DNA of 64,000 bases from Echinicola rosea (lineage in GTDB: Bacteria > Bacteroidota > Bacteroidia > Cytophagales > Cyclobacteriaceae): contig NZ_CP040106.1 of the NCBI RefSeq assembly GCF_005281475.1, forward strand, positions 3,314,501 through 3,378,500, written 5' to 3'. A program made the position numbers and the translations under genes. Positions 1 to 64,000 of this stretch are shown in pieces; position 1 is the stretch's first letter, and each line of letters opens with the position of its first letter. The notes under the pieces are model-generated. The model was not told the DNA's origin and did not search any database. It saw only the letters and a program-made list of their open reading frames with translations.

Positions 1-279
1 GGCAGAAAACAGGAACATTCCCAGGGCCAAGGGCGGGGATAGGGAGTAATAATAGAACAAGACGACGATCAAAACGATCGTGGCCCAATTGGCAAAGGAA
101 CCCATATGATCCTGTAGAAAGCTGATGGGGCCTGCAGGGATACTGTATATAAGTCCTACCACGCTAAAGAATATTGCAGGAACACAAAACCAATGAATCA
201 TTTTATTGGTCTGATTTTGATGGCTTACCCCATATTCTTCTAATAATTGGTCAATTTTTCTTATGTTAGTTTGCTCCAT
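1..279 (-). CDS. Mpo1-like (DUF962) membrane protein, C-terminus cut by window edge
   Basis: Minus-strand reading from an ATG at 277-279 stays open to the window edge, giving 93 residues. The start reads MEQTNIRKIDQLLEEYGVSH and is followed by N-K-M-I-H-W; the early histidines and the YGxSHxxxxNKxIH pattern are the hallmark of the DUF962/Mpo1-like family. In yeast, Mpo1 is an Fe(II)-dependent dioxygenase acting on 2-hydroxy fatty acids; the bacterial role is unproven. Two hydrophobic segments are visible (about residues 29-45 and 62-80), as expected for a small multi-pass membrane protein. It is divergent from the oxidoreductase at 362. Family assignment is fairly sure, function is inference. 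Confidence 0.75.
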   Translation of the reverse strand, partial: MEQTNIRKIDQLLEEYGVSHQNQTNKMIHWFCVPAIFFSVVGLIYSIPAGPISFLQDHMGSFANWATIVLIVVLFYYYSLSPPLALGMFLFSA

Positions 280-361
280 GGTCTATTGGGATATAAAACA
301 ATCGTATTCCAGATCAATAATTTAATAATTCTTCATGTAAAAGGCACAAAATTAGAGAAAT

Positions 362-1486
362 ATGTTAAGCTATTGGGAGAAGAAGAACCTTATTCAATAT
401 GATTTGATAATTGTGGGGGCTGGTTTTGTGGGATTGTCCACGGCCATTCACTACAAGGAAAAATACCCGGGAAGATCAGTATTGGTATTGGAAAGGGGCG
501 TGTTTCCCAGTGGTGCCAGCACCAGAAATGCAGGATTTGCCTGTTTTGGCAGTTTGAGCGAGATCGCAGAGGATTTAGAAAATTTCCAGGAAGATGAAGT
601 TTTTGAGTTGGTGACCAAAAGAAGGATGGGGATCAAAAATATCAGGAGTGTTTTTGGCGATGAAGCCATAGATTATAGCTCATGTGGTGGCTTTGACCTG
701 ATCAGAGAGCAAGAAGCGCATTATATGGAGAAGGTCGATACCATCAATGCCCTGCTCAGCCCTGTTTTTGGTACCAATGTCTTTGAAGAAGTGTCGGATC
801 GTAAGGCCTATGGCTTTTCGGATAATATCCTTCATTTGGTTAAGAATAAGTTTGAGGGGCAGCTGGATCCTGCCAAATATATTCAATGTCTCTGGAAGCG
901 ATGTCGGGAAATGAACATTCAGATCCTGACAGGCGCGGAGGTGAAAAAGTTGGATGAGCAAAATTGCAGGGCCTATGTGCATTCTTTTTACGACGAGGAA
1001 ATCGCTTTTCAGAGTAGGATCATGGCCCTATGCTCCAATGCTTTCATTGGCCAACTACTGGAGGGAGAGGATGTGAATATCCGTCCTGGAAGGGGGATGA
1101 TCATGGTCAGCGACCCGATAAAGGACATGGCCCTAAAAGGAACTTTTCATATGGAAAAGGGCTATGTTTATTTTAGGAATGTGGATGGACGGCTTTTGGT
1201 AGGGGGAGGCAGGAATATCTCCGAACAGGATGAAATTACCACCGAAAGGGGCATCAACGAGGAGATCAAAGCCTACCTTCAGGAAATTACCGAAAATACG
1301 ATTTTGCCCAATAGAATTATTTCGTGGGATATGGAGTGGTCAGGAACCATGGCTTTTGGGGATTCCAAAAAACCCATTATTCGTCAGATTTCTCCGCGAG
1401 TGGCGGTAGGCGTTCGCCTTGGAGGCATGGGAGTGGCATTGGGTTGGGAAACCGGAAAAGAGTTAGCTAGTTTACTCAGTGACTGA
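362..1486 (+). CDS. FAD-dependent oxidoreductase, DAO family
   Basis: This 374-residue protein opens with an ADP-binding Rossmann motif (VGAGFVGLSTA, about residues 18-28) followed by the acidic end of the second strand (LVLERG). The S-T-R-N-A-G stretch near residue 54 is typical of D-amino-acid-oxidase/glycine-oxidase-type flavoproteins that bind FAD non-covalently. The C-terminal part (RLGGMGVALGWETGKELA) is the closing FAD-binding segment of that fold. Such enzymes oxidise an amine or amino acid to an imine; the substrate cannot be read from sequence. The first ATG at 362 lies 82 bp after the divergent Mpo1-like start. No cofactor partner gene is adjacent. Confidence 0.8.
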   Translation: MLSYWEKKNLIQYDLIIVGAGFVGLSTAIHYKEKYPGRSVLVLERGVFPSGASTRNAGFACFGSLSEIAEDLENFQEDEVFELVTKRRMGIKNIRSVFGDEAIDYSSCGGFDLIREQEAHYMEKVDTINALLSPVFGTNVFEEVSDRKAYGFSDNILHLVKNKFEGQLDPAKYIQCLWKRCREMNIQILTGAEVKKLDEQNCRAYVHSFYDEEIAFQSRIMALCSNAFIGQLLEGEDVNIRPGRGMIMVSDPIKDMALKGTFHMEKGYVYFRNVDGRLLVGGGRNISEQDEITTERGINEEIKAYLQEITENTILPNRIISWDMEWSGTMAFGDSKKPIIRQISPRVAVGVRLGGMGVALGWETGKELASLLSD

Positions 1487-1560
1487 ATAAATGATAATTT
1501 TTGCTAATTTTAGAGTTCCTAATAGAAAGATAGGATTAAACAGAAAACCTTGTTTTCTTT

Positions 1561-1680
1561 AAAATCGCCTTTCTGTTTAGTTTGGGGCAGTATCATATAG
1601 CTCCAGTTTGGCAGGTTCCGACCTGGTTGCTTAGCTAGCTTACCATAAGGAGCGCAGTCCAAAATCAAGTGTAATGAACT
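1561..1680 (+). promoter_or_regulatory. Possible structured 5' leader of the NhaC-family gene
   Basis: The 274-bp gap before the antiporter gene holds several inverted repeats: AAACAGAAA (around 1538) pairs with TTTCTGTTT (around 1570), CAGGT-tccg-ACCTG forms a tight hairpin near 1613-1626, and a GCTAGC palindrome follows at about 1634. NhaC-superfamily transporters for methionine, lysine or tyrosine are often controlled by leader RNAs in other bacteria, which makes a cis-regulatory RNA plausible. No known riboswitch core could be matched on the plus strand. Structure is suggested only by visible pairing. Confidence 0.3.
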
Positions 1681-1760
1681 GAGTGGGAGATTTATGGGAG
1701 TATTAATCCCCTTATGATTTGGCTCTATAAAGCCGTAAACTTTATTGTAAATTCACATCA

Positions 1761-3242
1761 ATGACGAAACCTCAACAAAAAGCAAGCCTAGGGGAGGCAA
1801 TGATTCCCATATTATTTCTTATTATTTTATTGGTCATTAACATCCGGGTGTTTGGAACCGATAGCTTGTCCGGTTCGAATCAGATGGTGTTGATTCTTTC
1901 CTCCAGTGTGGCATCGTTGATCGCAATATTTCGGTTAAAGATGAGTTGGGAAACCCTCCAAAAGGGAATTGTAAACAGCATTGGAGCGGCGATGCCTTCG
2001 ATCCTGATTTTGTTGTTGATTGGCGCATTGGCGGGGACTTGGTTACTGAGCGGGATTGTTCCAGCGATGATTTATTATGGGTTAAAGATCCTTAGCCCAG
2101 GGATATTCTTGTTGGCAGCTTGTGTGGTAAGTGCAATTGTTTCCATCGCCACAGGTAGCAGTTGGACCACAGTGGCGACAGTGGGAGTAGCCTTGTTGGG
2201 AATAGGAAGAGCCTTGGGCTTCGAAGAAGGGGTGATTGCTGGAGCGATCATCTCAGGAGCTTATTTTGGGGATAAAATGTCGCCGCTTTCAGATACGACT
2301 AATCTCGCGCCAGCAATGGCAGGGACGGACCTGTTTACCCATATCCGGCACATGACCAAAACGACGGTTCCTTCCATTTTGATAACATTGATCATTTTGG
2401 GAATACTAGGTTTTACCATAGATGTGAGTGGTTCAGTAGAGCAAGTAAAAGGGATTTCCGAAGTCATCTCAGATAAGTTTAACATCACAGGCTGGTTGTT
2501 TTTAGTCCCGGCATTGGTATTGGGCATGATCATCAAGAAGGTGCCAGCAGTACCCGCCTTGCTTGCAGGAGCATTGCTGGGGGGCGTTTTTGCGGTGGTT
2601 TTCCAGCCACAGATCATTGAAGGTATTGCTGGGGAACCTGGAGCCAGCTATACCTATCAGTCGTTTAAGGCTGTGATGATGTCGCTATATGGAGATATAA
2701 GTATTTCCACCTCCAATGCGATGGTAAACGAACTGCTTTCCACCGGCGGCATGGCTGGGATGTTGTTCACCATTTGGCTGATCATCTCGGCCATGATATT
2801 TGGCGGGGTGATGGAAGAAAGCGGAATGCTGCTAGTGATCGCTGAGGCGGTCATTAGAAAGGTGCATTCCTTGGGCTCATTGATTGCTTCGACCGCTGCG
2901 ACTTGTGTATTCTTTAACCTCACGACTTCAGATCAATATTTGGCCATATTAGTACCGGGGAGAATGTATGCAGATATTTATAAGAAAAGAGGACTTAAAG
3001 GAGAAAACCTTAGCCGGACATTGGAAGATAGTGCTACGGTAACTTCCGTGTTGGTGCCATGGAATACTTGTGGAGCCACACAAGCTTCTGTGCTTGGAGT
3101 GGCCACTTTGACATATGCTCCTTATTGTTTTTTTAATATCATCAGTCCATTTATGACTGTCTTGTACGGATACCTTAAGCTTGGTATCAATTATTATTCG
3201 GAAGAAGAAATGAGAGAAATCCAAAAAGAACTGGCCGTATGA
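1761..3242 (+). CDS. nhaC: NhaC-family Na+/H+ antiporter
   Basis: A 493-residue, strongly hydrophobic protein with about 11-12 predicted membrane spans. It carries NhaC-superfamily motifs: TGSSWTTVATVGVALLGIG in the first half and GAYFGDKMSPLSDTTNLAP just after it, with conserved Asp, Ser and Asn residues. The length is normal for the family. Members exchange Na+ for H+, but several have been reassigned as amino-acid transporters (MetT for methionine, TyrT, LysW), so the cargo is open. The stop overlaps the following exonuclease start by 4 bp (ATGA at 3239-3242), so the two are probably co-translated. A possibly structured leader precedes it. Confidence 0.85.
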   Translation: MTKPQQKASLGEAMIPILFLIILLVINIRVFGTDSLSGSNQMVLILSSSVASLIAIFRLKMSWETLQKGIVNSIGAAMPSILILLLIGALAGTWLLSGIVPAMIYYGLKILSPGIFLLAACVVSAIVSIATGSSWTTVATVGVALLGIGRALGFEEGVIAGAIISGAYFGDKMSPLSDTTNLAPAMAGTDLFTHIRHMTKTTVPSILITLIILGILGFTIDVSGSVEQVKGISEVISDKFNITGWLFLVPALVLGMIIKKVPAVPALLAGALLGGVFAVVFQPQIIEGIAGEPGASYTYQSFKAVMMSLYGDISISTSNAMVNELLSTGGMAGMLFTIWLIISAMIFGGVMEESGMLLVIAEAVIRKVHSLGSLIASTAATCVFFNLTTSDQYLAILVPGRMYADIYKKRGLKGENLSRTLEDSATVTSVLVPWNTCGATQASVLGVATLTYAPYCFFNIISPFMTVLYGYLKLGINYYSEEEMREIQKELAV

Positions 3243-3850
3243 TTCCATATAAAATTAGTAAAGACGAAGTCAATGAACTTCCCTTGGGGCATTTTGAAGG
3301 AGAGATTGTGTTGATTGAGGATGAGAATCTGATTCCTGAGGCAGTAGAAGAGTTAAGGAAGTATTCAAAGATCGGATTTGATACCGAAACAAGGCCTTCT
3401 TTTAGGAAGGGAGTGCACCATGATGTTTCGCTATTGCAGCTATCTACTCCAGACAAAGCCTTTTTGTTTCGGCTAAACCACGTGGGCTTTCCCAGCTCAG
3501 TCAGGAGTATTTTGGAAGATCCCAACCGGGTGAAAATCGGTGCAGCTGTTCGCGATGATATCAAGGCACTTAAAAAATTGGAACCTTCTTTTAGCCAAGC
3601 GAGTTTCTTTGACCTAAATGAAGAGCTGAAGAAAGTAGGTTTTCACAATGTAGGTGTCAGGAACTTGAGCGCAATGGTACTCAATATCCGTATATCCAAG
3701 TCCGAGCAAGTGTCCAACTGGGAGGCTGAGGAGTTGACGCCAAAACAGCAATTGTATGCCGCTACAGATGCTTGGGCCTGCTTGGAGGTTTTTAATGCAC
3801 TCTACCAAAAAGGCTATCTGGACGACTTGTTTTCTAACCAGACTTCTTGA
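3239..3850 (+). CDS. DEDD-family 3'-5' exonuclease (RNase D-like)
   Basis: This 203-residue protein has the exonuclease motifs of the RNase D/WRN fold: FDTE (Asp48 and Glu50) in Exo I, a VRDDIKAL segment in Exo II, and YAATDAWACLEVF in Exo III with the Tyr-x3-Asp spacing of the DEDDy subgroup. It is only the nuclease domain, with no HRDC domain, as in many Bacteroidota homologues. It probably trims RNA or DNA 3' ends with two metal ions. Its start overlaps the stop of the NhaC-family gene by 4 bp, and its end overlaps the convergent YigZ gene by 17 bp. Confidence 0.85.
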   Translation: MIPYKISKDEVNELPLGHFEGEIVLIEDENLIPEAVEELRKYSKIGFDTETRPSFRKGVHHDVSLLQLSTPDKAFLFRLNHVGFPSSVRSILEDPNRVKIGAAVRDDIKALKKLEPSFSQASFFDLNEELKKVGFHNVGVRNLSAMVLNIRISKSEQVSNWEAEELTPKQQLYAATDAWACLEVFNALYQKGYLDDLFSNQTS

Positions 3851-4430
3851 AAGAAGAAATCTCCTCAAGTTGGGCGGTGACCTCTCCCCACAGCTTCTCT
3901 CTAATGCTAAGTGTCATGCTACAGGTATTGTCAAAATCCTGCTTGATAATTTGAAGATCATAGTCTTTTATCAGGCGCATGACATCGTTCATGTCCAGGT
4001 AATCAAATCGAAAACGGATCTTTTTGGTGACGACGGCGGTGATGATTTCATTTGCTGAGATGGCCTCGGCGGCGGCAGTTTTATAGGCCGTGATAAGTCC
4101 ACCTACACCAAGTTTGGTTCCTCCAAAATAGCGCACTACCACAATCAATACATTACTGAGTTCGTGTGAGCGTATCTGTCCTAGAATGGGGTCACCAGCA
4201 GAGTGATTGGGCTCTCCATCATCATTGGCACGGAATTGGGATTGGTCTCGGCCAAGCATATAGGCATAGCAATGGTGACGGGCATCGTAGTACTTTTTTT
4301 TCAAGGCCTCTAATCTTTCCTTGATTTCATCTTCATCCTGAACGGGATAAGCAAAAGCCAAAAATTTACTTCCTTTTTCTTTATACAAACCCTCTGAATC
4401 GGACTTTAAGGTCAAAAAGGTATCTTCCAT
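3834..4430 (-). CDS. YigZ/IMPACT family protein (UPF0029)
   Basis: The 198-residue protein has the family signature DGEPNHSAGDPILGQIRSHE followed by RYFGGTKLGVGGLITAY. YigZ proteins have an IMPACT N-terminal domain and a small ferredoxin-like C-terminal domain. The family is linked to translation or RNA binding, and a bacterial biochemical role is not settled. The start is the ATG at 4428-4430. The 3' end overlaps the exonuclease gene on the other strand by 17 bp, an unusually tight convergent arrangement with no room for a separate terminator. Confidence 0.9.
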   Translation of the reverse strand: MEDTFLTLKSDSEGLYKEKGSKFLAFAYPVQDEDEIKERLEALKKKYYDARHHCYAYMLGRDQSQFRANDDGEPNHSAGDPILGQIRSHELSNVLIVVVRYFGGTKLGVGGLITAYKTAAAEAISANEIITAVVTKKIRFRFDYLDMNDVMRLIKDYDLQIIKQDFDNTCSMTLSIREKLWGEVTAQLEEISSFKKSG

Positions 4431-4643
4431 TTTCTTTGTCGGTTTAATGCTACGCCTTAGGTGCTGCCAAAAGTAAAAGCTACAGGATGGAAAGACAAAA
4501 ATGAACAGGTATTTTGGTACGTAATGTTAAGTTTAGGCTATTATTTGTTTAATTCTTGGAGGTAACCCGCATAGTGCAGTAGGTTTTTGATTAAATTAGC
4601 CCATACAGTAAGTTGATATCCACAAATCAGTAACGTACCGCCC

Positions 4644-5057
4644 ATGACCAAACCCTACATTTTTCATCTTGGAGAAACGAAAAATTCATCCGGAAAATTG
4701 AATTTTTGGGAGCGAAGCCAGCTGCCATTTGAAGTGAGAAGGGCTTTTTGGATTACGGAAGTTCCTGAGGGAGGAGTCCGGGGAGTCCATGCCCACAAGG
4801 TGGATAACCAGATTACAGTTTGTCTCCAGGGGAGTGTCAAGGTAACCTTGGAGGATTTGGAAGACAACCAATATGAATATATCCTTAAAGATAGCGGGGA
4901 AGCACTTTATTTACCGCGGTTGGTTTGGTCTACGTTTACCTTTACTGCAAATAGCGTGCTTTTGGTACTGTCAGAAAGCGATTTTGACGAAGCGGATTAT
5001 ATAAGAAATAAAGAGGAATTTGATAAGCTTAAAGATGGAGATAACGAAAAACTATGA
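4644..5057 (+). CDS. FdtA/QdtA-type cupin (WxcM-like)
   Basis: A 137-residue single-domain cupin. The pattern RGVHAHKVDNQITVCLQGSV, with a His-x-His pair and the following Gln, is the core of the dTDP-sugar 3,4-ketoisomerase family (FdtA, QdtA, WxcM C-terminus). These enzymes make 3-keto-6-deoxy sugars for later transamination and acylation in surface glycans. No rmlA/rmlB or aminotransferase is adjacent, so it may act on a sugar made elsewhere or be a non-enzymatic cupin. It overlaps the next gene by 23 bp, heading a three-gene operon with a FemAB/GNAT-like protein and a GT2 glycosyltransferase. Confidence 0.8.
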   Translation: MTKPYIFHLGETKNSSGKLNFWERSQLPFEVRRAFWITEVPEGGVRGVHAHKVDNQITVCLQGSVKVTLEDLEDNQYEYILKDSGEALYLPRLVWSTFTFTANSVLLVLSESDFDEADYIRNKEEFDKLKDGDNEKL

Positions 5058-5949
5058 TTTCGTATTACAGGAAAATCCCCCGACAGATCACCCTTATTTT
5101 TTGCATGACTATTTGGTAGGAGAAGGGGAGCGTTATGTTTGTGCCAAGTTGCTGAAAAAGCAGAAGGTGAGGGCATTGATCTATGTCGTATTGAAGGCTG
5201 ATGGTACCGCGATATCCCTTAATCATGCACCATTTGGTGGTTTTTGGACAGAGAAAAGGATTTCTTCTGATAGTTTGCAATACCTTGTTACCGAACTTAT
5301 CTTGGCGCTACGGGATCTTGGAGCGAATAGTTTCCGAATCGTCCAACCTCCCGGGATCTATGGTGATAATAATCCGTTGGTGCATTATATTTTAAAGTGT
5401 CAGGGGTTTCAGCTGGATGGGATTTTATTGCATCACTTTTTGGAGGACAAGAAGTTTATCAAGGGATTTATCCATGCCAAAATTTCCAAGCACAAAAAAA
5501 AGATCAAGAAGCTCCATTTTACAGTAGCAACAGGAAATATCAAGACCTTTAATTTTCTAAAAGACATCAAGCAATGGCGTTCGCAAAGGAGCCATGAATA
5601 TAATGTCCAGGAAGAAAAACTCATTCAGCAAGTCAGTGCTTATGCAGACCGCTATTTTTTGGTGTCGATCTATCATGGGGAACAGGCCGCAGCGCACGCA
5701 CTTTGTGTAAAATTGACCCCGAATAGCCTATATTATTATCTGCCGGCAATCAACCCTTCCTTGCAGCAGGCTTACACCGGTGAGGGCTTGCTATTTGAAG
5801 TGATCCGTCTGGGAGAATCCTTGGGCGTGGATTTTATTGATTTGGGGTCTTCGGATCTGGATGGTCAGCCCAACCATAGCCTGATTCGCTACAAAATGAA
5901 AAATGCCAATAATACAGCTAACAAGCTCATTTGGAATTTAAAGCTATAG
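5035..5949 (+). CDS. FemAB/GNAT-like acyltransferase
   Basis: Read from the ATG at 5035 (MEITKNYDF) this is a 304-residue cytosolic protein. An ATG at 5020 in the same frame is possible but sits deeper in the upstream gene. The C-terminal half (LLFEVIRLGESLGVDFIDLGSSDLDG) has the shape of the second GNAT-like fold of FemAB-type proteins, which transfer amino-acyl or acyl groups. In an operon with an FdtA-type cupin and a GT2 enzyme, N-acylation of an amino sugar is a reasonable guess. A Lys-rich stretch (KHKKKIKKL) lies mid-protein. Substrate unknown. Confidence 0.65.
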   Translation: MEITKNYDFVLQENPPTDHPYFLHDYLVGEGERYVCAKLLKKQKVRALIYVVLKADGTAISLNHAPFGGFWTEKRISSDSLQYLVTELILALRDLGANSFRIVQPPGIYGDNNPLVHYILKCQGFQLDGILLHHFLEDKKFIKGFIHAKISKHKKKIKKLHFTVATGNIKTFNFLKDIKQWRSQRSHEYNVQEEKLIQQVSAYADRYFLVSIYHGEQAAAHALCVKLTPNSLYYYLPAINPSLQQAYTGEGLLFEVIRLGESLGVDFIDLGSSDLDGQPNHSLIRYKMKNANNTANKLIWNLKL

Positions 5950-5950
5950 A

Positions 5951-6904
5951 ATGGTATCTCCTCTAGTCAGTGTAGTTGTCATATGCCACAATCAAGGTGA
6001 TTACATTCTTGATGCGCTCAATAGCGTTTTGCGGCAGGATTATCCTGTATTGGAGATCATTGTTGTGGATAATGGCAGCAAAGATGATAGCGTAGATAAA
6101 ATAAAAACCTGGTTATGGATGAATGATCAAGAGCGGGCGGTCAAGACGTTTGTCTATGAGCAGCCCGTTAATTACTGCGAGGCGTTTAATGAGGCCTTGG
6201 TATCCACACAAGGCGATTATGTCATTGACTTGTCTGGTGATGATGTGTTGGGGAAGGAGCATATCAGTAAATCGGTTCAGACGCTCAGAGAACATCCTGA
6301 AGCGGCCCTTTGCTCCAGTAATGCCAATTTGGTAAATGAGAATGGAACGCAAATCGATACGTTTTTTCCCGTAAGCCAGCAAGGGGAAATCCTGGGGAAA
6401 GTGCCTCAAGGAGACGTGTATGAGCGAGTGATCATGCGGTATTGTGTCTGCACCCCTACGGTCGTTTTTGATGCGTTTAAATTGAAGCGGATCGGGGGAT
6501 ATAACGAAGGGTTGGTCTATGAAGATTTTGATATTTTGACGCGACTTGCCCGTAAATATCCGTTTGCTTTTAGCGGTCACCTGGGGGTGAATAAACGGAT
6601 CCATAGAGGTTCCTTTTCTCGTCAGCAGTACCGGACCAGGTCTTCAGAAATGCTGGTCTCTACCGTTGAGGTATGTAAGAATATAGCCATAATGAACAGA
6701 ACGGCATCTGAGCGAAAGGCCTTGATCTACAGATGTATGCATGAAGCTAAGCATGCCTTGGGATCTGCTAACTTTGAGGCTGCTGGCGAATTGCTCCATC
6801 TAGCCGAAAGCCTTGGTGCTTCAGGGTTGGCTATAAAGCTTTTTAGGCTTTGGCATGGGATGAAGCTGGATGTTTCTATTTTATATGAAAAGTTAAGGAG
6901 GTGA
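5951..6904 (+). CDS. Glycosyltransferase family 2
   Basis: This 317-residue protein begins VSVVVICHNQGDYILDALNS, then EIIVVDNGSKDDS, the classical nucleotide-sugar-binding start of the GT-A fold. The metal-binding region reads DLSGDDVLG (about residues 94-102), and YEDFDILTRLARK supplies the family's usual Glu-Asp catalytic base. It has no membrane anchor. It starts 1 bp after the FemAB-like stop, so the three genes 4644-6904 are one operon, probably building or decorating an O-antigen, capsule or glycolipid. Its stop lies 3 bp from the convergent M16-like gene. Confidence 0.88.
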   Translation: MVSPLVSVVVICHNQGDYILDALNSVLRQDYPVLEIIVVDNGSKDDSVDKIKTWLWMNDQERAVKTFVYEQPVNYCEAFNEALVSTQGDYVIDLSGDDVLGKEHISKSVQTLREHPEAALCSSNANLVNENGTQIDTFFPVSQQGEILGKVPQGDVYERVIMRYCVCTPTVVFDAFKLKRIGGYNEGLVYEDFDILTRLARKYPFAFSGHLGVNKRIHRGSFSRQQYRTRSSEMLVSTVEVCKNIAIMNRTASERKALIYRCMHEAKHALGSANFEAAGELLHLAESLGASGLAIKLFRLWHGMKLDVSILYEKLRR

Positions 6905-6907
6905 GGA

Positions 6908-8182
6908 TTACCCCACCACCACTTCAATGATATTGTCGGTGTCAAAATATTTTTTGCCCGATTCCATTACCTCTTCTGGAGTAAAGGTCTTAAAAAACTG
7001 GAGTTGGGCTTCGTAGAAATCATAGTCTAGACCGGCATAGTGGATGGCCTTAAACCTATTGATCAGATCAAAGGCATTACTGAAACTGGACAGGAAATGA
7101 CCTGCCATAAAGTTTCGCACGATTTCCAGTTCATCTGGGCAGACAGGGAGGGTTTTTAGTTTTTCTATTTCAGAATAGACCTCCCTGATTACTTCGTCGG
7201 CATGGCCTTTCTGGACATCTGCCATGACCACCCAATAATCGGATTTTTCCAAGCTTCCGATCGAGCTGTAGATGCCATAGGTATAGCCTTTGTCTTCCCG
7301 GATATTTTTGATAAGCCGACTGCCAAAATAACCTCCCAAAATGGTGTTGAAGACCGTCAGCGCATGATAGTCTGGATGGGTTTTGGGGATAAGGTGTTGG
7401 CCAAGGCGGATACTGGATTGTACCGCTTTGTCCTTTTCCTCGGTAAGCCGCTTTTCCGGCCAGAGGATAAACTCATCAGGTTTCTTATGACTTTCATGGA
7501 TAGTGAGGTCTTCAAAAGCCTCCATGATGCGTGTGATTTCCAAATCATTCAAGTTGCCGATAACGAACAGTTCTGGACTGATCAGAAATTTCTCCTGGTA
7601 GTAATCGACCAGTTTTTCCTTCGTTACCGCATTTACATGGCGCTCCTCAGAGATAAACCCAAAGGGGTGCGAAGGGCCAAATAGCGCCTTTCGGTAAAGC
7701 TGGTTTGCCCGGGCACCATTTTGCTCTTGCTGCATGGCGATGGTCAGGGCTTTTTGGGATTTTCGCTTTAATAGTTCCTTTTCGGGGAAAACTGCCTCTG
7801 TCAGCAATGACCTGAACACTGGTAAAACACTTAAAAAGTGCTTTTTTGTGCTCAATAACGAAACTCCTTGCTGCTCGAAGGTCGAAATCGTATCCACTTC
7901 CGAGGCATAATGGTCAAAGAAATTATCCAACCCTGGTGAGCTCATGGTCTTGGTGCCCTCCAAGAGCATGTTCAAGGTGAAAAAAGGGACTAGCCCATCT
8001 TCTTCTGGTAGCAGCTGCTTATTGGATTCGGTGATGATCTCCAGCTTGATCGCATCGATCGCTGGCGTAGGAATAAAATACAAAGGGACTCCATTTTTTA
8101 GAGTCCGCTTGATAGGTCTTGTCAATTCTATCGATTCCGGGATGTTGAAATCCGGAGCTTTTGAGCGATCCAGTACTGTCAT
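6908..8182 (-). CDS. M16-family peptidase homologue lacking the zinc motif
   Basis: A 424-residue protein with the two-lobed pitrilysin/M16 layout. The LLEGT that normally follows the zinc motif is present at about 73-77, but the HxxEH itself is replaced by F67-F-T-L70-N71, so zinc ligands and catalytic Glu are missing. The C-terminal lobe keeps the GYFGSRLIKNIREDKGYTYG region that contacts substrate. It has no signal peptide. M16 enzymes are often pairs of one active and one inactive subunit; no active partner is adjacent. The start codon overlaps the porV stop by 1 bp (TAATG at 8180-8184), making it the last gene of the porU/porV operon. Confidence 0.85.
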   Translation of the reverse strand: MTVLDRSKAPDFNIPESIELTRPIKRTLKNGVPLYFIPTPAIDAIKLEIITESNKQLLPEEDGLVPFFTLNMLLEGTKTMSSPGLDNFFDHYASEVDTISTFEQQGVSLLSTKKHFLSVLPVFRSLLTEAVFPEKELLKRKSQKALTIAMQQEQNGARANQLYRKALFGPSHPFGFISEERHVNAVTKEKLVDYYQEKFLISPELFVIGNLNDLEITRIMEAFEDLTIHESHKKPDEFILWPEKRLTEEKDKAVQSSIRLGQHLIPKTHPDYHALTVFNTILGGYFGSRLIKNIREDKGYTYGIYSSIGSLEKSDYWVVMADVQKGHADEVIREVYSEIEKLKTLPVCPDELEIVRNFMAGHFLSSFSNAFDLINRFKAIHYAGLDYDFYEAQLQFFKTFTPEEVMESGKKYFDTDNIIEVVVG

Positions 8183-9393
8183 TACTTAGGGATATTATAG
8201 GCCAAGGAAAATCTCAAGGTTTCGGCCAACGGGTGATTTTGTTTTTGGGGCACCAGGTAAGAGAAGTCAAAGCCCAAACGCTTGAGGTCAAATCCTACGC
8301 CCATGGTGAAATATTGCCTTCCACCTTTATGCTTGTTTTCATAGAAATAACCTGTCCGCAGCGCAAACTTTTCCGCGTATTCGTACTCCACACCAAAAGA
8401 AATCATCAGTTCCTGCATTTCTTCACTGAAGCCATCAGGAGCATCGGCAAAGGAACCGAACATGGCGCTAAGGAGTGGGCGATCTGGGTCTTTGCCTTGT
8501 TCTATTTCTGGGTTTCCATTGGCATCTATAATTAACGAACCATCCTCATTGGTCGCATAGATCGGAGGGGTAGGGACCATCAATTTGTTGAAGTCAAGGG
8601 CGAAGGTCAGGTTATTGTTTTCGTCCAGGGCAGTTTCCAGTGCTGTTCCTATCCGTAGGTTGGTCGGGAGGTAATCGGCATCATCAGGATTATTATAGGT
8701 GAGTTTAGGGCCTATATTGCTGATATTGGCTCCCCACGACCAGTATGCTTCTTTATTGCTGAACAGCACTTCTTTGCGTTGGTAAACGCCCACATCCACA
8801 CCTACACTGACGCCTGGTTTGCTGTCTCCGCTGCCATTGGAGGAAATGTTTCCTGCAATATTCGAATGGATAAACCGGGCGGAAATACCCAGGCTAAGCG
8901 TCTCGGAGAGTTTTCTGGAATAATTCGTGCCAATGGCAATATCCCTAGGATTGAACTGACCGATGGACTGTCCTTGGCCATTGGTCAGTTGGATATCGCC
9001 CATGTTAAAATACCGCAAGTCCACTCCCAGTGTGGACATCTCATCGATCCGCATATAGCCGGTAAGGTAGCTCAGGGACATGTCCGGAACCAATTTTCCC
9101 AACCAAGGGGAATAGGATAGTGCAAACCCCATTTCATCTTCCGCAAAGGCCAGCTTGGCGGCATTCCAATGGATTGAATTGGCATCAGGAGTGGTGGCTA
9201 CACCTGCATCTCCCATGGCCGAATGCCTACTATCAGGGGCAAAATTCAAAAAGGGTACAGCTGTAATGATTACCCTACGGCCTTGGTCTTGTCCAGAAAC
9301 TCGCACCGAATTTTGGGCTTCCGCCGAAAGAGCAGTAAAGGTAAATGCAGTTAAAAAAGTAAGCGCTTTTAAATAATCACTTGATTTCTTCAT
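8182..9393 (-). CDS. porV: Type IX secretion outer-membrane protein PorV
   Basis: The best start is the ATG at 9391-9393 (MKKSSDYLKALTFL), which overlaps the porU stop by 4 bp (ATGA) and gives a 403-residue protein with a clean signal peptide ending near AEAQ. A longer reading frame to 9513 lies inside porU and lacks a signal peptide at its front. The mature start, containing AVPFLNFAPDSRHSAMGDAG, is the conserved opening of PorV (LptO), a FadL-like 14-strand barrel. PorV shuttles type IX cargo from the translocon to the attachment complex with PorU. The alternating hydrophobic strands and final aromatic-rich strand fit a barrel. Confidence 0.92.
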   Translation of the reverse strand: MKKSSDYLKALTFLTAFTFTALSAEAQNSVRVSGQDQGRRVIITAVPFLNFAPDSRHSAMGDAGVATTPDANSIHWNAAKLAFAEDEMGFALSYSPWLGKLVPDMSLSYLTGYMRIDEMSTLGVDLRYFNMGDIQLTNGQGQSIGQFNPRDIAIGTNYSRKLSETLSLGISARFIHSNIAGNISSNGSGDSKPGVSVGVDVGVYQRKEVLFSNKEAYWSWGANISNIGPKLTYNNPDDADYLPTNLRIGTALETALDENNNLTFALDFNKLMVPTPPIYATNEDGSLIIDANGNPEIEQGKDPDRPLLSAMFGSFADAPDGFSEEMQELMISFGVEYEYAEKFALRTGYFYENKHKGGRQYFTMGVGFDLKRLGFDFSYLVPQKQNHPLAETLRFSLAYNIPK

Positions 9394-12300
9394 TGAATAT
9401 TTATTTTTCCAATTGCCTGGTCCGAGGTTCCGTCCCTTTCGCTTGTTAGCTGTAATTCGTAAATATAAGTTCCTTTTGCGGGAATTTTTATCATGTCTCT
9501 TAAAAAAATCCATTCGATATCGGTGATTTCTGTACTTGCTTTTGGATAACGTTTTTCCTTTGAAAATATTTCCTGTCCCAATAAATTAAAGATGTTCAAC
9601 TTAAAAATTATACTTTCATTAGGTCGATTATGTTTTATTTTAAAATAACTGATGTCATTTGTAGGATTTGGATAATTTATAAATTCTAAAATTCTTATTT
9701 TTTTACTTCCCCGGACTTCTATCTCCAAGATTTGGGTGCTGCGGTTCCCGAAATTATCAAAAGCGGTTAATTCCAGCGTATTCACTCCTTCTTCCAATCC
9801 ATCAAGGGGCATTTCGATGATGCCAGTGGTGTATTTGCTGTGAATGGCACGATAATAATCATTGAGGATCATGGGGGGGTGGCCATTGACCTGAAGGCTG
9901 ATGTCCTGACCTTTTCCTGAAACGGTCTGGATGCCGCTTTTATCGTCCAAAGCAGCGATGAATGTGACCCGGTTAGAAGAAATGACGTCATTGTTTTTTA
10001 TGGTATCATTGGCAAATAAGCGAATGATGGGGCCTTCTTGATCGGATTGGCCATCAGGAGGAGCCTGGCCTAAGGGGATGGAAGTGGCCTGCATGGCTTC
10101 GAAGGTATTGGAGCTGGAAGAAGCAAAAGCCCTTATGGTTCCATTGGAGAGGCTGCTGTTGGGGTTGATGAAAAGCTCTGCCATAAAATGGCCATTCTTG
10201 ACATTTCCTGTTACTCGGTAGAGGATATTGTTTGGGTCTTGATAGGTAGCGGGAGGCCCTTCGTCACCATTGGTCTCTGAGATGGAGGGTGGTCCCAAGA
10301 TCTCTACTATAAATGTCCCCTCAAAATTATCGACTGGAATTCTGGTGACAGGATCAAGGATACTGCCGCTGATGGTGGATTTTTGATGGGTAAATAGCGT
10401 GTCGCTGGGGATTCCGTCAGGGGATGACAGCTGGAAGTCCACGGTCAATTCTGGCCGGGCCAACCGGAGACTGGGATCGCCAAGGAGCGAGAAGTTCCGG
10501 TTATAGGGGCCGTTGAGGCTATTGTTTTTTGTAACCTTAAAGATGTCTCCTAGCTGAAGTCCTTTTCCCATATCATTTTCCTGAATGGCCCTGATGAATG
10601 CTTTGTTCAATTCAAAGTTGATGCTGCTAAACACCGGTCTTCCTGTGGTCAGCAGGGCAATGGCACCTTTGTTTTTGGCCATCAACAGTTCTTCAGCTCC
10701 TGACCTTAAATAGGGGCTGTCATGTCGGCCAAAGGCACAGGTGGCGGTAACGATCAGTGGGAAATGGTTGGTTTCAGGCCAGTCCTGAAGGTCACTTGTT
10801 TGGAAGATTCTTTCAGCTGTAAGCGTGTTTTCATTGCCGTGACCAATATAATTAACGAGCAATGCTCCCTCTTCTAGCCGCTTGGACAGCGCTGCTTTTG
10901 CTTTTGGAGAAGACTGGGAGCCCTTATCTTTGATTTGCTCGAATGCATCCAAGTAGAGCTTTTGGACTTCATATGCCGGGCTTTCATGTGAAATAGTAGA
11001 AGCGTGGTTCTCGCTGTGGCCAAGGTGGATGTTTTGATCTCCATCATCGGCCACAAAAAGAAGTTGCCTTTTCCATTTACCAAGCTGTGCAGAAGGGGTT
11101 TCGTATTGGATGATTTTTTCTACGACATTCCGGGCTTCCTGGAAGTTGATTACCGGGATACGTCCCACCCCAATGGAAAGCGGAAGGTCTCCTTGCGCTG
11201 TTTCTTGCCATTCCCCTTGCCCAAATTCCAAAAAACCAAAATAGTCATCCGAGCTGAAGGATGTCAATGGATGGAGACTGTTTCGGCTGCAGTAAGTGGG
11301 GACGAGGTTAGGGCGACCCGAGCTGATGTTTTTATAGTCAAAAGTGCCTTTTCCAAAAAGCAGTACGTTTTGAAGGGTTTTGTGCAGGTGGTATTGGTCG
11401 GCCAGAAAATTACGGATGGCGGTAACATCCCTGGTGCCATAATTATAACAGTCGTATATTTCCTGTGTCGTAACCACCACTGTGCTGATCCCGATGCTTC
11501 GCTTAAAATCCGCTAATTTATTGGCTTGAAACATGAGTGATGGTGCCGTAATGATTACCAAGGCTGCTGGATCGATCTGCCGGAGGTTTAGGGTTACCTT
11601 GCGGAGATCCTTGATGACGGCTGATGCACTGGTCTGTGCAATGGCGACACGGTGAAGTGGTGCCAGCATGGCTTTGCCATTTTTTGGAAGTAGGGCGGAT
11701 GGTTGGTCGAAGCGCGAAACATCCCAGTAGAGTTTGTCTTCCTCCACTCCGATTGCAACAGGTTCCTGTGGATGAAGGTTTATATAAATGCCTTTTTGGA
11801 TTTGATCGGCATTATTTGGAAGTCCTAACAGGAAATAATCCAAGAATGCTACGGCATTTGGATCGCTGCTCTCCAGTTCAATATTAAACTGCGTGGGGTT
11901 GCCCAAGTCAGTGTGTCCGGTAAATCCTGTTACGGATTTTTCCCGTCCTTTTAATCCATAGGTGGATTGGGAAATGGGAGAAATAGAGGTGGTGAAAAAT
12001 TCATGCTGATGGCTTCTGAGCTTTAGTTCAGCAGTACTGGTGGATTGTGCCATGAGATTGGCTTGGTAAAAAATGGGGCCATCATGGTAGGCCTCCACGT
12101 GGATGTTAAAAGAAGCGATTCCACCAGCCCGAAGCCTATTTCCGTACCATTTTCTACCGGAAGAAAGGAGGTTCAGTTCTTCTTTTTTATAAGGATAGAG
12201 CGAGTAAAGTAGCACATTTCCTGATGGGGAATTAGTATGGGGAGGTGGTTCTTGGCTGGTTTTAATGCGCTTGGGAGTCGGTACATTGGTTTTGATGAGG

Positions 12301-12665
12301 TAATAGGCGGTGTCAGTATAGGTGTGATGGATGTATTGTAAACTATCGCCTTCCATGGAAAATTGATGAGGCCCTTCCAGGTAAACATACAGACGATTGT
12401 CTTTTAGAAGGGAAGGGAGTTCATGAAGTTGGAAAGCCCCTTCTTCCAACTTTTGCGGTAGGATACCATTGGAGCCATAAAAGGCAATTTTATCCAAGGG
12501 AGTATCCTTTAGCTGTGGTAGCTCTGCTGTGGATAGCTGGTAGATGCCGGATTGGGTGACCGGAAATTTGTAGTAAGTTGACTGGGCAAATAATGGATCA
12601 CCTGTACTGAAAAGAGCCAAATATACCAATAGGGTGTATTTCAGTATGTCAGGAATCAGGTTCAT
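9390..12665 (-). CDS. porU: Type IX secretion sortase PorU (C25 gingipain-like)
   Basis: Read from the ATG at 12663-12665 (MNLIPDILKYTLL) this is a 1091-residue exported protein with a signal peptide ending near FAQS. The caspase-like C25 domain is in the middle: His609 lies in YIGHGNE and Cys643 in TATCAFG, the spacing expected of the His-Cys dyad. PorU cleaves the C-terminal sorting signal of type IX cargo and attaches the cargo to A-LPS. Its own C-terminus has a type IX-like tail (INYPNPTND, then FNLLGQEIF). It overlaps pssA upstream and porV downstream by 4 bp each. Confidence 0.93.
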   Translation of the reverse strand: MNLIPDILKYTLLVYLALFSTGDPLFAQSTYYKFPVTQSGIYQLSTAELPQLKDTPLDKIAFYGSNGILPQKLEEGAFQLHELPSLLKDNRLYVYLEGPHQFSMEGDSLQYIHHTYTDTAYYLIKTNVPTPKRIKTSQEPPPHTNSPSGNVLLYSLYPYKKEELNLLSSGRKWYGNRLRAGGIASFNIHVEAYHDGPIFYQANLMAQSTSTAELKLRSHQHEFFTTSISPISQSTYGLKGREKSVTGFTGHTDLGNPTQFNIELESSDPNAVAFLDYFLLGLPNNADQIQKGIYINLHPQEPVAIGVEEDKLYWDVSRFDQPSALLPKNGKAMLAPLHRVAIAQTSASAVIKDLRKVTLNLRQIDPAALVIITAPSLMFQANKLADFKRSIGISTVVVTTQEIYDCYNYGTRDVTAIRNFLADQYHLHKTLQNVLLFGKGTFDYKNISSGRPNLVPTYCSRNSLHPLTSFSSDDYFGFLEFGQGEWQETAQGDLPLSIGVGRIPVINFQEARNVVEKIIQYETPSAQLGKWKRQLLFVADDGDQNIHLGHSENHASTISHESPAYEVQKLYLDAFEQIKDKGSQSSPKAKAALSKRLEEGALLVNYIGHGNENTLTAERIFQTSDLQDWPETNHFPLIVTATCAFGRHDSPYLRSGAEELLMAKNKGAIALLTTGRPVFSSINFELNKAFIRAIQENDMGKGLQLGDIFKVTKNNSLNGPYNRNFSLLGDPSLRLARPELTVDFQLSSPDGIPSDTLFTHQKSTISGSILDPVTRIPVDNFEGTFIVEILGPPSISETNGDEGPPATYQDPNNILYRVTGNVKNGHFMAELFINPNSSLSNGTIRAFASSSSNTFEAMQATSIPLGQAPPDGQSDQEGPIIRLFANDTIKNNDVISSNRVTFIAALDDKSGIQTVSGKGQDISLQVNGHPPMILNDYYRAIHSKYTTGIIEMPLDGLEEGVNTLELTAFDNFGNRSTQILEIEVRGSKKIRILEFINYPNPTNDISYFKIKHNRPNESIIFKLNIFNLLGQEIFSKEKRYPKASTEITDIEWIFLRDMIKIPAKGTYIYELQLTSERDGTSDQAIGKINIQ

Positions 12666-13354
12666 AAGGAGGTAAGCCTGCTTTCTACTAAAGAAAGCAA
12701 GATATAGCTGATGATGATTAAGGGTATTCCTGCCAATCCCAGCCATAAGACGCTTACTGCTCCGATCGCAGTGACCAAATATCGAAACACATTATCCGTC
12801 AATCGAAAGTTTTTGAATTTCAAGGCAATCAGGGGCAGCTCCGCGGTCAGGAGCAAGGCCATGATCAGCGTCAGTCCCAAGAGGAAATAACTGTTTTGCA
12901 CCAAAGAATCTGCCCAAGTAAATCGTTCGGCAAGAAAAGGCAAGGTACAGATCAATAGTGCATTGGCAGGAGTGGGTACACCGATAAACCGATCAGATTG
13001 CCGTGTGTCAATATTGAATTTCGCCAAACGCATGGCAGACTGAATACCGATCAGAAATGCGATAAAAGGAACATATCCTGATGGAAAAGGGATTTTTAAC
13101 AGCTGAAAAAGCACAAATGATGGTAGTACGCCAAAGGTCACCATGTCCGCGAGTGAATCAAGTTGTTTTCCGATCTCACTGTGTACTTTCAGCAAGCGGG
13201 CCACCATACCATCCAAGAAATCAAAAACCGCAGCGACCATGATAAAATACGTCGCTGCAAAGAGATTTCCATCCAGCACGAAAAATATTCCAGCCATTCC
13301 ACTGGCGAGGTTCATGCAGGTAATTGCATTGGGAATGTGTTTTTTGATATTCAA
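12662..13354 (-). CDS. pssA: CDP-diacylglycerol-serine O-phosphatidyltransferase
   Basis: The 230-residue protein has several membrane spans and the CDP-alcohol phosphatidyltransferase motif, here DFLDGMVARLLKVHSEIGKQ followed by LDSLAD. The Asp-Gly-x2-Ala-Arg...Gly...Asp-x3-Asp pattern is complete. It makes phosphatidylserine, the precursor of phosphatidylethanolamine. The start is a TTG at 13352-13354 that overlaps the stop of the upstream MBL gene (TTGA); no in-frame ATG occurs until residue 15, inside the conserved N-terminus, so TTG is probably real. The 3' end overlaps porU by 4 bp. Confidence 0.9.
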   Translation of the reverse strand: MNIKKHIPNAITCMNLASGMAGIFFVLDGNLFAATYFIMVAAVFDFLDGMVARLLKVHSEIGKQLDSLADMVTFGVLPSFVLFQLLKIPFPSGYVPFIAFLIGIQSAMRLAKFNIDTRQSDRFIGVPTPANALLICTLPFLAERFTWADSLVQNSYFLLGLTLIMALLLTAELPLIALKFKNFRLTDNVFRYLVTAIGAVSVLWLGLAGIPLIIISYILLSLVESRLTSL

Positions 13355-14004
13355 AATTGAGCGTTTTTACCTACGAAAGGATTGTGGTTTTTTTCATGGC
13401 CGATCAGCGTGGTCGGTCCGTGTCCCGGATAGACCTTTACATCATCTGGAAGCACAAAAAGTTTGGATTTAATGGCATCGAGCAAGGTCTGATGATCTCC
13501 TCCGGGCAGGTCAGTACGGCCAATGCTTCCTTGAAACAAGGTGTCGCCACCGATACAGGTTTTGCTCTCGGGATGATAGAATACCACATGACCAGGGGCA
13601 TGGCCCGGAACCCAGATAACTTCCAGCGTAGTCTCGCCAAAGGTTATCTTATCAGCTTCTTCCAAGTATTTTTCGGCCTCGCAGGGTGTATATGCCGGAA
13701 ATCCGTAATTGGAGGCATAAGAACTGACGGCCATAAGGACAGGTTCATCTTTGGGATGGATTTCCAAAGGAAGGCCATAGGATTGGTTTACGAAATAATT
13801 ACCTAAAACATGATCAATATGACAGTGGGTATTCAGTAATCTCACTGGAGTGAGGCCATTTGATTGGACAAAATTATCTAATGCTTCCTGTTCGTCCTTA
13901 GCATAGCATCCAGGATCGATGATCACCGCTTCTTTGGTGTCATCGTACAGGATATAGCAGTTTTCCTGAAAGGGGTTGAACGTGAAAGTTTGTACATTAA
14001 GCAT
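13351..14004 (-). CDS. MBL-fold metallohydrolase (glyoxalase II-like)
   Basis: A 217-residue metallo-beta-lactamase-fold protein. The metal motif THCHIDH is at about residues 59-65, further ligands follow in VPGHAPGHV and GGDTLF, and the last His is in YPGHGPTT. Length and motif order match the short glyoxalase II-like hydrolases (YcbL type) that cleave thioesters such as S-lactoylglutathione or related compounds. The start is the ATG at 14002-14004. It is the first gene of a five-gene minus-strand operon and overlaps pssA by 4 bp. Substrate uncertain. Confidence 0.88.
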   Translation of the reverse strand: MLNVQTFTFNPFQENCYILYDDTKEAVIIDPGCYAKDEQEALDNFVQSNGLTPVRLLNTHCHIDHVLGNYFVNQSYGLPLEIHPKDEPVLMAVSSYASNYGFPAYTPCEAEKYLEEADKITFGETTLEVIWVPGHAPGHVVFYHPESKTCIGGDTLFQGSIGRTDLPGGDHQTLLDAIKSKLFVLPDDVKVYPGHGPTTLIGHEKNHNPFVGKNAQF

Positions 14005-14061
14005 CGTCGAAACATTTTTGAATTCATGCCAAAATAACGAAGAAAGAAATTAATTTTGGGT

Positions 14062-15114
14062 ATGGAAGTAGATTTTTTACTCATTGGACAAGGCATAGCA
14101 GGTACGGTTTTATCCTATCGGTTGATCAAATCAGGGAAGTCTGTTCTTGTGATTGATCAGGCCGACGCCAATAACAGCAGTAGGGTAGCTGCAGGGCTGT
14201 TCAATCCTATCACCGGCCGGAAAATGGTCAAAACCTGGAATGCTGATCTTCTGTTTCCGGCCATCAAGCCACTTTATGGTGACCTGGAGGCCTTGCTGGG
14301 CAAGCAGCTCATGTATGCCAGAAATATCTATCGCCCGTTTTTCAGCATTGAGGAGCAAAATGAATGGATGGGGAAAAGTTGTGATGCGGAAGTACAGGAT
14401 TATTTGGAGAATGTCAGGACAAAGCCGTTGTATGAAGAGGTCACTGATCCCTATGGAGGCATTATGCTCAAGAATGCCGGTTATTTGGACATCAATACGT
14501 TAATGGACGCCTATGGCGATTGGTTGGCAAAAAACGGACGACTACGCAATGGGCACTTCGATGAGGAGCTGCTCAAGCATGAAGCTGGCAAATGGCATTA
14601 TCAGGATATAAAAGCATCGGCAATAGTTTATTGCAGTGGTCTGGGAGCGGCCAAAAGTTCGTATTTTGATTGGTTGCCTTTTGCACCGGTCAAAGGAGAA
14701 ATAATCGAGATAGAAAGTGATTTTGCTCCTGAAGAAATCATCAATAGGGGTGTGTTCAGGATTACCATGCCTGACGATAGGATTAGGGTGGGATCTACCT
14801 ATAGCTGGCATGATCTGGACGAAGGCCCCACTGATCGGGGCAAAGAGGAGATTTTAGAACGATTGGAGAAGATTGTCCCGAGCAAGGCGGGTAAGCTGCT
14901 GAGTCATCGCGTGGGCGTTCGGCCTGCTACCAAGGATCGAAAACCTTTTCTTGGAAAACATCCTGCTGCTGAAAGCGTTTATATCTTCAATGGATTTGGT
15001 GCGAAAGGGGTTTCTTTAGTACCTTATTACAGCAAGATCATGCTCAGGTTATTATTGGAAGGTAGCGAACCTGAAAAAGATGTTAACATAAGTCGATTTT
15101 TTAAGTATATTTAA
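14062..15114 (+). CDS. FAD-dependent oxidoreductase, DAO family (second)
   Basis: Read from the ATG at 14062 (MEVDFLLIGQ) this is a 350-residue flavoprotein. The dinucleotide-binding motif GQGIAGTVLSYRL is followed by VLVIDQAD. The SSRVAAGLFNPITGR segment is typical of the MnmC-C/ThiO-like subset of DAO enzymes. The C-terminus (FNGFGAKGVSLVPYYS) is the FAD-contacting end. A TTG two codons upstream is possible but the ATG is preferred. It stands divergent from the MBL operon with a 57-bp gap that must hold both promoters. It is distinct in sequence from the oxidoreductase at 362. Confidence 0.8.
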   Translation: MEVDFLLIGQGIAGTVLSYRLIKSGKSVLVIDQADANNSSRVAAGLFNPITGRKMVKTWNADLLFPAIKPLYGDLEALLGKQLMYARNIYRPFFSIEEQNEWMGKSCDAEVQDYLENVRTKPLYEEVTDPYGGIMLKNAGYLDINTLMDAYGDWLAKNGRLRNGHFDEELLKHEAGKWHYQDIKASAIVYCSGLGAAKSSYFDWLPFAPVKGEIIEIESDFAPEEIINRGVFRITMPDDRIRVGSTYSWHDLDEGPTDRGKEEILERLEKIVPSKAGKLLSHRVGVRPATKDRKPFLGKHPAAESVYIFNGFGAKGVSLVPYYSKIMLRLLLEGSEPEKDVNISRFFKYI

Positions 15115-15138
15115 AAACAAAGACAAGAAAACAGATCA

Positions 15139-18100
15139 ATGAAGGTAAAATTAGTTTTTATTTATTTTACACTACTCTGGCTAGGTTCCTATTCCGTCTC
15201 GAATGCCCAATTTGACCAAGAGCGCTTTGGAAAAAACAGAATACAGCACCATGAATTTGATTGGTATTTTTTTTCATCCAATAATTTTGAGGTGTACTAT
15301 TACGGTGGAGGGAGAGACAATGCCCGAATGGCCATCGACTATTTGGAAAATGAATTTGAGCGGATCACCCAGATGATAGGTTATGTCGCCTATACGAAGC
15401 CCAAGATCTATATTTATAACAGCCGGGAAGAATGGTTGGAAAGCAACTTGAACCTGGAAGAGGATAGTTATACAGTCAATGGCGAAACGTTTTTTTCCAA
15501 ACTACTGGCGGAGGTTCCCTATACAGGGGATTGGGCCTCCTTTAAGGATGAGCTTTTGTATCGCACCATTAGGGTCATTCTCGAGGAGATGCTTTATGGA
15601 AGCACGATTGCAGATGCCTTCCAGTCCAATTTGATCAATAGTTTTCCAGAATGGTTTATAGACGGTACGGCCCTGTACCTTGCCAAAGGATGGAGCTTGG
15701 AAATGGATGACTATGTACGTCATTATCTAAAAGGTAACGAGTCCCCAAAACTCTATAAACTGAACAAAAGAGAGGCATCTTTGGTGGGGCAGTCCATCTG
15801 GAATTTTATTGTGCAGAAGTACGGTAAGCGGTATGTTTCCAGTATCCTAAACCTCAGCCGAATCAATAGAAACGAAGAAAACAGTATTGCCAATACCTTG
15901 GGAGTGGGTTATAAGAGCTTTGCCGAGCAATGGCGAGCTTATTATACCACGGTAAATGAGCCCGTCTTTTCAACCTTTAAAGAGCCATCGACAGATAATG
16001 TCATCGCATCTACCAAGAAAAATGAAAATGGATCGATCAATGATATAAAATTCAGCCCAGATGCAGAGCACTTGGCGTATGTCCTCAATAACAATGGTAA
16101 ATTCAAAGTGGTCGTTAGAAACCTTTCTTCCAATAATGAGGTGACAGTGTTTAAAGGAGGTTCTTCTGTTGAAGATCAAGAACCTAATTTCACTTCACCG
16201 GTAATAGCTTGGCGTGACACGCTGAATCTGACCATTGCCACCTTTAAGCGAGGATTGACCACATTACGCATGAGGAGCATTGATGGCAGTAGTCAGGACA
16301 AGATTTTTCTGCGAAACATCACGCAAATCAACAGCCTTGACTTTTCACCCAATGGCAGGAATATGGTGCTTTCGGCACAGTCCGGTGGTAAGACGAATAT
16401 CTATACCCTTAACCTGAGAGGCAGGGGAAGAAGGCTTACCAATGACGTATTTGATGACATTACTCCCGTTTTCGTCAATGATTCGACGATCGTTTATGCT
16501 TCCAATCGAGCCGATTTGCCAGATAGTGTCCTTACCAGAGCTCCGGACGCTCGGAAATTACCCGAATATTTTAATCTCTTTAAGCTGGAACTGGGCGATA
16601 GCCTCGTGACGACAAAGCTTACCAACATGAATTCAAAGAACTTTATGCCGCGTCCGATGAATCAGAATTTTGTGCTTCACCTCAGTGACCAAAGCGGCAT
16701 TTATAACCTGATGCGATATGGGCTGGGCAGCGAGGTATCCAGCCAAGTTTCTGCCTTCAATACCAGTGTGGAGTCATTTGATTTTTCACCACTGATCAAT
16801 AAATGGGCATATGCTTATAAGGATGGGACAGGCAGTAAGTTGGTACTGGAGTCTTATCCCAATATTGATCAATTTACGCCAGGCACGCCGCGGATTCAAC
16901 TAAATCAAGCGAAGAAATTGAACGAGCGTCTGGCAGAAAGAAGGTTGGAAAAGCAGCAAGAAGAGGATGATGAGGAAGAAAAAACGGTTCCTACGCGATT
17001 GACTGCTGATACAGAGGATCCGCTGGCCATTGATTCTATCCCGGCTTCATCCAATAAGACAGGAACCATCAATGTGGACCGATTGCGGTTTGAGCACCAT
17101 TCAGGGATCAATACCGAAAATTACAGCTTCGATACCGTACCGACGCCCCAAGAGAAGAGAGAAGGTAGATTGGCCTCCGGAAAAAGTGATATTTTGGAAG
17201 CTTTCAGGAAGCAGAGTCTCAAAAACACCGTTAGAGGGCCAAGGGATTATATGCCCCAGGTACAGGCCAATAGTTTGCGAACCACCTTTGTAGTGGATCC
17301 ATTGAGAGGTTTTGGCTTGAATATCGAAGGTAAGATGACCGAGCTTTTGCATAATCATGTCTTCCAAGGAGGGATTATGACGCCTTTGGATTTCAGATCG
17401 GGAAGTGATGTGTATTTTGAGTACGAATACCTGAAAAACCGTATCGACTATCGGGCTCGCTTTGATCGGAGGGCATTGGTGATTTCAGAAGGAGATGTCA
17501 CTTATCAGCGTTATGTACTTACCAAAGGGGAGCTTGGTTTCTCCTACCCCTTTACGGAGCATACGAGGTTTACAGTAGCTCCATTTTATGCCAAAACGCA
17601 ATACTTTAACCTAAATCCCGATTCATTGGTACTGGGGAGCGAGGGGCCGCAAAATCGTTTTGATGTGCATTATGTTGGTGGAAAAGCCGAATTGGTGGTG
17701 GACAAGACCAGGCTGCTAGGCCTTCATATGGAGCAAGGGTTTAAAGGAAAAATAGGGTTTAAGCATTATCAGGGCATTGATGAAGGCGATAGGTCGTTTA
17801 GCAATTTTTACCTTGATTTAAGAAACTATCAAAAAATCCATAAGAACATAACCTTTGCCACGAAGCTTTTTGCAGGCTCTTTTATGGGGAACAATCCGCA
17901 GAGTTACTTGGTGGGGGGCATGAAAAACTGGCTGTTCAATGAGTTTTACGAGCCACCTTCCAATCGACCAGAACCATCACCAGTGAGAAACCGGGATGGT
18001 GTTGAGAATTCCAATATTCTATTTGCAGAGTTTGTGGATCTTAGAGGTTATGACTACGATGAAATCCGGGGCAGGAATGTGGTGACCTTTTCCGCTGAGC

Positions 18101-18438
18101 TGAGGATTCCCCTGTTCTCGTACTTGTCCAGAGGAAATATCGCGTCTAATTTTATTAAGAATTTCCAGTTGGTGGGCTTTTATGATGCCGGATCATCCTG
18201 GGATGATGCAGCTCCATGGGAACGTGTAAACGACCAAAATACAGAAGTCATCAATACAGATGGGTCGCCCTTTAATATTACACTCAATAACTTTAACAAC
18301 CCTTGGTTACAGAGTTATGGTGGAGGGCTAAGAACGGTTTTGTTGAATTATTACGTGAAGTTCGATACAGCTTGGCCGATACGTAATTACGAGGTGGGTG
18401 ATCCGAGATTCTATGTGACCTTGGGATATAATTTCTAA
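15139..18438 (+). CDS. Degenerate MA-peptidase + TolB-like propeller + beta-barrel outer-membrane protein
   Basis: A 1099-residue exported protein (signal peptide ending near SNAQ). The N-terminal quarter resembles the MA-clan peptidase domain found before FPEWFIDGTALYLAKGW; the place of HExxH reads LEEMLYG, so zinc ligands are absent and activity is unlikely. Residues about 280-600 contain WD40/PD40-like beta-propeller blades (DIKFSPDAEHLAYV, SLDFSPNGRNMVLS). An acidic linker rich in Glu and Asp follows near residue 610. The last 400 residues alternate like a BamA/Omp85-type barrel and end on Tyr-Asn-Phe, a usual outer-membrane terminus. Often annotated as TolB-like; role unknown. Confidence 0.7.
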   Translation: MKVKLVFIYFTLLWLGSYSVSNAQFDQERFGKNRIQHHEFDWYFFSSNNFEVYYYGGGRDNARMAIDYLENEFERITQMIGYVAYTKPKIYIYNSREEWLESNLNLEEDSYTVNGETFFSKLLAEVPYTGDWASFKDELLYRTIRVILEEMLYGSTIADAFQSNLINSFPEWFIDGTALYLAKGWSLEMDDYVRHYLKGNESPKLYKLNKREASLVGQSIWNFIVQKYGKRYVSSILNLSRINRNEENSIANTLGVGYKSFAEQWRAYYTTVNEPVFSTFKEPSTDNVIASTKKNENGSINDIKFSPDAEHLAYVLNNNGKFKVVVRNLSSNNEVTVFKGGSSVEDQEPNFTSPVIAWRDTLNLTIATFKRGLTTLRMRSIDGSSQDKIFLRNITQINSLDFSPNGRNMVLSAQSGGKTNIYTLNLRGRGRRLTNDVFDDITPVFVNDSTIVYASNRADLPDSVLTRAPDARKLPEYFNLFKLELGDSLVTTKLTNMNSKNFMPRPMNQNFVLHLSDQSGIYNLMRYGLGSEVSSQVSAFNTSVESFDFSPLINKWAYAYKDGTGSKLVLESYPNIDQFTPGTPRIQLNQAKKLNERLAERRLEKQQEEDDEEEKTVPTRLTADTEDPLAIDSIPASSNKTGTINVDRLRFEHHSGINTENYSFDTVPTPQEKREGRLASGKSDILEAFRKQSLKNTVRGPRDYMPQVQANSLRTTFVVDPLRGFGLNIEGKMTELLHNHVFQGGIMTPLDFRSGSDVYFEYEYLKNRIDYRARFDRRALVISEGDVTYQRYVLTKGELGFSYPFTEHTRFTVAPFYAKTQYFNLNPDSLVLGSEGPQNRFDVHYVGGKAELVVDKTRLLGLHMEQGFKGKIGFKHYQGIDEGDRSFSNFYLDLRNYQKIHKNITFATKLFAGSFMGNNPQSYLVGGMKNWLFNEFYEPPSNRPEPSPVRNRDGVENSNILFAEFVDLRGYDYDEIRGRNVVTFSAELRIPLFSYLSRGNIASNFIKNFQLVGFYDAGSSWDDAAPWERVNDQNTEVINTDGSPFNITLNNFNNPWLQSYGGGLRTVLLNYYVKFDTAWPIRNYEVGDPRFYVTLGYNF

Positions 18439-18461
18439 CATGAATTGTTTAAGTTTGCTGA

Positions 18462-19343
18462 ATGATTAAATCCATGACCGGCTATGGTGTAGCCAATGTT
18501 GAAAATGACCGCTATATTATCAGCGCGGAAATCAAAACGTTAAACTCCAAGTTTTTGGATTTTAACCTTCGCAGTCCCAGGCAGTTTTCTGACCGAGAGA
18601 TAGAGATAAGGGGACTGGTGTCAGGCGTTTTGGAAAGGGGAAAGGTGAACCTGAATATTGAGTTCACGGCAAAATCCAGTACCAATCTACCTGTGAGCAT
18701 CAATCAAGAACTCTTCGAAACATACTTTGATACCTATAAATCTATGGCTTCGCGAGTGGGGGTGAATGACAGCAGTGATTTGTTCCGATTGGCCATTCAA
18801 GCGCCTAATGTGGTCACCACCGTTTCGGATAAATCTGATGATCAGGATGAGTGGGAGGCAGTAAAAAAGGTGGTAATGGAAGCCACTCAAAAGTGTGATG
18901 AATTCAGAAAGGACGAGGGGGATACGCTCTATCATAAATTTAAGGAAAACCTGGACGTCATCTCAAAGGGACTGGACGAAATCCAAAAGGAGGAGCCTAA
19001 GCGAAAAGAGCGCATAAAAAACCGGATCACCAATAATTTCAAAGACTGGATGGAAGAAAATTCCTTTGACGAGAACCGATTCGAGCAGGAATTGATCTAC
19101 TATTTCGAGAAGTTGGATATTACCGAGGAGATCGTTCGGCTTTCTACACACCTCAAATATTTTGACAAGACCATGTCCTCTTCCCAAAGCCAGGGCAAAA
19201 AGTTGGGATTTATCAGCCAGGAAATCGGTAGAGAGATCAATACCATCGGGTCCAAAGCCAATGATGCAGCGATCCAGCGGCATGTGATCATCATGAAAGA
19301 TGAACTGGAGAAGATCAAGGAGCAGGCGCTTAATATTATATAA
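18462..19343 (+). CDS. yicC: YicC/YloC family endoribonuclease-like protein
   Basis: The 293-residue protein begins MIKSMTGYG, the invariant start of YicC/YloC proteins, and ends with the DUF1732 region ([20 protein letters not shown], then IGSKANDA). E. coli YicC has been reported as an endoribonuclease that affects small RNA decay. Length and both domains are normal. The stop is 1 bp from the thyA start, so the two are transcribed together; in many bacteria yicC is followed by gmk instead. Confidence 0.93.
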
Positions 19344-19344
19344 A

Positions 19345-20139
19345 ATGAAACAATATCATCAATTACTACAGCATATTCTGGACACAGGAGTCCAAAAGGG
19401 AGATCGGACCGGGACAGGCACGAAAAGCGTTTTTGGATATCAGATGAGGTTTGATCTTCAAGAGGGCTTTCCATTGGTGACGACCAAAAAATGCCACCTT
19501 AAGTCTATCATCTATGAATTGCTGTGGTTTTTGAAGGGAGATACAAATATCCAGTACCTAAAAGACCATAAGGTCAGGATTTGGGATGAATGGGCAGATG
19601 AAGATGGTGATCTTGGACCGGTTTACGGTTATCAATGGCGCCATTGGCCGGATGGCAAAGGTGGAGAAATAGATCAAATCAAGCATTTGATCCACCAAAT
19701 CAAGAACAATCCTAATTCCAGAAGGCTGTTGGTAAGTGCGTGGAATGTGGCTGATGTGGACAATATGGCCTTGCCACCATGCCATACGATGTTCCAGTTT
19801 TATGTGGCGGAAGGAAAACTTTCCTGTCAGCTCTACCAGCGAAGTGCGGATGTGTTTTTGGGAGTCCCTTTCAATATCGCTTCTTATGCACTTTTTACCA
19901 TGATGGTCGCCCAAGCATGTGGTTTAACACCGGGTGATTTTATCCATACATTTGGTGATGCACACTTATATTCCAATCACATGGAGCAGGCCAAATTGCA
20001 GCTATCGAGAGACTGCAGGCCATTGCCCACGATGAAGATCAATCCCGCGGTGAAGGATATCTTTTCGTTTGAGTACGAGGATTTTGAATTGTTAAATTAT
20101 GATCCTCATCCCCATATTAAGGCAGCTGTGTCGGTTTAG
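19345..20139 (+). CDS. thyA: Thymidylate synthase
   Basis: Using the ATG at 19345 ([15 protein letters not shown]) the protein is 264 residues, the same length as E. coli ThyA. The active-site Cys falls at residue 146 in [12 protein letters not shown], and the folate/dUMP-binding stretch [20 protein letters not shown] follows directly. It methylates dUMP to dTMP using methylene-tetrahydrofolate. In-frame codons further upstream lie in yicC and are not needed. The gene converges with the aminotransferase at 20172. Confidence 0.97.
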
Positions 20140-20171
20140 GAAATTGTAAAATTTGAATATCGGGAACAGTA

Positions 20172-20996
20172 CTAATCAAAGAGACTTTCTACTATTTCAA
20201 TTGAACTGGTGTCAAACGCCTTGTTTTCGATCTGTTGGAGATAGGCGATTCCGGATGCGTTGGTGGTAAACACCTGATCGGCTGAAAAGAGGTCTGCTTC
20301 TGTGAATTTTCCTTCAATTACCGAAATGCCATACTTTCTCAGGTGCTTGAGCAAGTTTCCTCTGGCCACACCAGCGATGCAGCTACAGCTTAGCGATGGG
20401 GTGTAAAAGATGTTTTCTTTCTTCCAAAACAAGTTTGCAATACCCGATTCGGAAATGCAGTCTGATGGGTCCTTTAAAATGACCTCGTCCATGCCCCGTT
20501 CGTTGCGTTCGATATTGGCCATGACATAGGGGAGCGCGTTGAGGGTTTTGCAATGGGACCAGGGGCTTTTGGGCAGGGTGATTTCAGTGCTGATATAAGC
20601 AGTTTTTTTTATTCTTTGGGCAGGAGTGGCTTTTTGGATGAGGATAAGTTCTCTGGCGTCATGGTTTTGGGGCGTGTACTTTCCCAATCCACCGCGATAA
20701 ACATTCCATCGGACCCTTAATGAAGTTTTCCCAAATTGTCCTTGAAGAAACCTCTCCAATGCCACGATGGAAGTCAGCTTATTATCGCAGATTTTTAATT
20801 GCTTCAGTCCTTCTTTGAGTCTGGCCCGGTGTGCTTGGCGAAAGCGGATTTTCCCCTTGGTAAAAATCATGGTTTCAAACAGCCCATCCCCAAAATAGGC
20901 AGCCCTGTTTGCCAATGCTGCTGGTGCATGAACAAACTCTCCGTGAGTGGAAGGATGGATTAAAAGTGTGTCGTTATCGAACGGTTGTGTGTTCAT
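20172..20996 (-). CDS. Class IV PLP aminotransferase
   Basis: A 274-residue fold-type IV PLP enzyme. The cofactor Lys is probably the one in SHCKTLNALPYV, followed by the family pattern GMDEVILKDPSDCISESGIANLF. The C-terminal part carries the cofactor-phosphate region (GVARGNLL). The family covers branched-chain aminotransferases, D-amino-acid aminotransferases and 4-amino-4-deoxychorismate lyase (PabC); the short length and single-gene context next to thyA would suit a folate role as PabC, but this is a guess. The start is the ATG at 20994-20996. Confidence 0.82.
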   Translation of the reverse strand: MNTQPFDNDTLLIHPSTHGEFVHAPAALANRAAYFGDGLFETMIFTKGKIRFRQAHRARLKEGLKQLKICDNKLTSIVALERFLQGQFGKTSLRVRWNVYRGGLGKYTPQNHDARELILIQKATPAQRIKKTAYISTEITLPKSPWSHCKTLNALPYVMANIERNERGMDEVILKDPSDCISESGIANLFWKKENIFYTPSLSCSCIAGVARGNLLKHLRKYGISVIEGKFTEADLFSADQVFTTNASGIAYLQQIENKAFDTSSIEIVESLFD

Positions 20997-21154
20997 TATC
21001 GGTCAGGTAAGCTTGCTTTTCAAAGATTTGTCCAGTGAATTTAAGTTAAAATCAATGGATAATGATGATGATTTGAGGATTTAAAACCATATTCAGTGAT
21101 AATTGAATCTTAAGTATTAGATTAGCATAGTACTTGAAAATGTAAATCCCAAAT

Positions 21155-21832
21155 ATGACAAGAAAAAGTAGTGTCTTTGATATGATAGGGCCTGTGATGA
21201 TAGGCCCTTCATCTTCACATACAGCAGGTGTGGTGAGGATTGCAAGGGCAGCGATTAAGGTGTTGGGCGGAATTCCCGATGAGGCTGTGGTTACCTTCTA
21301 CAATTCATTTGCCCGGACGTATGAAGGCCATGGCAGTGACAAGGCTATCATAGGAGGCCTTATGGATATGAAAACCGATGATGCCCGTATAAAACAGGCC
21401 TTTGAACTTGCTGAATCGCGCGGATTGACTTATATTTTTAAGTCAGTAGGAAATGCTTCAGTTTTCCATCCCAATACGATCAAGCTAAACCTCACAAAAG
21501 GCGAGCGAACAGTAGAAGTGATTGGTGAAAGCTTGGGAGGAGGACTGATCAATATCAAATCAATTGATGGTTTTCATGCTGAGTTTTCTGCACAAGAGCA
21601 TACGTTGATTATCAAAGCAAATGATGTCTCTGGAGCCATTGCATTCATTACCAGTATTTTGGCACAGGAGCAAGCCAATATTGCGACGATGTCGGTGTCA
21701 AGGAAGGGCAAGCGGGATATGGCTTGTCATGTGATCGAAATGGATTCTGGCCTCAACGCCATTACCGTCAAGTATTTAGAGAGTATTAGTTGGATTCATG
21801 AATTAATTTATATTCCGGATATTGATTTATAG
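21155..21832 (+). CDS. sdaAB: L-serine ammonia-lyase, iron-sulfur type, beta subunit
   Basis: The 225-residue protein starts with SVFDMIGPVMIGPSSSHTAG, the signature of the beta domain of Fe-S L-serine dehydratase. Residues about 148-222 look like an ACT regulatory domain (LIIKANDVSGAIAFITSILA). The enzyme deaminates serine to pyruvate. The alpha subunit, which carries the cluster-binding cysteines, is not in this window, so the enzyme must be split across loci here. The next gene, a TolC homologue, starts 9 bp later but is probably functionally unrelated. Confidence 0.9.
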   Translation: MTRKSSVFDMIGPVMIGPSSSHTAGVVRIARAAIKVLGGIPDEAVVTFYNSFARTYEGHGSDKAIIGGLMDMKTDDARIKQAFELAESRGLTYIFKSVGNASVFHPNTIKLNLTKGERTVEVIGESLGGGLINIKSIDGFHAEFSAQEHTLIIKANDVSGAIAFITSILAQEQANIATMSVSRKGKRDMACHVIEMDSGLNAITVKYLESISWIHELIYIPDIDL

Positions 21833-21841
21833 TTATACATT

Positions 21842-23188
21842 ATGATGAAAGGATTTTTTACTGCAGTTGTTTTCACTTGCGGTTTTTTGGGTGTGCTGCA
21901 TGCACAGGATATTACTTCCATGTCCTTGGAAGAATGTATCCAAATTGGACTTGAAAACAATTTGGAGCTGCAGCGGAGCCTGCTTAACCAAGTTAACAAC
22001 GAAACCAATCTAAAGGAAGCTAAGCTAAGGAGGTATCCTTCCTTATCGGCCTCATCTTCCTATCGCTACAACTGGGGTAGGTCCATTAACCCCGTGACCT
22101 CTGTAGCATCATTGGTGGATTTTGGGAGTGCTGGGCTAAACGCTAGTACAAATATGACCCTTTACGCTGGGGGACAGATCAATCATTCCATCAAACAAGC
22201 CCAAAAAGACTTGGAAGCTGGTGAAAAAAATGTGGAGGCTTCGAGAAACAATATTACATTGAATATCGTCAACTTGTTCGTAAATGTGGTGTTTGCGAAA
22301 GAACAAGTAGGTGTGGCAGACGCCCAATTGGAAGTGACCAGTCAGCAACTGGAAAGAACCCAAAAGCTAGTGGAAGCAGGAGCGCTGCCACTTTCGGATC
22401 AACTGGACCTGGAGGCACAAAATGCAACCAGCGAGATGGAGCTTACCAATGCTAAAAACAATTTGAGATTGGCAAAACTGAATCTCTCCCAAGCGATGCA
22501 GCTGCCTTTTGAAGAAGAATTTGATGTGGCTGTACCTGAACTGGAAGCAGAAAATTATATGATCAGTAATGATGATGTGGACGAGATTTTTTCTATTGCC
22601 GTTACCTTGATGCCTGAAATAGAAGCGGCTGAACTGGGAATGGAAAGTGCCGAATATGGCGTAAAAGTGGCCAAAGGAGGATTGCTTCCGACCTTAGGAT
22701 TGGGAGGTAGCGTGGGGACCAACTATACGGATAATTTTGAAGATCCCCAGACAGGAGAGCCCAGGCCGTTTAAGGATCAGCTCAGCCTCAATTTAAATGA
22801 GGGGCTGGGGCTCAGCCTCAATATTCCCATTTTTAATAACGGCAGTAATAAAGCAAACCTCCAACGTGCGAGGGTGCAAAAATACCTAAGTGAAATTTCT
22901 GTACAGGAGGTACGCAACCAACTGCGTCAGGACATCGAGACCGCTTATACCAATGCGGTGGCTTCGAAACAGTCCTATGAGTCATCGACTGTGCGGGTTT
23001 CTTCGTTGGAGGAAGCCTTCCGAATGGCCCAAAAGCGCTTTGAAGTAGGGGTGATCAATGCAGTGGACTTTCAGGTAGCACAAAACAACCTTTTTAATGC
23101 CCAAGCAGATTTGCTTCAAGCAAAATACGAATATATTTTCAGGGTAAAGGTCCTGGACTTTTATTTGGGTAATCCCCTTACACTATAA
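21842..23188 (+). CDS. TolC-family outer-membrane efflux protein
   Basis: A 448-residue exported protein with a signal peptide ending near LHAQD. Two long alpha-helical, coiled-coil-rich halves (about 30-240 and 245-440) repeat the OEP domain, with SLEECIQIGLENNLEL at the front and VGVINAVDFQVAQNNLF near the end. It should form the trimeric outer-membrane duct of a tripartite exporter. The adaptor gene starts 11 bp downstream. The inner-membrane pump is not adjacent because a strong terminator follows the adaptor. Confidence 0.9.
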   Translation: MMKGFFTAVVFTCGFLGVLHAQDITSMSLEECIQIGLENNLELQRSLLNQVNNETNLKEAKLRRYPSLSASSSYRYNWGRSINPVTSVASLVDFGSAGLNASTNMTLYAGGQINHSIKQAQKDLEAGEKNVEASRNNITLNIVNLFVNVVFAKEQVGVADAQLEVTSQQLERTQKLVEAGALPLSDQLDLEAQNATSEMELTNAKNNLRLAKLNLSQAMQLPFEEEFDVAVPELEAENYMISNDDVDEIFSIAVTLMPEIEAAELGMESAEYGVKVAKGGLLPTLGLGGSVGTNYTDNFEDPQTGEPRPFKDQLSLNLNEGLGLSLNIPIFNNGSNKANLQRARVQKYLSEISVQEVRNQLRQDIETAYTNAVASKQSYESSTVRVSSLEEAFRMAQKRFEVGVINAVDFQVAQNNLFNAQADLLQAKYEYIFRVKVLDFYLGNPLTL

Positions 23189-23199
23189 CACGATGAATC

Positions 23200-24486
23200 A
23201 TGGCTAAGAAGAAAACAAACAAGTTAATTTATATTTTGGGTGGTGTCGCAGTGGTGTTAATCCTTTTGATCGTTATCGGCAGGGCCCTTGGGTGGGTAGG
23301 GGGTGCCGCTGAGACAGAGGTAGAGATTACCAAGGCTTCCAAGAAAACGATCGTTGAAAAAGTAAGTGCTTCTGGGGTGATCGAGCCAGAAACGGAAGTG
23401 AAATTAAGCCCGGACGTGGCGGGTGAGATCATTGAACTGAAAATCAACGAGGGCGATTCAGTGAAGCAGAATGATCTGCTGGTAAAGATCAGACCTGACA
23501 ATTTTATTTCAGCCTTGGATAGGACACGCGCTAACCTGAACCAACAAAAGGCCAACTTGGCCCAATCCAAAGCAGCACTGAAGCGTTCTGAGGCGCAGTT
23601 TGACAGAGCAAGGTTGCAGTATGAGCGAAATAAGACGCTATATGAGTCCAATGTGATTTCGGATTCCGAATATGAGCAGGCCACTGCCGATTATGTTTCC
23701 GCAGAAAATGACCTGAAAGCAGCACAGCAATCGGTGCAAGCTGCTGAATATGTGGTGAAAAGCTCTCAGGCAAGTGTCGAGGAAGCCAATGAAAATTTGA
23801 GGTTGACCAATGTGTTTGCCCCTACTGATGGAATCGTATCTAAACTCTTGGTGGAAAAAGGTGAAAGGGTCGTGGGAACTCAGCAAATGGCCGGTACTGA
23901 AATGCTACGCATCGCAGACCTGAGCGTCATGGAGGTAGTGGTCGATGTCAATGAAAATGATATTGTACGGATAGCCTTGGGCGACACGACGATCATTGAA
24001 GTAGATGCCTACTCGCATACTGGAGAGAAATTTACCGGTGTCGTCACCTCCATTGCCAATTCTGCCAATGAAAAGGCCACACAAGATGCTGTTACGGAGT
24101 TTGAGGTGGAAATCAGGATACTCAATGAATCTTATGAAAAATTGATCACCAAGGAAAATAGGTACCCTTTCAGGCCTGGGATGACGGCCAGTGTGGAAAT
24201 CATTACCGAAAAAAAGGCGGATGTTCTATCCGTTCCTTTGGCAGCTGTGACCACAAGGGACAATATTCGGGTGGATTCGACCAATGCGGAGAGTGATCTT
24301 CAGGAAATCATATTTATGTCCGATGGTAATAAAGCTAAACTTACACGGGTAAAAACGGGCATTTCGGATTTTGAAAACATCGAAATCAAAGAGGGGATCA
24401 AAGAGGGAGAAGAGTTAGTGGCAGGTCCGTACTTTGTCGTGAGTAAACAATTAAAAGATGGCGACTTGGTCAAAAGGACCAATTGA
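23200..24486 (+). CDS. Periplasmic adaptor (HlyD/MacA type) of a tripartite efflux system
   Basis: A 428-residue membrane-fusion protein: one N-terminal membrane anchor (IYILGGVAVVLILLIVIG), a lipoyl half-motif (VSASGVIEPETEVKLSPDVAGEI), a long coiled-coil hairpin rich in Ala, Gln and Glu (about 100-200), then beta-barrel and membrane-proximal domains. The order matches MacA-type adaptors that link TolC to MacB-like ABC pumps or RND pumps. It is co-transcribed with the TolC gene. The pump partner must be encoded elsewhere. Confidence 0.9.
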   Translation: MAKKKTNKLIYILGGVAVVLILLIVIGRALGWVGGAAETEVEITKASKKTIVEKVSASGVIEPETEVKLSPDVAGEIIELKINEGDSVKQNDLLVKIRPDNFISALDRTRANLNQQKANLAQSKAALKRSEAQFDRARLQYERNKTLYESNVISDSEYEQATADYVSAENDLKAAQQSVQAAEYVVKSSQASVEEANENLRLTNVFAPTDGIVSKLLVEKGERVVGTQQMAGTEMLRIADLSVMEVVVDVNENDIVRIALGDTTIIEVDAYSHTGEKFTGVVTSIANSANEKATQDAVTEFEVEIRILNESYEKLITKENRYPFRPGMTASVEIITEKKADVLSVPLAAVTTRDNIRVDSTNAESDLQEIIFMSDGNKAKLTRVKTGISDFENIEIKEGIKEGEELVAGPYFVVSKQLKDGDLVKRTN

Positions 24487-24509
24487 TTGTTGTCTGCTAT
24501 GAAATAGAT

Positions 24510-24549
24510 AAGGCCTTGGAAGTTGATTTTCCAAGGCCTTTTTTCTTTC
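24510..24549 (+). terminator. Rho-independent terminator after the efflux adaptor gene
   Basis: AAGGCCTTGGAA (24510-24521) pairs perfectly with TTCCAAGGCCTT (24529-24540) around a 7-nt loop and is followed by a run of Ts. It ends the TolC-adaptor operon 24 bp after the stop. Confidence 0.92.
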
Positions 24550-24589
24550 TGACCTGAGTTAAGGTTTGATTTGACACTAGCTTCCTCAG

Positions 24590-25459
24590 TTATACCAACT
24601 GGACCATTTCAGTGGCTACTAATGATTCCACTGGGACTTCAGTATCTATCAGTCCGAGTTCTTTCAATATAGCCATTGTTTTTTCGAGCGTAGCTTTTTC
24701 CACTTCAGGTTTAGTGGACCAAGTAGTTTGGGCTAGCCATTCGATAATATCGGTTTCCTGAAGGTGGTAGGCTTTGCTCAGCAAGGTTGGTAATTGTGTG
24801 TTAGCTTTCAGTGTTTTGGATTCGGCATATAGTGCTGAAAGCAGCTTTGGAAGGATATGGGGCTGCTCTTTTATAAGTTTTTCATGGGCCACAATGACAA
24901 AGCAAGGCCATGGTGTAGGGATTTCATCTATTCTTCTGAAATGTCCGGCATCTACCAATGGTTTGGTGGTGAATTTCTCCCAAAGGAAACCTTTTGGCTG
25001 GTGGTCAGCAAATGCTTCTAAGGCACCGTCCATATTGCCTACTACGTCAAATTGGAGCGTCTGTGGGCTCCAGTTGTTTTTCTTGGCCAGTAGGTAAGTC
25101 ATCAAATGCGAACCAGAACCATACCGGCTAATAAGGAAGGGAGCGTTTTGGAGGTCATGGATGGTTTTTACGGGCGATTTAGCTGGTACATGGATTCCCC
25201 AATTAAGGGGGGACAGCACGTGGTACCCGATGATTTTTCCAGGGTTACCTTCCGTTTTGTCCTTGATAAAGCTCTCGGTCAAAACGATGGCAATGTCAGT
25301 TTCCTCTTCGCGGAGGGCCTTGTTCATGGCTCCTGATCCTTTGGATTCATCCTTCCATTCCATGGTATAGCCAGCATCGGCCAATGGCTGTTCTTCAATC
25401 AGCTTGAGCCAAGGGAAATTAAAGTGTTCGGGGACACCTGTTATCTTGATCGTTTTCAT
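24590..25459 (-). CDS. Solute-binding-protein-like (type 2 PBP fold) without signal peptide
   Basis: From the ATG at 25457-25459 (MKTIKITGVPEHFNFPW) this is a 289-residue protein resembling ABC-type nitrate/sulfonate/thiamine-precursor binding proteins: two alpha/beta lobes with ISRYGSGSHLMTYLLAKKNN at the ligand-binding junction. There is no signal peptide or lipobox, which is odd for a transport binding protein and suggests a cytosolic role. No permease or ATPase gene is nearby. Ligand unknown. Confidence 0.65.
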   Translation of the reverse strand: MKTIKITGVPEHFNFPWLKLIEEQPLADAGYTMEWKDESKGSGAMNKALREEETDIAIVLTESFIKDKTEGNPGKIIGYHVLSPLNWGIHVPAKSPVKTIHDLQNAPFLISRYGSGSHLMTYLLAKKNNWSPQTLQFDVVGNMDGALEAFADHQPKGFLWEKFTTKPLVDAGHFRRIDEIPTPWPCFVIVAHEKLIKEQPHILPKLLSALYAESKTLKANTQLPTLLSKAYHLQETDIIEWLAQTTWSTKPEVEKATLEKTMAILKELGLIDTEVPVESLVATEMVQLV

Positions 25460-25669
25460 TGCCCAAAGATAAAAAAGCATTTTATAAATATAATGCCTGG
25501 GAAATGATATTCGCGGTACCGAAGAGTGAAACCCACATTTACTTTTTTCAAGCGCAAATAATCCACAATAAGGTTGCTTTCATCCGTGCTGACGGCACTT
25601 TAGCTAGGTTTGTGGGATCAAGTGGTGTGTTTTATAATTACGTTTGCCCTGGGACGGAAAAAAGAACAG

Positions 25670-26554
25670 TCATTTTAACAAAGGCAAAAACCAATACATG
25701 GCATGTAGATGATCCACATGGTCAGGTGCTGAATTGCCGGCGAAAGCCATGATGCGTAGGTTGCCTTTAGAAGCTTTTGCCAGTTGCTGCATGCCAAGAG
25801 GACCTTCCGTGAGAAATGGCCTTAGGTCTAGGCCAAGCGCTTGTATCAAGTAGTCGGCACATTCGGTAGTGCTGGCAAAGGTGCCGGGAAAAACTGCACT
25901 GTGGGTAAAAATAAACTGGGTTTTCCCTTCGATGGATGATTTTGCAAAGTCCAGGAATGGTGACAGATCGTTTGGGTCAATTTTACCGCCAGCGGCCAAT
26001 GGAGTACCATTGGGGACATATCCTGCATGCATACCGTCCAGAAGAATAATGCCTTTTATGCGGTGTTTGGTTTCGTTTCTTAGGATGCTTCTGATGGCTC
26101 CGTAACCGGCACTCCATCCCGAAAGGTAAATGCCTCGAATGGGTTTTGCGGAGGCTTTTGATGCTGCTTGGATAAGTTTATCTAAGGTGTTGGCTTCTGA
26201 AAAAGGACTTGCATAAACTGATGATCCACTTCCCAAGTTTACTGTGATAGCCATCCAGCCTGGGTTATGGCTGACGGTATAATTGACCACATTTTGTGCT
26301 CCATGAAAATGAATGAGAAGATTGATTGAGTCTGTAACCATTTTTTCGGGCAGGAAAAAATGTACCCTTTTTGGCAATATATTTGGCCATTCTTCATATA
26401 GGCCGGAGTTTGATATATCAGGAACGCGCTCATGGGGCCTGATATGCTCTATCATTGGAGAAGGGTTTTGGGAAGCCATTTTAGGCTGTTGCCTAGCCGA
26501 TATCCCGATATGGACAAGTGCAAGGAGGAAGAACAGCTGTGCTTTTTTGATCAT
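25670..26554 (-). CDS. Secreted alpha/beta-hydrolase-like protein
   Basis: Taking the ATG at 26552-26554 (MIKKAQLFFLLALVHIGISA), which overlaps the upstream deaminase stop by 4 bp, gives 294 residues with a signal peptide. The nucleophile elbow GWSAGYGA and an upstream HFHGAQ oxyanion loop fit an alpha/beta hydrolase; a likely acid follows in LLDGMHAG, and the late HVDHLHAMYW holds candidate catalytic histidines. The substrate is unknown. Translational coupling to a cytosolic deaminase is odd for an exported enzyme. Confidence 0.65.
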   Translation of the reverse strand: MIKKAQLFFLLALVHIGISARQQPKMASQNPSPMIEHIRPHERVPDISNSGLYEEWPNILPKRVHFFLPEKMVTDSINLLIHFHGAQNVVNYTVSHNPGWMAITVNLGSGSSVYASPFSEANTLDKLIQAASKASAKPIRGIYLSGWSAGYGAIRSILRNETKHRIKGIILLDGMHAGYVPNGTPLAAGGKIDPNDLSPFLDFAKSSIEGKTQFIFTHSAVFPGTFASTTECADYLIQALGLDLRPFLTEGPLGMQQLAKASKGNLRIMAFAGNSAPDHVDHLHAMYWFLPLLK

Positions 26555-26988
26555 TTGCCAATATCTTCGTTCCATAAGGCAGGTTGATCTTCCATGAATT
26601 TTGCCATTAGGTCAATGCACTGCTTGTCATCCATAATGATGACTTCTACCCCATGATCAGAAAGTAGCGATTCTTCACCCTTAAAGCTGGTGTTTTCTCC
26701 AATGATCACTTTAGGTATTCCATACAACAGAATTGCTCCGGTACACATGGGGCAGGGAGATAATGTGGTGTAAAGTATGCTTTTTTGGTAAATGGCGGCG
26801 GCCTGTCTGCCCGCATTTTCCAAGGCATCCATTTCTCCATGAAGGATGGCACTCCCTTTTTGGACTCTTCTGTTGTGGCCACGTCCGATGATCTTATCAT
26901 CGTGTACCAATACAGCACCAATGGGAATTCCTCCTTCCTGTAGCCCTTTCTTGGCCTCTTCGATTGCAGCTTGTAGGTGTTTGTCCAT
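26551..26988 (-). CDS. Cytosine deaminase, yeast Fcy1-like
   Basis: A 145-residue zinc deaminase. The zinc ligands are HGEMDALENAGR (His-x-Glu) and SPCPMCTGAILLYGIPKVII (Cys-x2-Cys). From memory of yeast cytosine deaminase, several stretches match closely: RGHNRRVQKGSA, LYTTLSPCPMCTGAI, IGENTSFKGEE and the WNEDIGK C-terminus, the last being part of the Fcy1 active-site lid. This points to free cytosine rather than tRNA adenosine (TadA) or guanine as substrate. The ATG at 26986-26988 is the start; the 3' end overlaps the hydrolase by 4 bp. Confidence 0.82.
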   Translation of the reverse strand: MDKHLQAAIEEAKKGLQEGGIPIGAVLVHDDKIIGRGHNRRVQKGSAILHGEMDALENAGRQAAAIYQKSILYTTLSPCPMCTGAILLYGIPKVIIGENTSFKGEESLLSDHGVEVIIMDDKQCIDLMAKFMEDQPALWNEDIGK

Positions 26989-27262
26989 AAAGTCGCTATT
27001 ACCTTTCCCGAATATACGTTATTTGATTGATTTGAAGGGCTTTTAACGTTTCCAATTCACCCAAAATCTTGGCAGGAGCCAAAACGTGTGCCCTGTTCAA
27101 AGTACTGATTGAATCTTATATTATTCTCCAAAACGGGAAATTATTATTGGTGTTATTTGGCTTTTATTGTGGTTTATTGGCGTTGGATTGTAATGTAATA
27201 AACATTTATTGCTAGATTTATACGATTATTACCGGTATTACCTTTGTTCCTTTACTGTAAAA

Positions 27263-29038
27263 ATGGAATTTTCGCTTAGTCCCTATTCGCTTTCTTTGCT
27301 CGTATTTGCAGTCGTCGTGCTGTTATTGGCGGTTTTTCTTTTTACTCGCTTGAGTAAGGATGTGAGGTGGTTTGGGGCGATGATGATTGCCGTGTCGATT
27401 TGGGCTGCTAGTGATGGCGTGATGGTGGGGATGGACGATCTGGAAGCGATGTTGTTGGTAGTGGATTTTGAATATATCGGCATCACTTTGGTCCCGGTTT
27501 TTTGGTTGCTTTTTGTGCTGAAGTTTGTAGGGAAGGAAGCTTGGTTAAGCCCGAGGTGGATTGCCTGTCAATTTGTTTTTCCCTTGATCTCTATGATCAT
27601 GGTCTGGACCAATGGTTATCATCATCTCCATTACCAAAAAGCCGAGATTGTGGAAATGAACGGACTGTTTGCCTTGCTTACGGCGAAAGGCCCATGGTAC
27701 ATTATTCATACAAGCTATTTTTATCTCGCCATTGGTTATGGTGTTTACCTATTGATCAGGAGGTATTTTAGCACCAAGGGAGTGTATCAAAAGCAGACCA
27801 TGATCATACTTGCGGGCACCATGGTGCCATGGATAGCCAATATATTGGTGGTGTTTCAAGTAGGGCCATTTAACGGGATAGATCCTACACCCCATGCGTT
27901 TATAGTGACGTGTATGATTGTTTTTATCGGGTTCTTTAAAGTAGGATTGTTTGACATCAAACCTATCGCCAGAAATATTATTGTGGATTCCATGAAGAAC
28001 GGCATGCTGGTAATCGATGGTGCTAGGCGAGTGGTGGATGTAAATCCTTATTTTACAAAATTGATAGAGAAAAATGTAGAAGATATCACGGGTAAGGATG
28101 TGGGTGATTTGGGATTTGATGAGGAATTTTGGAAAAGCCTAGTTGAAAATGACGATGAAGTAGTCGTCGAAAAGATGATTTCGAGGGACGGTGTGGACAG
28201 GTACTTTGAGGTGTCCAGTAAGTTTTTAAAGGAAGGCGAGCGGAAATACCAGGGAAGGTTGATTTTATTTAGGGATATCTCCCAGTTTGTTCAAGATCAA
28301 AAGAGGCTTGAGTTTCAAGCGAAGAAATTGACTGATCTCAATACTACAAAGGATAGGCTCTTGTCCATTATTTCACATGACCTACGTAATCCCATCCATT
28401 CTCTTACCCAGTTTGTAGAGATGGTGGAGTATGGGTGGGTTAAGGAAGATGAGTTCAGGTCCATGTTGCCTAGTTTTGCCAAAAACTTAAAGGATGTTTC
28501 TAGTTTTATGGAGAATTTACTGGAGTGGGCACAGACCCAATTGAAAGGAGAGTCCATTCAGGCCGTTAAAATAAATGTCACCCAAGAGGTGCAAGAAGTT
28601 ATTTCACTTTTTAAAAACCAACTTGATGCCAAAGGCAGCCAGGTCACATTTTGTGCAGAGAAAACGATCTATGCCTTTGCGGACCTAAATATGATCAGGT
28701 TGGTGATTCGAAACCTGATCGGCAATGCCATCAAGTTTTGTGATAAAGAAGATCAGATACTCATTAAGATTGTTGGTCAAGGCGAATTGGTAGAGGTGAT
28801 TGTGGAGGATACGGGAGTGGGAATTGCGGCAGAAAATATGGAGAAGATCTTTTCAAGCAAGCCTTTCACTACCATAGGTACCCAAAATGAAAAGGGAACA
28901 GGGCTCGGACTGATGCTGTGCAAGGATTTCGTGGAGAAAAATGGCGGGGAAATTTGGGTGGAAAGTGAGTTGGGAAATGGAGCAAGTTTTCACTTCACCA
29001 TTCCCCAGATGGTCACCAAAGAAGTCTCCAATTCCTGA
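27263..29038 (+). CDS. 7TM-PAS sensor histidine kinase
   Basis: From the ATG at 27263 (MEFSLSPYSLSLLVF) this is a 591-residue kinase. Seven hydrophobic helices cover about residues 1-225, the histidine-kinase N-terminal 7TM type. A PAS domain follows (about 235-345), then a dimerisation helix with the phospho-acceptor His in ISHDLRNPIHS, then an HATPase domain with NLIGNAIKF (N box), VEDTGVGI (G1) and GTGLGLMLCK (G2). No response regulator is adjacent, so it is an orphan kinase. The 7TM part may sense a small or lipophilic ligand. Confidence 0.88.
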   Translation: MEFSLSPYSLSLLVFAVVVLLLAVFLFTRLSKDVRWFGAMMIAVSIWAASDGVMVGMDDLEAMLLVVDFEYIGITLVPVFWLLFVLKFVGKEAWLSPRWIACQFVFPLISMIMVWTNGYHHLHYQKAEIVEMNGLFALLTAKGPWYIIHTSYFYLAIGYGVYLLIRRYFSTKGVYQKQTMIILAGTMVPWIANILVVFQVGPFNGIDPTPHAFIVTCMIVFIGFFKVGLFDIKPIARNIIVDSMKNGMLVIDGARRVVDVNPYFTKLIEKNVEDITGKDVGDLGFDEEFWKSLVENDDEVVVEKMISRDGVDRYFEVSSKFLKEGERKYQGRLILFRDISQFVQDQKRLEFQAKKLTDLNTTKDRLLSIISHDLRNPIHSLTQFVEMVEYGWVKEDEFRSMLPSFAKNLKDVSSFMENLLEWAQTQLKGESIQAVKINVTQEVQEVISLFKNQLDAKGSQVTFCAEKTIYAFADLNMIRLVIRNLIGNAIKFCDKEDQILIKIVGQGELVEVIVEDTGVGIAAENMEKIFSSKPFTTIGTQNEKGTGLGLMLCKDFVEKNGGEIWVESELGNGASFHFTIPQMVTKEVSNS

Positions 29039-29057
29039 TAGGGAGCCTGGCCATTTG

Positions 29058-30419
29058 TCAAACAAGTGCCTTATCATCCTTGTCCTCTACAAAATATGTC
29101 AACATTGAGGCCACGATCAACAGTAAGCCGGCGGTGAAAATAGCATAAATCGCATGACCTTCGTACCAATGTTTTACGATCAATCCACCCACAAAACCAT
29201 TTAGGATCTGCGGTGCGGTAATGAAGAAATTAAAGATTCCCATATATACCCCCATTTTTCTTGCAGGAATAGCACCTGCCAAAATTGAATAAGGCATTGC
29301 CAAGATACTGGCCCAGGCAATTCCCACACCGATCATCGAGAAGTTTAGCATCCATTTCATACTTGGATCAGTGATCCATAAAAAGGACATCAACCCCAAT
29401 CCGCCTGCAATCAAACAAGCGGCATGGGTCATCTTCCTGCCTATTTTGGCAGCTAAAAAAGGTAAGGCTAGGGCAAATATCGCTGAAACTAAATTGTAAA
29501 AGCCAAAGATGACCCCTACATAATTCCCCGCTTCATTAAATTCCAAGGAACTACGGTCCATGCTGGGGAGCCCCCAAACGTGCTGAGCCAGAGCCGGAGT
29601 CGTAAACACCCACATCGAAAACAGCGCAAACCAAGAAAAAAACTGTACCAAGCCCAGCTGTTTCATCGTTTTTGGCATGCTAATAAAATCCGAGAAAATA
29701 CTCGATAAACCTTTGTGGGAAGCATGTTTGTGGTCTTCGTGAGCATTCCATTTATCCTGTACCTCTGGAGGATACTCCGTGGTGCGAATGACGGTCCATA
29801 AAATAGATACCACCAATACCGTAGCTCCGATAAAAAATGCCCAGAGGACATTTTGGGGGACGATGCCCTCATTTGCCGTCGTGGCCACGCCAAACCATTC
29901 GGTAAGGGTGTAGGGCAGCCAAGAGCCGATCACGGCCCCCAGACCAATGAGCAAGGTCTGGACAGCAAAGCCCAAGGTCCGCTGGTCGGTAGGGAGTTTA
30001 TCAGCCACCAATGCCCGGAAAGGTTCCATGGCAACATTAAACGATGCATCCATGATCATCAGGAATCCAGCACCCACCCATAGAGCAGGCAAAAAAGCTA
30101 CAAACAGTGAGGCATTGGGCAGCAGCACCAGACCGATGGCCGCTAGAATAGAACCGGCCAGAAAGTACGGCCTTCTTCTGCCCAATTTGGTCCATGTGCG
30201 ATCGCTGTAATGGCCAATGATGGGCTGGATGATCATGCCGGTGATAGGTGCCACGAGCCAAAATAGGGACAAGTGCTCTACGTCTGCACCGAAGGTTTGG
30301 AGAATGCGGCTGGCATTGGCATTTTGGAGCGCAAAGCCCATCTGGATGCCCAGAAAGCCAAAGCTCATGTTCCAGATTTGCCAAAAACTTAATTTCTTCT
30401 TTTGTGTATCGGGTTGCAT
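29058..30419 (-). CDS. MFS sugar transporter (maltose/sucrose type)
   Basis: A 453-residue, 12-span major-facilitator protein. The GHYSDRTWTKLGRRRPYFL loop between helices 2 and 3 is the MFS signature in the form seen in sucrose/maltose permeases of the GPH/SLC45 type. It lies 82 bp downstream of a GH31 alpha-glucosidase on the same strand and next to a LacI regulator and Sus-like genes, so maltose or maltodextrin uptake across the inner membrane is the likely job. It converges with the histidine kinase, 19 bp away. Confidence 0.85.
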   Translation of the reverse strand: MQPDTQKKKLSFWQIWNMSFGFLGIQMGFALQNANASRILQTFGADVEHLSLFWLVAPITGMIIQPIIGHYSDRTWTKLGRRRPYFLAGSILAAIGLVLLPNASLFVAFLPALWVGAGFLMIMDASFNVAMEPFRALVADKLPTDQRTLGFAVQTLLIGLGAVIGSWLPYTLTEWFGVATTANEGIVPQNVLWAFFIGATVLVVSILWTVIRTTEYPPEVQDKWNAHEDHKHASHKGLSSIFSDFISMPKTMKQLGLVQFFSWFALFSMWVFTTPALAQHVWGLPSMDRSSLEFNEAGNYVGVIFGFYNLVSAIFALALPFLAAKIGRKMTHAACLIAGGLGLMSFLWITDPSMKWMLNFSMIGVGIAWASILAMPYSILAGAIPARKMGVYMGIFNFFITAPQILNGFVGGLIVKHWYEGHAIYAIFTAGLLLIVASMLTYFVEDKDDKALV

Positions 30420-30501
30420 TTAGCAGTTATGTAAGGGGTTTAGGTTGTAAAGTTTGAAGGGTAGTACCTGTCCTCAATGGGGATTAATTGTTCATCAACT
30501 C

Positions 30502-32928
30502 TTATGTCCCAAAAGTAAGGATTATTTCTTCAGCGTGGTGGGGCAGGGTGACAGTCGGCAATCCTGCTATTTCATGATAGGGGAGACGGTTGTCTGGCAA
30601 TGGATCAAAATCCGATATTTTTCGAAGAAAGGCGATGTTTTCCCTAGTTACCGGCACTTTTTCCCCTGCAGAAGTTACTTCGTTGATTTCAAAACCATGA
30701 AAAATAATGCTGAGCTGCTTATAATGGCTTGCAAAATCCCCCGTGGGCTTTGTTAACCGAAGGGTTTTTCGATCACTGTCCAAAACAATTTTTCTTTTGT
30801 AATAGCCTCCGTTTTTGTAATCCAAACTTCGTCCATCATCCTCATAGTGGAAGTAGCTGGTAGTTCCTTCTCCTTTGTACACATGAAGGCGCAGAATGCC
30901 GTCATGCTTCTCGGCAGTATGGGATACGGGGGACTGCAGTGGCACAATACTTCCTCCTTTGACGAATACGGGCAAATAATTGATCGGCGTGTCCACGTAA
31001 ATTTCTTGGTCACCTTGATAGGATTGATCATTGAAGAAATAATACCAATTTCCTTCCGGAAGATACGCTTTGGTGATTTCTTTATGGGATTCTACTGGAG
31101 CCACCAGCAGGGAATCGCAGAACAAGTATTGATTTTGAAAGCGGCCATCATAGATGTTTTCATCAAATGGATAATCAATGGTCAGGCTTTTGGCCAAGGG
31201 CAAACCATCCTGGCTGCTTTTGTAAAAGGCAGCATACAGCAGGGGCATCATTTGATAGCGAAGTTTGAGGTAGTTTTTGGAAATTTCCTCTACTTCTTCT
31301 CCAAAGGCCCAAGGTTCTGCGTCCTTGCTATTGATCATGGAGTGGGCTCTGTAGAGTGGTGAGAAGGCCGCGATGCTCATCCATCGTGCGAAGAGCGATT
31401 TGCTGGCTTCTCCACAAAATCCGCCCACATCGTATCCTGCGAAACTCACTCCGCTAATTCCGAGGCTGTTGACCAGTCGGATGCCTGCCATCATGTGTTC
31501 CTCACTGGAGACATTGTCCCCTGTCCAGGCAGCAGCAAATCGTTGGATGCCAGAAAAACCAGCCCTGGTAAGGGTGAAAGGCCGCTCCTGTCCATTTTTG
31601 AATGCGCCTTCCTGTGCGGCTCTGGCCATCTGCATCCCATACACATTACGGGCTTTTCGGTGGCTGACTTGCTCTCCTTCGTAATCAAAATTGATCAGGT
31701 TCGGCGTGTGCTGGCCCCAAGATGCCGGTTCATTCATGTCTGTCCAGAATCCATCCACACCGGCATCAGTGTAGAAGGCCATTTTTTCTGTCCACCATTG
31801 CCGGGTTTTGGCGGAGGTGAAATCAGGAAAGGCACACCAACCCGGCCACACTTGGCCTTCATAGGTTTCTCCATCCGGGTATTTGAGGAAGAGGTCATTG
31901 TCCTTTCCTTCTTGGTATGGAAGATAGTCTTTTTCGGCCTTGATGCCCGGATCCATGATGACCACCACACGGAAGCCCTTTGCTTTCAAGGTCTGGATCA
32001 TCGACTTGGGGTCTGGGAATTTTTCCCCATCAAAGGTAAATACTTTGTACTTTTCCATATGGTGGATGTCCAAGTAAATGACATCTGCCGGCATATCCCT
32101 GTCCCTGAAGTTATTGGCCAGGGCGAATACTTCGGATTCGGGATAATAAGAATAGCGGCATTGCTGAAAACCCAATGCCCAAAGCGGGGGCATGCTCATT
32201 TTTCCCGTAAGGGATGTGTAGCCACTGATAATCTCTGCCACGGTGTTTCCTTGGAAGAAATAGTAATCCATATCACCATCTTCTGCAGAGAAATAGGAAA
32301 AGCGGCGGTTGGAAGCACCGAAGTTAAAGGTGGTTTTATGGGTGTTGTCAAAGAAAATCCCATAGGCACGGTCGTTGTGAATACCGATGTAGAATGGGAT
32401 GGACATGTAAAGCGGGTCGTCATTCACGCCATAGGCAAAATAATCCGTGTTCCAGTTGGTAAAGGCTTGCCCAGCACGGTCGATGCCTCCCGTCTTTTCT
32501 CCCAGCCCAATGAATTTTTCGTCGGGCTGGAGTTTTTTATAATTGGTTACTTCCGTGCCCAGCCAAGATACCCCAAATGCTGGATCATCCTGATTGAGGA
32601 GGTTCCCCTGCTGATCATAAAAGCTCAGTGCCCATTCGTTTTTGGCAAGAACGATTTTAAGTTCTGCCGTTTCCAACGTTAATGCCTCAGGAGTCTCGGA
32701 GACGTTTACTGAGCTTCCTTTGGGGGATTGTACCACACTGTAAGGGTTGGGGGAAAACTGCTCGTAACGACTAAGTTGGATACGGACAGTGGTGTCTGTA
32801 AATAGGCTGATTTTAAAGTATGAAGCTTCCGTTCTGCCGATTATTCCATGGGGTATTGGCTCCCAAGACAGTACTTTTCCGGCAGACTGGTTTTGGGCAC
32901 GATTTACTGAGGTGGCTACAGTAGTCAT
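30502..32928 (-). CDS. GH31 alpha-glucosidase
   Basis: An 808-residue glycoside hydrolase family 31 enzyme. The catalytic nucleophile is Asp397 in DGFWTDMNEPASW and the acid/base is Asp471 in WTGDNVSSEEH. An N-terminal beta-sandwich (YFKISLFTDTTVRIQLSRYE) precedes the barrel, and C-terminal beta domains follow. No signal peptide or lipobox is present, so it is probably cytosolic and splits maltose or isomalto-sugars delivered by the adjacent MFS transporter. GH31 also includes alpha-xylosidases, but the Sus-like surroundings favour alpha-glucosidase. Confidence 0.9.
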   Translation of the reverse strand: MTTVATSVNRAQNQSAGKVLSWEPIPHGIIGRTEASYFKISLFTDTTVRIQLSRYEQFSPNPYSVVQSPKGSSVNVSETPEALTLETAELKIVLAKNEWALSFYDQQGNLLNQDDPAFGVSWLGTEVTNYKKLQPDEKFIGLGEKTGGIDRAGQAFTNWNTDYFAYGVNDDPLYMSIPFYIGIHNDRAYGIFFDNTHKTTFNFGASNRRFSYFSAEDGDMDYYFFQGNTVAEIISGYTSLTGKMSMPPLWALGFQQCRYSYYPESEVFALANNFRDRDMPADVIYLDIHHMEKYKVFTFDGEKFPDPKSMIQTLKAKGFRVVVIMDPGIKAEKDYLPYQEGKDNDLFLKYPDGETYEGQVWPGWCAFPDFTSAKTRQWWTEKMAFYTDAGVDGFWTDMNEPASWGQHTPNLINFDYEGEQVSHRKARNVYGMQMARAAQEGAFKNGQERPFTLTRAGFSGIQRFAAAWTGDNVSSEEHMMAGIRLVNSLGISGVSFAGYDVGGFCGEASKSLFARWMSIAAFSPLYRAHSMINSKDAEPWAFGEEVEEISKNYLKLRYQMMPLLYAAFYKSSQDGLPLAKSLTIDYPFDENIYDGRFQNQYLFCDSLLVAPVESHKEITKAYLPEGNWYYFFNDQSYQGDQEIYVDTPINYLPVFVKGGSIVPLQSPVSHTAEKHDGILRLHVYKGEGTTSYFHYEDDGRSLDYKNGGYYKRKIVLDSDRKTLRLTKPTGDFASHYKQLSIIFHGFEINEVTSAGEKVPVTRENIAFLRKISDFDPLPDNRLPYHEIAGLPTVTLPHHAEEIILTFGT

Positions 32929-33228
32929 TTGGGTTACTTTAATAAATTGTAAAATGCAATTGTTCAGCGCTTCCGAGGTAGGATTTGGAAGACGAGTATC
33001 ACCTGATTCATGGGGTTCGCTGGTGACGGCAGCTTGCAGAATAACAGGTAATATGCTGCTAATTTAGAAAGGATTCCGGAAGGAAAAAATTTGGTTTATG
33101 TTGTGCAATGCGATATTTGGGGCGTTTTGGGCCTGAAAACCATCCTTATTGATCTATTCAATCGTGTGCATAAAAAAGTGAAATCAGCCTAAAAAAAACG
33201 GAAGGCACGCAGATGATCCTGATTGCTT

Positions 33229-33530
33229 AGCCCCCTGTTGTTCCGATAGCTATGCTGCGGAACCATTGACATTGAGTTTTTAACTCATTACCACCTATTG
33301 GGAGGTTTTATGAGCAGCTCGGTAGGGAGCATCCCAAAACCCTCACCATAGGCATAAGCGCATCATACCGGTAGGTATAAAAGCTTGGGGACAGTCTCTA
33401 GGTATAGGTCCCTGTTCAGTACCTACGGCACTGTTGGAATGCTTTTCCGCCACCTGTTACCAAGCTTATGCTCCTAACGGAGCATCCTGTTTTCTTTGTC
33501 CGCTCCCTGAGCGTAGCCAAAGGGAGCGGT
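33229..33530. repeat. REP-like palindromic region
   Basis: Two strong palindromes are visible: ATGCTCC-taac-GGAGCAT at 33468-33485, and CCGCTCCCT (33500-33508) pairing with AGGGAGCGG (33521-33529). The flanking sequence has the look of intergenic dispersed repeats of Bacteroidota. Only one copy is in this window. Confidence 0.5.
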
Positions 33531-33612
33531 TGGGGTGATTGAGTATGGTTCTATATGATTTAGTGTGGGTAAGTATTAGGATAGATTGTTAAATTTCAGA
33601 GAAATGACTCGT

Positions 33613-33827
33613 TTTACCTATGTCACTTTTTTGCTACAGGTCAAAAAAGTGACCAAAAAACCCCGCTGTATTGCATCTATTGGGCTAAAATCAAACCCCG
33701 CTCACATGCAGGCAAACTCCTCGTGTTTAGCTTGCAACAACCATTTTTCCCACCATTTCGTCAAACAAGCCTGCCCTTTTTCCGCCCGCTTGTTAAATTT
33801 CTTCACGCCCAATAGCTGCTAGGCAGA
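33613..33827. repeat. Dispersed intergenic repeat, copy A
   Basis: This roughly 215-bp block aligns with 56611-56884. Shared landmarks in order are a 12-bp hairpin (33622-33633 with 33642-33653), ACCAAAAAACCCCGC, CTATTGGGCTAAAAT, CATGCAGGCAAACTCCTC, CATTTCGT, AAACAAGCCTGCC and CCCAATAGCTGC. The hairpin stem differs from the other copy by a compensatory change (GTCAC/GTGAC here, GTTAC/GTAAC there). Confidence 0.85.
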
Positions 33828-34091
33828 TAATGTGCTTGGGGCTATTTTACGAGGTGATGATTAATCATCACGATTTTTGATAAAATAATCTACCCACTGT
33901 CTTCTATATAGAGCCTTAAGCATTCACCTTGCGTCATTCGAACGTAGCAACAGTTGAGTGAAGCAAATCTGTCCTTTGGAGGAGTGATGGCTTCACTATA
34001 CTTTTCTATGTGGCCGCTTACAGAGATTGTTGCTTAAGTTTCCCACAAATAATAATCAGTGATCATCCGCTAGATCCGTGTCATCAGCGTG

Positions 34092-35126
34092 CTATCCTTT
34101 CCTTAAGGAGGATTTTCGAATGACCAAACCTGTTTCGAGCATCTCTGTGCGTGCTGTAAATGCTTCCTCATTTTCGGAGTCGATCATTTCCAGCAGTAAT
34201 TGAGCTGCTTTTTCGCCCATTTTAAAGCCCGGTTGGGAGACTGAGGAGAGGGGAGGGGCTATCATGGACGAAAACTGCCAGTCGCTAAAGCCTACAGCGC
34301 CAAACTCTTCAGGAAGTTTTAACCCAATGGCTTTGGCGGCTTGCATGGCACCGGCTGCAGCGATGTCATTCGAGGCAAACACCGCATCCGGCCGGTCTGA
34401 CGGATGGGATAATAATGCTCGACAAATAGTCTCACTTTCTTCCGGAGTGCCTTTGGGACAGGGGATGATCCAATCTTCGCGAATAGGAATCCCTGCTTCC
34501 TGCAGTGCTTTGAGATATCCTTCTTTTCGGTCGATGCTGATTTTTAGGTTTTCCGGGCCAGCCAAATGAATGATTTTGGTATAGCCTTGTTCGATGAGGT
34601 GTTTGACGGCTTTATAAGCACCAGTGTGATCATCCACGGTGACATTGACCGTGTCTGGCAGGTTTGGAAGGCGGTCAAAAAACACAATGGGGTAATGATA
34701 ATCCATCAGTTTTTTGAAATGGTCAAAATCGGATGTCTCTTTGGAGAAGCTCACCAAAAGCCCGTCGATCTGGTTGCTGATGATCGTGTCCACTGCTGCG
34801 ATCTCTCTGGTTACATTTTCATTGGTCTGTAGGAGGATGACATTATAGCCGTTTGCGTAGGCTACTTCTTCTATTCCACTGATGACGGTGCTAAAAAAGA
34901 AGTGGACCACCTCAGGAATAATCACACCGATGGTGGAGGATTTGCTTTTTCTGAGGCTCAAAGCCACGGCGTTGGGGCGGTAATTGAGTTTTTTCGCTAG
35001 TGCCTTTACCTTTTCCTTTGTTTCATTACTGATGCCCGGGTAGTCTTTCAGGGCACGTGAGACGGTGGAAGAAGAAATGTTCAGGGCTTTTGCTATATCC
35101 TTGATCGTGGCTTGTCCTAGTTTCAT
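34092..35126 (-). CDS. LacI-family transcriptional regulator
   Basis: From the ATG at 35124-35126 (MKLGQATIKDIAKALNIS) this is a 344-residue LacI/PurR-type regulator. Residues about 7-26 form the helix-turn-helix, with SSSTVSRALKDYPGIS as recognition and hinge region, followed by a periplasmic-binding-like sensor domain (STIGVIIPEVVHFFFSTVIS). A longer frame exists upstream but holds no recognisable sequence. It lies between the GH31/MFS genes and the SusC operon it probably controls. A perfect 14-bp palindrome is 37 bp upstream of its start, which suggests autoregulation. Confidence 0.9.
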   Translation of the reverse strand: MKLGQATIKDIAKALNISSSTVSRALKDYPGISNETKEKVKALAKKLNYRPNAVALSLRKSKSSTIGVIIPEVVHFFFSTVISGIEEVAYANGYNVILLQTNENVTREIAAVDTIISNQIDGLLVSFSKETSDFDHFKKLMDYHYPIVFFDRLPNLPDTVNVTVDDHTGAYKAVKHLIEQGYTKIIHLAGPENLKISIDRKEGYLKALQEAGIPIREDWIIPCPKGTPEESETICRALLSHPSDRPDAVFASNDIAAAGAMQAAKAIGLKLPEEFGAVGFSDWQFSSMIAPPLSSVSQPGFKMGEKAAQLLLEMIDSENEEAFTARTEMLETGLVIRKSSLRKG

Positions 35127-35491
35127 GATTAATTTAGACTTTTCTAAGATTCTAATATACTGTTTTACCGGTAAAATAAAATGGTGTTCCCAATCAATCC
35201 AAAGCGAACAATGTACGAAAATGGATGAAATTGAATTTTTGGAAGATAAATTTTTATACCCTATGAAAACGTTTGCGGCGACGTTTGCATAAAAAATACC
35301 TGGTTTTTTTCGATTCAAAAACTTGCCTGTACGGCTTGTATTCCCTAATATTTGATCATGATCTCGAAAATACCACAATAATCCAACACATCGGATTTTT
35401 TGATGAGTTTCAAGATTAGAGAGTACAATAGTATTATTTAAATAATTTATTTACTCTTAAAAATTAACAATTAATCCAAAAACAAACCATT
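35127..35491. other. Divergent lacI/susC regulatory region
   Basis: No gene here. This 365-bp gap must hold the promoters of lacI (minus) and of the susC operon (plus). It contains the perfect palindrome at 35163-35176 and, near 35266-35288, two copies of ACGTTTGC 11 bp apart, the first part of an AAACGTTT palindrome; CG-centred motifs of this kind are typical LacI-family targets. Confidence 0.6.
35163..35176. promoter_or_regulatory. Candidate LacI-family operator
   Basis: TTTTACCGGTAAAA is a perfect 14-bp palindrome with a central CpG, as in LacI-family operators. It lies 37 bp upstream of lacI and 315 bp upstream of susC, in the shared control region. Confidence 0.5.
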
Positions 35492-38458
35492 ATGCGAAAG
35501 ATCTCTACCGTCTTAAAAGTAGCGGTAATGTGTCTGGCACTTTTAAGCGGACACTTAATTTATGCGCAGGCTCAGACAGTGAAAGGAACTGTGACAGATA
35601 CAGATTCCGGCGAGCCTTTGCCCTTCGTGAATGTTCTGCTGAAGGGGACCACAAAAGGTACCACGACAGATATTGATGGCTATTACTCTATTGATATCAA
35701 TTCTCCAGAAGATGTATTGGTTTTTTCCTTTATAGGTTTTGAGGCCAAGGAAATGACCGTAGGCAATCAATCAACAATCAATGTACAGTTGCAAGGTAAT
35801 ACCAAGCAGCTGGATGAGGTAGTAGTGGTCGGTTATGGTACGCAGAGGAAAGCTGATTTGACGGGATCAGTGGGCTCTGTGGATCGTGACGACTTCAATG
35901 TCGGCCAAGTAACCAACCCTGAACAACTGATCACCGGTAAGGTGGCGGGTGTTCAGATTACACCAAATGGCGGTGCTCCTGGATCTGGAGGTAGGATCCG
36001 GATCCGGGGTGGCGCCTCCCTTAATGCTTCCAATGATCCCTTGATCGTGATTGATGGTGTGCCACTGGACAACTCCAAGACTTCCGGCACGGCCAATCCT
36101 CTTAATTTCCTGAACCCGAACGATATCGAAACCTTTGATATCCTGAAGGATGCATCGGCCACGGCGATTTATGGTTCGAGGGCCTCCAATGGTGTGGTGT
36201 TGATCACGACCCGGAAGGGGAAGGAAGGCCAACCGATGCGGGTAAATGTGAATTCGATGGTGTCTGTTTCCCAAGTGACCAATACTGTCGATATGCTCGA
36301 TGCAGATCAATTTAGAAGCGTGGTGGCCGAACAGGCTTCGCCGTCCCAAGCAGCTTTGGTAGGAGAAGATGCGACGGATTGGCAGGAGGAGATTTATAAG
36401 GATGCGGTGAGTTTTGATAACAATGTTTCCATCTCAGGTGCTTATAAATCTTTGCCTTACCGTGTCTCTGTCGGTTACCTGGATCAAGACGGGATCCTTA
36501 AAACAGGTAACTTGAAAAGGACATCTGCGAGTGTCAGTTTAAACCCCAATTTCTTTGACGATAGGCTCCATGTCAATTTTAATGTAAAGGGAGTAATTAC
36601 CAAAAGCCGCTTTGCCAACCGTGATGCGATCGGAGCAGCGGCAGCTTATGACCCGACGCATCCGGTGCATGATCCCAATGGTATAGGAGGATATTGGGAA
36701 TGGCTCAATGAGGATGGGGTTCCCCAGACCCTGGCTACCAATAATCCGGTGGGATTGCTAATGTCCAAAGATGATCGTGGTACGGTAAAACGGAGCATTG
36801 GTAATTTACAATTGGATTATGAACTTCCTTTTATCGAGGGGCTTAAGGCCAACCTTAACTTGGGCTACGATGTGAGTTCCAGTGAGGGTAGGACGATCAT
36901 CGATGCCAATTCTGCTTCAGGATATTTTGAAGGCGGTAGTATAGCTCCTTACGAGCAAAGTAAGCGTAATTTGCTTGCAGACTTTTACCTAAACTATATC
37001 AAGGATTTTGGTGATAGCAGGCTGAATTTTCTGGTAGGTTATTCTGCTCAGGACTTCTTGATCAAAAACCCCACCTTTGCCAGGTTAAATGCAGAAGGGG
37101 ACACCTTGGCCCCTGCTGGTGTGGTGAGTCGTCCACAGTACCGATTGATCTCTTATTTTGCCCGGGCCAATTATACCATTAACGATAAATACCTCTTTAC
37201 CGCCACGGTAAGGGCTGATGGTTCTTCACGGTTCAGTCCGGATAACAGGTGGGGCGTTTTCCCGTCTCTGGCCGCTGCTTGGCGGATCAGCGAAGAGGAT
37301 TTCCTTAAAGCGAATACTACCCTTACTGATTTGAAATTACGGCTTGGATATGGTGTGACGGGGCAGCAGGATATTGGTTCCTATTTCCCTTACCTTCCCC
37401 GCTATGTCCAAAGTGACGATGCCACACGGTACAGTTTTGGGGACACCTATTACACCACCTTGCGGCCAGAGGGCTATGATGAAAACATCAAATGGGAAGA
37501 AACGACTACCTATAATATTGGCTTGGACTATGAGTTCTTGGATGGTAAACTCTACGGTACCTTGGACTACTATTTCAAGAAGACTGACGATTTGTTGGCG
37601 GTGATTCCTGTTCCGGCAGGTACTAACTTGACTAACCAGCTGTTTACCAATGTAGGGAGCATCGAAAACCAAGGGCTGGAAGTAGCCTTGACGTATAATG
37701 TGATCAAAACCACGGATTTCAATTGGGATATAGGAGGAAACTATACCCATAACAAAAGCACCATCACCAGCCTCAGCAATGTGGAGGAAGATGCTGTCGG
37801 GATCTTGGTGGGGGGTATCAATGGCGGTACCGGTAACACCATCCAAGTGCACACGGTAGGTTATCAGCCCAATTCATTCTATGCCTATGAGCAAGTGTAT
37901 GATGAGAATGGAGCGCCGCTTGAAGGAGTCTATGTGGACCAAAACGGGGACGGGATGATCAACGAACAAGACCTTGTGAGAAATGGGTTCCCTGATGCAC
38001 GCCATTACTTTGGCTTTAACAGTTCCATGAGGTACAAGAACTGGGATTTTGGGTTTGTGCTGCGTGGCAATGCAGGAAATAAAGTTTATAATAACGTGGC
38101 TTCTTCCAACGCCGCTTACCAAGGACTACGGTTTCCGGGATACATCAATAACCTGCCTTCCGATGTGCTCAATACAAACTTTCAGAACTATCAGTTACGG
38201 TCAGATTACTACATTCAGGATGCTTCTTTCCTAAGAATGGAAAACATCTCACTGGGCTATAATTTCGGAAACTTATTTGACTCTGATGTCAGCTTGCGCG
38301 CAAGTGCAACGGTTCAAAATGTTTTTGTGATTACCGATTATAGCGGGGTCAGTCCTGAAATAGCCCCAGGTGTAGATGATGCTACTGGAGGGGGGATTGA
38401 TAATAACTTCTATCCCTTGCCACGCATATTCTCCTTTGGCGTAAATTTCGGATTTTAA
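35492..38458 (+). CDS. SusC/RagA TonB-dependent transporter (maltose/starch locus)
   Basis: A 988-residue outer-membrane transporter with a signal peptide ending near YAQAQ. An N-terminal carboxypeptidase-like regulatory domain (VKGTVTDTDSGEPLPFVNV) is followed by a TonB box/plug start (LDEVVVVGYGTQRK), the plug (GVQITPNGGAPGSGGRIRIR) and a large barrel ending on Phe. It lacks an STN domain, in agreement with control by LacI rather than by an anti-sigma factor. With the SusD and SusE homologues downstream it should import maltodextrins. Confidence 0.92.
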   Translation: MRKISTVLKVAVMCLALLSGHLIYAQAQTVKGTVTDTDSGEPLPFVNVLLKGTTKGTTTDIDGYYSIDINSPEDVLVFSFIGFEAKEMTVGNQSTINVQLQGNTKQLDEVVVVGYGTQRKADLTGSVGSVDRDDFNVGQVTNPEQLITGKVAGVQITPNGGAPGSGGRIRIRGGASLNASNDPLIVIDGVPLDNSKTSGTANPLNFLNPNDIETFDILKDASATAIYGSRASNGVVLITTRKGKEGQPMRVNVNSMVSVSQVTNTVDMLDADQFRSVVAEQASPSQAALVGEDATDWQEEIYKDAVSFDNNVSISGAYKSLPYRVSVGYLDQDGILKTGNLKRTSASVSLNPNFFDDRLHVNFNVKGVITKSRFANRDAIGAAAAYDPTHPVHDPNGIGGYWEWLNEDGVPQTLATNNPVGLLMSKDDRGTVKRSIGNLQLDYELPFIEGLKANLNLGYDVSSSEGRTIIDANSASGYFEGGSIAPYEQSKRNLLADFYLNYIKDFGDSRLNFLVGYSAQDFLIKNPTFARLNAEGDTLAPAGVVSRPQYRLISYFARANYTINDKYLFTATVRADGSSRFSPDNRWGVFPSLAAAWRISEEDFLKANTTLTDLKLRLGYGVTGQQDIGSYFPYLPRYVQSDDATRYSFGDTYYTTLRPEGYDENIKWEETTTYNIGLDYEFLDGKLYGTLDYYFKKTDDLLAVIPVPAGTNLTNQLFTNVGSIENQGLEVALTYNVIKTTDFNWDIGGNYTHNKSTITSLSNVEEDAVGILVGGINGGTGNTIQVHTVGYQPNSFYAYEQVYDENGAPLEGVYVDQNGDGMINEQDLVRNGFPDARHYFGFNSSMRYKNWDFGFVLRGNAGNKVYNNVASSNAAYQGLRFPGYINNLPSDVLNTNFQNYQLRSDYYIQDASFLRMENISLGYNFGNLFDSDVSLRASATVQNVFVITDYSGVSPEIAPGVDDATGGGIDNNFYPLPRIFSFGVNFGF

Positions 38459-38477
38459 CTTTAAACCCTGAATAGCA

Positions 38478-40067
38478 ATGAAACTTAATAGGATATATAA
38501 AATAAGCATGGTGCTGGCGCTCTTCAGCGTGGTGGCGTGCACAGACTTGGATTTGGAACCTTATAATGAAGTTACCTCCATTCAGGTGTATGAAGATTTT
38601 AGCAATTATAAATCTGTTTTGGCAAAACTGTATGCCGGATTGGCTGTCAGTGGACAGCAGGGGCCTTCCGGCAAACCTGATATCAGCGGTTTGGACGAAG
38701 GTGCTTCGACCTACATTAGGGCGTATTGGAAGCTTCAGGAATTGCCGACAGATGAAGCAATCATCGCTTGGAATGACCAAGGATTGCCTCAACTGAATAC
38801 CAGTGAGTGGACTTCGGAAAATAACTTTATTGCGGCCATGTACTATCGGATTTTCTACCAGATATCCTTGGCGAATGAGTTTATAAGAGAGACAAGTGAT
38901 GAGAAAATGGCTGCTAGGGGGATCTCCGAAGCAGATCAGGAAACAGGCAGGATTTACCGTGCAGAAGCCAGGTTTTTACGTGCGCTGAGTTATTTCCACG
39001 CCTTGGATATGTATGGCAATGTGCCTTTCGTGACAGAGGCAGATGCAGTAGGAGCCTTTTTCCCTGAGCAAACCAACAGGGGAGATTTGTTCGCATATAT
39101 CGAAAGTGAACTGATGGAGATTTTACCCACCTTGGTAGATGCCAGACAGAATGAATATGCCCGCGCAGACAAAGCTGCTGCTTGGATGTTGCTTTCCAAA
39201 CTTTACCTGAATGCGGAAGTGTATATTGGTGAAGGTCACTTTGATGAAGCCTTGACCTATTTGAATGAAATCATCGATAGTGGTTATTCCCTTGAACAGG
39301 ATTATAATCATTTGTTTTTGGCTGATAATCACCTGTGTCGTGATGAGCTGATCTTTTCCGTAGCATTTGACGGGGTGAATACCACTACTTATGGCGGGAC
39401 CACTTTCCTCGTGAATGCCGGAGTAGGCGGGACAATGGACAGAGAGGAATTTGGTATTCCAGGTGGCTGGCAAGGGTTGAGAACCCGGCCTGAGATCGTA
39501 GCACTTTATCCTGTTACAGATGGGTCAACAGATGCCAGAGCTTTGTTCCATACGGATGAGCAAAGTCTGGATATAGAGGATATTGCTATATTCCAGAATG
39601 GCTATGCGGTAAAAAAATTTAAAAATATTACCAGGGACGGACAGCGAGGCTCCAGTCCAGGTACAGATATCGTGGATACTGATTTCCCTATGTTCCGTCT
39701 GGGCGATGTTTACCTGATGTATGCTGAGGCGGTACTGCGTGGAGGTAGCGGTGGTAGTCAGGCACAAGCATTGGCTTATATCAATATGCTCAGAGAGCGG
39801 GCCTATGGCGATGCTTCTGGAAATATCACCTCAGGTGAGTTGACATTGGACTTTATTCTGGACGAACGTGCAAGGGAGCTGAAGTGGGAAGCACACCGAA
39901 GAACCGATCTGATCAGGTTTGACCGGTTTACTGGCGATGATTATACATGGCAGTGGAAAGGTGGAGTTTTTGAAGGAGCATCTGTGGAAGGCTACAGGAG
40001 GCTTTACCCTTTGCCAGTGGCCGACCTGACTGCCAATCCCAAACTCAATCAAAATGACGGTTATTAA
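38478..40067 (+). CDS. SusD/RagB lipoprotein
   Basis: A 529-residue surface lipoprotein with a lipobox (SVVAC at about residues 17-21). The typical SusD features are present: TPR-like helices with YRAEARFLRALSYFHALDMYG and a C-terminal ELKWEAHRRTDLIRFDRF. SusD binds the glycan and acts as a lid on SusC. It starts 20 bp after susC and is followed 19 bp later by a SusE homologue, so they form one operon. Confidence 0.92.
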   Translation: MKLNRIYKISMVLALFSVVACTDLDLEPYNEVTSIQVYEDFSNYKSVLAKLYAGLAVSGQQGPSGKPDISGLDEGASTYIRAYWKLQELPTDEAIIAWNDQGLPQLNTSEWTSENNFIAAMYYRIFYQISLANEFIRETSDEKMAARGISEADQETGRIYRAEARFLRALSYFHALDMYGNVPFVTEADAVGAFFPEQTNRGDLFAYIESELMEILPTLVDARQNEYARADKAAAWMLLSKLYLNAEVYIGEGHFDEALTYLNEIIDSGYSLEQDYNHLFLADNHLCRDELIFSVAFDGVNTTTYGGTTFLVNAGVGGTMDREEFGIPGGWQGLRTRPEIVALYPVTDGSTDARALFHTDEQSLDIEDIAIFQNGYAVKKFKNITRDGQRGSSPGTDIVDTDFPMFRLGDVYLMYAEAVLRGGSGGSQAQALAYINMLRERAYGDASGNITSGELTLDFILDERARELKWEAHRRTDLIRFDRFTGDDYTWQWKGGVFEGASVEGYRRLYPLPVADLTANPKLNQNDGY

Positions 40068-40085
40068 TCCAAAAAGCCTTTAAAG

Positions 40086-41126
40086 ATGAAGAGATTAACA
40101 AGATATATATTGGGCGCATTGCCGCTGATTTTGGCGGCGTCCTGTTCAGAAGAGTTGGATCCTGTGATAAATAGTGATCCCACGGCACCAGTTTTAATGA
40201 GTCCTGCCTCCGGCTCTTCGCTTGTGCTAACGGCCGAAGAAGCGGAAAAGGAACTGGTTGTTGCTTATGAAAAGGCCGATTATGGCTTTTCTGCTGCAGC
40301 CACTTATACTGCACAGATGGACATGGATGGGAATGAATTTGCGGAGCCTGTGGAGATAGCCACTTCCTCTACTTCTGAGATGATGCTTACCTATGGGGCA
40401 TTTAATCAGAAACTACTGGCCAAAGGACTGGTGCCAGGCGAAGAATCTGCCATAGCGCTTCGTATAAAATCAACCATAAACAGTGCTGTAGCGGATGAGT
40501 TTTCTGAAGTGATCAATATGCAGGTGACTCCTTATGAGGTGGCCTTGGAATATCCCCGAGTTTACCTTCCAGGAGAATACCAAGGCTGGGATCCCGCTAA
40601 CGAAAACACGGTCATTTATGCTGTGGAATCTGATAATGTATATGAAGGTTTTATCCACGTTTTGGGAGGTTCTGGAGCGTTTAAGGTGAATGAAGGCCCC
40701 AACTGGGATGTAAACTATGGCGATGATGGAGCCGATGGTACACTGGAGGAAAATGGTGAAAATATCATAGCCGATGGAGTTGGGACATTTCAGCTGACAG
40801 TGGATTTGGCTGCAAAGACCTATATGCTGGGAAATCCCTTGTACTGGGGCATCATTGGCGATGCGACGCCCGGAGGATGGGATGCGTCCACGCCGATGGA
40901 ATTTGATGCCGACGAAAACCTGCTTATTGTGACGGCTGACTTGAGCACTGGAGTGATGAAATTCCGTGCAAATGATGCCTGGGATCATAATTACGGTGAT
41001 GACGATCTCGACGGAATCTGTGAGCCCGGCGGTGCTGATATCCCTGTGGAAGAAGCGGGGAATTATACCATCACACTTGATTTTAAAGTTCCCGGTGAAG
41101 TGTCTTATACACTTGTAAAGAATTAG
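40086..41126 (+). CDS. SusE/SusF-family starch-binding lipoprotein
   Basis: A 346-residue lipoprotein (lipobox LAASC near residue 20). A SusE N-terminal domain with DPTAPVLMSPASG is followed by two tandem binding modules: one from about 155 to 250 (YLPGEYQGWDPANEN, VNYGDDGADGTLEENG) and one from about 255 to 346 (GDATPGGWDAST, HNYGDDDLDGICEPGG). The repeated NYGDD-DG motif marks the two modules. They should hold starch or maltodextrin at the cell surface. Confidence 0.88.
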   Translation: MKRLTRYILGALPLILAASCSEELDPVINSDPTAPVLMSPASGSSLVLTAEEAEKELVVAYEKADYGFSAAATYTAQMDMDGNEFAEPVEIATSSTSEMMLTYGAFNQKLLAKGLVPGEESAIALRIKSTINSAVADEFSEVINMQVTPYEVALEYPRVYLPGEYQGWDPANENTVIYAVESDNVYEGFIHVLGGSGAFKVNEGPNWDVNYGDDGADGTLEENGENIIADGVGTFQLTVDLAAKTYMLGNPLYWGIIGDATPGGWDASTPMEFDADENLLIVTADLSTGVMKFRANDAWDHNYGDDDLDGICEPGGADIPVEEAGNYTITLDFKVPGEVSYTLVKN

Positions 41127-41496
41127 ATGATTGGGCCATGAATACGGTCGAAGATCAAAGATTAAAGAGGAAAGATCAAAGAAAAATATGGGAACAATAA
41201 AATAAACCCTCTAATACAAATCCGAGCTATGCACGCGTCCCTCCCATAGTATAATTGGGGCAAGCCCCATCTCGCAATGGATGGTGAAGCACTTTGGATT
41301 GCCAAATTCACGAAAATGACAGAGTCTTTCATGGAATCAGGTATGGTTTGAAAGGAGAAATTGCCAAAATGATAACATTTAGTCTTTCAATTAAAGGATA
41401 TTAGAGTAGGTCTTTATATCTTTGAGCTTACTGACAGAAATCAGTGACGCGAAAGCATTTTATCAAAAAGTAATCAAACCATTAAACCATTCAATT
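41127..41496. other. 370-bp intergenic region before fbaA
   Basis: No gene. It has a purine-rich stretch with AGATCAAAGA repeated (about 41152-41190), a short GGGGC-aa-GCCCC hairpin near 41260, and presumably the fbaA promoter. No clear terminator for the susCDE operon was found. Confidence 0.5.
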
Positions 41497-42558
41497 ATGA
41501 AATTCAAACCAGGAATAAAGTTCGGTGAAGAATTGAAAGACCTATTGGAGTATGCCAAGGAAAGTGAATTTGCTTTGCCGGCTGTCAATGTGATCAACAC
41601 CAGTACAGCCAATGCGGTGTTGGAGACAGCTAAGAAAGTAAACTCTCCTGTAATCGTGCAGTTCTCCAATGGAGGTGCTCAGTTCTTTGCTGGAAAAGGG
41701 CTGGCGAATGATAAACAACAAGCCTCCATCGCTGGAGCAGTGTCCGGTGCCATGCACGTACACAAAATGGCAGAAGCCTATGGTGTGCCTGTGATCCTTC
41801 ATACGGACCACGCTGCCAAAAAGCTGATCCCTTGGGTGGACGGTATGCTTGAAGCTGGCAAGGAGCATTACGCTGCCTTCAAAAAGCCTCTTTTCAGTTC
41901 TCACATGTTGGACCTTTCTGAAGAGCCCATCGAAGAGAACATCGAAACATCGGTGAAATACCTTGCTGAATTCAAGAAGCTTGAAATGGCCCTTGAGATC
42001 GAACTAGGCGTGACCGGTGGTGAAGAAGATGGTGTGGACAATACCGATATCGACAGTTCTAAGCTTTATACGCAGCCAGAAGAAGTAGCTTATGCCTATG
42101 AAAAACTAAAAGAGCAGAGTGAGCTATTTACCATAGCAGCAGCATTTGGTAACGTGCATGGTGTGTACAAGCCAGGAAATGTAAGCTTGCAGCCAAAAAT
42201 CCTGAAAAACTCCCAAGATTATATCTGCGAGAAATTCGGGCTATCCGGTAAGCCAGTAAGCTTCGTGTTCCATGGCGGTTCTGGATCTTCTGTGGAAGAG
42301 ATCAGAGAGGCCACTGGATATGGCTCTATCAAAATGAACATCGATACCGATATGCAATGGGCATTCTGGGAAGGTGTTTTGAAATACTACAAGGAGAAAG
42401 AAGGTTACCTTCAAACTCAGCTTGGAAATCCTGAGGGCGCTGATAAGCCGAACAAGAAAAGCTATGACCCACGAGTATGGCTAAGAAAAGGCGAAGAAAA
42501 TTTCGTAAAACGTCTTGAAGTAGCTTTTGACATGCTCAATGCGGTAAACAGAAACTAA
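41497..42558 (+). CDS. fbaA: Class II fructose-bisphosphate aldolase
   Basis: Starting at the ATG at 41497 (MKFKPGIKFGEELKDLL) gives 353 residues, close to E. coli FbaA. Zinc and active-site regions are present: ILHTDHAAKKL, ALEIELGVTGGEEDGVDN, AAFGNVHGVYKPGN and FVFHGGSGSS. It cleaves fructose-1,6-bisphosphate in glycolysis. It sits between susE and the amylase gene but has its own 370-bp upstream region and a terminator after it, so it seems separately controlled. Confidence 0.96.
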   Translation: MKFKPGIKFGEELKDLLEYAKESEFALPAVNVINTSTANAVLETAKKVNSPVIVQFSNGGAQFFAGKGLANDKQQASIAGAVSGAMHVHKMAEAYGVPVILHTDHAAKKLIPWVDGMLEAGKEHYAAFKKPLFSSHMLDLSEEPIEENIETSVKYLAEFKKLEMALEIELGVTGGEEDGVDNTDIDSSKLYTQPEEVAYAYEKLKEQSELFTIAAAFGNVHGVYKPGNVSLQPKILKNSQDYICEKFGLSGKPVSFVFHGGSGSSVEEIREATGYGSIKMNIDTDMQWAFWEGVLKYYKEKEGYLQTQLGNPEGADKPNKKSYDPRVWLRKGEENFVKRLEVAFDMLNAVNRN

Positions 42559-42606
42559 ATTCCATTGGCCGTTTGCCACAATGGTAAACGGTTATGGCTT
42601 ATTAGG

Positions 42607-42703
42607 CCGTCTCAGGAGTTGATTTTAACGATATTTTGCCAAGGTGTTTCTGAATGAAACTGCCGACGCTAAGTAGTTAAAAAACTTCTGAGGCGGTTTT
42701 TTT
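42607..42703 (+). terminator. Long-loop terminator-like hairpin after fbaA
   Basis: CCGTCTCAGGAGTT (42607-42620) pairs with AACTTCTGAGGCGG (42683-42696) through 12 Watson-Crick pairs and two G-T wobbles, then seven Ts. The 62-nt loop is unusually large and contains a small GTTTC/GAAAC hairpin. Confidence 0.6.
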
Positions 42704-42843
42704 ATGCCCCAAAATTTGACCAATAGGATGTTTGCTCAGCTGTTTGTAAAGGATTTCCTGCAGGGATGCGCATGATACATACGTCATAGGGAGGTAACCT
42801 TCTAAAACAATTAACTTATTAACTCAATAACCAATTTAAAAAG

Positions 42844-44403
42844 ATGCAAAACCTATTGAAATTGTTTGCCTATTGTGGGCTGATTGGAATGACCTTTGGC
42901 TGTAACCAAGTCACCGACGAACAAATGGAAATAAAAAACTATTGGCCTGAAGCCGGCGTGACGTATGAAATTTTCATCCAGTCGTTTTATGATACCGATG
43001 GAGATGGCATCGGAGATCTCAATGGTGTGACCCAAAAGCTCGATTATGTCCAAGAGCTAGGAGCCAATGCCATTTGGTTTATGCCGCTGATGCCATCTCC
43101 TTCCTACCATAAATATGATGTGACCGATTATAAAGCCATACATCCCGATTATGGCACCATAGGGGATTTTAAAAGAATGCTCGATGAGGCTCATAAGCGG
43201 GATATCAAAGTGGTGATCGATATGATCATAAACCACACCAGCGACGAACATCCTTGGTTTTTGGAAGCAAAAAAAGGGCGGGACAATCCCTACAGGGATT
43301 ATTATGTATGGGCAAAATACGACACGATACAGGATTATCTGGATAAAAAAGTGGTGACGCTGGACAGTGACAATATCCGTCAATGGCATGATCTAGGACA
43401 AGGAGAAGATTATTACTATGGTTTTTTTACAGGAGATATGCCCGACCTGAATTTTGATAACCCAAAAGTGAGGGAAGAGATCTATGAAATTGGCCGCTAT
43501 TGGTTGGAAGAAGTGGGGGTGGATGGATTCCGTTTAGATGCGGCCAAACATATTTATCCCGATGACAGGGCTGCTGACAACCATGCTTTTTGGGAGGAAT
43601 TCAGGGCTGAAATGGAGAAAATCAAACCCGACGTGTACCTGGTAGGAGAGGTTTACGATATGAAAGAGGTCGTCGCTCCTTATCTCACTGGGCTTAGGGC
43701 ATTGTTCAATTTTGATTTTCATTATACCCTTTTGGAGGCTTATAAAAAGCAGGATGGAATGCTCCTGGCCAAAAAGCAGTATAATATTTTAGCGTTTTAT
43801 AATGGAATCACTGACGATTTTATTGACGCAACTATTTCTTCCAACCACGACCAGCCTCGTCTGCTCAATGAATTGGGGAAGAGCAAAGAGAAGCTTAAAC
43901 AGGCAATTGCGATATTGATGACCATGCCTGGTGCTCCATATATTTATTATGGTGAGGAGATCGGAATGCTGGGCAAAAAACCAGATCCGAACATCCGTGA
44001 ACCATTTCTTTGGGATGTGGCCTCGGTGGATGAAGGTAGGCCAACTTGGATAACGCCTAAATTTTCGACTGATCGTACGGTGACACCTTTGGCTGTCCAG
44101 CGAAAAGATGCCGATAGCTATTTTAACCATTATAAAGGGGTGATCAAGTTGAGGAATTCTCATCCGGCACTGGCGATAGGAAGTCTGGAACTACCAAAGT
44201 CAACCTATCCCAAGGCAGTGATGGCTTATTGTCGAAAAGCGGAGGGACAGGAATTGTTCGTTTTCCATAACCTGGGCAATAAACAGGTGGAGGTGCCGCT
44301 GCCGGAGGGTTTTGGTCAGAAAGTGTATGCGTTGAAAGGTGTGAAAGTGCAAGGAACGAAGATAATTCTTCCTGCATACTCAAGTATTGTGTTGGGAAAA
44401 TGA
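42844..44403 (+). CDS. GH13 alpha-amylase-family lipoprotein (SusG-like)
   Basis: A 519-residue glycoside hydrolase family 13 enzyme with an export signal and a lipoprotein-like Cys20 (MTFGC; the lipobox is not canonical). The catalytic triad is Asp232 (GFRLDAAKH), Glu269 (YLVGEVYD) and Asp336 (SSNHDQPR). The early region I/calcium part reads VVIDMIINHTSDEHPWF. It probably cuts starch or maltodextrins outside the cell for the SusCD importer. A terminator follows 8 bp after the stop. Confidence 0.9.
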   Translation: MQNLLKLFAYCGLIGMTFGCNQVTDEQMEIKNYWPEAGVTYEIFIQSFYDTDGDGIGDLNGVTQKLDYVQELGANAIWFMPLMPSPSYHKYDVTDYKAIHPDYGTIGDFKRMLDEAHKRDIKVVIDMIINHTSDEHPWFLEAKKGRDNPYRDYYVWAKYDTIQDYLDKKVVTLDSDNIRQWHDLGQGEDYYYGFFTGDMPDLNFDNPKVREEIYEIGRYWLEEVGVDGFRLDAAKHIYPDDRAADNHAFWEEFRAEMEKIKPDVYLVGEVYDMKEVVAPYLTGLRALFNFDFHYTLLEAYKKQDGMLLAKKQYNILAFYNGITDDFIDATISSNHDQPRLLNELGKSKEKLKQAIAILMTMPGAPYIYYGEEIGMLGKKPDPNIREPFLWDVASVDEGRPTWITPKFSTDRTVTPLAVQRKDADSYFNHYKGVIKLRNSHPALAIGSLELPKSTYPKAVMAYCRKAEGQELFVFHNLGNKQVEVPLPEGFGQKVYALKGVKVQGTKIILPAYSSIVLGK

Positions 44404-44411
44404 ATGTTTCT

Positions 44412-44441
44412 AAAAAAGCAGGTTTCGGCCTGCTTTTTTTT
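44412..44441 (+). terminator. Rho-independent terminator after the amylase gene
   Basis: AAAAAAGCAGG (44412-44422) pairs with CCTGCTTTTTT (44429-44439) around a 6-nt loop, with a T run continuing. It closes the maltose/starch locus. Confidence 0.92.
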
Positions 44442-44634
44442 ATTCCTCTATGCTTTATATAGGATTTGACTGAAATTGAATTTTTCAATATACAAATCTT
44501 CCAATTTTTCAATCCTACAGCCAGTAGCTTTGGCATTGTCCGTTAGTGCGATGTCCTGATTGCTTTTTAAATTTTAACGAGTAAATTTGTTACTCGCAAA
44601 ATGCTACTTTTATTGATCCATTTGAGAAATTTTC

Positions 44635-45144
44635 ATGCTAGACATACTGATTACATCCAAGACTAGGGTAAAGCTCCTGATCAAATTTTTTACCCATGAG
44701 ACCAATAAAGGGTATTTACGTGGCTTGGCAGAAGAATTTAATGAGTCCACCAATTCCGTAAGGGTAGAGCTGAACAGGCTGTCTGAGGCAGGTATCTTGG
44801 TTTCTGAACACGAGGGGAATACTAAATCGTATTCAGCAAATAAAAAACATCCCCTTTTTGGCGAGATGAAAAGTTTGGTGGCCAAGTATTTAGGTTTGGA
44901 TAGGTTGGTCGAAGTGGTCATTAATAAACTTGGCAATGTGGAGAAGGCCATTGTGGTGGGGGATTATGCAAAAGGTATTGACAGTGGTACCATTGAACTG
45001 GTGCTTGTGGGTAGGGAGATCAATAAGGAGTATCTCGATTTTTTAATTGAGAAAGCAGAAGCAAAAATTAACCGGAGGGTAAAGGTGGTCATTTATGATG
45101 AGGAGCCAAAAGGGATAGAAGGAATGCTGCTTCTGGAACTGTGA
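44635..45144 (+). CDS. Winged-helix regulator with nucleotidyltransferase-like C-terminal domain
   Basis: A 169-residue protein. Residues 1-80 look like an ArsR/MarR-type winged helix (GYLRGLAEEFNESTNSVRVE, then LNRLSEAGILVSEHEGN). The C-terminal half, AIVVGDYAKGIDSGTIELVLVG, resembles the MNT-type nucleotidyltransferase core GS-x-DxD, but the usual GS is GD and the second Asp is Glu, so catalysis is doubtful. It may use the domain for ligand sensing. It stands alone between the amylase terminator and the ECF sigma gene. Confidence 0.65.
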   Translation: MLDILITSKTRVKLLIKFFTHETNKGYLRGLAEEFNESTNSVRVELNRLSEAGILVSEHEGNTKSYSANKKHPLFGEMKSLVAKYLGLDRLVEVVINKLGNVEKAIVVGDYAKGIDSGTIELVLVGREINKEYLDFLIEKAEAKINRRVKVVIYDEEPKGIEGMLLLEL

Positions 45145-45433
45145 TATATCAAAGTCTATTTTGTAAAATGGTTACTAATTGGATTTTTATTCTAATACGT
45201 TTTTTTTGTTATAATTTGCAATTAATGGTTTTATAGGTTGTTTTTTAAACCTATTATTTAATAATTTTTTAAAAATTTAATAAATACAGTTTTAAATTAA
45301 ACCTAATTTTTATACTTTAACATAAAGTTGATCAAATAAGGTGTTTGTTGAGTTTTTGTGATGGTTAGATTTTATTTGGTTTTTCCGAGTTTATCTCGCT
45401 TAAAATAGTGACACATTAATCCCCCAGCAAACC

Positions 45434-45982
45434 ATGAAAGAAATCGAAACAAGATTATTGGCACAAATCAAAAAAGGGAATGAAATGGCCTTTGTGGAGG
45501 TTTATGACAAGTATTGGAAGCAATTGTTCAATAGTGGCTATAAACGTCTTCAGAAAAAGGAAATCGTGGAAGGGTTAGTTCAGGAGGTGTTTGTGGAGAT
45601 GTGGCAAAAACGTGAGACACTGATGGTCCATACTTCACTGGGAGCGTATCTTTTTACGGCCATGAAGTACAAGGTGATCAATCAGATGAAGTCCCAAATG
45701 GTCAAGGAAAAATATGTGGCATTTATAACCTCTAGAAATGCGAATTTCGGAAGTGAAGTAGAAGAGAAGATTTTTTACAAAGAGCTGGACGAGGCATATC
45801 GGTATGAAGTTTCAAATTTACCATTACAAGCAAAGCGGGTATATCAGCTCAAAAATACTGACGGGATGAGCTATGCAGAAATCTCCCAAGAAATGGGTAT
45901 TTCGGTGAGCACGGTGGAAAAGCACATGATCAAAGCCCTTAAAATACTCCGTGAAAACTTAAGAAATTATAGCTTGGGCTGA
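45434..45982 (+). CDS. ECF RNA polymerase sigma-70 factor
   Basis: A 182-residue ECF sigma factor of the Bacteroidota type. Region 2 reads AFVEVYDKYWKQLFNSGYKR followed by VQEVFVEMWQKRE, and region 4 is the helix-turn-helix GMSYAEISQEMGISVSTVEK. The next gene is a FecR-type anti-sigma factor, then SusC with an STN domain, so substrate binding at the outer membrane should release this sigma factor to turn on the locus. The 289 bp before it are AT-rich with no other gene. Confidence 0.92.
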   Translation: MKEIETRLLAQIKKGNEMAFVEVYDKYWKQLFNSGYKRLQKKEIVEGLVQEVFVEMWQKRETLMVHTSLGAYLFTAMKYKVINQMKSQMVKEKYVAFITSRNANFGSEVEEKIFYKELDEAYRYEVSNLPLQAKRVYQLKNTDGMSYAEISQEMGISVSTVEKHMIKALKILRENLRNYSLG

Positions 45983-46167
45983 GCGGAAATGAATACGGTT
46001 TTGTGTTCGACAGCAAGATAGGATTACGTGTTTGTCAAGAAAACATCGGTTATGTAATGAGAATTATAGCGGGATTGAAAGATTTATAAATATTTTTTAG
46101 CTTTTTTATGTTTATATGTAGAGGTAAGGTAGTGGGAAGTTGACTTAAATATAGAAAAGCACTTAAA

Positions 46168-47124
46168 ATGAACCGAGAGGAGATCAATAAACTACTAGAT
46201 AAATTTTTGTCGGGAGAAATTAGCCCTGAAGAACAAAAAGCCTTGGATCGTTGGTACAAGGATTTTGATGGAGAGGATGATGTTACCGATGGAATGAGAG
46301 CGGAAGAACAGTGGGATCTAAGAAGTAGGATGTTGGGAGGTATTCGACAAGAGGCGTTTGATAATATCGAACATGCAAAAGCGCCATCTACCTTGACGTT
46401 GCGAAAGTTGGTAATGGTGGCCGCGACATTGATAATGGTGGTTACGTTGGGCTTTTTGTTCTACCGACAGCAAACGCAACCAGTAGTGTACCGTACTGAT
46501 CTCGGGGAGGTGCTCATCCTAAAATTGCCAGACAGCACCGAGGTGACCTTGAATGGGAATTCAGAAATAAGCTATACTTCAAGCTGGTTTGGAGGGTTTG
46601 ACAGAAAGGTTCTTTTGAAGGGCGAGGCTTTTTTTGATGTAGTCCATACGATCGATGATCGTCGGTTTACGATAAATGAAGCGTCTGGAATGGGGGTAGA
46701 GGTGTTTGGTACTGCCTTTAATTATAGTGTAAGGGAAGGAGTCAATGCAGTTGCCCTGCAGACGGGGAGTGTGAAGATTACACTGCCAGAGGAAGTAGCA
46801 GAAAAGCGGAAGTTTCACTTCCTGAAGCCTGGAGAATTTGCCGTATATGACCATCAAAGCAAGGAGGTGGCCATTAATACCCCAGCCAATATAGAACGTT
46901 ACTATGCTTGGAAAGAGGGTAAGTTGATATTGGATTATTCGACTTTACCAGAGATCATTGACAAAATTAAAGGTACTTATGGACTTAAGATATCCATGGA
47001 TACCACCAACTGGAAAGCACATAAAGTATCGGGTACCCTGCCGCTCACCAGGGATCCGGAATCCCTCATCAAAAACCTGGAACAGCTATTTGATGTGGAA
47101 ATCAAAATAACCAACAGAGAGTAA
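46168..47124 (+). CDS. FecR-family anti-sigma factor
   Basis: A 318-residue inner-membrane anti-sigma factor. The cytosolic N-terminus (about 1-75) binds sigma, one transmembrane helix follows (about 78-96, MVAATLIMVVTLGFLFY), then a FecR domain with LPDSTEVTLNGNSEISY and a C-terminal DUF4974-like domain (about 250-318). It pairs with the ECF sigma factor 185 bp upstream and should receive the signal from the STN domain of the SusC homologue downstream. Confidence 0.92.
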   Translation: MNREEINKLLDKFLSGEISPEEQKALDRWYKDFDGEDDVTDGMRAEEQWDLRSRMLGGIRQEAFDNIEHAKAPSTLTLRKLVMVAATLIMVVTLGFLFYRQQTQPVVYRTDLGEVLILKLPDSTEVTLNGNSEISYTSSWFGGFDRKVLLKGEAFFDVVHTIDDRRFTINEASGMGVEVFGTAFNYSVREGVNAVALQTGSVKITLPEEVAEKRKFHFLKPGEFAVYDHQSKEVAINTPANIERYYAWKEGKLILDYSTLPEIIDKIKGTYGLKISMDTTNWKAHKVSGTLPLTRDPESLIKNLEQLFDVEIKITNRE

Positions 47125-47184
47125 GTGCACTTCAACATCAACAGGCCTGATCAATAGGCCAAAATTACAGGACTTAAGGGAATG

Positions 47185-47200
47185 TCCCGACGAATCGGGA
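47185..47200. repeat. Short palindrome
   Basis: TCCCGA-cgaa-TCGGGA is a perfect 6-bp hairpin in the gap between the fecR and susC genes. It resembles small REP-like units and has no T run. Confidence 0.4.
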
Positions 47201-47367
47201 GTAGTGGAAAGTTATGCTAAAACTTACCATGGGAAGCGTTTGCCTTATTTTAAATGAAATACACGTGTGTGGGGTTTGGAACGGCTTGTTTAGCAAAAAA
47301 TTGTCACTAGCAATTTTATGCCCAAAATAGCAAAAGTTTAACCACTTTAACCATTAACCAAATACCT

Positions 47368-50300
47368 ATGCTAAACACCTTTACAAAGCGCCTCGTTGTG
47401 CTTTTGGTTGCCTGTATGGCCGTAGAAGAGACCAAAGCGCAATTGTTGGCCGAGTTTGCACAGGTTCCTGATCGATACTCGATCTCCAGGGAACCATCGC
47501 TGCCAGAAGTCCTTCGAAAGCTGGAAACCATCTACAAGGTTTCTATTGCTTATCCCTCAGACCTAGCCGACCAGAAATGGTCAACGGAATTCACCCCGAA
47601 TCGCGACCTTACCATTGACGAAAACCTTTCGAAGCTACTTCAGGATTCAGGGTTAAACTATCGGCAAGGTGTGGGGAGCTTTTACGTCGTTGTCAAAGAT
47701 GAAAAGGCCCCCGAGCCTAAGGAAACATTGTCTGCTACCGTAGCCCAGAAGGATGAAGCCTTTTTGGAAGAAATCACAGGAGTCGTTGTGGATGAGGAAG
47801 GCATGCCTATTCCTGGGGCCAGTGTGCTGGTAAAAGGAACCATGGTCGGTAGTGTGACCGATTTGGATGGTAAATTTTCCTTGGAGGTAGATGCTCCTGA
47901 CGAAGCCGTTTTGGTGGTGTCCTTCATTGGTTTTGAAAGCAAAGAAGTGACCATTGGCTCAGAAAGCAGCTTGACCATTGTGATGACATCCAGTACAATG
48001 GCGCTCAACGAAGTCGTCGTAACGGCCTTTGGCCTCGAGCGGGACAAAAAAGCCTTGGGCTACGCTGTCCAAAGCGTAAAAGGCAACGAAATTACAGAAG
48101 CCCAGAATCCAAATGTAGTAAACAGCTTGTCTGGAAGAGTAGCGGGTGTCCAGATCAACAGTAATTCAATGCCAGGAAGTGGTTCCCAGGTGATCATCAG
48201 GGGATCTTCTTCCGTGGCAGGGAATAACCAGCCGCTTGTAGTAGTGGACGGCGTTCCCTTGGACCAGACTTCTTCCCGTACGTATGGCAATGGCCTTTCA
48301 GAAATTAACCCAGATAATATCAAGGAGATGAACGTGCTCAAAGGAGCCACCGCAGCAGCCCTCTACGGTTCGAGGGCTGCAAATGGCGTGATCATGGTGA
48401 CCACCAAAGACGGTAAAGGCACCAAGGGCATTGGCGTAGCGATCAATTCCAATATGACATTTGACAATCCATTGGTCAAGCCTGATTTTCAAAACACCTA
48501 TGGTGGTGGTTCGGGATACAGGACTTATTACGTGGATGGCCGAAATGGTTTTGATGAACAAGGCATTCGGGGCACCGCAGGAGTGGACGAAAGCTGGGGT
48601 GCGCCCATGGACGGTAGGTTGGTGCCGCTTTGGTATTCAGCACCCGAGCTAGTCCCCCTTACGCCGCAGCCAAATAACTGGGAAGATTTTTGGGAAACGG
48701 GGAAAACAGTCTCGAATAACATCGCCGTGTCGGGCGGTAATGATAAAGGTAACTTTAGGCTATCTGTGGGAAGGCTTGACCAAAAAAGTATCATGTGGAA
48801 TAATGATTACTACCGAAACAATTTTAAACTGAACACCGGATATAACTTTACCGACAAGCTAAACGTGACCATAAGCGCAGAATATGTGAAATCCGGTTCC
48901 GACAACAGGAGGTATTCCGGCAGTTCTGACTTTATTTGGTCGCATCGCCACACTGATTTCACCAAATTGTTTAACTGGAGGGATTATTACGGTATCCAGC
49001 GTGAAACTTTCAGGGACGGGGATGATTATCCTTACGCCAACTGGCAGCATGAGTATTTTACCAATCCGTATTTTTTGCAGGAGTACTATACCAATGCCAA
49101 TGAGAAAGACCGTATGGTGGGAAATATAGCAGTAAATTACCAGTTTACGGATGAGCTTAGCTTGATGGTTCGGACTGGTACAGACTTCTGGACAGATACA
49201 AGGCTAAATGTCACAGGGGTAGAAAGGACGAAGAACTTCGTGACCACCAAAGGTTCCTATACGGAAACGGTACTCAGAAGCCAAGAAACCAACAGCGACT
49301 TTATCTTCACCTATGATAAGGAGTTTTCAAATACATTTTCCCTTAAAGCCCAGGTTGGCGGGATCAACCGGACCAATTATTATAAGCGAAATTATGTGAA
49401 TGTGACGGAATTGACCATTGATGGGTTATATAACTTAAGCAACTATGCAAGTCCCGTGACACCCGAAAGTACCATTCGCGAGCAGGAAGTAAACAGCTTG
49501 TTTGGTTCGGCTACACTTGGCTTCAACAACTATCTTTTTTTGGATGTAACCGGCCGTAACGACTGGTCCAGTACCTTGCCAGTGGACAATAATTCCTTCT
49601 TTTATCCGTCAGTTGCCTTAAGTGCAGTGGTGACGGATATTTTCAATGTACAAAGTCGAGTGCTTTCATTTGCGAAGCTACGCGCGAGTTGGGCGCAGGT
49701 GGGAAGTGATGCGAGTCCTTATATGCTCAGTCAAGTGTATAATTCTGAAGGACTCTGGGCTGGGACGACCCCTACCTATGCGAATGCCAGTGAAATCGCC
49801 AACGTAAACCTAAAGCCGGAAATTACCACGGGTAAAGAAATAGGCTTGGACATGCGGTTTTTGGAGGGTAGGATTGGCTTGGACTTCACCTATTATCATC
49901 AGTCAACGACAAACCAAATCTTGGCCGTGGCCATCTCCAGTTCCTCAGGCTATGCCAGTCAGGTGCTTAATGCTGGAGAGATCACCAACAAAGGTGTGGA
50001 ATTAATGGTATATGGCACGCCTATAAAGTCCGAGACAGGGTTGACCTGGGACATGTCCTTTAACTTTTCCAGAAACCGAAACTTGGTAGTGGAACTAGCA
50101 GAAGGATTGGAAAATTACACGCTGGCCAGTCAAAACAGTTTGACTTCCGAGGCGAGAGTAGGGCAGCCATACGGGACCCTGTATGGTAGAAGGTACCTAA
50201 GATCACCAGAGGGTGAAATTGTTTACAGCGATGGGCTTCCGCAGTTGGAGTCCGGGACTTTTGCCTTAGGTAATATCCAGCCTGATTGGATGGGTGGATT

Positions 50301-50820
50301 CTCCAATAATTTCAATTATAAGAATTGGTCACTTGGGGCACTGATCGATATCCGGATGGGCGGTGATCTGTTTGATGTCGGTACTGGTCTAGCACGTAAG
50401 ACCGGACAATATGCCGAAACTGCCATCGGTAGGGAAGAAGGTGTGATTGGAGCTGGCGTGATGAATGTCGGTACAGAAGAAACCCCTGTGTACGTCCAAA
50501 ATGACGTCATCGTAGATGCCGGTACTTTCTGGAATGCCCAAAATCCCAGAACATATCACGAGGCAGGAATCTTTGATGGAAGCTATGTGAAGTTGAGGGA
50601 ATTGACATTGGGCTATTCATTCCCAAAAAACTTCCTGGGCAATAACTTTATCCAGTCCATGAAGCTTTCTGCAGTGGGAAGAAACTTGGCGATTTTGTTC
50701 AAAAATCATCCACACATGGATCCCCAGGTGGATATGAAAGGTGGCAATGCCCAAGGATTTTCCTATGGGGAGCAGCCATCTACCAGAAGTATAGGTTTTA
50801 ACCTAAACGTAACTTTTTGA
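47368..50820 (+). CDS. SusC/RagA TonB-dependent transporter with STN signalling domain
   Basis: A 1150-residue outer-membrane transporter. After the signal peptide (ending near TKAQ) comes an STN domain (about 35-110; LPEVLRKLETIYKVSIAY), then a carboxypeptidase-like domain (ITGVVVDEEGMPIPGASVLV), a TonB box (ALNEVVVTAFG), plug and barrel. The STN domain contacts the FecR anti-sigma factor in the periplasm, so transport and regulation are linked. The pair with the SusD-like lipoprotein starts 30 bp downstream. The ligand is unknown. Confidence 0.93.
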   Translation: MLNTFTKRLVVLLVACMAVEETKAQLLAEFAQVPDRYSISREPSLPEVLRKLETIYKVSIAYPSDLADQKWSTEFTPNRDLTIDENLSKLLQDSGLNYRQGVGSFYVVVKDEKAPEPKETLSATVAQKDEAFLEEITGVVVDEEGMPIPGASVLVKGTMVGSVTDLDGKFSLEVDAPDEAVLVVSFIGFESKEVTIGSESSLTIVMTSSTMALNEVVVTAFGLERDKKALGYAVQSVKGNEITEAQNPNVVNSLSGRVAGVQINSNSMPGSGSQVIIRGSSSVAGNNQPLVVVDGVPLDQTSSRTYGNGLSEINPDNIKEMNVLKGATAAALYGSRAANGVIMVTTKDGKGTKGIGVAINSNMTFDNPLVKPDFQNTYGGGSGYRTYYVDGRNGFDEQGIRGTAGVDESWGAPMDGRLVPLWYSAPELVPLTPQPNNWEDFWETGKTVSNNIAVSGGNDKGNFRLSVGRLDQKSIMWNNDYYRNNFKLNTGYNFTDKLNVTISAEYVKSGSDNRRYSGSSDFIWSHRHTDFTKLFNWRDYYGIQRETFRDGDDYPYANWQHEYFTNPYFLQEYYTNANEKDRMVGNIAVNYQFTDELSLMVRTGTDFWTDTRLNVTGVERTKNFVTTKGSYTETVLRSQETNSDFIFTYDKEFSNTFSLKAQVGGINRTNYYKRNYVNVTELTIDGLYNLSNYASPVTPESTIREQEVNSLFGSATLGFNNYLFLDVTGRNDWSSTLPVDNNSFFYPSVALSAVVTDIFNVQSRVLSFAKLRASWAQVGSDASPYMLSQVYNSEGLWAGTTPTYANASEIANVNLKPEITTGKEIGLDMRFLEGRIGLDFTYYHQSTTNQILAVAISSSSGYASQVLNAGEITNKGVELMVYGTPIKSETGLTWDMSFNFSRNRNLVVELAEGLENYTLASQNSLTSEARVGQPYGTLYGRRYLRSPEGEIVYSDGLPQLESGTFALGNIQPDWMGGFSNNFNYKNWSLGALIDIRMGGDLFDVGTGLARKTGQYAETAIGREEGVIGAGVMNVGTEETPVYVQNDVIVDAGTFWNAQNPRTYHEAGIFDGSYVKLRELTLGYSFPKNFLGNNFIQSMKLSAVGRNLAILFKNHPHMDPQVDMKGGNAQGFSYGEQPSTRSIGFNLNVTF

Positions 50821-50850
50821 TCCAGTCGAACACCTAAACACAAACGTGCT

Positions 50851-52320
50851 ATGAAGAAAAGTCTAATAAAAATATATACCCTTCTTATGATTCCCGTGGC
50901 AGGTCTGATACTAAACGGATGTACAGGAGAGTTTGAAGAAATGAACGTGGATCCCAACAACCCGACCAGTATCTCTCCGGCCTTGTTGTTGCCAAATGCC
51001 ATTCAGGTGTCAGTAGACCGTTATTGGGGGCACAGTTCACGATTTCAGCGATTGAATATCGACGCAGCCATGTGTTGGATGCAGCATCTGGCGAGAAACA
51101 TCTATATCAATGTGGAAGGAGATAGCTATGAGATTCCGTTGACCGTTTCCTCCGGGACTTGGGATGCACTCTATAACGACGCCTTGGTCAACTTTGAGAG
51201 TGTTCAGCGGCTTTCGGGGCAAGGTGGCGAATTTGAAAATCGTAATTATTACGGTGTCGCTCTTGTGATGAAGGCCTTTACCTTTTCCTACATGACAGAT
51301 GTCTTCGGTCCCATTCCTTATTCAGAGGCCCTGAAGGGAACAGCCGAAAATCCTATAAACTCCCCTAAATATGATTCCATGGAGGATATATATGCAGGTT
51401 TGATGGAGGACTTGCGCTTGGCAAATGAAAGCCTTAATGCGGATGGTCCCGCCATCTCGGGAGATATTCTATTTGATGGTGATGTCATGCGGTGGAAGAA
51501 ATTTGCCAATTCCTTGAGGTTAAAGCTTGCCAATCACCAGGCAGCCCAAAAGCCAGCCGAGTCACAGGCAGTAATGGCGGAGATTTTAGAGGATCCATCT
51601 ACCTACCCTGTGTTCACTAGCAATGAGGATTTTGCCCAGCTCATGCATGTTGATGTTATTGGCAGTAGAAATAAGATGTTTGACGTATTTTCTACCCGTT
51701 CAGATTGGAACATTAGCCAAACACTGATCAATGAACTGCTGGAGCTGGATGATGAGCGCATTACCGTGTATGCCCAGCCATTGGCTGATGGGTCCTATGC
51801 CGGGCTTCCCAATGGCCTCACAGATGCAGCGGCGGGTAATTATGCTGCCAGTGTTATCGGTACCAAATTTCTTGATCCGACCGCTCCAAGTATCTTGATG
51901 AGTTATGCGGAATTACTCTTTATAGAGGCGGAGGCAGCTTTGGATGGAGATATTGACGGAGATCCTGCTGCATTGTTGGAGGAAGCTATTGCTGCATCTT
52001 TTGACCAACATGACCTGGAAATGCCTTCAGATTATATGGCCCGGATTGGCGAAGTAAATAAAGAGACCATTATGACACAGAAATGGCTGGCCTTGTTTGG
52101 TCAAGGTGTCGAGGCTTGGACAGAATATAGAAGGACTGGGTTCCCGGTGTTTCCACCACCAAATCCTGATGCGGTATTTTACAACGAAGGAGTACTGCCT
52201 ACCCGGTTGGAGTATCCTACTTCTGAATATTCACTTAATAAAGCGGCGCTGGACGAAGGCTTGAGGCTATTGGGTGGTGAAGATACCATGCGGACGCCCT
52301 TATGGTGGGTAGAAGACTAA
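50851..52320 (+). CDS. SusD-like surface lipoprotein (SusD-like_2 type)
   Basis: A 489-residue lipoprotein (lipobox LILNGC around residue 24). EEMNVDPNNPTSISPALLLP at the front and the final TRLEYPTSEYSLNK are typical of the SusD/RagB family branch called SusD-like_2, distinct from the SusD at 38478. It partners the STN-SusC transporter just upstream. The ligand may be a peptide, glycoprotein glycan or other oligomer; no hydrolase in the locus gives a hint. Confidence 0.88.
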   Translation: MKKSLIKIYTLLMIPVAGLILNGCTGEFEEMNVDPNNPTSISPALLLPNAIQVSVDRYWGHSSRFQRLNIDAAMCWMQHLARNIYINVEGDSYEIPLTVSSGTWDALYNDALVNFESVQRLSGQGGEFENRNYYGVALVMKAFTFSYMTDVFGPIPYSEALKGTAENPINSPKYDSMEDIYAGLMEDLRLANESLNADGPAISGDILFDGDVMRWKKFANSLRLKLANHQAAQKPAESQAVMAEILEDPSTYPVFTSNEDFAQLMHVDVIGSRNKMFDVFSTRSDWNISQTLINELLELDDERITVYAQPLADGSYAGLPNGLTDAAAGNYAASVIGTKFLDPTAPSILMSYAELLFIEAEAALDGDIDGDPAALLEEAIAASFDQHDLEMPSDYMARIGEVNKETIMTQKWLALFGQGVEAWTEYRRTGFPVFPPPNPDAVFYNEGVLPTRLEYPTSEYSLNKAALDEGLRLLGGEDTMRTPLWWVED

Positions 52321-52363
52321 GTGTCCTTATTGTTGATTGTCAACATTCTCAAAACTGATTATT

Positions 52364-52804
52364 ATGAAAAACAAGATGTATAAAAAAATAGGGGTTTTAC
52401 TCGCTTGCATTCCTTTACTGTTTGCATGCGAAGATGCTGTTGAATTGGCCACTCCCAATGTGGCCTCACCGGTATTGGTGGTGGTTGATGGTAGCGCTTT
52501 CCCGTCCGACAGTGATGTGGCGGTTACGGCCAAGTTTATGGAGTTGGACAAGACCGGTATTCTGGATAATGCTGTAGGGATTGATTCGATACCGGTCAGG
52601 GATTTGGAGATCACTGTTTGGATCAACCAGACAGAAGAAGTTTCCACCTTGGTGACAGATGGAGATGGGGAAGCTGCCTTGAGCGTAAGCTGGGCGGCTT
52701 TGGGGCTAGAGGTTCCTGGAAGTGGTGATCAGGTCCGGCTGGAGTTTGCTGGAACCCATGATAATATTGCTTTCAGAAAATACCATACCGTAAGAGTGGA
52801 ATAG
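52364..52804 (+). CDS. Small lipoprotein of unknown function in the SusCD operon
   Basis: From the ATG at 52364 (MKNKMYKKIGVLLACIPLLF) this is a 146-residue lipoprotein with lipobox LLFAC. The remainder is predicted beta-rich and reads like an immunoglobulin-like fold (VLVVVDGSAFPSDSDVAVTA, then ITVWINQTEEVSTLVTDGDG). I do not recognise a named family. It starts 43 bp after the SusD-like gene and is the last gene before a terminator, so it is likely an accessory surface-binding protein of the uptake complex. Confidence 0.7.
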   Translation: MKNKMYKKIGVLLACIPLLFACEDAVELATPNVASPVLVVVDGSAFPSDSDVAVTAKFMELDKTGILDNAVGIDSIPVRDLEITVWINQTEEVSTLVTDGDGEAALSVSWAALGLEVPGSGDQVRLEFAGTHDNIAFRKYHTVRVE

Positions 52805-53427
52805 CGTTCTGCTAAAGATTAGTTAGTGATTAGTAATGGGTAATTCTATAGGTCGGAAACCTGGACGGTATAGCTGTTCAGGTTTTTTTTATGGTAATGT
52901 ATTAATGAGTCAAAATCAGGATTTGATGTGGGCAGTCGATTCAGCTTATGGTCACACACCGCTTCTTTGGCTTTTCTTTTTCCTCCTTGGACACGGTTCA
53001 GGATATGATTACAGGTAAGCCAGCTGAGATCTTAATGGCCCGTCTAGTCTGAAAGCCATCCAAGATGTTTAGGGTCAATCGGAAAGGTGGGGGGAGTTTT
53101 CTTGATCGGATATTTGACTCTTAGGCAGTTTTTAATGGTTCTGTAAATGATGTTGTGAGTCTGTTTGTGATAATTTTTTTGTTTAATATAGGGTGCTATT
53201 TTAACCTTTAATTTATCATTTTGTGTTTTTCTGTATAAAATAGGTTTAAAAATACACTTGATATGGAGGTTTTGGTTGTAGAGGTTGACATATATATAGA
53301 AGCCCGAAATAATTGATGCATAAGTACCAGAAGCCCCTTTCTGGTTTTGACAGTACAGTAAGCCCTTACTAGTAGGAAGTTTAGATATCGAATTCATCAA
53401 TTTTCAAAATATTAAACCATTTCAACC
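52805..53427. other. 620-bp gene-free region
   Basis: After the terminator at 52858 I see no convincing gene. The sequence is AT-rich (53100-53300 especially). The promoter of the aminotransferase gene should be near 53380-53427. Confidence 0.6.
52858..52890 (+). terminator. Rho-independent terminator of the second uptake locus
   Basis: AACCTGGAC (52858-52866) pairs with GTTCAGGTT (52876-52884; one G-T wobble) and is followed by a run of Ts. Confidence 0.85.
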
Positions 53428-54606
53428 ATGACAACAAAAATCAATAGAAGAGCTTGGCTAAAATCCAGTTTATTGGCCGCAGGCGGAATAGGCTTAGCAC
53501 CAAGTTTGGTAGCAGGTACCTCTAGTGTATCCTCTCATGTGGCTCCCATGAATCCACAGAGTTTATTGTGGGAGCATGATCCGATGTATAAGGATAGTGT
53601 CCCAGCGCTGAGGGCACGCTTATTGGCCAATGAAAACCCGTATGGGCCATCAAAGAAAGTGGTTTCGACCATTTCTGATGCCGTTTCCTTGGGCAATCGC
53701 TATGCGCACAGCGATGCGGCGACATTGATCGAGATGATCGCCGAAAAGGAAGGAGTGACCAAAGATCATATCATGCTCGGCCCAGGTTCTACTGATTTGC
53801 TGGAAAAAACCGCCATCGTACGATTTCTTGAAGGGGGGAACATCGTTTCGGCAGATCCTTCTTACATGTCACTGATCAATACATCCAGAAGGATCGGAGC
53901 CACTTGGAAGCCGATTCCCTTGACGGCTGATTTTTCCCATGATTTGGACGGAATGGCCAAGGCCGTGGACAGTGACACCAAATTGGTATATATCTGTAAC
54001 CCAAACAATCCGACAGGATCTATTACCGAAGCAGGCAAGTTGAAATCGTTCTGTAAATCCGTAGCCGCTAAAACTCCGATTTTTGTGGATGAAGCCTATT
54101 TGGAGTTTATGGATAAGCCAGAGGACAATACCATGGTAGGCTTAGTGGCCGAAGGACATGATGTGATTGTGGCCAGGACATTTAGCAAGATCCACGGCAT
54201 GGCGGGATTGCGAATTGGCTATATCGTCGCTCAACCGGAAAGAATCGAAAGTATCACTGATATGGTGCGCAGTACCATGGGGCTTTCTGTCACTTCCTTG
54301 AAAGGAGCCATTGTCAGTGTCCAAGAAGATACATTCCTCGCGGAGTGTAAAGCCATGAACAAGGAGTGCCGTGATTATGTGTTTAGTGAGCTGACCGCTA
54401 TGGGATATGATGTCGTCCCCTCCAACACCAGTTTTATGATTTTCCCAATCCAGATGGAAGGTAAGGAGTTTTTGAAGTCCATGTTTGCCGAAGGCGTAGG
54501 GGTAAGGGCTTATAACTTCCTCGACAAGCCTTGGTGCCGTGTGAGTATGGGGACAATGTCCGAAATGGAGATTTTCCTCGAAGCCTTCAAGAAAGTTACT
54601 GCCTAA
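53428..54606 (+). CDS. Tat-exported PLP aminotransferase (HisC-like, class I/II)
   Basis: A 392-residue fold-type I aminotransferase. The N-terminus INRRAWLKSSLLAAGGIGLA is a Tat signal (twin Arg then W-L-K), so the enzyme is probably exported folded with its cofactor. The body matches HisC-like enzymes: ANENPYGPS, YICNPNNPTGS, the Asp in FVDEAYLEF and the PLP Lys in TFSKIHGMAGLRIGY. An AEC-type carrier gene follows 16 bp after the stop, so the two may work on the same amino or keto acid. True HisC enzymes are cytosolic. Confidence 0.85.
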   Translation: MTTKINRRAWLKSSLLAAGGIGLAPSLVAGTSSVSSHVAPMNPQSLLWEHDPMYKDSVPALRARLLANENPYGPSKKVVSTISDAVSLGNRYAHSDAATLIEMIAEKEGVTKDHIMLGPGSTDLLEKTAIVRFLEGGNIVSADPSYMSLINTSRRIGATWKPIPLTADFSHDLDGMAKAVDSDTKLVYICNPNNPTGSITEAGKLKSFCKSVAAKTPIFVDEAYLEFMDKPEDNTMVGLVAEGHDVIVARTFSKIHGMAGLRIGYIVAQPERIESITDMVRSTMGLSVTSLKGAIVSVQEDTFLAECKAMNKECRDYVFSELTAMGYDVVPSNTSFMIFPIQMEGKEFLKSMFAEGVGVRAYNFLDKPWCRVSMGTMSEMEIFLEAFKKVTA

Positions 54607-54622
54607 TAAAAACTAGCCTATC

Positions 54623-55738
54623 ATGAGTATAGCTATACAAAAGACCCTTTCACTGTTACTGTTAATTGTGATAGGGTTTTTACTAAAGAGTAAATTAAAC
54701 AAGGAAGAACACAAAAAGGGATTGAAGATCATCATCCTGAACATTGCTTTGCCGGCGATTATATTTGTGGCCTTACTTAAAATACAAATCCAGCCTGATT
54801 TATTGTTTTTGCCTATTCTGGCATTGGTGTTCAATTTATTGATGCTGTTGGTGGGCAAGTACGTGCTGCCACTCTATGGTATCGAAAATGACACCCCAAC
54901 GATGCGGACCTTGCTGATGTTATTGCCCTCCCTGGCGCCAGGGCTCTCTTGCTTTCCTTTTTTGGTGGAGTATTTGGGAGATGAAGCGCTTGCTTGGGGA
55001 GCATTGGCAGATATCGGAAACAAAGTGTTTGTGTTAATCTTGACCTATTTGCTTGCCATGCAGTGGTATTACAGGGCCAATAGCAGCGTCAATCACAGCG
55101 GAAACCAGAAGGTGAAAGGGCTTTTGCTGTCCATGCTCAATGAACCCATCAATATGGTCATGATTTTGGCCATTGTACTGTTGGGCTTCGGGATTACAAT
55201 TGATAGTCTTCCTCTATTCCTGAGCGATGCTGTCTTGCAGATGAAAGCCATGATGACGCCACTGATCTTGATATTCATCGGGGTAGCAGCAGTGCTGAAA
55301 TGGGATCAGCTTAAGATGATCGTGGCGCTATTGGCATTCAGGTCTGGTATTACCTTTATCATCAGTGGCTTGCTGGTGACGTTCTTACCTTTACCAAATG
55401 AAGCGGCCATTTTACTGGCAGTGGTATTTCCTCAGAGTGCTTGTAGCTTTTGGCCATTTGCCCATATGTCTGCCGTATCGGCAATGGAGAAAAAAGAATT
55501 AGCAGGGGGAGAGACATTTGATTTGACACTTGGGCTCAATATTCTGGCAGTATCGTTGCCTTTCAGTACCTTGGTGATCCTTGGTGTGTTCTCTTCGGGG
55601 AGTTATTTCCTGAGTCCATACCATATCTTCTTGTGCGGACTCAGCCTAATGCTATTGGCTGCGGTTCCCGTGGTCATTCAGTTGATTAAAAAGTCAAGCG
55701 TCCGCTATGAGCTTTCGGAGGAAGAACCTGCAGAGTAA
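54623..55738 (+). CDS. AEC-family transporter
   Basis: A 371-residue, about 10-span carrier of the auxin-efflux-carrier superfamily (bile/arsenite/riboflavin transporter type). The N-terminal half (LSLLLLIVIGFLLKSKLN) and a second repeat (VTFLPLPNEAAILLAVVFPQ) have the expected layout. Bacterial members move malonate, malate or other organic and amino-acid-derived anions. It follows the Tat aminotransferase by 16 bp and looks co-transcribed. Confidence 0.82.
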   Translation: MSIAIQKTLSLLLLIVIGFLLKSKLNKEEHKKGLKIIILNIALPAIIFVALLKIQIQPDLLFLPILALVFNLLMLLVGKYVLPLYGIENDTPTMRTLLMLLPSLAPGLSCFPFLVEYLGDEALAWGALADIGNKVFVLILTYLLAMQWYYRANSSVNHSGNQKVKGLLLSMLNEPINMVMILAIVLLGFGITIDSLPLFLSDAVLQMKAMMTPLILIFIGVAAVLKWDQLKMIVALLAFRSGITFIISGLLVTFLPLPNEAAILLAVVFPQSACSFWPFAHMSAVSAMEKKELAGGETFDLTLGLNILAVSLPFSTLVILGVFSSGSYFLSPYHIFLCGLSLMLLAAVPVVIQLIKKSSVRYELSEEEPAE

Positions 55739-55768
55739 ACCATAAACCAAAAATACAGTTGAATGTTG

Positions 55769-56476
55769 TTAATTTGTGGGATTATAGGAGCCTCGCGCTA
55801 GTGGGGCTTTTATTTTTTTCTCCAGTGAATTGTGGAGGCTTTTGATGAAAGGTTGTTTTTCCCGCAGCTGCTTGAGAGAGGTGCGGTAGGTTTTTATCTT
55901 TCTGAGATCTGGAAAGCTAAGTTTATTTTTGGAAAGGGAGTATGCAATGGTCAGTGTCGGGAAATTGGCCAAGAGAATGAGTTGTTGGATGCCTTCGGTG
56001 GAAATCGGATGGAACCCCAGCTTTTTTGCAGCATTGTCCTGAAGGATGTACGAAGTGCCCTCCAAGACCATTTGGTCATGCACTGCATCTTGATGTTTCT
56101 CTATGAAATTGAGCAAGCCCTTCAAGTAACCCAAAAGAATCCATTGTGTCCGTGCGTAACCGGGAAGGTTAAAATCCAACACATAAAAATAGTCAAATAA
56201 GGTCCCTCCGTGAAATACGGTTTTATCATTGTCCAGCCTTTCTGTAATGAACATGGGGGAATAGTAAACCAGTTTGCCACTTCTTTTGCCCATGGGGGTG
56301 TCGATAAATGGAGCAACGATCATGATCAGGGGTGCCACAAGAATGCTGATCCAATATTGTTTAGTAAGAAAAGCAACAGCAAGGGTGAAGGCAAATACCA
56401 TAAAAACAGCTATACTGATGAGGATAATAAACCTCTTCTGGCTTTTTTCTGATTTATTGTAAAAGCGGTGTTTCAT
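55769..56476 (-). CDS. Uncharacterised membrane protein
   Basis: A 235-residue protein I do not recognise. Two membrane helices lie near the N-terminus (about 18-40, IILISIAVFMVFAFTLAVAF, and 43-60, ISILVAPLIMIVAPFID), and the rest is soluble and basic (many Lys in the last 60 residues). The AEC gene converges with it 30 bp away. The ATG at 56474-56476 is the start. Codon use looks ordinary. Confidence 0.7.
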   Translation of the reverse strand: MKHRFYNKSEKSQKRFIILISIAVFMVFAFTLAVAFLTKQYWISILVAPLIMIVAPFIDTPMGKRSGKLVYYSPMFITERLDNDKTVFHGGTLFDYFYVLDFNLPGYARTQWILLGYLKGLLNFIEKHQDAVHDQMVLEGTSYILQDNAAKKLGFHPISTEGIQQLILLANFPTLTIAYSLSKNKLSFPDLRKIKTYRTSLKQLREKQPFIKSLHNSLEKKIKAPLARGSYNPTN

Positions 56477-56610
56477 GAAATTGGTTTGAATTTGCTCCTA
56501 AAGATGGTTTTTCAATATAAACCCAGAATACCAATGTCGTTTAGTTAGTGTGAATTTGGAAATATTGGTTCTATTATTTTTATGCTAAATTCCAAGATGG
56601 TCTTCACCTC

Positions 56611-56884
56611 TTTACCTTTGTTACTTTTTTGACCTGAAGCAAAAAAGTAACCAAAAAACCCCGCCGCTACGCCACGGCGCACAGGTGTGCAGCTATTGGG
56701 CTAAAATTAAAACCTTCCCTCATGCAGGCAAACTCCTCCTGTCTAAAGCCAAGCAGGCTTATCTAAAGCCAGGTAAACCTTTTCTAGCTGCCAACGTTCT
56801 TTTTGGGCAGCATTTCGTAAAACAAGCCTGCCTTTTTGCCCACCCGCTATTTAATTTCTTAACCCCCAATAGCTGCAAGGCGGA
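56611..56884. repeat. Dispersed intergenic repeat, copy B
   Basis: Copy of the block at 33613-33827, about 60 bp longer because of extra sequence in the middle. Its hairpin is GTTACTTTTTTG (56620-56631) with CAAAAAAGTAAC (56640-56651). An additional region rich in CTAAAGCCAAGCAGG/CTAAAGCCAGG lies at 56742-56773. Confidence 0.85.
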
Positions 56885-57221
56885 TCCATTTTATACATGT
56901 TTAAAAAGGCCATGGATTAAAACCATAATTTTCTCAATGAACGATCCGTATTGGGAAATCTTCTTAACTAAACGAGATTGCCCAGAATACCCATTAGCCT
57001 ATCTACGCTGCGGCGTTCAAGTATAGGCGACTGATTCGCCGTGGCGGACAAAATCAGTAGTTAAACTATTAACTTTCGGTTTTATCCGGCGGCCAGGCAG
57101 TGTACATTGTAACGCTACTTCGTTCACACCTCCAAACACACTGCTGGACTCAAAACGATTTCTGTGGTATAAACCAGATCAAAGGTAAAAATATATCATA
57201 ACTTCTACTGAAACTTGAGTA

Positions 57222-57379
57222 ACCTGCTCAGGGAAATCGCTTTTACCCCATGAAGTTATTTAATTCTGGCAAAAAGCGCCAGACCGAGCGGAGTCGAGGT
57301 CCAACGTCTAGCCTTCGACTCCGCTCAGGCTGACAACTTTTTACTAATAGTTTAAAAGCGATTTCCCTGGTGACCTGCT
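57222..57379. mobile_element. MITE-like nested palindrome with flanking direct repeat
   Basis: CAGGGAAATCGCTTTTA (57229-57245) is perfectly inverted at 57353-57369. Between them are TCTGGC/GCCAGA (57265-57270 and 57278-57283) and GAGCGGAGTCGA (57286-57297) with its complement (57315-57326). ACCTGCT is present on both sides (57222-57228 and 57373-57379), like a target-site duplication. No transposase is encoded; it could be a non-autonomous element or an REP-type unit. Confidence 0.65.
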
Positions 57380-57689
57380 GTTGAGATTAGGTTTTTTTTA
57401 CTTTTTTTATATAATTTTTTACTTTTTTTCAGTAGAATGATGTTTGGTGAATTTAAGTAATGTTTGTTGGAGTTTCTTTGTGTGTCGTATTTTTTATGGT
57501 TTTTAAGTGGATTGTTTTGATTGTTAGCTAAACACGGTTTTTGCGAGTTGTTTTTTTAGGAAGAGCGTTGGTGGTTATGGTGATCTAGTCAGGGGAAAAG
57601 GTACGTACATAAATTCCGAATCGATTCACAAAGGTGGAATCCGAAAAGCCTTCAAAAGAGTAGGAAACTTTAACCAAAAATTAAACACA

Positions 57690-57914
57690 ATGAAATTTCA
57701 AGAATTGAATCAATCAGAATTGAAAGAAGTAAATGGTGGATTTTTAGGCGGTCTATTGGGCGGCGAAGAAGGTGGATCAAAAGGAGGACTCTTAGGAGGA
57801 CTGAGCATCCAATTCAGCTCTGAGTCTATGGACGATGATGGTGAAATGCAGAAAAGCAGCTTTGGAATCGAACTTTCCGACTTGGGTTCGTTTGAAAATA
57901 TATTCAGAGACTAA
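57690..57914 (+). CDS. Double-glycine-leader peptide precursor
   Basis: A 74-residue precursor. The first 17 residues (MKFQELNQSELKEVNGG) are a classical GG leader with Glu/Leu spacing and the Gly-Gly cleavage site, so a C39 peptidase should cut after Gly17. The 57-residue product has no Cys, begins with a Gly/Leu repeat (FLGGLLGGEEGGSKGGLLGG) and is strongly acidic in its second half (MDDDGEM; net charge about -8). The exporter and adaptor genes follow. Whether it is a bacteriocin, signal or surface peptide is unknown; no immunity gene is recognisable. Confidence 0.82.
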   Translation: MKFQELNQSELKEVNGGFLGGLLGGEEGGSKGGLLGGLSIQFSSESMDDDGEMQKSSFGIELSDLGSFENIFRD

Positions 57915-57932
57915 TCTGTTAATCACGATAGG

Positions 57933-57963
57933 AAAAGACAGCATGTAATTGCTGTCTTTTTTT
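57933..57963 (+). terminator. Terminator/attenuator between peptide gene and exporter genes
   Basis: AAAAGACAGC (57933-57942) pairs perfectly with GCTGTCTTTT (57951-57960) around an 8-nt loop, followed by further Ts. It lies 18 bp after the precursor stop and 12 bp before the adaptor start, so it would let the precursor be made in excess over the exporter. Confidence 0.8.
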
Positions 57964-57975
57964 ATTCCTAAAACC

Positions 57976-59148
57976 ATGAACAACAGGATTTTTCCATCGG
58001 ATATTGTTAAGCACACCTCAGATTATCACTTTCGCTACTACCATAAAAGCTCGATCGTGATCTATCAGGTAATATTGGTATTGGTGATGGTAGTCTTGTT
58101 ATCCTTGTTTTTTATTAAAGTGGATGTATCGGTAAAGGGATTGGGGATTTTAAAATCCGAAACACCACGGACCACCGTGAGGTCGCTTGTCAGTGGCCAG
58201 ATTGACGAGGTGTTTGTGAAGGAGAATGATAAAGTATCCAAGGGAGAGCTGCTTTTCACGATTCAGTCTTCCATACTTAACGAAAAAAACCGTCTTTATG
58301 ACAGCCAGATAGGAGATTTGGAAGCAAAAATGGGGGATTTAAGAAAATTGATCCGGTTATGTCGCCAAAATCTATGGGAAAAAGTGCCCCATCTGAATTC
58401 GTCCCAATATCAGCAAGAGGCCAACTATTTCTATCAGAAGCTTTCCGATATTCGCTCCCAGTATGCCATTGTCAAGAAGAACTATGAACGATCGAGAACA
58501 CTATTCGATGTAGGGGCGATATCCGAGCTCGAAATGGATAAGGTCACCCTTAGTCACGATAATGCCAAAAGTGACATTTATGTGACTGTGGATCAACAGG
58601 CGGCAATATGGCAATCTGTCCTGAGTGACCTTGAGCAGCAGTTGAAGCACCTGCAATCAGTGGATTCCCAGCTTCAGGAAGAAAAGGATTTTTACCGTGT
58701 CAAGGCCCCATTGACAGGCTATATACAGGACATCAAGGGAATTACGCCAGGAGCTGCGGTCACACCAAATTTCCAACTAGGGGAAATTTCTCCAGTCGGT
58801 GGCACCGTAGCCGAAATACGGGTTTCACCAGAAAACATTGGATTGCTGAAACCAGAAGGGCCTGTCAGTATTCAAGTAGATTCTTTCAATTACAATGAAT
58901 GGGGATTGTTACAAGGAGAAGTGCTTTCCATTTCTAACGACGCCTTTATGGGAGACGGGCGAGCCCCCTATTTTAAGGTGATCTGTTCTTTGGATCAGGA
59001 TTACCTGGAATTGAAAAATGGGTATAAGGGATATTTGAAAAAAGGGATGACCCTTCAGGCAAGGTTTGTACTTACGGAAAGAAGGTTGATACAGCTGTTG
59101 TTTGATCAGGCGGATGACTGGGTGAACCCAAATTTGGTTGAAAAATAA
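57976..59148 (+). CDS. HlyD-type adaptor of a peptide exporter
   Basis: From the ATG at 57976 (MNNRIFPSDIV) this is a 390-residue membrane-fusion protein. One anchor helix (about 28-47, VILVLVMVVLLSLFFI) is followed by a lipoyl half (VSGQIDEVFVKENDKVSKGE), a coiled coil (about 100-230) and a C-terminal barrel part. The TTG farther upstream lies inside the terminator hairpin and is not preferred. It bridges the C39-ABC exporter to an outer-membrane TolC protein, which is not in this locus. Confidence 0.88.
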   Translation: MNNRIFPSDIVKHTSDYHFRYYHKSSIVIYQVILVLVMVVLLSLFFIKVDVSVKGLGILKSETPRTTVRSLVSGQIDEVFVKENDKVSKGELLFTIQSSILNEKNRLYDSQIGDLEAKMGDLRKLIRLCRQNLWEKVPHLNSSQYQQEANYFYQKLSDIRSQYAIVKKNYERSRTLFDVGAISELEMDKVTLSHDNAKSDIYVTVDQQAAIWQSVLSDLEQQLKHLQSVDSQLQEEKDFYRVKAPLTGYIQDIKGITPGAAVTPNFQLGEISPVGGTVAEIRVSPENIGLLKPEGPVSIQVDSFNYNEWGLLQGEVLSISNDAFMGDGRAPYFKVICSLDQDYLELKNGYKGYLKKGMTLQARFVLTERRLIQLLFDQADDWVNPNLVEK

Positions 59149-59191
59149 AGCAGATACACTTGGCAATTCACACACCATAAACTGGGCTATC

Positions 59192-61393
59192 ATGAGCATG
59201 AAGAATTTTTTTGGGTTTAAAAACAGCTATAAACGCACAGAGGTAAAGCAGCATGATTTTACGGATTGTGGTGCAGCCTGTTTGGCGGCAGTGGCCTCTT
59301 TTCATCATTTAGAAATGCCGATTGCCAAAATCAGGCAAATGGCTTCCACAGACCGGAAAGGCACCAATGTCCTGGGGCTGATCGAGGCTGCCAAGAAGCT
59401 GGGATTTGATACCAAGGGAATCAGGCTGGAAGCAGACCAGCTGGAATTGGTACCGGTGCCGGTGATTGCCCATGTGATCGTAAAAAAAGTCCTGCATCAC
59501 TATGTGGTGGTATTGGAAGTAAAAAAGGACAAGGTGCTGTTGATGGATCCTGCAGAAGGAAAAGTCAAGGAGGTAGATCGCCAAATATTTGAGGAGATGT
59601 GGACAGGTGTGATGCTTTTGTTGCAGCCTGGTGAGACGTTCGAAAGGGGAGATTTTAAAGCGAGTATTTTCCAACGGTTTTGGTTTTTGCTTAAGCCCCA
59701 TAAGCGGATATTGACCCAGGTGTTACTCGGCGCGATCGTGGCTACTATTCTCGGATTGGCATCTTCTTTTTATCTCCAAAAGATCATTGACAATGTCCTT
59801 CCTGAGGGAAATCAGAACCTGCTAAACCTGATGGGGATCTGCATGGTGGTGATATTGGTCTTTCGGATCATTATTAGCTTTACCAAGTCAATTTTGACCG
59901 TCCAGACAGGCCAAAAGATAGATGCTCGCCTTATTCTAGGTTATTATAAACATTTGCTAAAGCTTCCACAGTCTTTTTTTGATAATATGCGGACTGGGGA
60001 AATCATCTCCAGGATAAATGATGCCGTCAAGATCCGAACATTCATCAATGATGTCATCATCGGTTTTGTGATCAATGTATTTGTCGTGGTTTTTTCATTT
60101 TCGTTGATGTTTGTCTTTTATTGGAAACTTGCACTTTTCGTTTTGCTGATCATCCCGATTTATGCTACCATTTATTATTTCTCCAATAAGGTCAACAGCA
60201 AAACACAGCGGCAGTTAATGGAAGATAATGCTGAATTGGAGTCGCAGCTGGTAGAATCTGTCAATGCTATAAGTACGATTAAGCGTTTTGGACTGGAGGA
60301 TTTTACCAATATGAGGACGGAGTCCAGATTTGTGGGCCTGCTAAAATCCGTTTATGCCTCCAGTATCAATAGTATCTGGATAGGGAGTTCCAGCACTTTT
60401 AGTACTTCTTTGTTTACCATCTTACTGCTTTGGATTGGGAGTTCTTTTGTGCTGGACAATGAGCTGACCGCAGGGGAATTGCTCTCGTTTTATGCGATAA
60501 TGGGATATTTTACCAAACCTGTGGCCAGTTTTATCGGGATGAACAAGCTGATCCAAGATGCCCTGATTGCTGCGGACCGGTTGTTTGAGATCATGGATGT
60601 AGATGTAGAGGAAAATGAGAAGTCCATGGAGCTTACAGCTGATAAACTTGGCGATATTCGTTTTATGGACGTGGAATTTCGTTATGGTACCAGAAAAGAC
60701 GTTTTCAAGCAATTGGATTTAGATATTCCCTTAGGGAAAATCACGGCTATTGTTGGCGAGTCAGGATCAGGGAAATCAACCCTGCTTTCCCTGCTTCAAA
60801 AGATTTATCCACTGGATGGAGGGAGGATAACCATCGGAGAGTATGACTTGAAATATATCGATCAATATTCCTTAAGAAAACTTGTAGGCGTAGTACCACA
60901 GGACATTCACTTATTTGCTGGATCAGTGATGGATAATTTGGCGCTGGGCGAATTTAACCCTGATATGACCAAAGTAATCAAGATTTGTAAGCGGCTAGGG
61001 ATTTTAAATTTTATTGAGTCCTTGCCAAAAGGATTTGACACCTATATCGGCGAAAATGGAGTGACCCTTTCCGGTGGCCAGCGGCAACGATTGGCCATTG
61101 CAAGGGCCTTGTACAAAGAACCGGAGGTGTTGATTTTCGATGAGGCCACTTCATCTTTAGACAGTTATTCAGAGTCATTTGTGAACGAAGTACTCCAATC
61201 GCTCCAGAAAGAAGGAAAGACGGTAGTGGTGATTGCTCATAGGCTTAGTAGCGTGATGCAGGCGGATCAGATTTTGGTGTTGAAAGAAGGGAAACTCGTG
61301 GAAAAAGGAAACCACACCTCTCTGATCAAAGCAGAAGGGGTTTATCATGAAATGTGGAAGCGGCAAGTGCCCACCAGCGTTTTGGTGGAGTGA
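59192..61393 (+). CDS. C39-peptidase ABC exporter
   Basis: Starting at the ATG at 59192 (59198 also possible) gives 733 residues. The C39 peptidase has Cys26 (DFTDCGAACLAA), His103 (HHYVVVLEV) and Asp119 (LMDPAEG). Six membrane spans follow (about 180-470), then the nucleotide-binding domain: Walker A GESGSGKS at 522-529, signature LSGGQRQR at 626-633 and Walker B LIFDEA with Asp650 and Glu651. It should cut the GG leader and drive the peptide out. The peptidase is intact, unlike toxin exporters with a dead C39-like domain. Confidence 0.93.
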   Translation: MSMKNFFGFKNSYKRTEVKQHDFTDCGAACLAAVASFHHLEMPIAKIRQMASTDRKGTNVLGLIEAAKKLGFDTKGIRLEADQLELVPVPVIAHVIVKKVLHHYVVVLEVKKDKVLLMDPAEGKVKEVDRQIFEEMWTGVMLLLQPGETFERGDFKASIFQRFWFLLKPHKRILTQVLLGAIVATILGLASSFYLQKIIDNVLPEGNQNLLNLMGICMVVILVFRIIISFTKSILTVQTGQKIDARLILGYYKHLLKLPQSFFDNMRTGEIISRINDAVKIRTFINDVIIGFVINVFVVVFSFSLMFVFYWKLALFVLLIIPIYATIYYFSNKVNSKTQRQLMEDNAELESQLVESVNAISTIKRFGLEDFTNMRTESRFVGLLKSVYASSINSIWIGSSSTFSTSLFTILLLWIGSSFVLDNELTAGELLSFYAIMGYFTKPVASFIGMNKLIQDALIAADRLFEIMDVDVEENEKSMELTADKLGDIRFMDVEFRYGTRKDVFKQLDLDIPLGKITAIVGESGSGKSTLLSLLQKIYPLDGGRITIGEYDLKYIDQYSLRKLVGVVPQDIHLFAGSVMDNLALGEFNPDMTKVIKICKRLGILNFIESLPKGFDTYIGENGVTLSGGQRQRLAIARALYKEPEVLIFDEATSSLDSYSESFVNEVLQSLQKEGKTVVVIAHRLSSVMQADQILVLKEGKLVEKGNHTSLIKAEGVYHEMWKRQVPTSVLVE

Positions 61394-61985
61394 TTTTCCT
61401 GATGGTTGATCGTGGTTTTTTGGTGGTCAATTGAAGCAATAACCTGAGCTCGACTTAATTTTAGTATAAAAAGCGTCATACGAACCATTTTAAGGAGGAT
61501 GTGGGTTGGAAAAGGGTGTGGCAATCCCGAAACTGCCACGGCTTCCACCCCTCAAATCTCCCTCTAAGCCTCGCAGTGACGATTTTATAATCGAACTGCG
61601 GTTAATATTGTGTTGTTAACCGGTTTTTGTGATGCCATTTGCTGCCCTAAGTGGCGCACTGGAGTAATTCCCTATGCTTTCGCTTTTTTACATCGATCAG
61701 CCCGGGGACAAGTCTGCAGTGCTTTTCTGCCCAGGTAGGATGGATGCCCAGGGCTTGGAACCGGCTGATTTTCTTGTGCTTTTTTACCATCCCGACATTC
61801 CTCCCAAGAGGCGATTGTACCTCCTCTTACATAATCCGGATTGAGCTTCACTTATTTCCCTGTATTTGCCGCAAAGAAAGGCATACTTTCATCAAAAAAA
61901 ACCTATTTTTGAGATTGCATTGGAACTGGGAAACAACGTGGTTAAAAATCAATTTTGATTTGGTACCGACAAAAAAGGATTAAAT
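61394..61985. other. 590-bp non-coding region after the exporter
   Basis: No convincing gene. A weak hairpin is listed separately. The part near 61525-61575 (GTGGCAATCCCGAAACTGCCAC and GCCTCGCAGTGACG) looks like part of a worn dispersed repeat. A frame at 61651-61983 has poor protein-like character. Confidence 0.5.
61599..61627 (+). terminator. Weak terminator-like hairpin downstream of the exporter
   Basis: CGGTTAA (61599-61605) pairs with TTAACCG (61616-61622) followed by GTTTTTG. The stem is only 7 bp and it lies 200 bp after the stop. Confidence 0.35.
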
Positions 61986-62441
61986 ATGAAAATAGGAATC
62001 GCAGCGGATCATGGAGGATTTGATCAAAAACAGGAGCTGTTTGAATACCTCCATAGCAATGGACATGATGTAACTGATTTTGGGGCTTTTGAATTTGACG
62101 AATCGGATGATTATCCGGACAAAGTAAAGCCACTGGCCATCGCCGTATCCAAAGGAGAAATTCAGAAGGGCATCGCAATATGTGGCAGTGGAGTAGGGGT
62201 GACGGTAGCCGCTAACAAGGTGCCCGGTGTGAGGGCAGCTTTGATTACAGAGCCATATAGTGCCCATCAAGGAGTGGAGCATGACAATATGAACCTTATG
62301 TGCCTTGGAGGACGAGTGATGGGTGGAGTCGTGCTTAAGGAGTTGGTAGAGATTTTTATCACGGCAGAATATGTCGAGGAGGAGCGTTTTCAGCGACGGT
62401 TGAGAAAAGTCGAAGACCTAGAGAAGGAATTCCGAAAATAA
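61986..62441 (+). CDS. rpiB: Ribose-5-phosphate isomerase B
   Basis: A 151-residue RpiB/LacAB-family protein beginning MKIGIAADHGGFDQK. The catalytic region ICGSGVGVTVAANKVPGVRA carries the Cys of the family and the EHDNMNLMCLGGR stretch follows. It interconverts ribose-5-phosphate and ribulose-5-phosphate. It is followed by gnd and zwf, so these form a pentose-phosphate operon. Confidence 0.95.
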   Translation: MKIGIAADHGGFDQKQELFEYLHSNGHDVTDFGAFEFDESDDYPDKVKPLAIAVSKGEIQKGIAICGSGVGVTVAANKVPGVRAALITEPYSAHQGVEHDNMNLMCLGGRVMGGVVLKELVEIFITAEYVEEERFQRRLRKVEDLEKEFRK

Positions 62442-62481
62442 CGCATACTAAACAACGAAGTAGAATCACAAAAAGAATAGA

Positions 62482-63879
62482 ATGAAACAATTCGACTTTG
62501 GAATTGTCGGACTGGGAGTAATGGGGAAAAACCTCTTGCTCAATATGGCCGATCATGGCTTTTCCGTCGCTGGTTTGGACCTGGATCAGGAAAAGGCCAA
62601 ATCCCTTGAAAAAGAAGCCGAAGGCGCCCAAGATATAAAAGGATTCACCGCAGCTGAAAAATTCGTATCTTCTCTGAAAAGTCCGCGGGCGATCATGCTT
62701 TTGGTGCCGGCAGGAAAGCCGGTAGATGCCGCGATAGGTTCCCTCATGCCATTATTGGATAAAGATGATATTGTGGTGGATGGCGGTAATTCTTATTTCC
62801 CGGATACAGAACGTCGATTTACGGAACTGGCCCAGAGGAATATTCATTTCTTCGGGATGGGGATATCGGGAGGAGAGAAAGGAGCCCGGTTTGGACCTAG
62901 TATGATGCCAGGAGGCGATGCACAAGCTTATGAACGGCTCAGGCCGATTTTTGAAGCCATTGCGGCCAAGGTAGATGGGGAGCCTTGTGTGACTTACCTT
63001 GGGAAAGGTGCAGCGGGAAACTACGTGAAAATGGTGCACAATGGTATTGAATATGGCATCATGCAGCTGATTGCAGAAGCCTATGATGTCATGAAGCAGG
63101 CGCTTGGATATTCGGACAATAAGATCCAGGAGATTTTCCAGTCATGGAACCGTACGGAGCTACAGTCTTTTTTAGTGGAGATTACCGCGCTGATCCTGAA
63201 CAAGAAAGATGAAGAAACGGGCAAGCAGCTGCTGACGCTAATCTCTGACCAGGCAAGATCCAAAGGTACTGGGAAATGGACCAGCCAAGATGCGATGGAC
63301 CTTCAGGCTCCCGTGCCGGTAATAGATATGGCGGTTTTGATGCGCGACATTTCGAAATATAAGGAAGAGCGGCTAGAAGCGGCCAAGACCCTTACTTGGG
63401 CAGGCGAAGTGGAAACGGATACCAATGCGGAAATGCTTAAAAATGCGCTATACTTTGCCATGATCAATACCTATGCTCAGGGAATGGCGCAACTTCGACT
63501 GGCTTCAGAAGCATATGGCTACGGACTCAATCTGGAGGAAGTGGCCAAAATATGGCGGGGAGGATGTATTATCCGTGCGGCCTGCCTGGATGATTTTCGA
63601 AAGGCTTTTACAAAAACACCTGATCTGCCCAATTTATTGTTGGACAAAGCCATCGGTGCAGACTTGGTGGCGCGTCAAAAAGACATCAGGACAGTGGTGA
63701 AAGTAGCGGTAGAAAAAGGCATTCCAGTTCCGGGATTTATGGCCGCACTTAGCTATTTTGACGCTTACCGCAGTGAGCGATTGTCCACCAATGTGATCCA
63801 AGCCCAGCGTGATTTCTTTGGTGCCCATCAATTTGAACGAATAGATAGAGAAGGGTTGTTTCATGCCCAGTGGGAATAA
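62482..63879 (+). CDS. gnd: 6-phosphogluconate dehydrogenase (decarboxylating)
   Basis: A 465-residue enzyme. The NADP-binding motif is GLGVMGKNLLLNMADHGF; the catalytic region contains GISGGEKGARFGPSMMPGG and the Lys in VKMVHNGIEYG. The C-terminal part with ACLDDF and the RTDREG-like IDREGLFHAQWE end is typical. It oxidises 6-phosphogluconate to ribulose-5-phosphate and CO2. Normal length; 40 bp after rpiB and 27 bp before zwf. Confidence 0.96.
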   Translation: MKQFDFGIVGLGVMGKNLLLNMADHGFSVAGLDLDQEKAKSLEKEAEGAQDIKGFTAAEKFVSSLKSPRAIMLLVPAGKPVDAAIGSLMPLLDKDDIVVDGGNSYFPDTERRFTELAQRNIHFFGMGISGGEKGARFGPSMMPGGDAQAYERLRPIFEAIAAKVDGEPCVTYLGKGAAGNYVKMVHNGIEYGIMQLIAEAYDVMKQALGYSDNKIQEIFQSWNRTELQSFLVEITALILNKKDEETGKQLLTLISDQARSKGTGKWTSQDAMDLQAPVPVIDMAVLMRDISKYKEERLEAAKTLTWAGEVETDTNAEMLKNALYFAMINTYAQGMAQLRLASEAYGYGLNLEEVAKIWRGGCIIRAACLDDFRKAFTKTPDLPNLLLDKAIGADLVARQKDIRTVVKVAVEKGIPVPGFMAALSYFDAYRSERLSTNVIQAQRDFFGAHQFERIDREGLFHAQWE

Positions 63880-63906
63880 ATGACCTGAAAAAGTTTTGAT
63901 ACAATT

Positions 63907-64000
63907 ATGAGTGAAAAAATAAAAACAACCAAAAAAGCAGCCCCTACCATTATCGTTATTTTTGGAGGCACAGGAGACTTGGCGAAGCGAAAGCTGGTAC
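63907..64000 (+). CDS. zwf: Glucose-6-phosphate dehydrogenase, N-terminus only
   Basis: The ATG at 63907 opens MSEKIKTTKKAAPTIIVIFG, followed by GTGDLAKRKLV. FGGTGDLAKRKL is the NADP-binding start of Zwf. The gene is cut by the window end after 31 codons. With rpiB and gnd upstream it completes an oxidative pentose-phosphate operon. Confidence 0.9.
   Translation, partial: MSEKIKTTKKAAPTIIVIFGGTGDLAKRKLV

Follow-up and report, generated by a model that had tools for sequence, protein, structure and literature searches.

The locus lies in a 64-kb stretch of DNA from Echinicola rosea (the window). A precursor peptide gene is followed there by genes for an HlyD-type membrane-fusion adaptor and a C39-peptidase ABC exporter, and is preceded by a DUF805b cis-regulatory RNA (Table 1). 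The three genes had been recognized in a sequence-only reading as a 74-residue precursor with a GG leader, an HlyD-type adaptor and a C39 exporter with an intact Cys/His/Asp triad, and all of this was confirmed. The locus is best explained as a minimal class-II-type peptide export cassette, for which export and cleavage are predicted.

Table 1. Features of the export cassette and its flanking signals (window positions).
Feature	Position	Strand	Details
Promoter-like pair ATC-N18-CGT	57583-57606	+	Weaker form of the relatives' TCC-N17-CGT at the same place; tentative
Perfect palindrome GAATCGATTC	57618-57627	.	Directly ahead of the RNA; same in E. salinicaeni (L180)
DUF805b cis-regulatory RNA (RF02914)	57631-57666	+	47.2 bits (gathering cut-off 35.6), E 3.9e-12
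Precursor peptide gene	57690-57914	+	74-aa ORF; leader 57690-57740, core 57741-57911
Terminator-like stem-loop	57927-57966	+	Between precursor and adaptor; -21.1 kcal/mol
HlyD-type membrane-fusion adaptor	57976-59148	+	390 aa; domain match HlyD_3
C39-peptidase ABC exporter	59192-61393	+	733 aa; Cys26/His103/Asp119

Profile searches with the exporter, read from the ATG at 59192, revealed a C39 domain, an ABC membrane domain and an ABC ATPase, and a match to TIGR01193 of 569 bits (cut-off 523.85). All three triad residues are matched by identical ones in the solved exporter 4ry2, known as PCAT1 (585 bits over residues 16-725); the exporter studied here is accompanied by an HlyD adaptor gene. The eight PADLOC models that match the exporter all do so inside residues 468-706, its ATPase part, and PADLOC gave no match for the precursor, the adaptor or a neighbouring 235-aa ORF. 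For the adaptor, the ATG at 57976 was preferred over the mechanically assigned TTG at 57949. It matches HlyD_3 with 45.8 bits, and TIGR01843 and TIGR01000 below their cut-offs. The precursor consists of a 17-residue leader ending in NGG and a core of 57 residues. With 16.0 bits the leader exceeds the cut-off (15.7) of TIGR01847 (bacteriocin_sig), and among the four matches to this model in the 6.06-Mb genome it is the only one to do so; this match is more than chance. PF10439 is matched with 18.0 bits, under its cut-off of 27.1.

The gene order precursor-HlyD-exporter was found in 13 of 13 genomes, which belong to two families (seven from the family of the host, the home family, and six Dyadobacter-like genomes). 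This recurrence supports the proposal that the cassette is self-contained, with a C39 exporter for both processing and export. A leader-only match at E 9.1e-5, on a fragment without exporter (G662), was not counted among the 13. Loss of the precursor in relatives that keep the exporter had been set beforehand as the test of the pairing. Among 245 home-family genomes, an exporter at least 65% identical occurs in seven and the precursor in exactly those seven. For the orthologous exporter such loss was therefore not seen, and we rejected the idea that the precursor is a loose partner of the exporter. A strong match to the exporter was present in 44 home-family genomes, and the other 37 of these contained no precursor at E 1e-5. 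Within the genus the presence is patchy (two of nine sampled genomes), and one clear orphan precursor has no exporter nearby (L183). Members of the peptide family (182 proteins with an E of at most 1, of which the best 120 were examined) were found in Echinicola, Belliella, Dyadobacter, Pedobacter and Mucilaginibacter.

The core is Gly/Ser-rich and can be aligned between genera, and its dN/dS of 0.01-0.25 in ten pairs indicates purifying selection. With its occurrence in 13 genomes, this low dN/dS led us to reject a chance ORF. Precursor genes also occur in tandem as near-identical copies. In the window the core has no Cys, 23% Gly and the net charge of -8 that the sequence-only reading had put forward as characteristic. 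The value stands, and it is -8 to -9 in Echinicola generally, but it is 0 to -1 in Belliella and in the genome G038 and -4 to -7 in Dyadobacter-type relatives, so that acidity was rejected as the key property. The GGLLGG doublets noted at the same time are fewer in Dyadobacter- and Pedobacter-type members. Cys is absent from all 26 cores listed; two weak Cys-bearing matches (P0018 and P0021) were excluded from the family alignments. Against solved structures the core reached a best E of only 0.12, and AlphaFold models with mean pLDDT of 54.1 and 56.8 were too poor for use.

The sequence-only reading had found no recognisable regulator, a statement that has to be revised in view of the DUF805b RNA ahead of the precursor; this RNA and the stem-loop behind the precursor had both been missed. 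The RNA is a 35-nt H-type pseudoknot ending 24 nt ahead of the start codon, with helix P1 at 57632-57635/57648-57651 and the pseudoknot pairs at 57640-57642/57663-57665. The pseudoknot is supported by covariation, the second alignment used being built on a looser motif that includes unrelated matches. Three weaker matches in the Rfam search that revealed the RNA were treated as chance, and the 14 control genomes searched at E up to 1 all gave weak DUF805b matches, none over the cut-off. Each of the 21 precursor genes has DUF805b upstream; the element reaches or exceeds the cut-off in 17 cases, stays below it in two and is recognized by motif only in two. Across 97 elements (112 motif matches minus 15 with fewer than three of the four P1 pairs), a start codon follows 20-26 nt past the element in 65 cases, compared with 96 of 1940 random positions and with 2 of 97 in the reverse direction, where only 40 of the 97 had any ORF. 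The stretch after the element is G-poor. Of 93 distinct downstream proteins, 11 are precursors of this very cassette, and some of their loci had been retrieved on that account; with these 11 removed, 56 of 82 have at most 130 aa, so that in the home family DUF805b mostly heads genes of small proteins. Eight of the 93 were left out of the follow-up analysis. In a class-wide sample, just 9 of 27 downstream ORFs are that small and the gene types are broader, and the claim that DUF805b marks peptide genes was toned down for this reason.

Further signals flank the RNA. A TCC-N17-CGT pair lies 40-46 nt ahead of it in 11 of the 12 home-family precursor upstream stretches compared, and the Dyadobacter-like loci differ at this position. 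We tentatively regard it as a candidate ECF-type promoter. A TAnnTTTG promoter is present in 8 of 96 upstream stretches, and a sigma-70 promoter scan gave 8 against 10.0 expected. At the position of the palindrome, several Belliella and Dyadobacter-like copies carry other short inverted repeats. The stem-loop between precursor and adaptor has a z of -7.6, with none of 200 shuffles equally good, and hairpins also follow the other home-family precursors and are present in all six informative Dyadobacter-like stretches (a seventh, cut inside the coding sequence when folded, is uninformative). A consensus terminator scan gave 5 hits against 4.6 expected; the stem-loop is not among them.

Comparison of the neighbourhoods of the 13 loci (ORFs of at least 45 aa, E 1e-3) revealed no fourth gene common to all; beyond the trio, no gene was shared by more than five loci. 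This comparison would miss an immunity gene that is diverged, very small or distant. Within these limits, the earlier statement that immunity and modifying genes are lacking was upheld, as none is common to the 13 loci. The same is true for a sensor kinase, a response regulator, a receptor, a transmembrane protein and a thiol oxidoreductase. The 235-aa ORF at 55769-56476, considered as an immunity gene, was rejected, since other loci do not share it. Two neighbours are lineage-specific partners. In five of seven home-family loci a gene for a fimbria-like surface protein starts 19-35 nt downstream of the exporter. The protein is 1038-1298 aa long and combines DUF11 repeats with an isopeptide-fimbrial domain and a sorting signal for type IX secretion (type B); in G038 the copy is split between two reading frames, and its first part gave no Pfam match. 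The gene was not found in the whole 64-kb window or in the stretches retrieved from E. salinicaeni and the six Dyadobacter-like genomes, and is thus not a required partner. In five of six Dyadobacter-like loci, a small divergent HTH_3 gene lies approximately 490-710 nt upstream; it was not found in the window or in the home-family loci searched.

How the cassette works can be proposed from these parts. Most likely, the DUF805b pseudoknot sets the level of precursor translation. Many transcripts would probably be halted at the stem-loop after the precursor, so that the peptide outnumbers the transporter. Given the intact triad and the leader, the C39 domain is expected to cleave after NGG, and the exporter, the HlyD adaptor and a presumed TolC-like channel would release an unmodified peptide of approximately 57 residues; the cassette itself contains no gene for such a channel. 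As an explanation of the whole, we lean with some reservation towards a minimal cassette, headed by an RNA, that exports a conserved peptide for use at the surface or in the matrix.

For the peptide itself, action as a surface or matrix factor on the producer's own community may be put narrowly ahead of killing, followed by signalling, although each of them is short of an even chance. A precedent is offered by EbfG1-4 of Synechococcus elongatus, which a C39 transporter exports for biofilm formation (PMC4997328) and of which EbfG1-3 form fibrils (PMC9981879). According to these sources, EbfG1-4/PteB resembles the cassette in having several small GG-motif proteins, a C39 peptidase transporter and a bacteriocin-type GG leader; it belongs to another phylum and its biofilm role was demonstrated, whereas for the present peptide such a role is a proposal. 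Together with this precedent, the fimbria-like protein, the conserved core, the tandem near-identical copies and the Gly/Ser-rich composition speak for a surface role, and the presence of the surface-protein gene in 5 of 13 loci shifts the odds from killing towards it. The adhesive alternative in the sequence-only reading thus gains support, even if the gene is missing from the window. The bacteriocin-named leader models, the patchy presence and DUF805b at the precursor-like ORF of a LanB/LanC cluster argue against a surface role and favour killing.

An antibacterial class-II-type toxin that is directed at related Bacteroidota and has no dedicated immunity gene is possible, if somewhat doubtful. 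The cassette shares with class II microcins of the colicin V/MccV type the GG leader, the C39 exporter with its triad and the HlyD-type fusion protein (PMC10233263, PMC9746304). Its 17-aa GG leader falls within the 15-18-aa GG/GA leader of that class, and, as in class IIa microcins, there is no modifying enzyme. However, it differs in its Bacteroidota host and RNA-led precursor. Moreover, microcins are portrayed as having highly variable cores and a requisite immunity protein (PMC9746304, PMC10233263), whereas the present core is conserved and the 13 loci share no candidate for immunity; some microcins may be without such a protein (PMC9746304). The missing gene is no argument against killing, since bacteroidetocins are reported to kill without one (PMC6671954). 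According to PMC6671954 and PMC8546649, bacteroidetocins are also Bacteroidota peptides with a GG leader, a C39 exporter and no immunity protein. By the same accounts they have at least two Cys, a basic product, and genes for a transmembrane protein and, mostly, a thiol oxidoreductase, whereas the cassette has Cys-free, neutral to acidic products and an HlyD adaptor instead. A modified RiPP or lanthipeptide would be expected to come with a modifying enzyme, and the loci have no such gene in common.

A self-directed signal that is sensed by kin and tuned by the RNA is unlikely: strong purifying selection and near-identical tandem copies would fit a conserved receptor, the BlpC pheromone model is weakly matched by 16 of 60 family members (best E 0.0013) and an HTH_3 gene lies near five of the loci, yet the latter is confined to Dyadobacter-like loci among those searched, and the sensor kinase and response regulator expected for a ComC/BlpC-type system, as well as a receptor, are not shared. 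The peptide family, which current models detect essentially via its leader and which has a transporter and no immunity gene found, would represent either a further group of toxins made without an immunity gene or a secreted factor, conserved in environmental Bacteroidota, that serves the matrix or signalling, and the two are separable at the bench.

At the level of RNA, DUF805b could quite conceivably be a generic translation-supporting 5' leader of Bacteroidia that does not respond to conditions. This is compatible with the other readings, and the presence of the element would then tell only of good translation. The fixed spacing, the G-poor stretch and the many gene types class-wide are in line with it. 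On the other hand, its use is patchy (65 of 118 family genomes), small-protein genes are preferred in the family, and the near-constant unpaired bases with the compensated pseudoknot look like a candidate binding site. It is tempting to speculate, although we regard it as rather improbable, that DUF805b is a ligand- or protein-binding pseudoknot switch gating the translation of a social regulon of Cytophagales. This regulon would comprise C39-exported peptides as well as precursors of the lanthipeptide type, DUF6520 peptides and very short ones. The cassette would be the clearest example of such a switch: its secreted peptide, conserved and immunity-free, might be a matrix protein that in some lineages has a surface protein exported by type IX secretion as its partner, and it would be produced once the RNA is bound by a metabolic or population cue. 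Our literature search found no paper on DUF805b RNA or DUF6520; the family reportedly stems from Weinberg et al. 2017, which lay outside that search. With the window element over the gathering cut-off, RF02914 is here tied to C39-exported peptides, and an RNA family without known job becomes directly testable through a 35-nt pseudoknot, fixed spacing and small secreted-type genes. Elsewhere in the same genome, LanB/LanC genes are present (locus L028), and the precursor-like ORF of this cluster is headed by a DUF805b element of 31 bits, below the cut-off.

The precursor, HlyD-type adaptor and C39 ABC exporter that the sequence-only reading had proposed were all confirmed, including the catalytic triad (see the table). 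The precursor leader narrowly passes TIGR01847 (16.0 bits versus a cut-off of 15.7) and is the only one of four matches in this genome to exceed it; the precursor region covered by library models is essentially the leader and the Gly-rich start. A stem-loop is located between the precursor and adaptor genes, and hairpins are also found 3' of the other precursor copies in the home family (Cyclobacteriaceae) and of the informative copies in Dyadobacter-like loci, which belong to a second family.

Positions of the features in the window (C1:3314501-3378500 of the single-contig 6.06-Mb genome) and elsewhere in the same genome
Feature	Position	Strand	Remark
Precursor gene	57690-57914		leader 57690-57740
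HlyD-type adaptor gene	57976-59148		
C39 ABC exporter gene	59192-61393		catalytic triad present
DUF805b RNA	57631-57666		cmscan, 47.2 bits vs. cut-off 35.6
DUF805b element at locus L066	C1:697144-697181	minus	own genome
HTH_11-protein gene	L027:9870-10199 (C1 about 1994869-1995198)		own genome, just 3' of sister C39 exporter

The three-gene order recurs: adaptor and exporter adjoin a precursor gene in 13/13 genomes counted. Protein searches revealed two Echinicola relatives of the precursor, and an E. strongylocentroti protein is 89% identical to it. With a precursor profile, 13 genes were found in seven of 245 home-family genomes, while 11 of 390 genomes of the order matched, including six Dyadobacter-like genomes that have 8 genes between them; across a 295-genome sample of the class, the E. 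rosea genome itself was the only match. Two Belliella genomes each harbor two tandem precursor copies 5' of adaptor and exporter. The link between precursor and exporter held as well, since the seven home-family exporters with 65-100% identity to that of the window belong to exactly the seven precursor genomes. The next-best home-family matches (41 places) have 51-60% identity, and the profile search found no precursor in the 37 genomes having only such exporters. For the six Dyadobacter-like exporters, identity to the window exporter is 63-64%. At E up to 1, a wider protein search returned 182 proteins; names from Pedobacter and Mucilaginibacter appear among the 120 best as well. Presence is patchy, with the precursor in 2/9 sampled genomes of the genus. 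The Echinicola pair has flanks in common (RpiB-like and 6-phosphogluconate-dehydrogenase-like by eye, among the matches listed), and therefore the locus was inherited in place there.

By its score, the RNA ahead of the precursor gene is a member of the cis-regulatory family DUF805b (RF02914). The element also precedes the other precursor genes, at or over the cut-off in 12/13 home-family and 5/8 Dyadobacter-like cases; one copy in the home-family genome G038 (34.8 bits) and that of locus L257 (23.6 bits) score below it, and those of L256 and L258 were recognised by motif only. A promoter-like block, TCC-N17-CGT, lies 40-46 nt 5' of the RNA in 11/12 home-family stretches, whereas the window has just ATC-N18-CGT. 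The literature searched contained no paper that names DUF805b.

An H-type pseudoknot is supported by base-pair covariation. In 97 elements with at least 3/4 pairs of helix P1, the base 5' of CCGAAAA and the base 3' of AGTAGG are Watson-Crick partners in 79 cases, with all four types represented, as compared to a mean of 30.4 and a maximum of 46 in 10,000 shuffles; the search motif fixed bases neighbouring the tested pair, not the two tested bases. Among 96 unique elements there were 78 pairs at the true column versus 9-29 at slid columns. A looser motif that leaves the neighbouring bases free brings in background matches; with one element per locus it gave 100/126 paired (shuffle maximum 65). 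It revealed U-A double changes of the inner pair, for instance in L111, L123 and L256, and one clear such change of the middle pair (L128), while the inner pair is broken in L084, L206, L254 (two copies), L257 and L258. Because the linker between the pseudoknot strands is variable, a DNA operator bound by a dimer is disfavoured.

DUF805b was detected in 65/118 family genomes at E up to 1e-5 (50 over the cut-off) and in 126/295 class genomes at E up to 1e-7 (118 over the cut-off); the 14 control genomes had none at these thresholds. A start codon follows 20-26 nt 3' of the element in 65/97 cases (95 with an ORF), as compared to 2/97 in the opposite direction (40 with an ORF) and 96/1940 random positions (1004 with an ORF); a second group with 53-58 nt spacing is DUF6520-like in appearance. 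In the family set, 67/93 downstream ORFs have at most 130 aa, 11 of them being the cassette's own. The 85 downstream proteins scanned matched DUF6520 (14) and PF10439 (8) at E up to 0.01, and pinensin leader (9), TIGR04149 (8) and TIGR01847 (7) at E up to 0.05, counts that overlap and do not necessarily reach curated cut-offs. Other genes headed by the element in the E. rosea genome are two DUF6520-like ORFs, a 287-aa protein without family and a 22-codon ORF at L066, MDLITNLLDVVLGLLSSLLGGL, a hydrophobic peptide without leader; at 31 bits, below the cut-off, the element also precedes a precursor-like ORF of a LanC/LanB/C39 cluster. Class-wide, only 9 of the 27 ORFs following 29 elements have at most 130 aa, and others look lipoprotein-, opsin- or membrane-like by eye, which argues against a peptide-only role of DUF805b. 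As an outlier to the small-protein pattern, the element lies 24-25 nt 5' of an aldehyde dehydrogenase gene in two genomes of the family, at L104 and L105 (the latter by resemblance). Directly 5' of DUF805b at L063, L078, L096, L106, L107, L108 and L119, mostly before DUF6520-like genes, we noticed by eye a conserved paired CTGCC...GGCAG-type stretch of about 58 nt, possibly a second RNA element.

The sequences themselves establish the gene set, the triad, the leader, the RNA element, the recurrence and the constraint. In the mechanism we propose, DUF805b would tune translation of the precursor, as the fixed spacing and the G-poor stretch after the element suggest; the stem-loop would yield an excess of peptide, the C39 domain would cleave after NGG, and the product would be exported through the adaptor and an unlinked channel.

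The core is under constraint, with dN/dS (Nei-Gojobori) of 0.01-0.25 in 10 pairs, values that are rough since several dS exceed 1. The proteins of the Belliella tandem copies are near-identical while their synonymous sites have diverged. The acidity ascribed to the product is less conserved than the leader and specific residues (L34, G36, S43, D50, G51, G59, G66, F68): Echinicola cores carry a net charge of -8 or -9 and those of Dyadobacter-type relatives -4 to -7, but the cores of Belliella and G038 have 0 to -1. In the wider family, D48-x-D50 is likewise more conserved than charge. Synonymous divergence of the 17 leader codons is below that of the core in 9/10 pairs, which tentatively points to constraint on the nucleotide sequence or to gene conversion in the 5' end of the precursor gene, although the codons are few.

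In an all-against-all comparison of ORFs of at least 45 aa outside the trio, no gene was common to more than 5 of the 13 loci. Thus no immunity or modifying gene, of which the sequence-only reading had recognised none in the window, is shared by the 13 loci among ORFs of this size, and there is no common sensor gene either. For the product, a use at the surface or in the matrix is our tentative first choice. It was weighted up because of a large protein gene 19-35 nt 3' of the exporter in 5/7 home-family loci (four Belliella and G038) and of the EbfG/PteB precedent, where GG-leader proteins that leave through a C39 transporter can serve as biofilm matrix (PMC4997328, PMC9981879). The large protein (1038-1298 aa where complete; read in two frames in G038) carries a type-B sorting domain of the type IX system together with DUF11 repeats and a fimbrial domain of the isopeptide-forming kind; relatives were found neither in the window nor in E. 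salinicaeni (L180) nor in any of the six Dyadobacter-like stretches. An antibacterial use comes a close second. The cassette resembles a class II microcin exporter in architecture, but neither an immunity gene nor a variable core, two features of this class that were tested, was found, and it was therefore not assigned there. Constraint of this kind is unlike that of a fast-diversifying weapon, though compatible with a toxin with a conserved target. Bacteroidetocins show that killing without an immunity protein is possible for Bacteroidota peptides exported in this manner (PMC6671954); they have Cys and partner genes, both absent here. Use as a signal seems unlikely, and any other use improbable.

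Further neighbours differ between loci. A small divergent HTH_3 gene lies about 490-710 nt upstream in 5/6 Dyadobacter-like loci, including L254, which lacks the wider flank common to the other four. The 235-aa ORF at 55769-56476 has no counterpart at other loci among the matches listed. A dispersed repeat, GAGTTTGCCTGCATGAGGGGAGG, occurs in the genome at 20 exact places among one pattern search's matches, none of them inside the window.

Sister C39 exporters (L027 and L222-L244) are 57-60% identical to that of the window. Of 41 such places, 24 loci were examined, and in 21 of them an HTH_11 DNA-binding protein is encoded just 3' of the exporter. At their end these proteins have a leader-like GG (14 proteins) or AG (5) with a variable tail behind it (two are truncated), and they look like regulators with a C39-cleavable tail. 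Ordinary GG-leader peptides are found beside the HTH_11 genes at L223, L235, L239 and L243. At L225, L228, L230, L234, L236 and L237 the neighbour is, by eye, a CAAX-protease-like membrane protein, mostly of 214-231 aa; in contrast to the window cassette, these loci carry a type often annotated as bacteriocin immunity.
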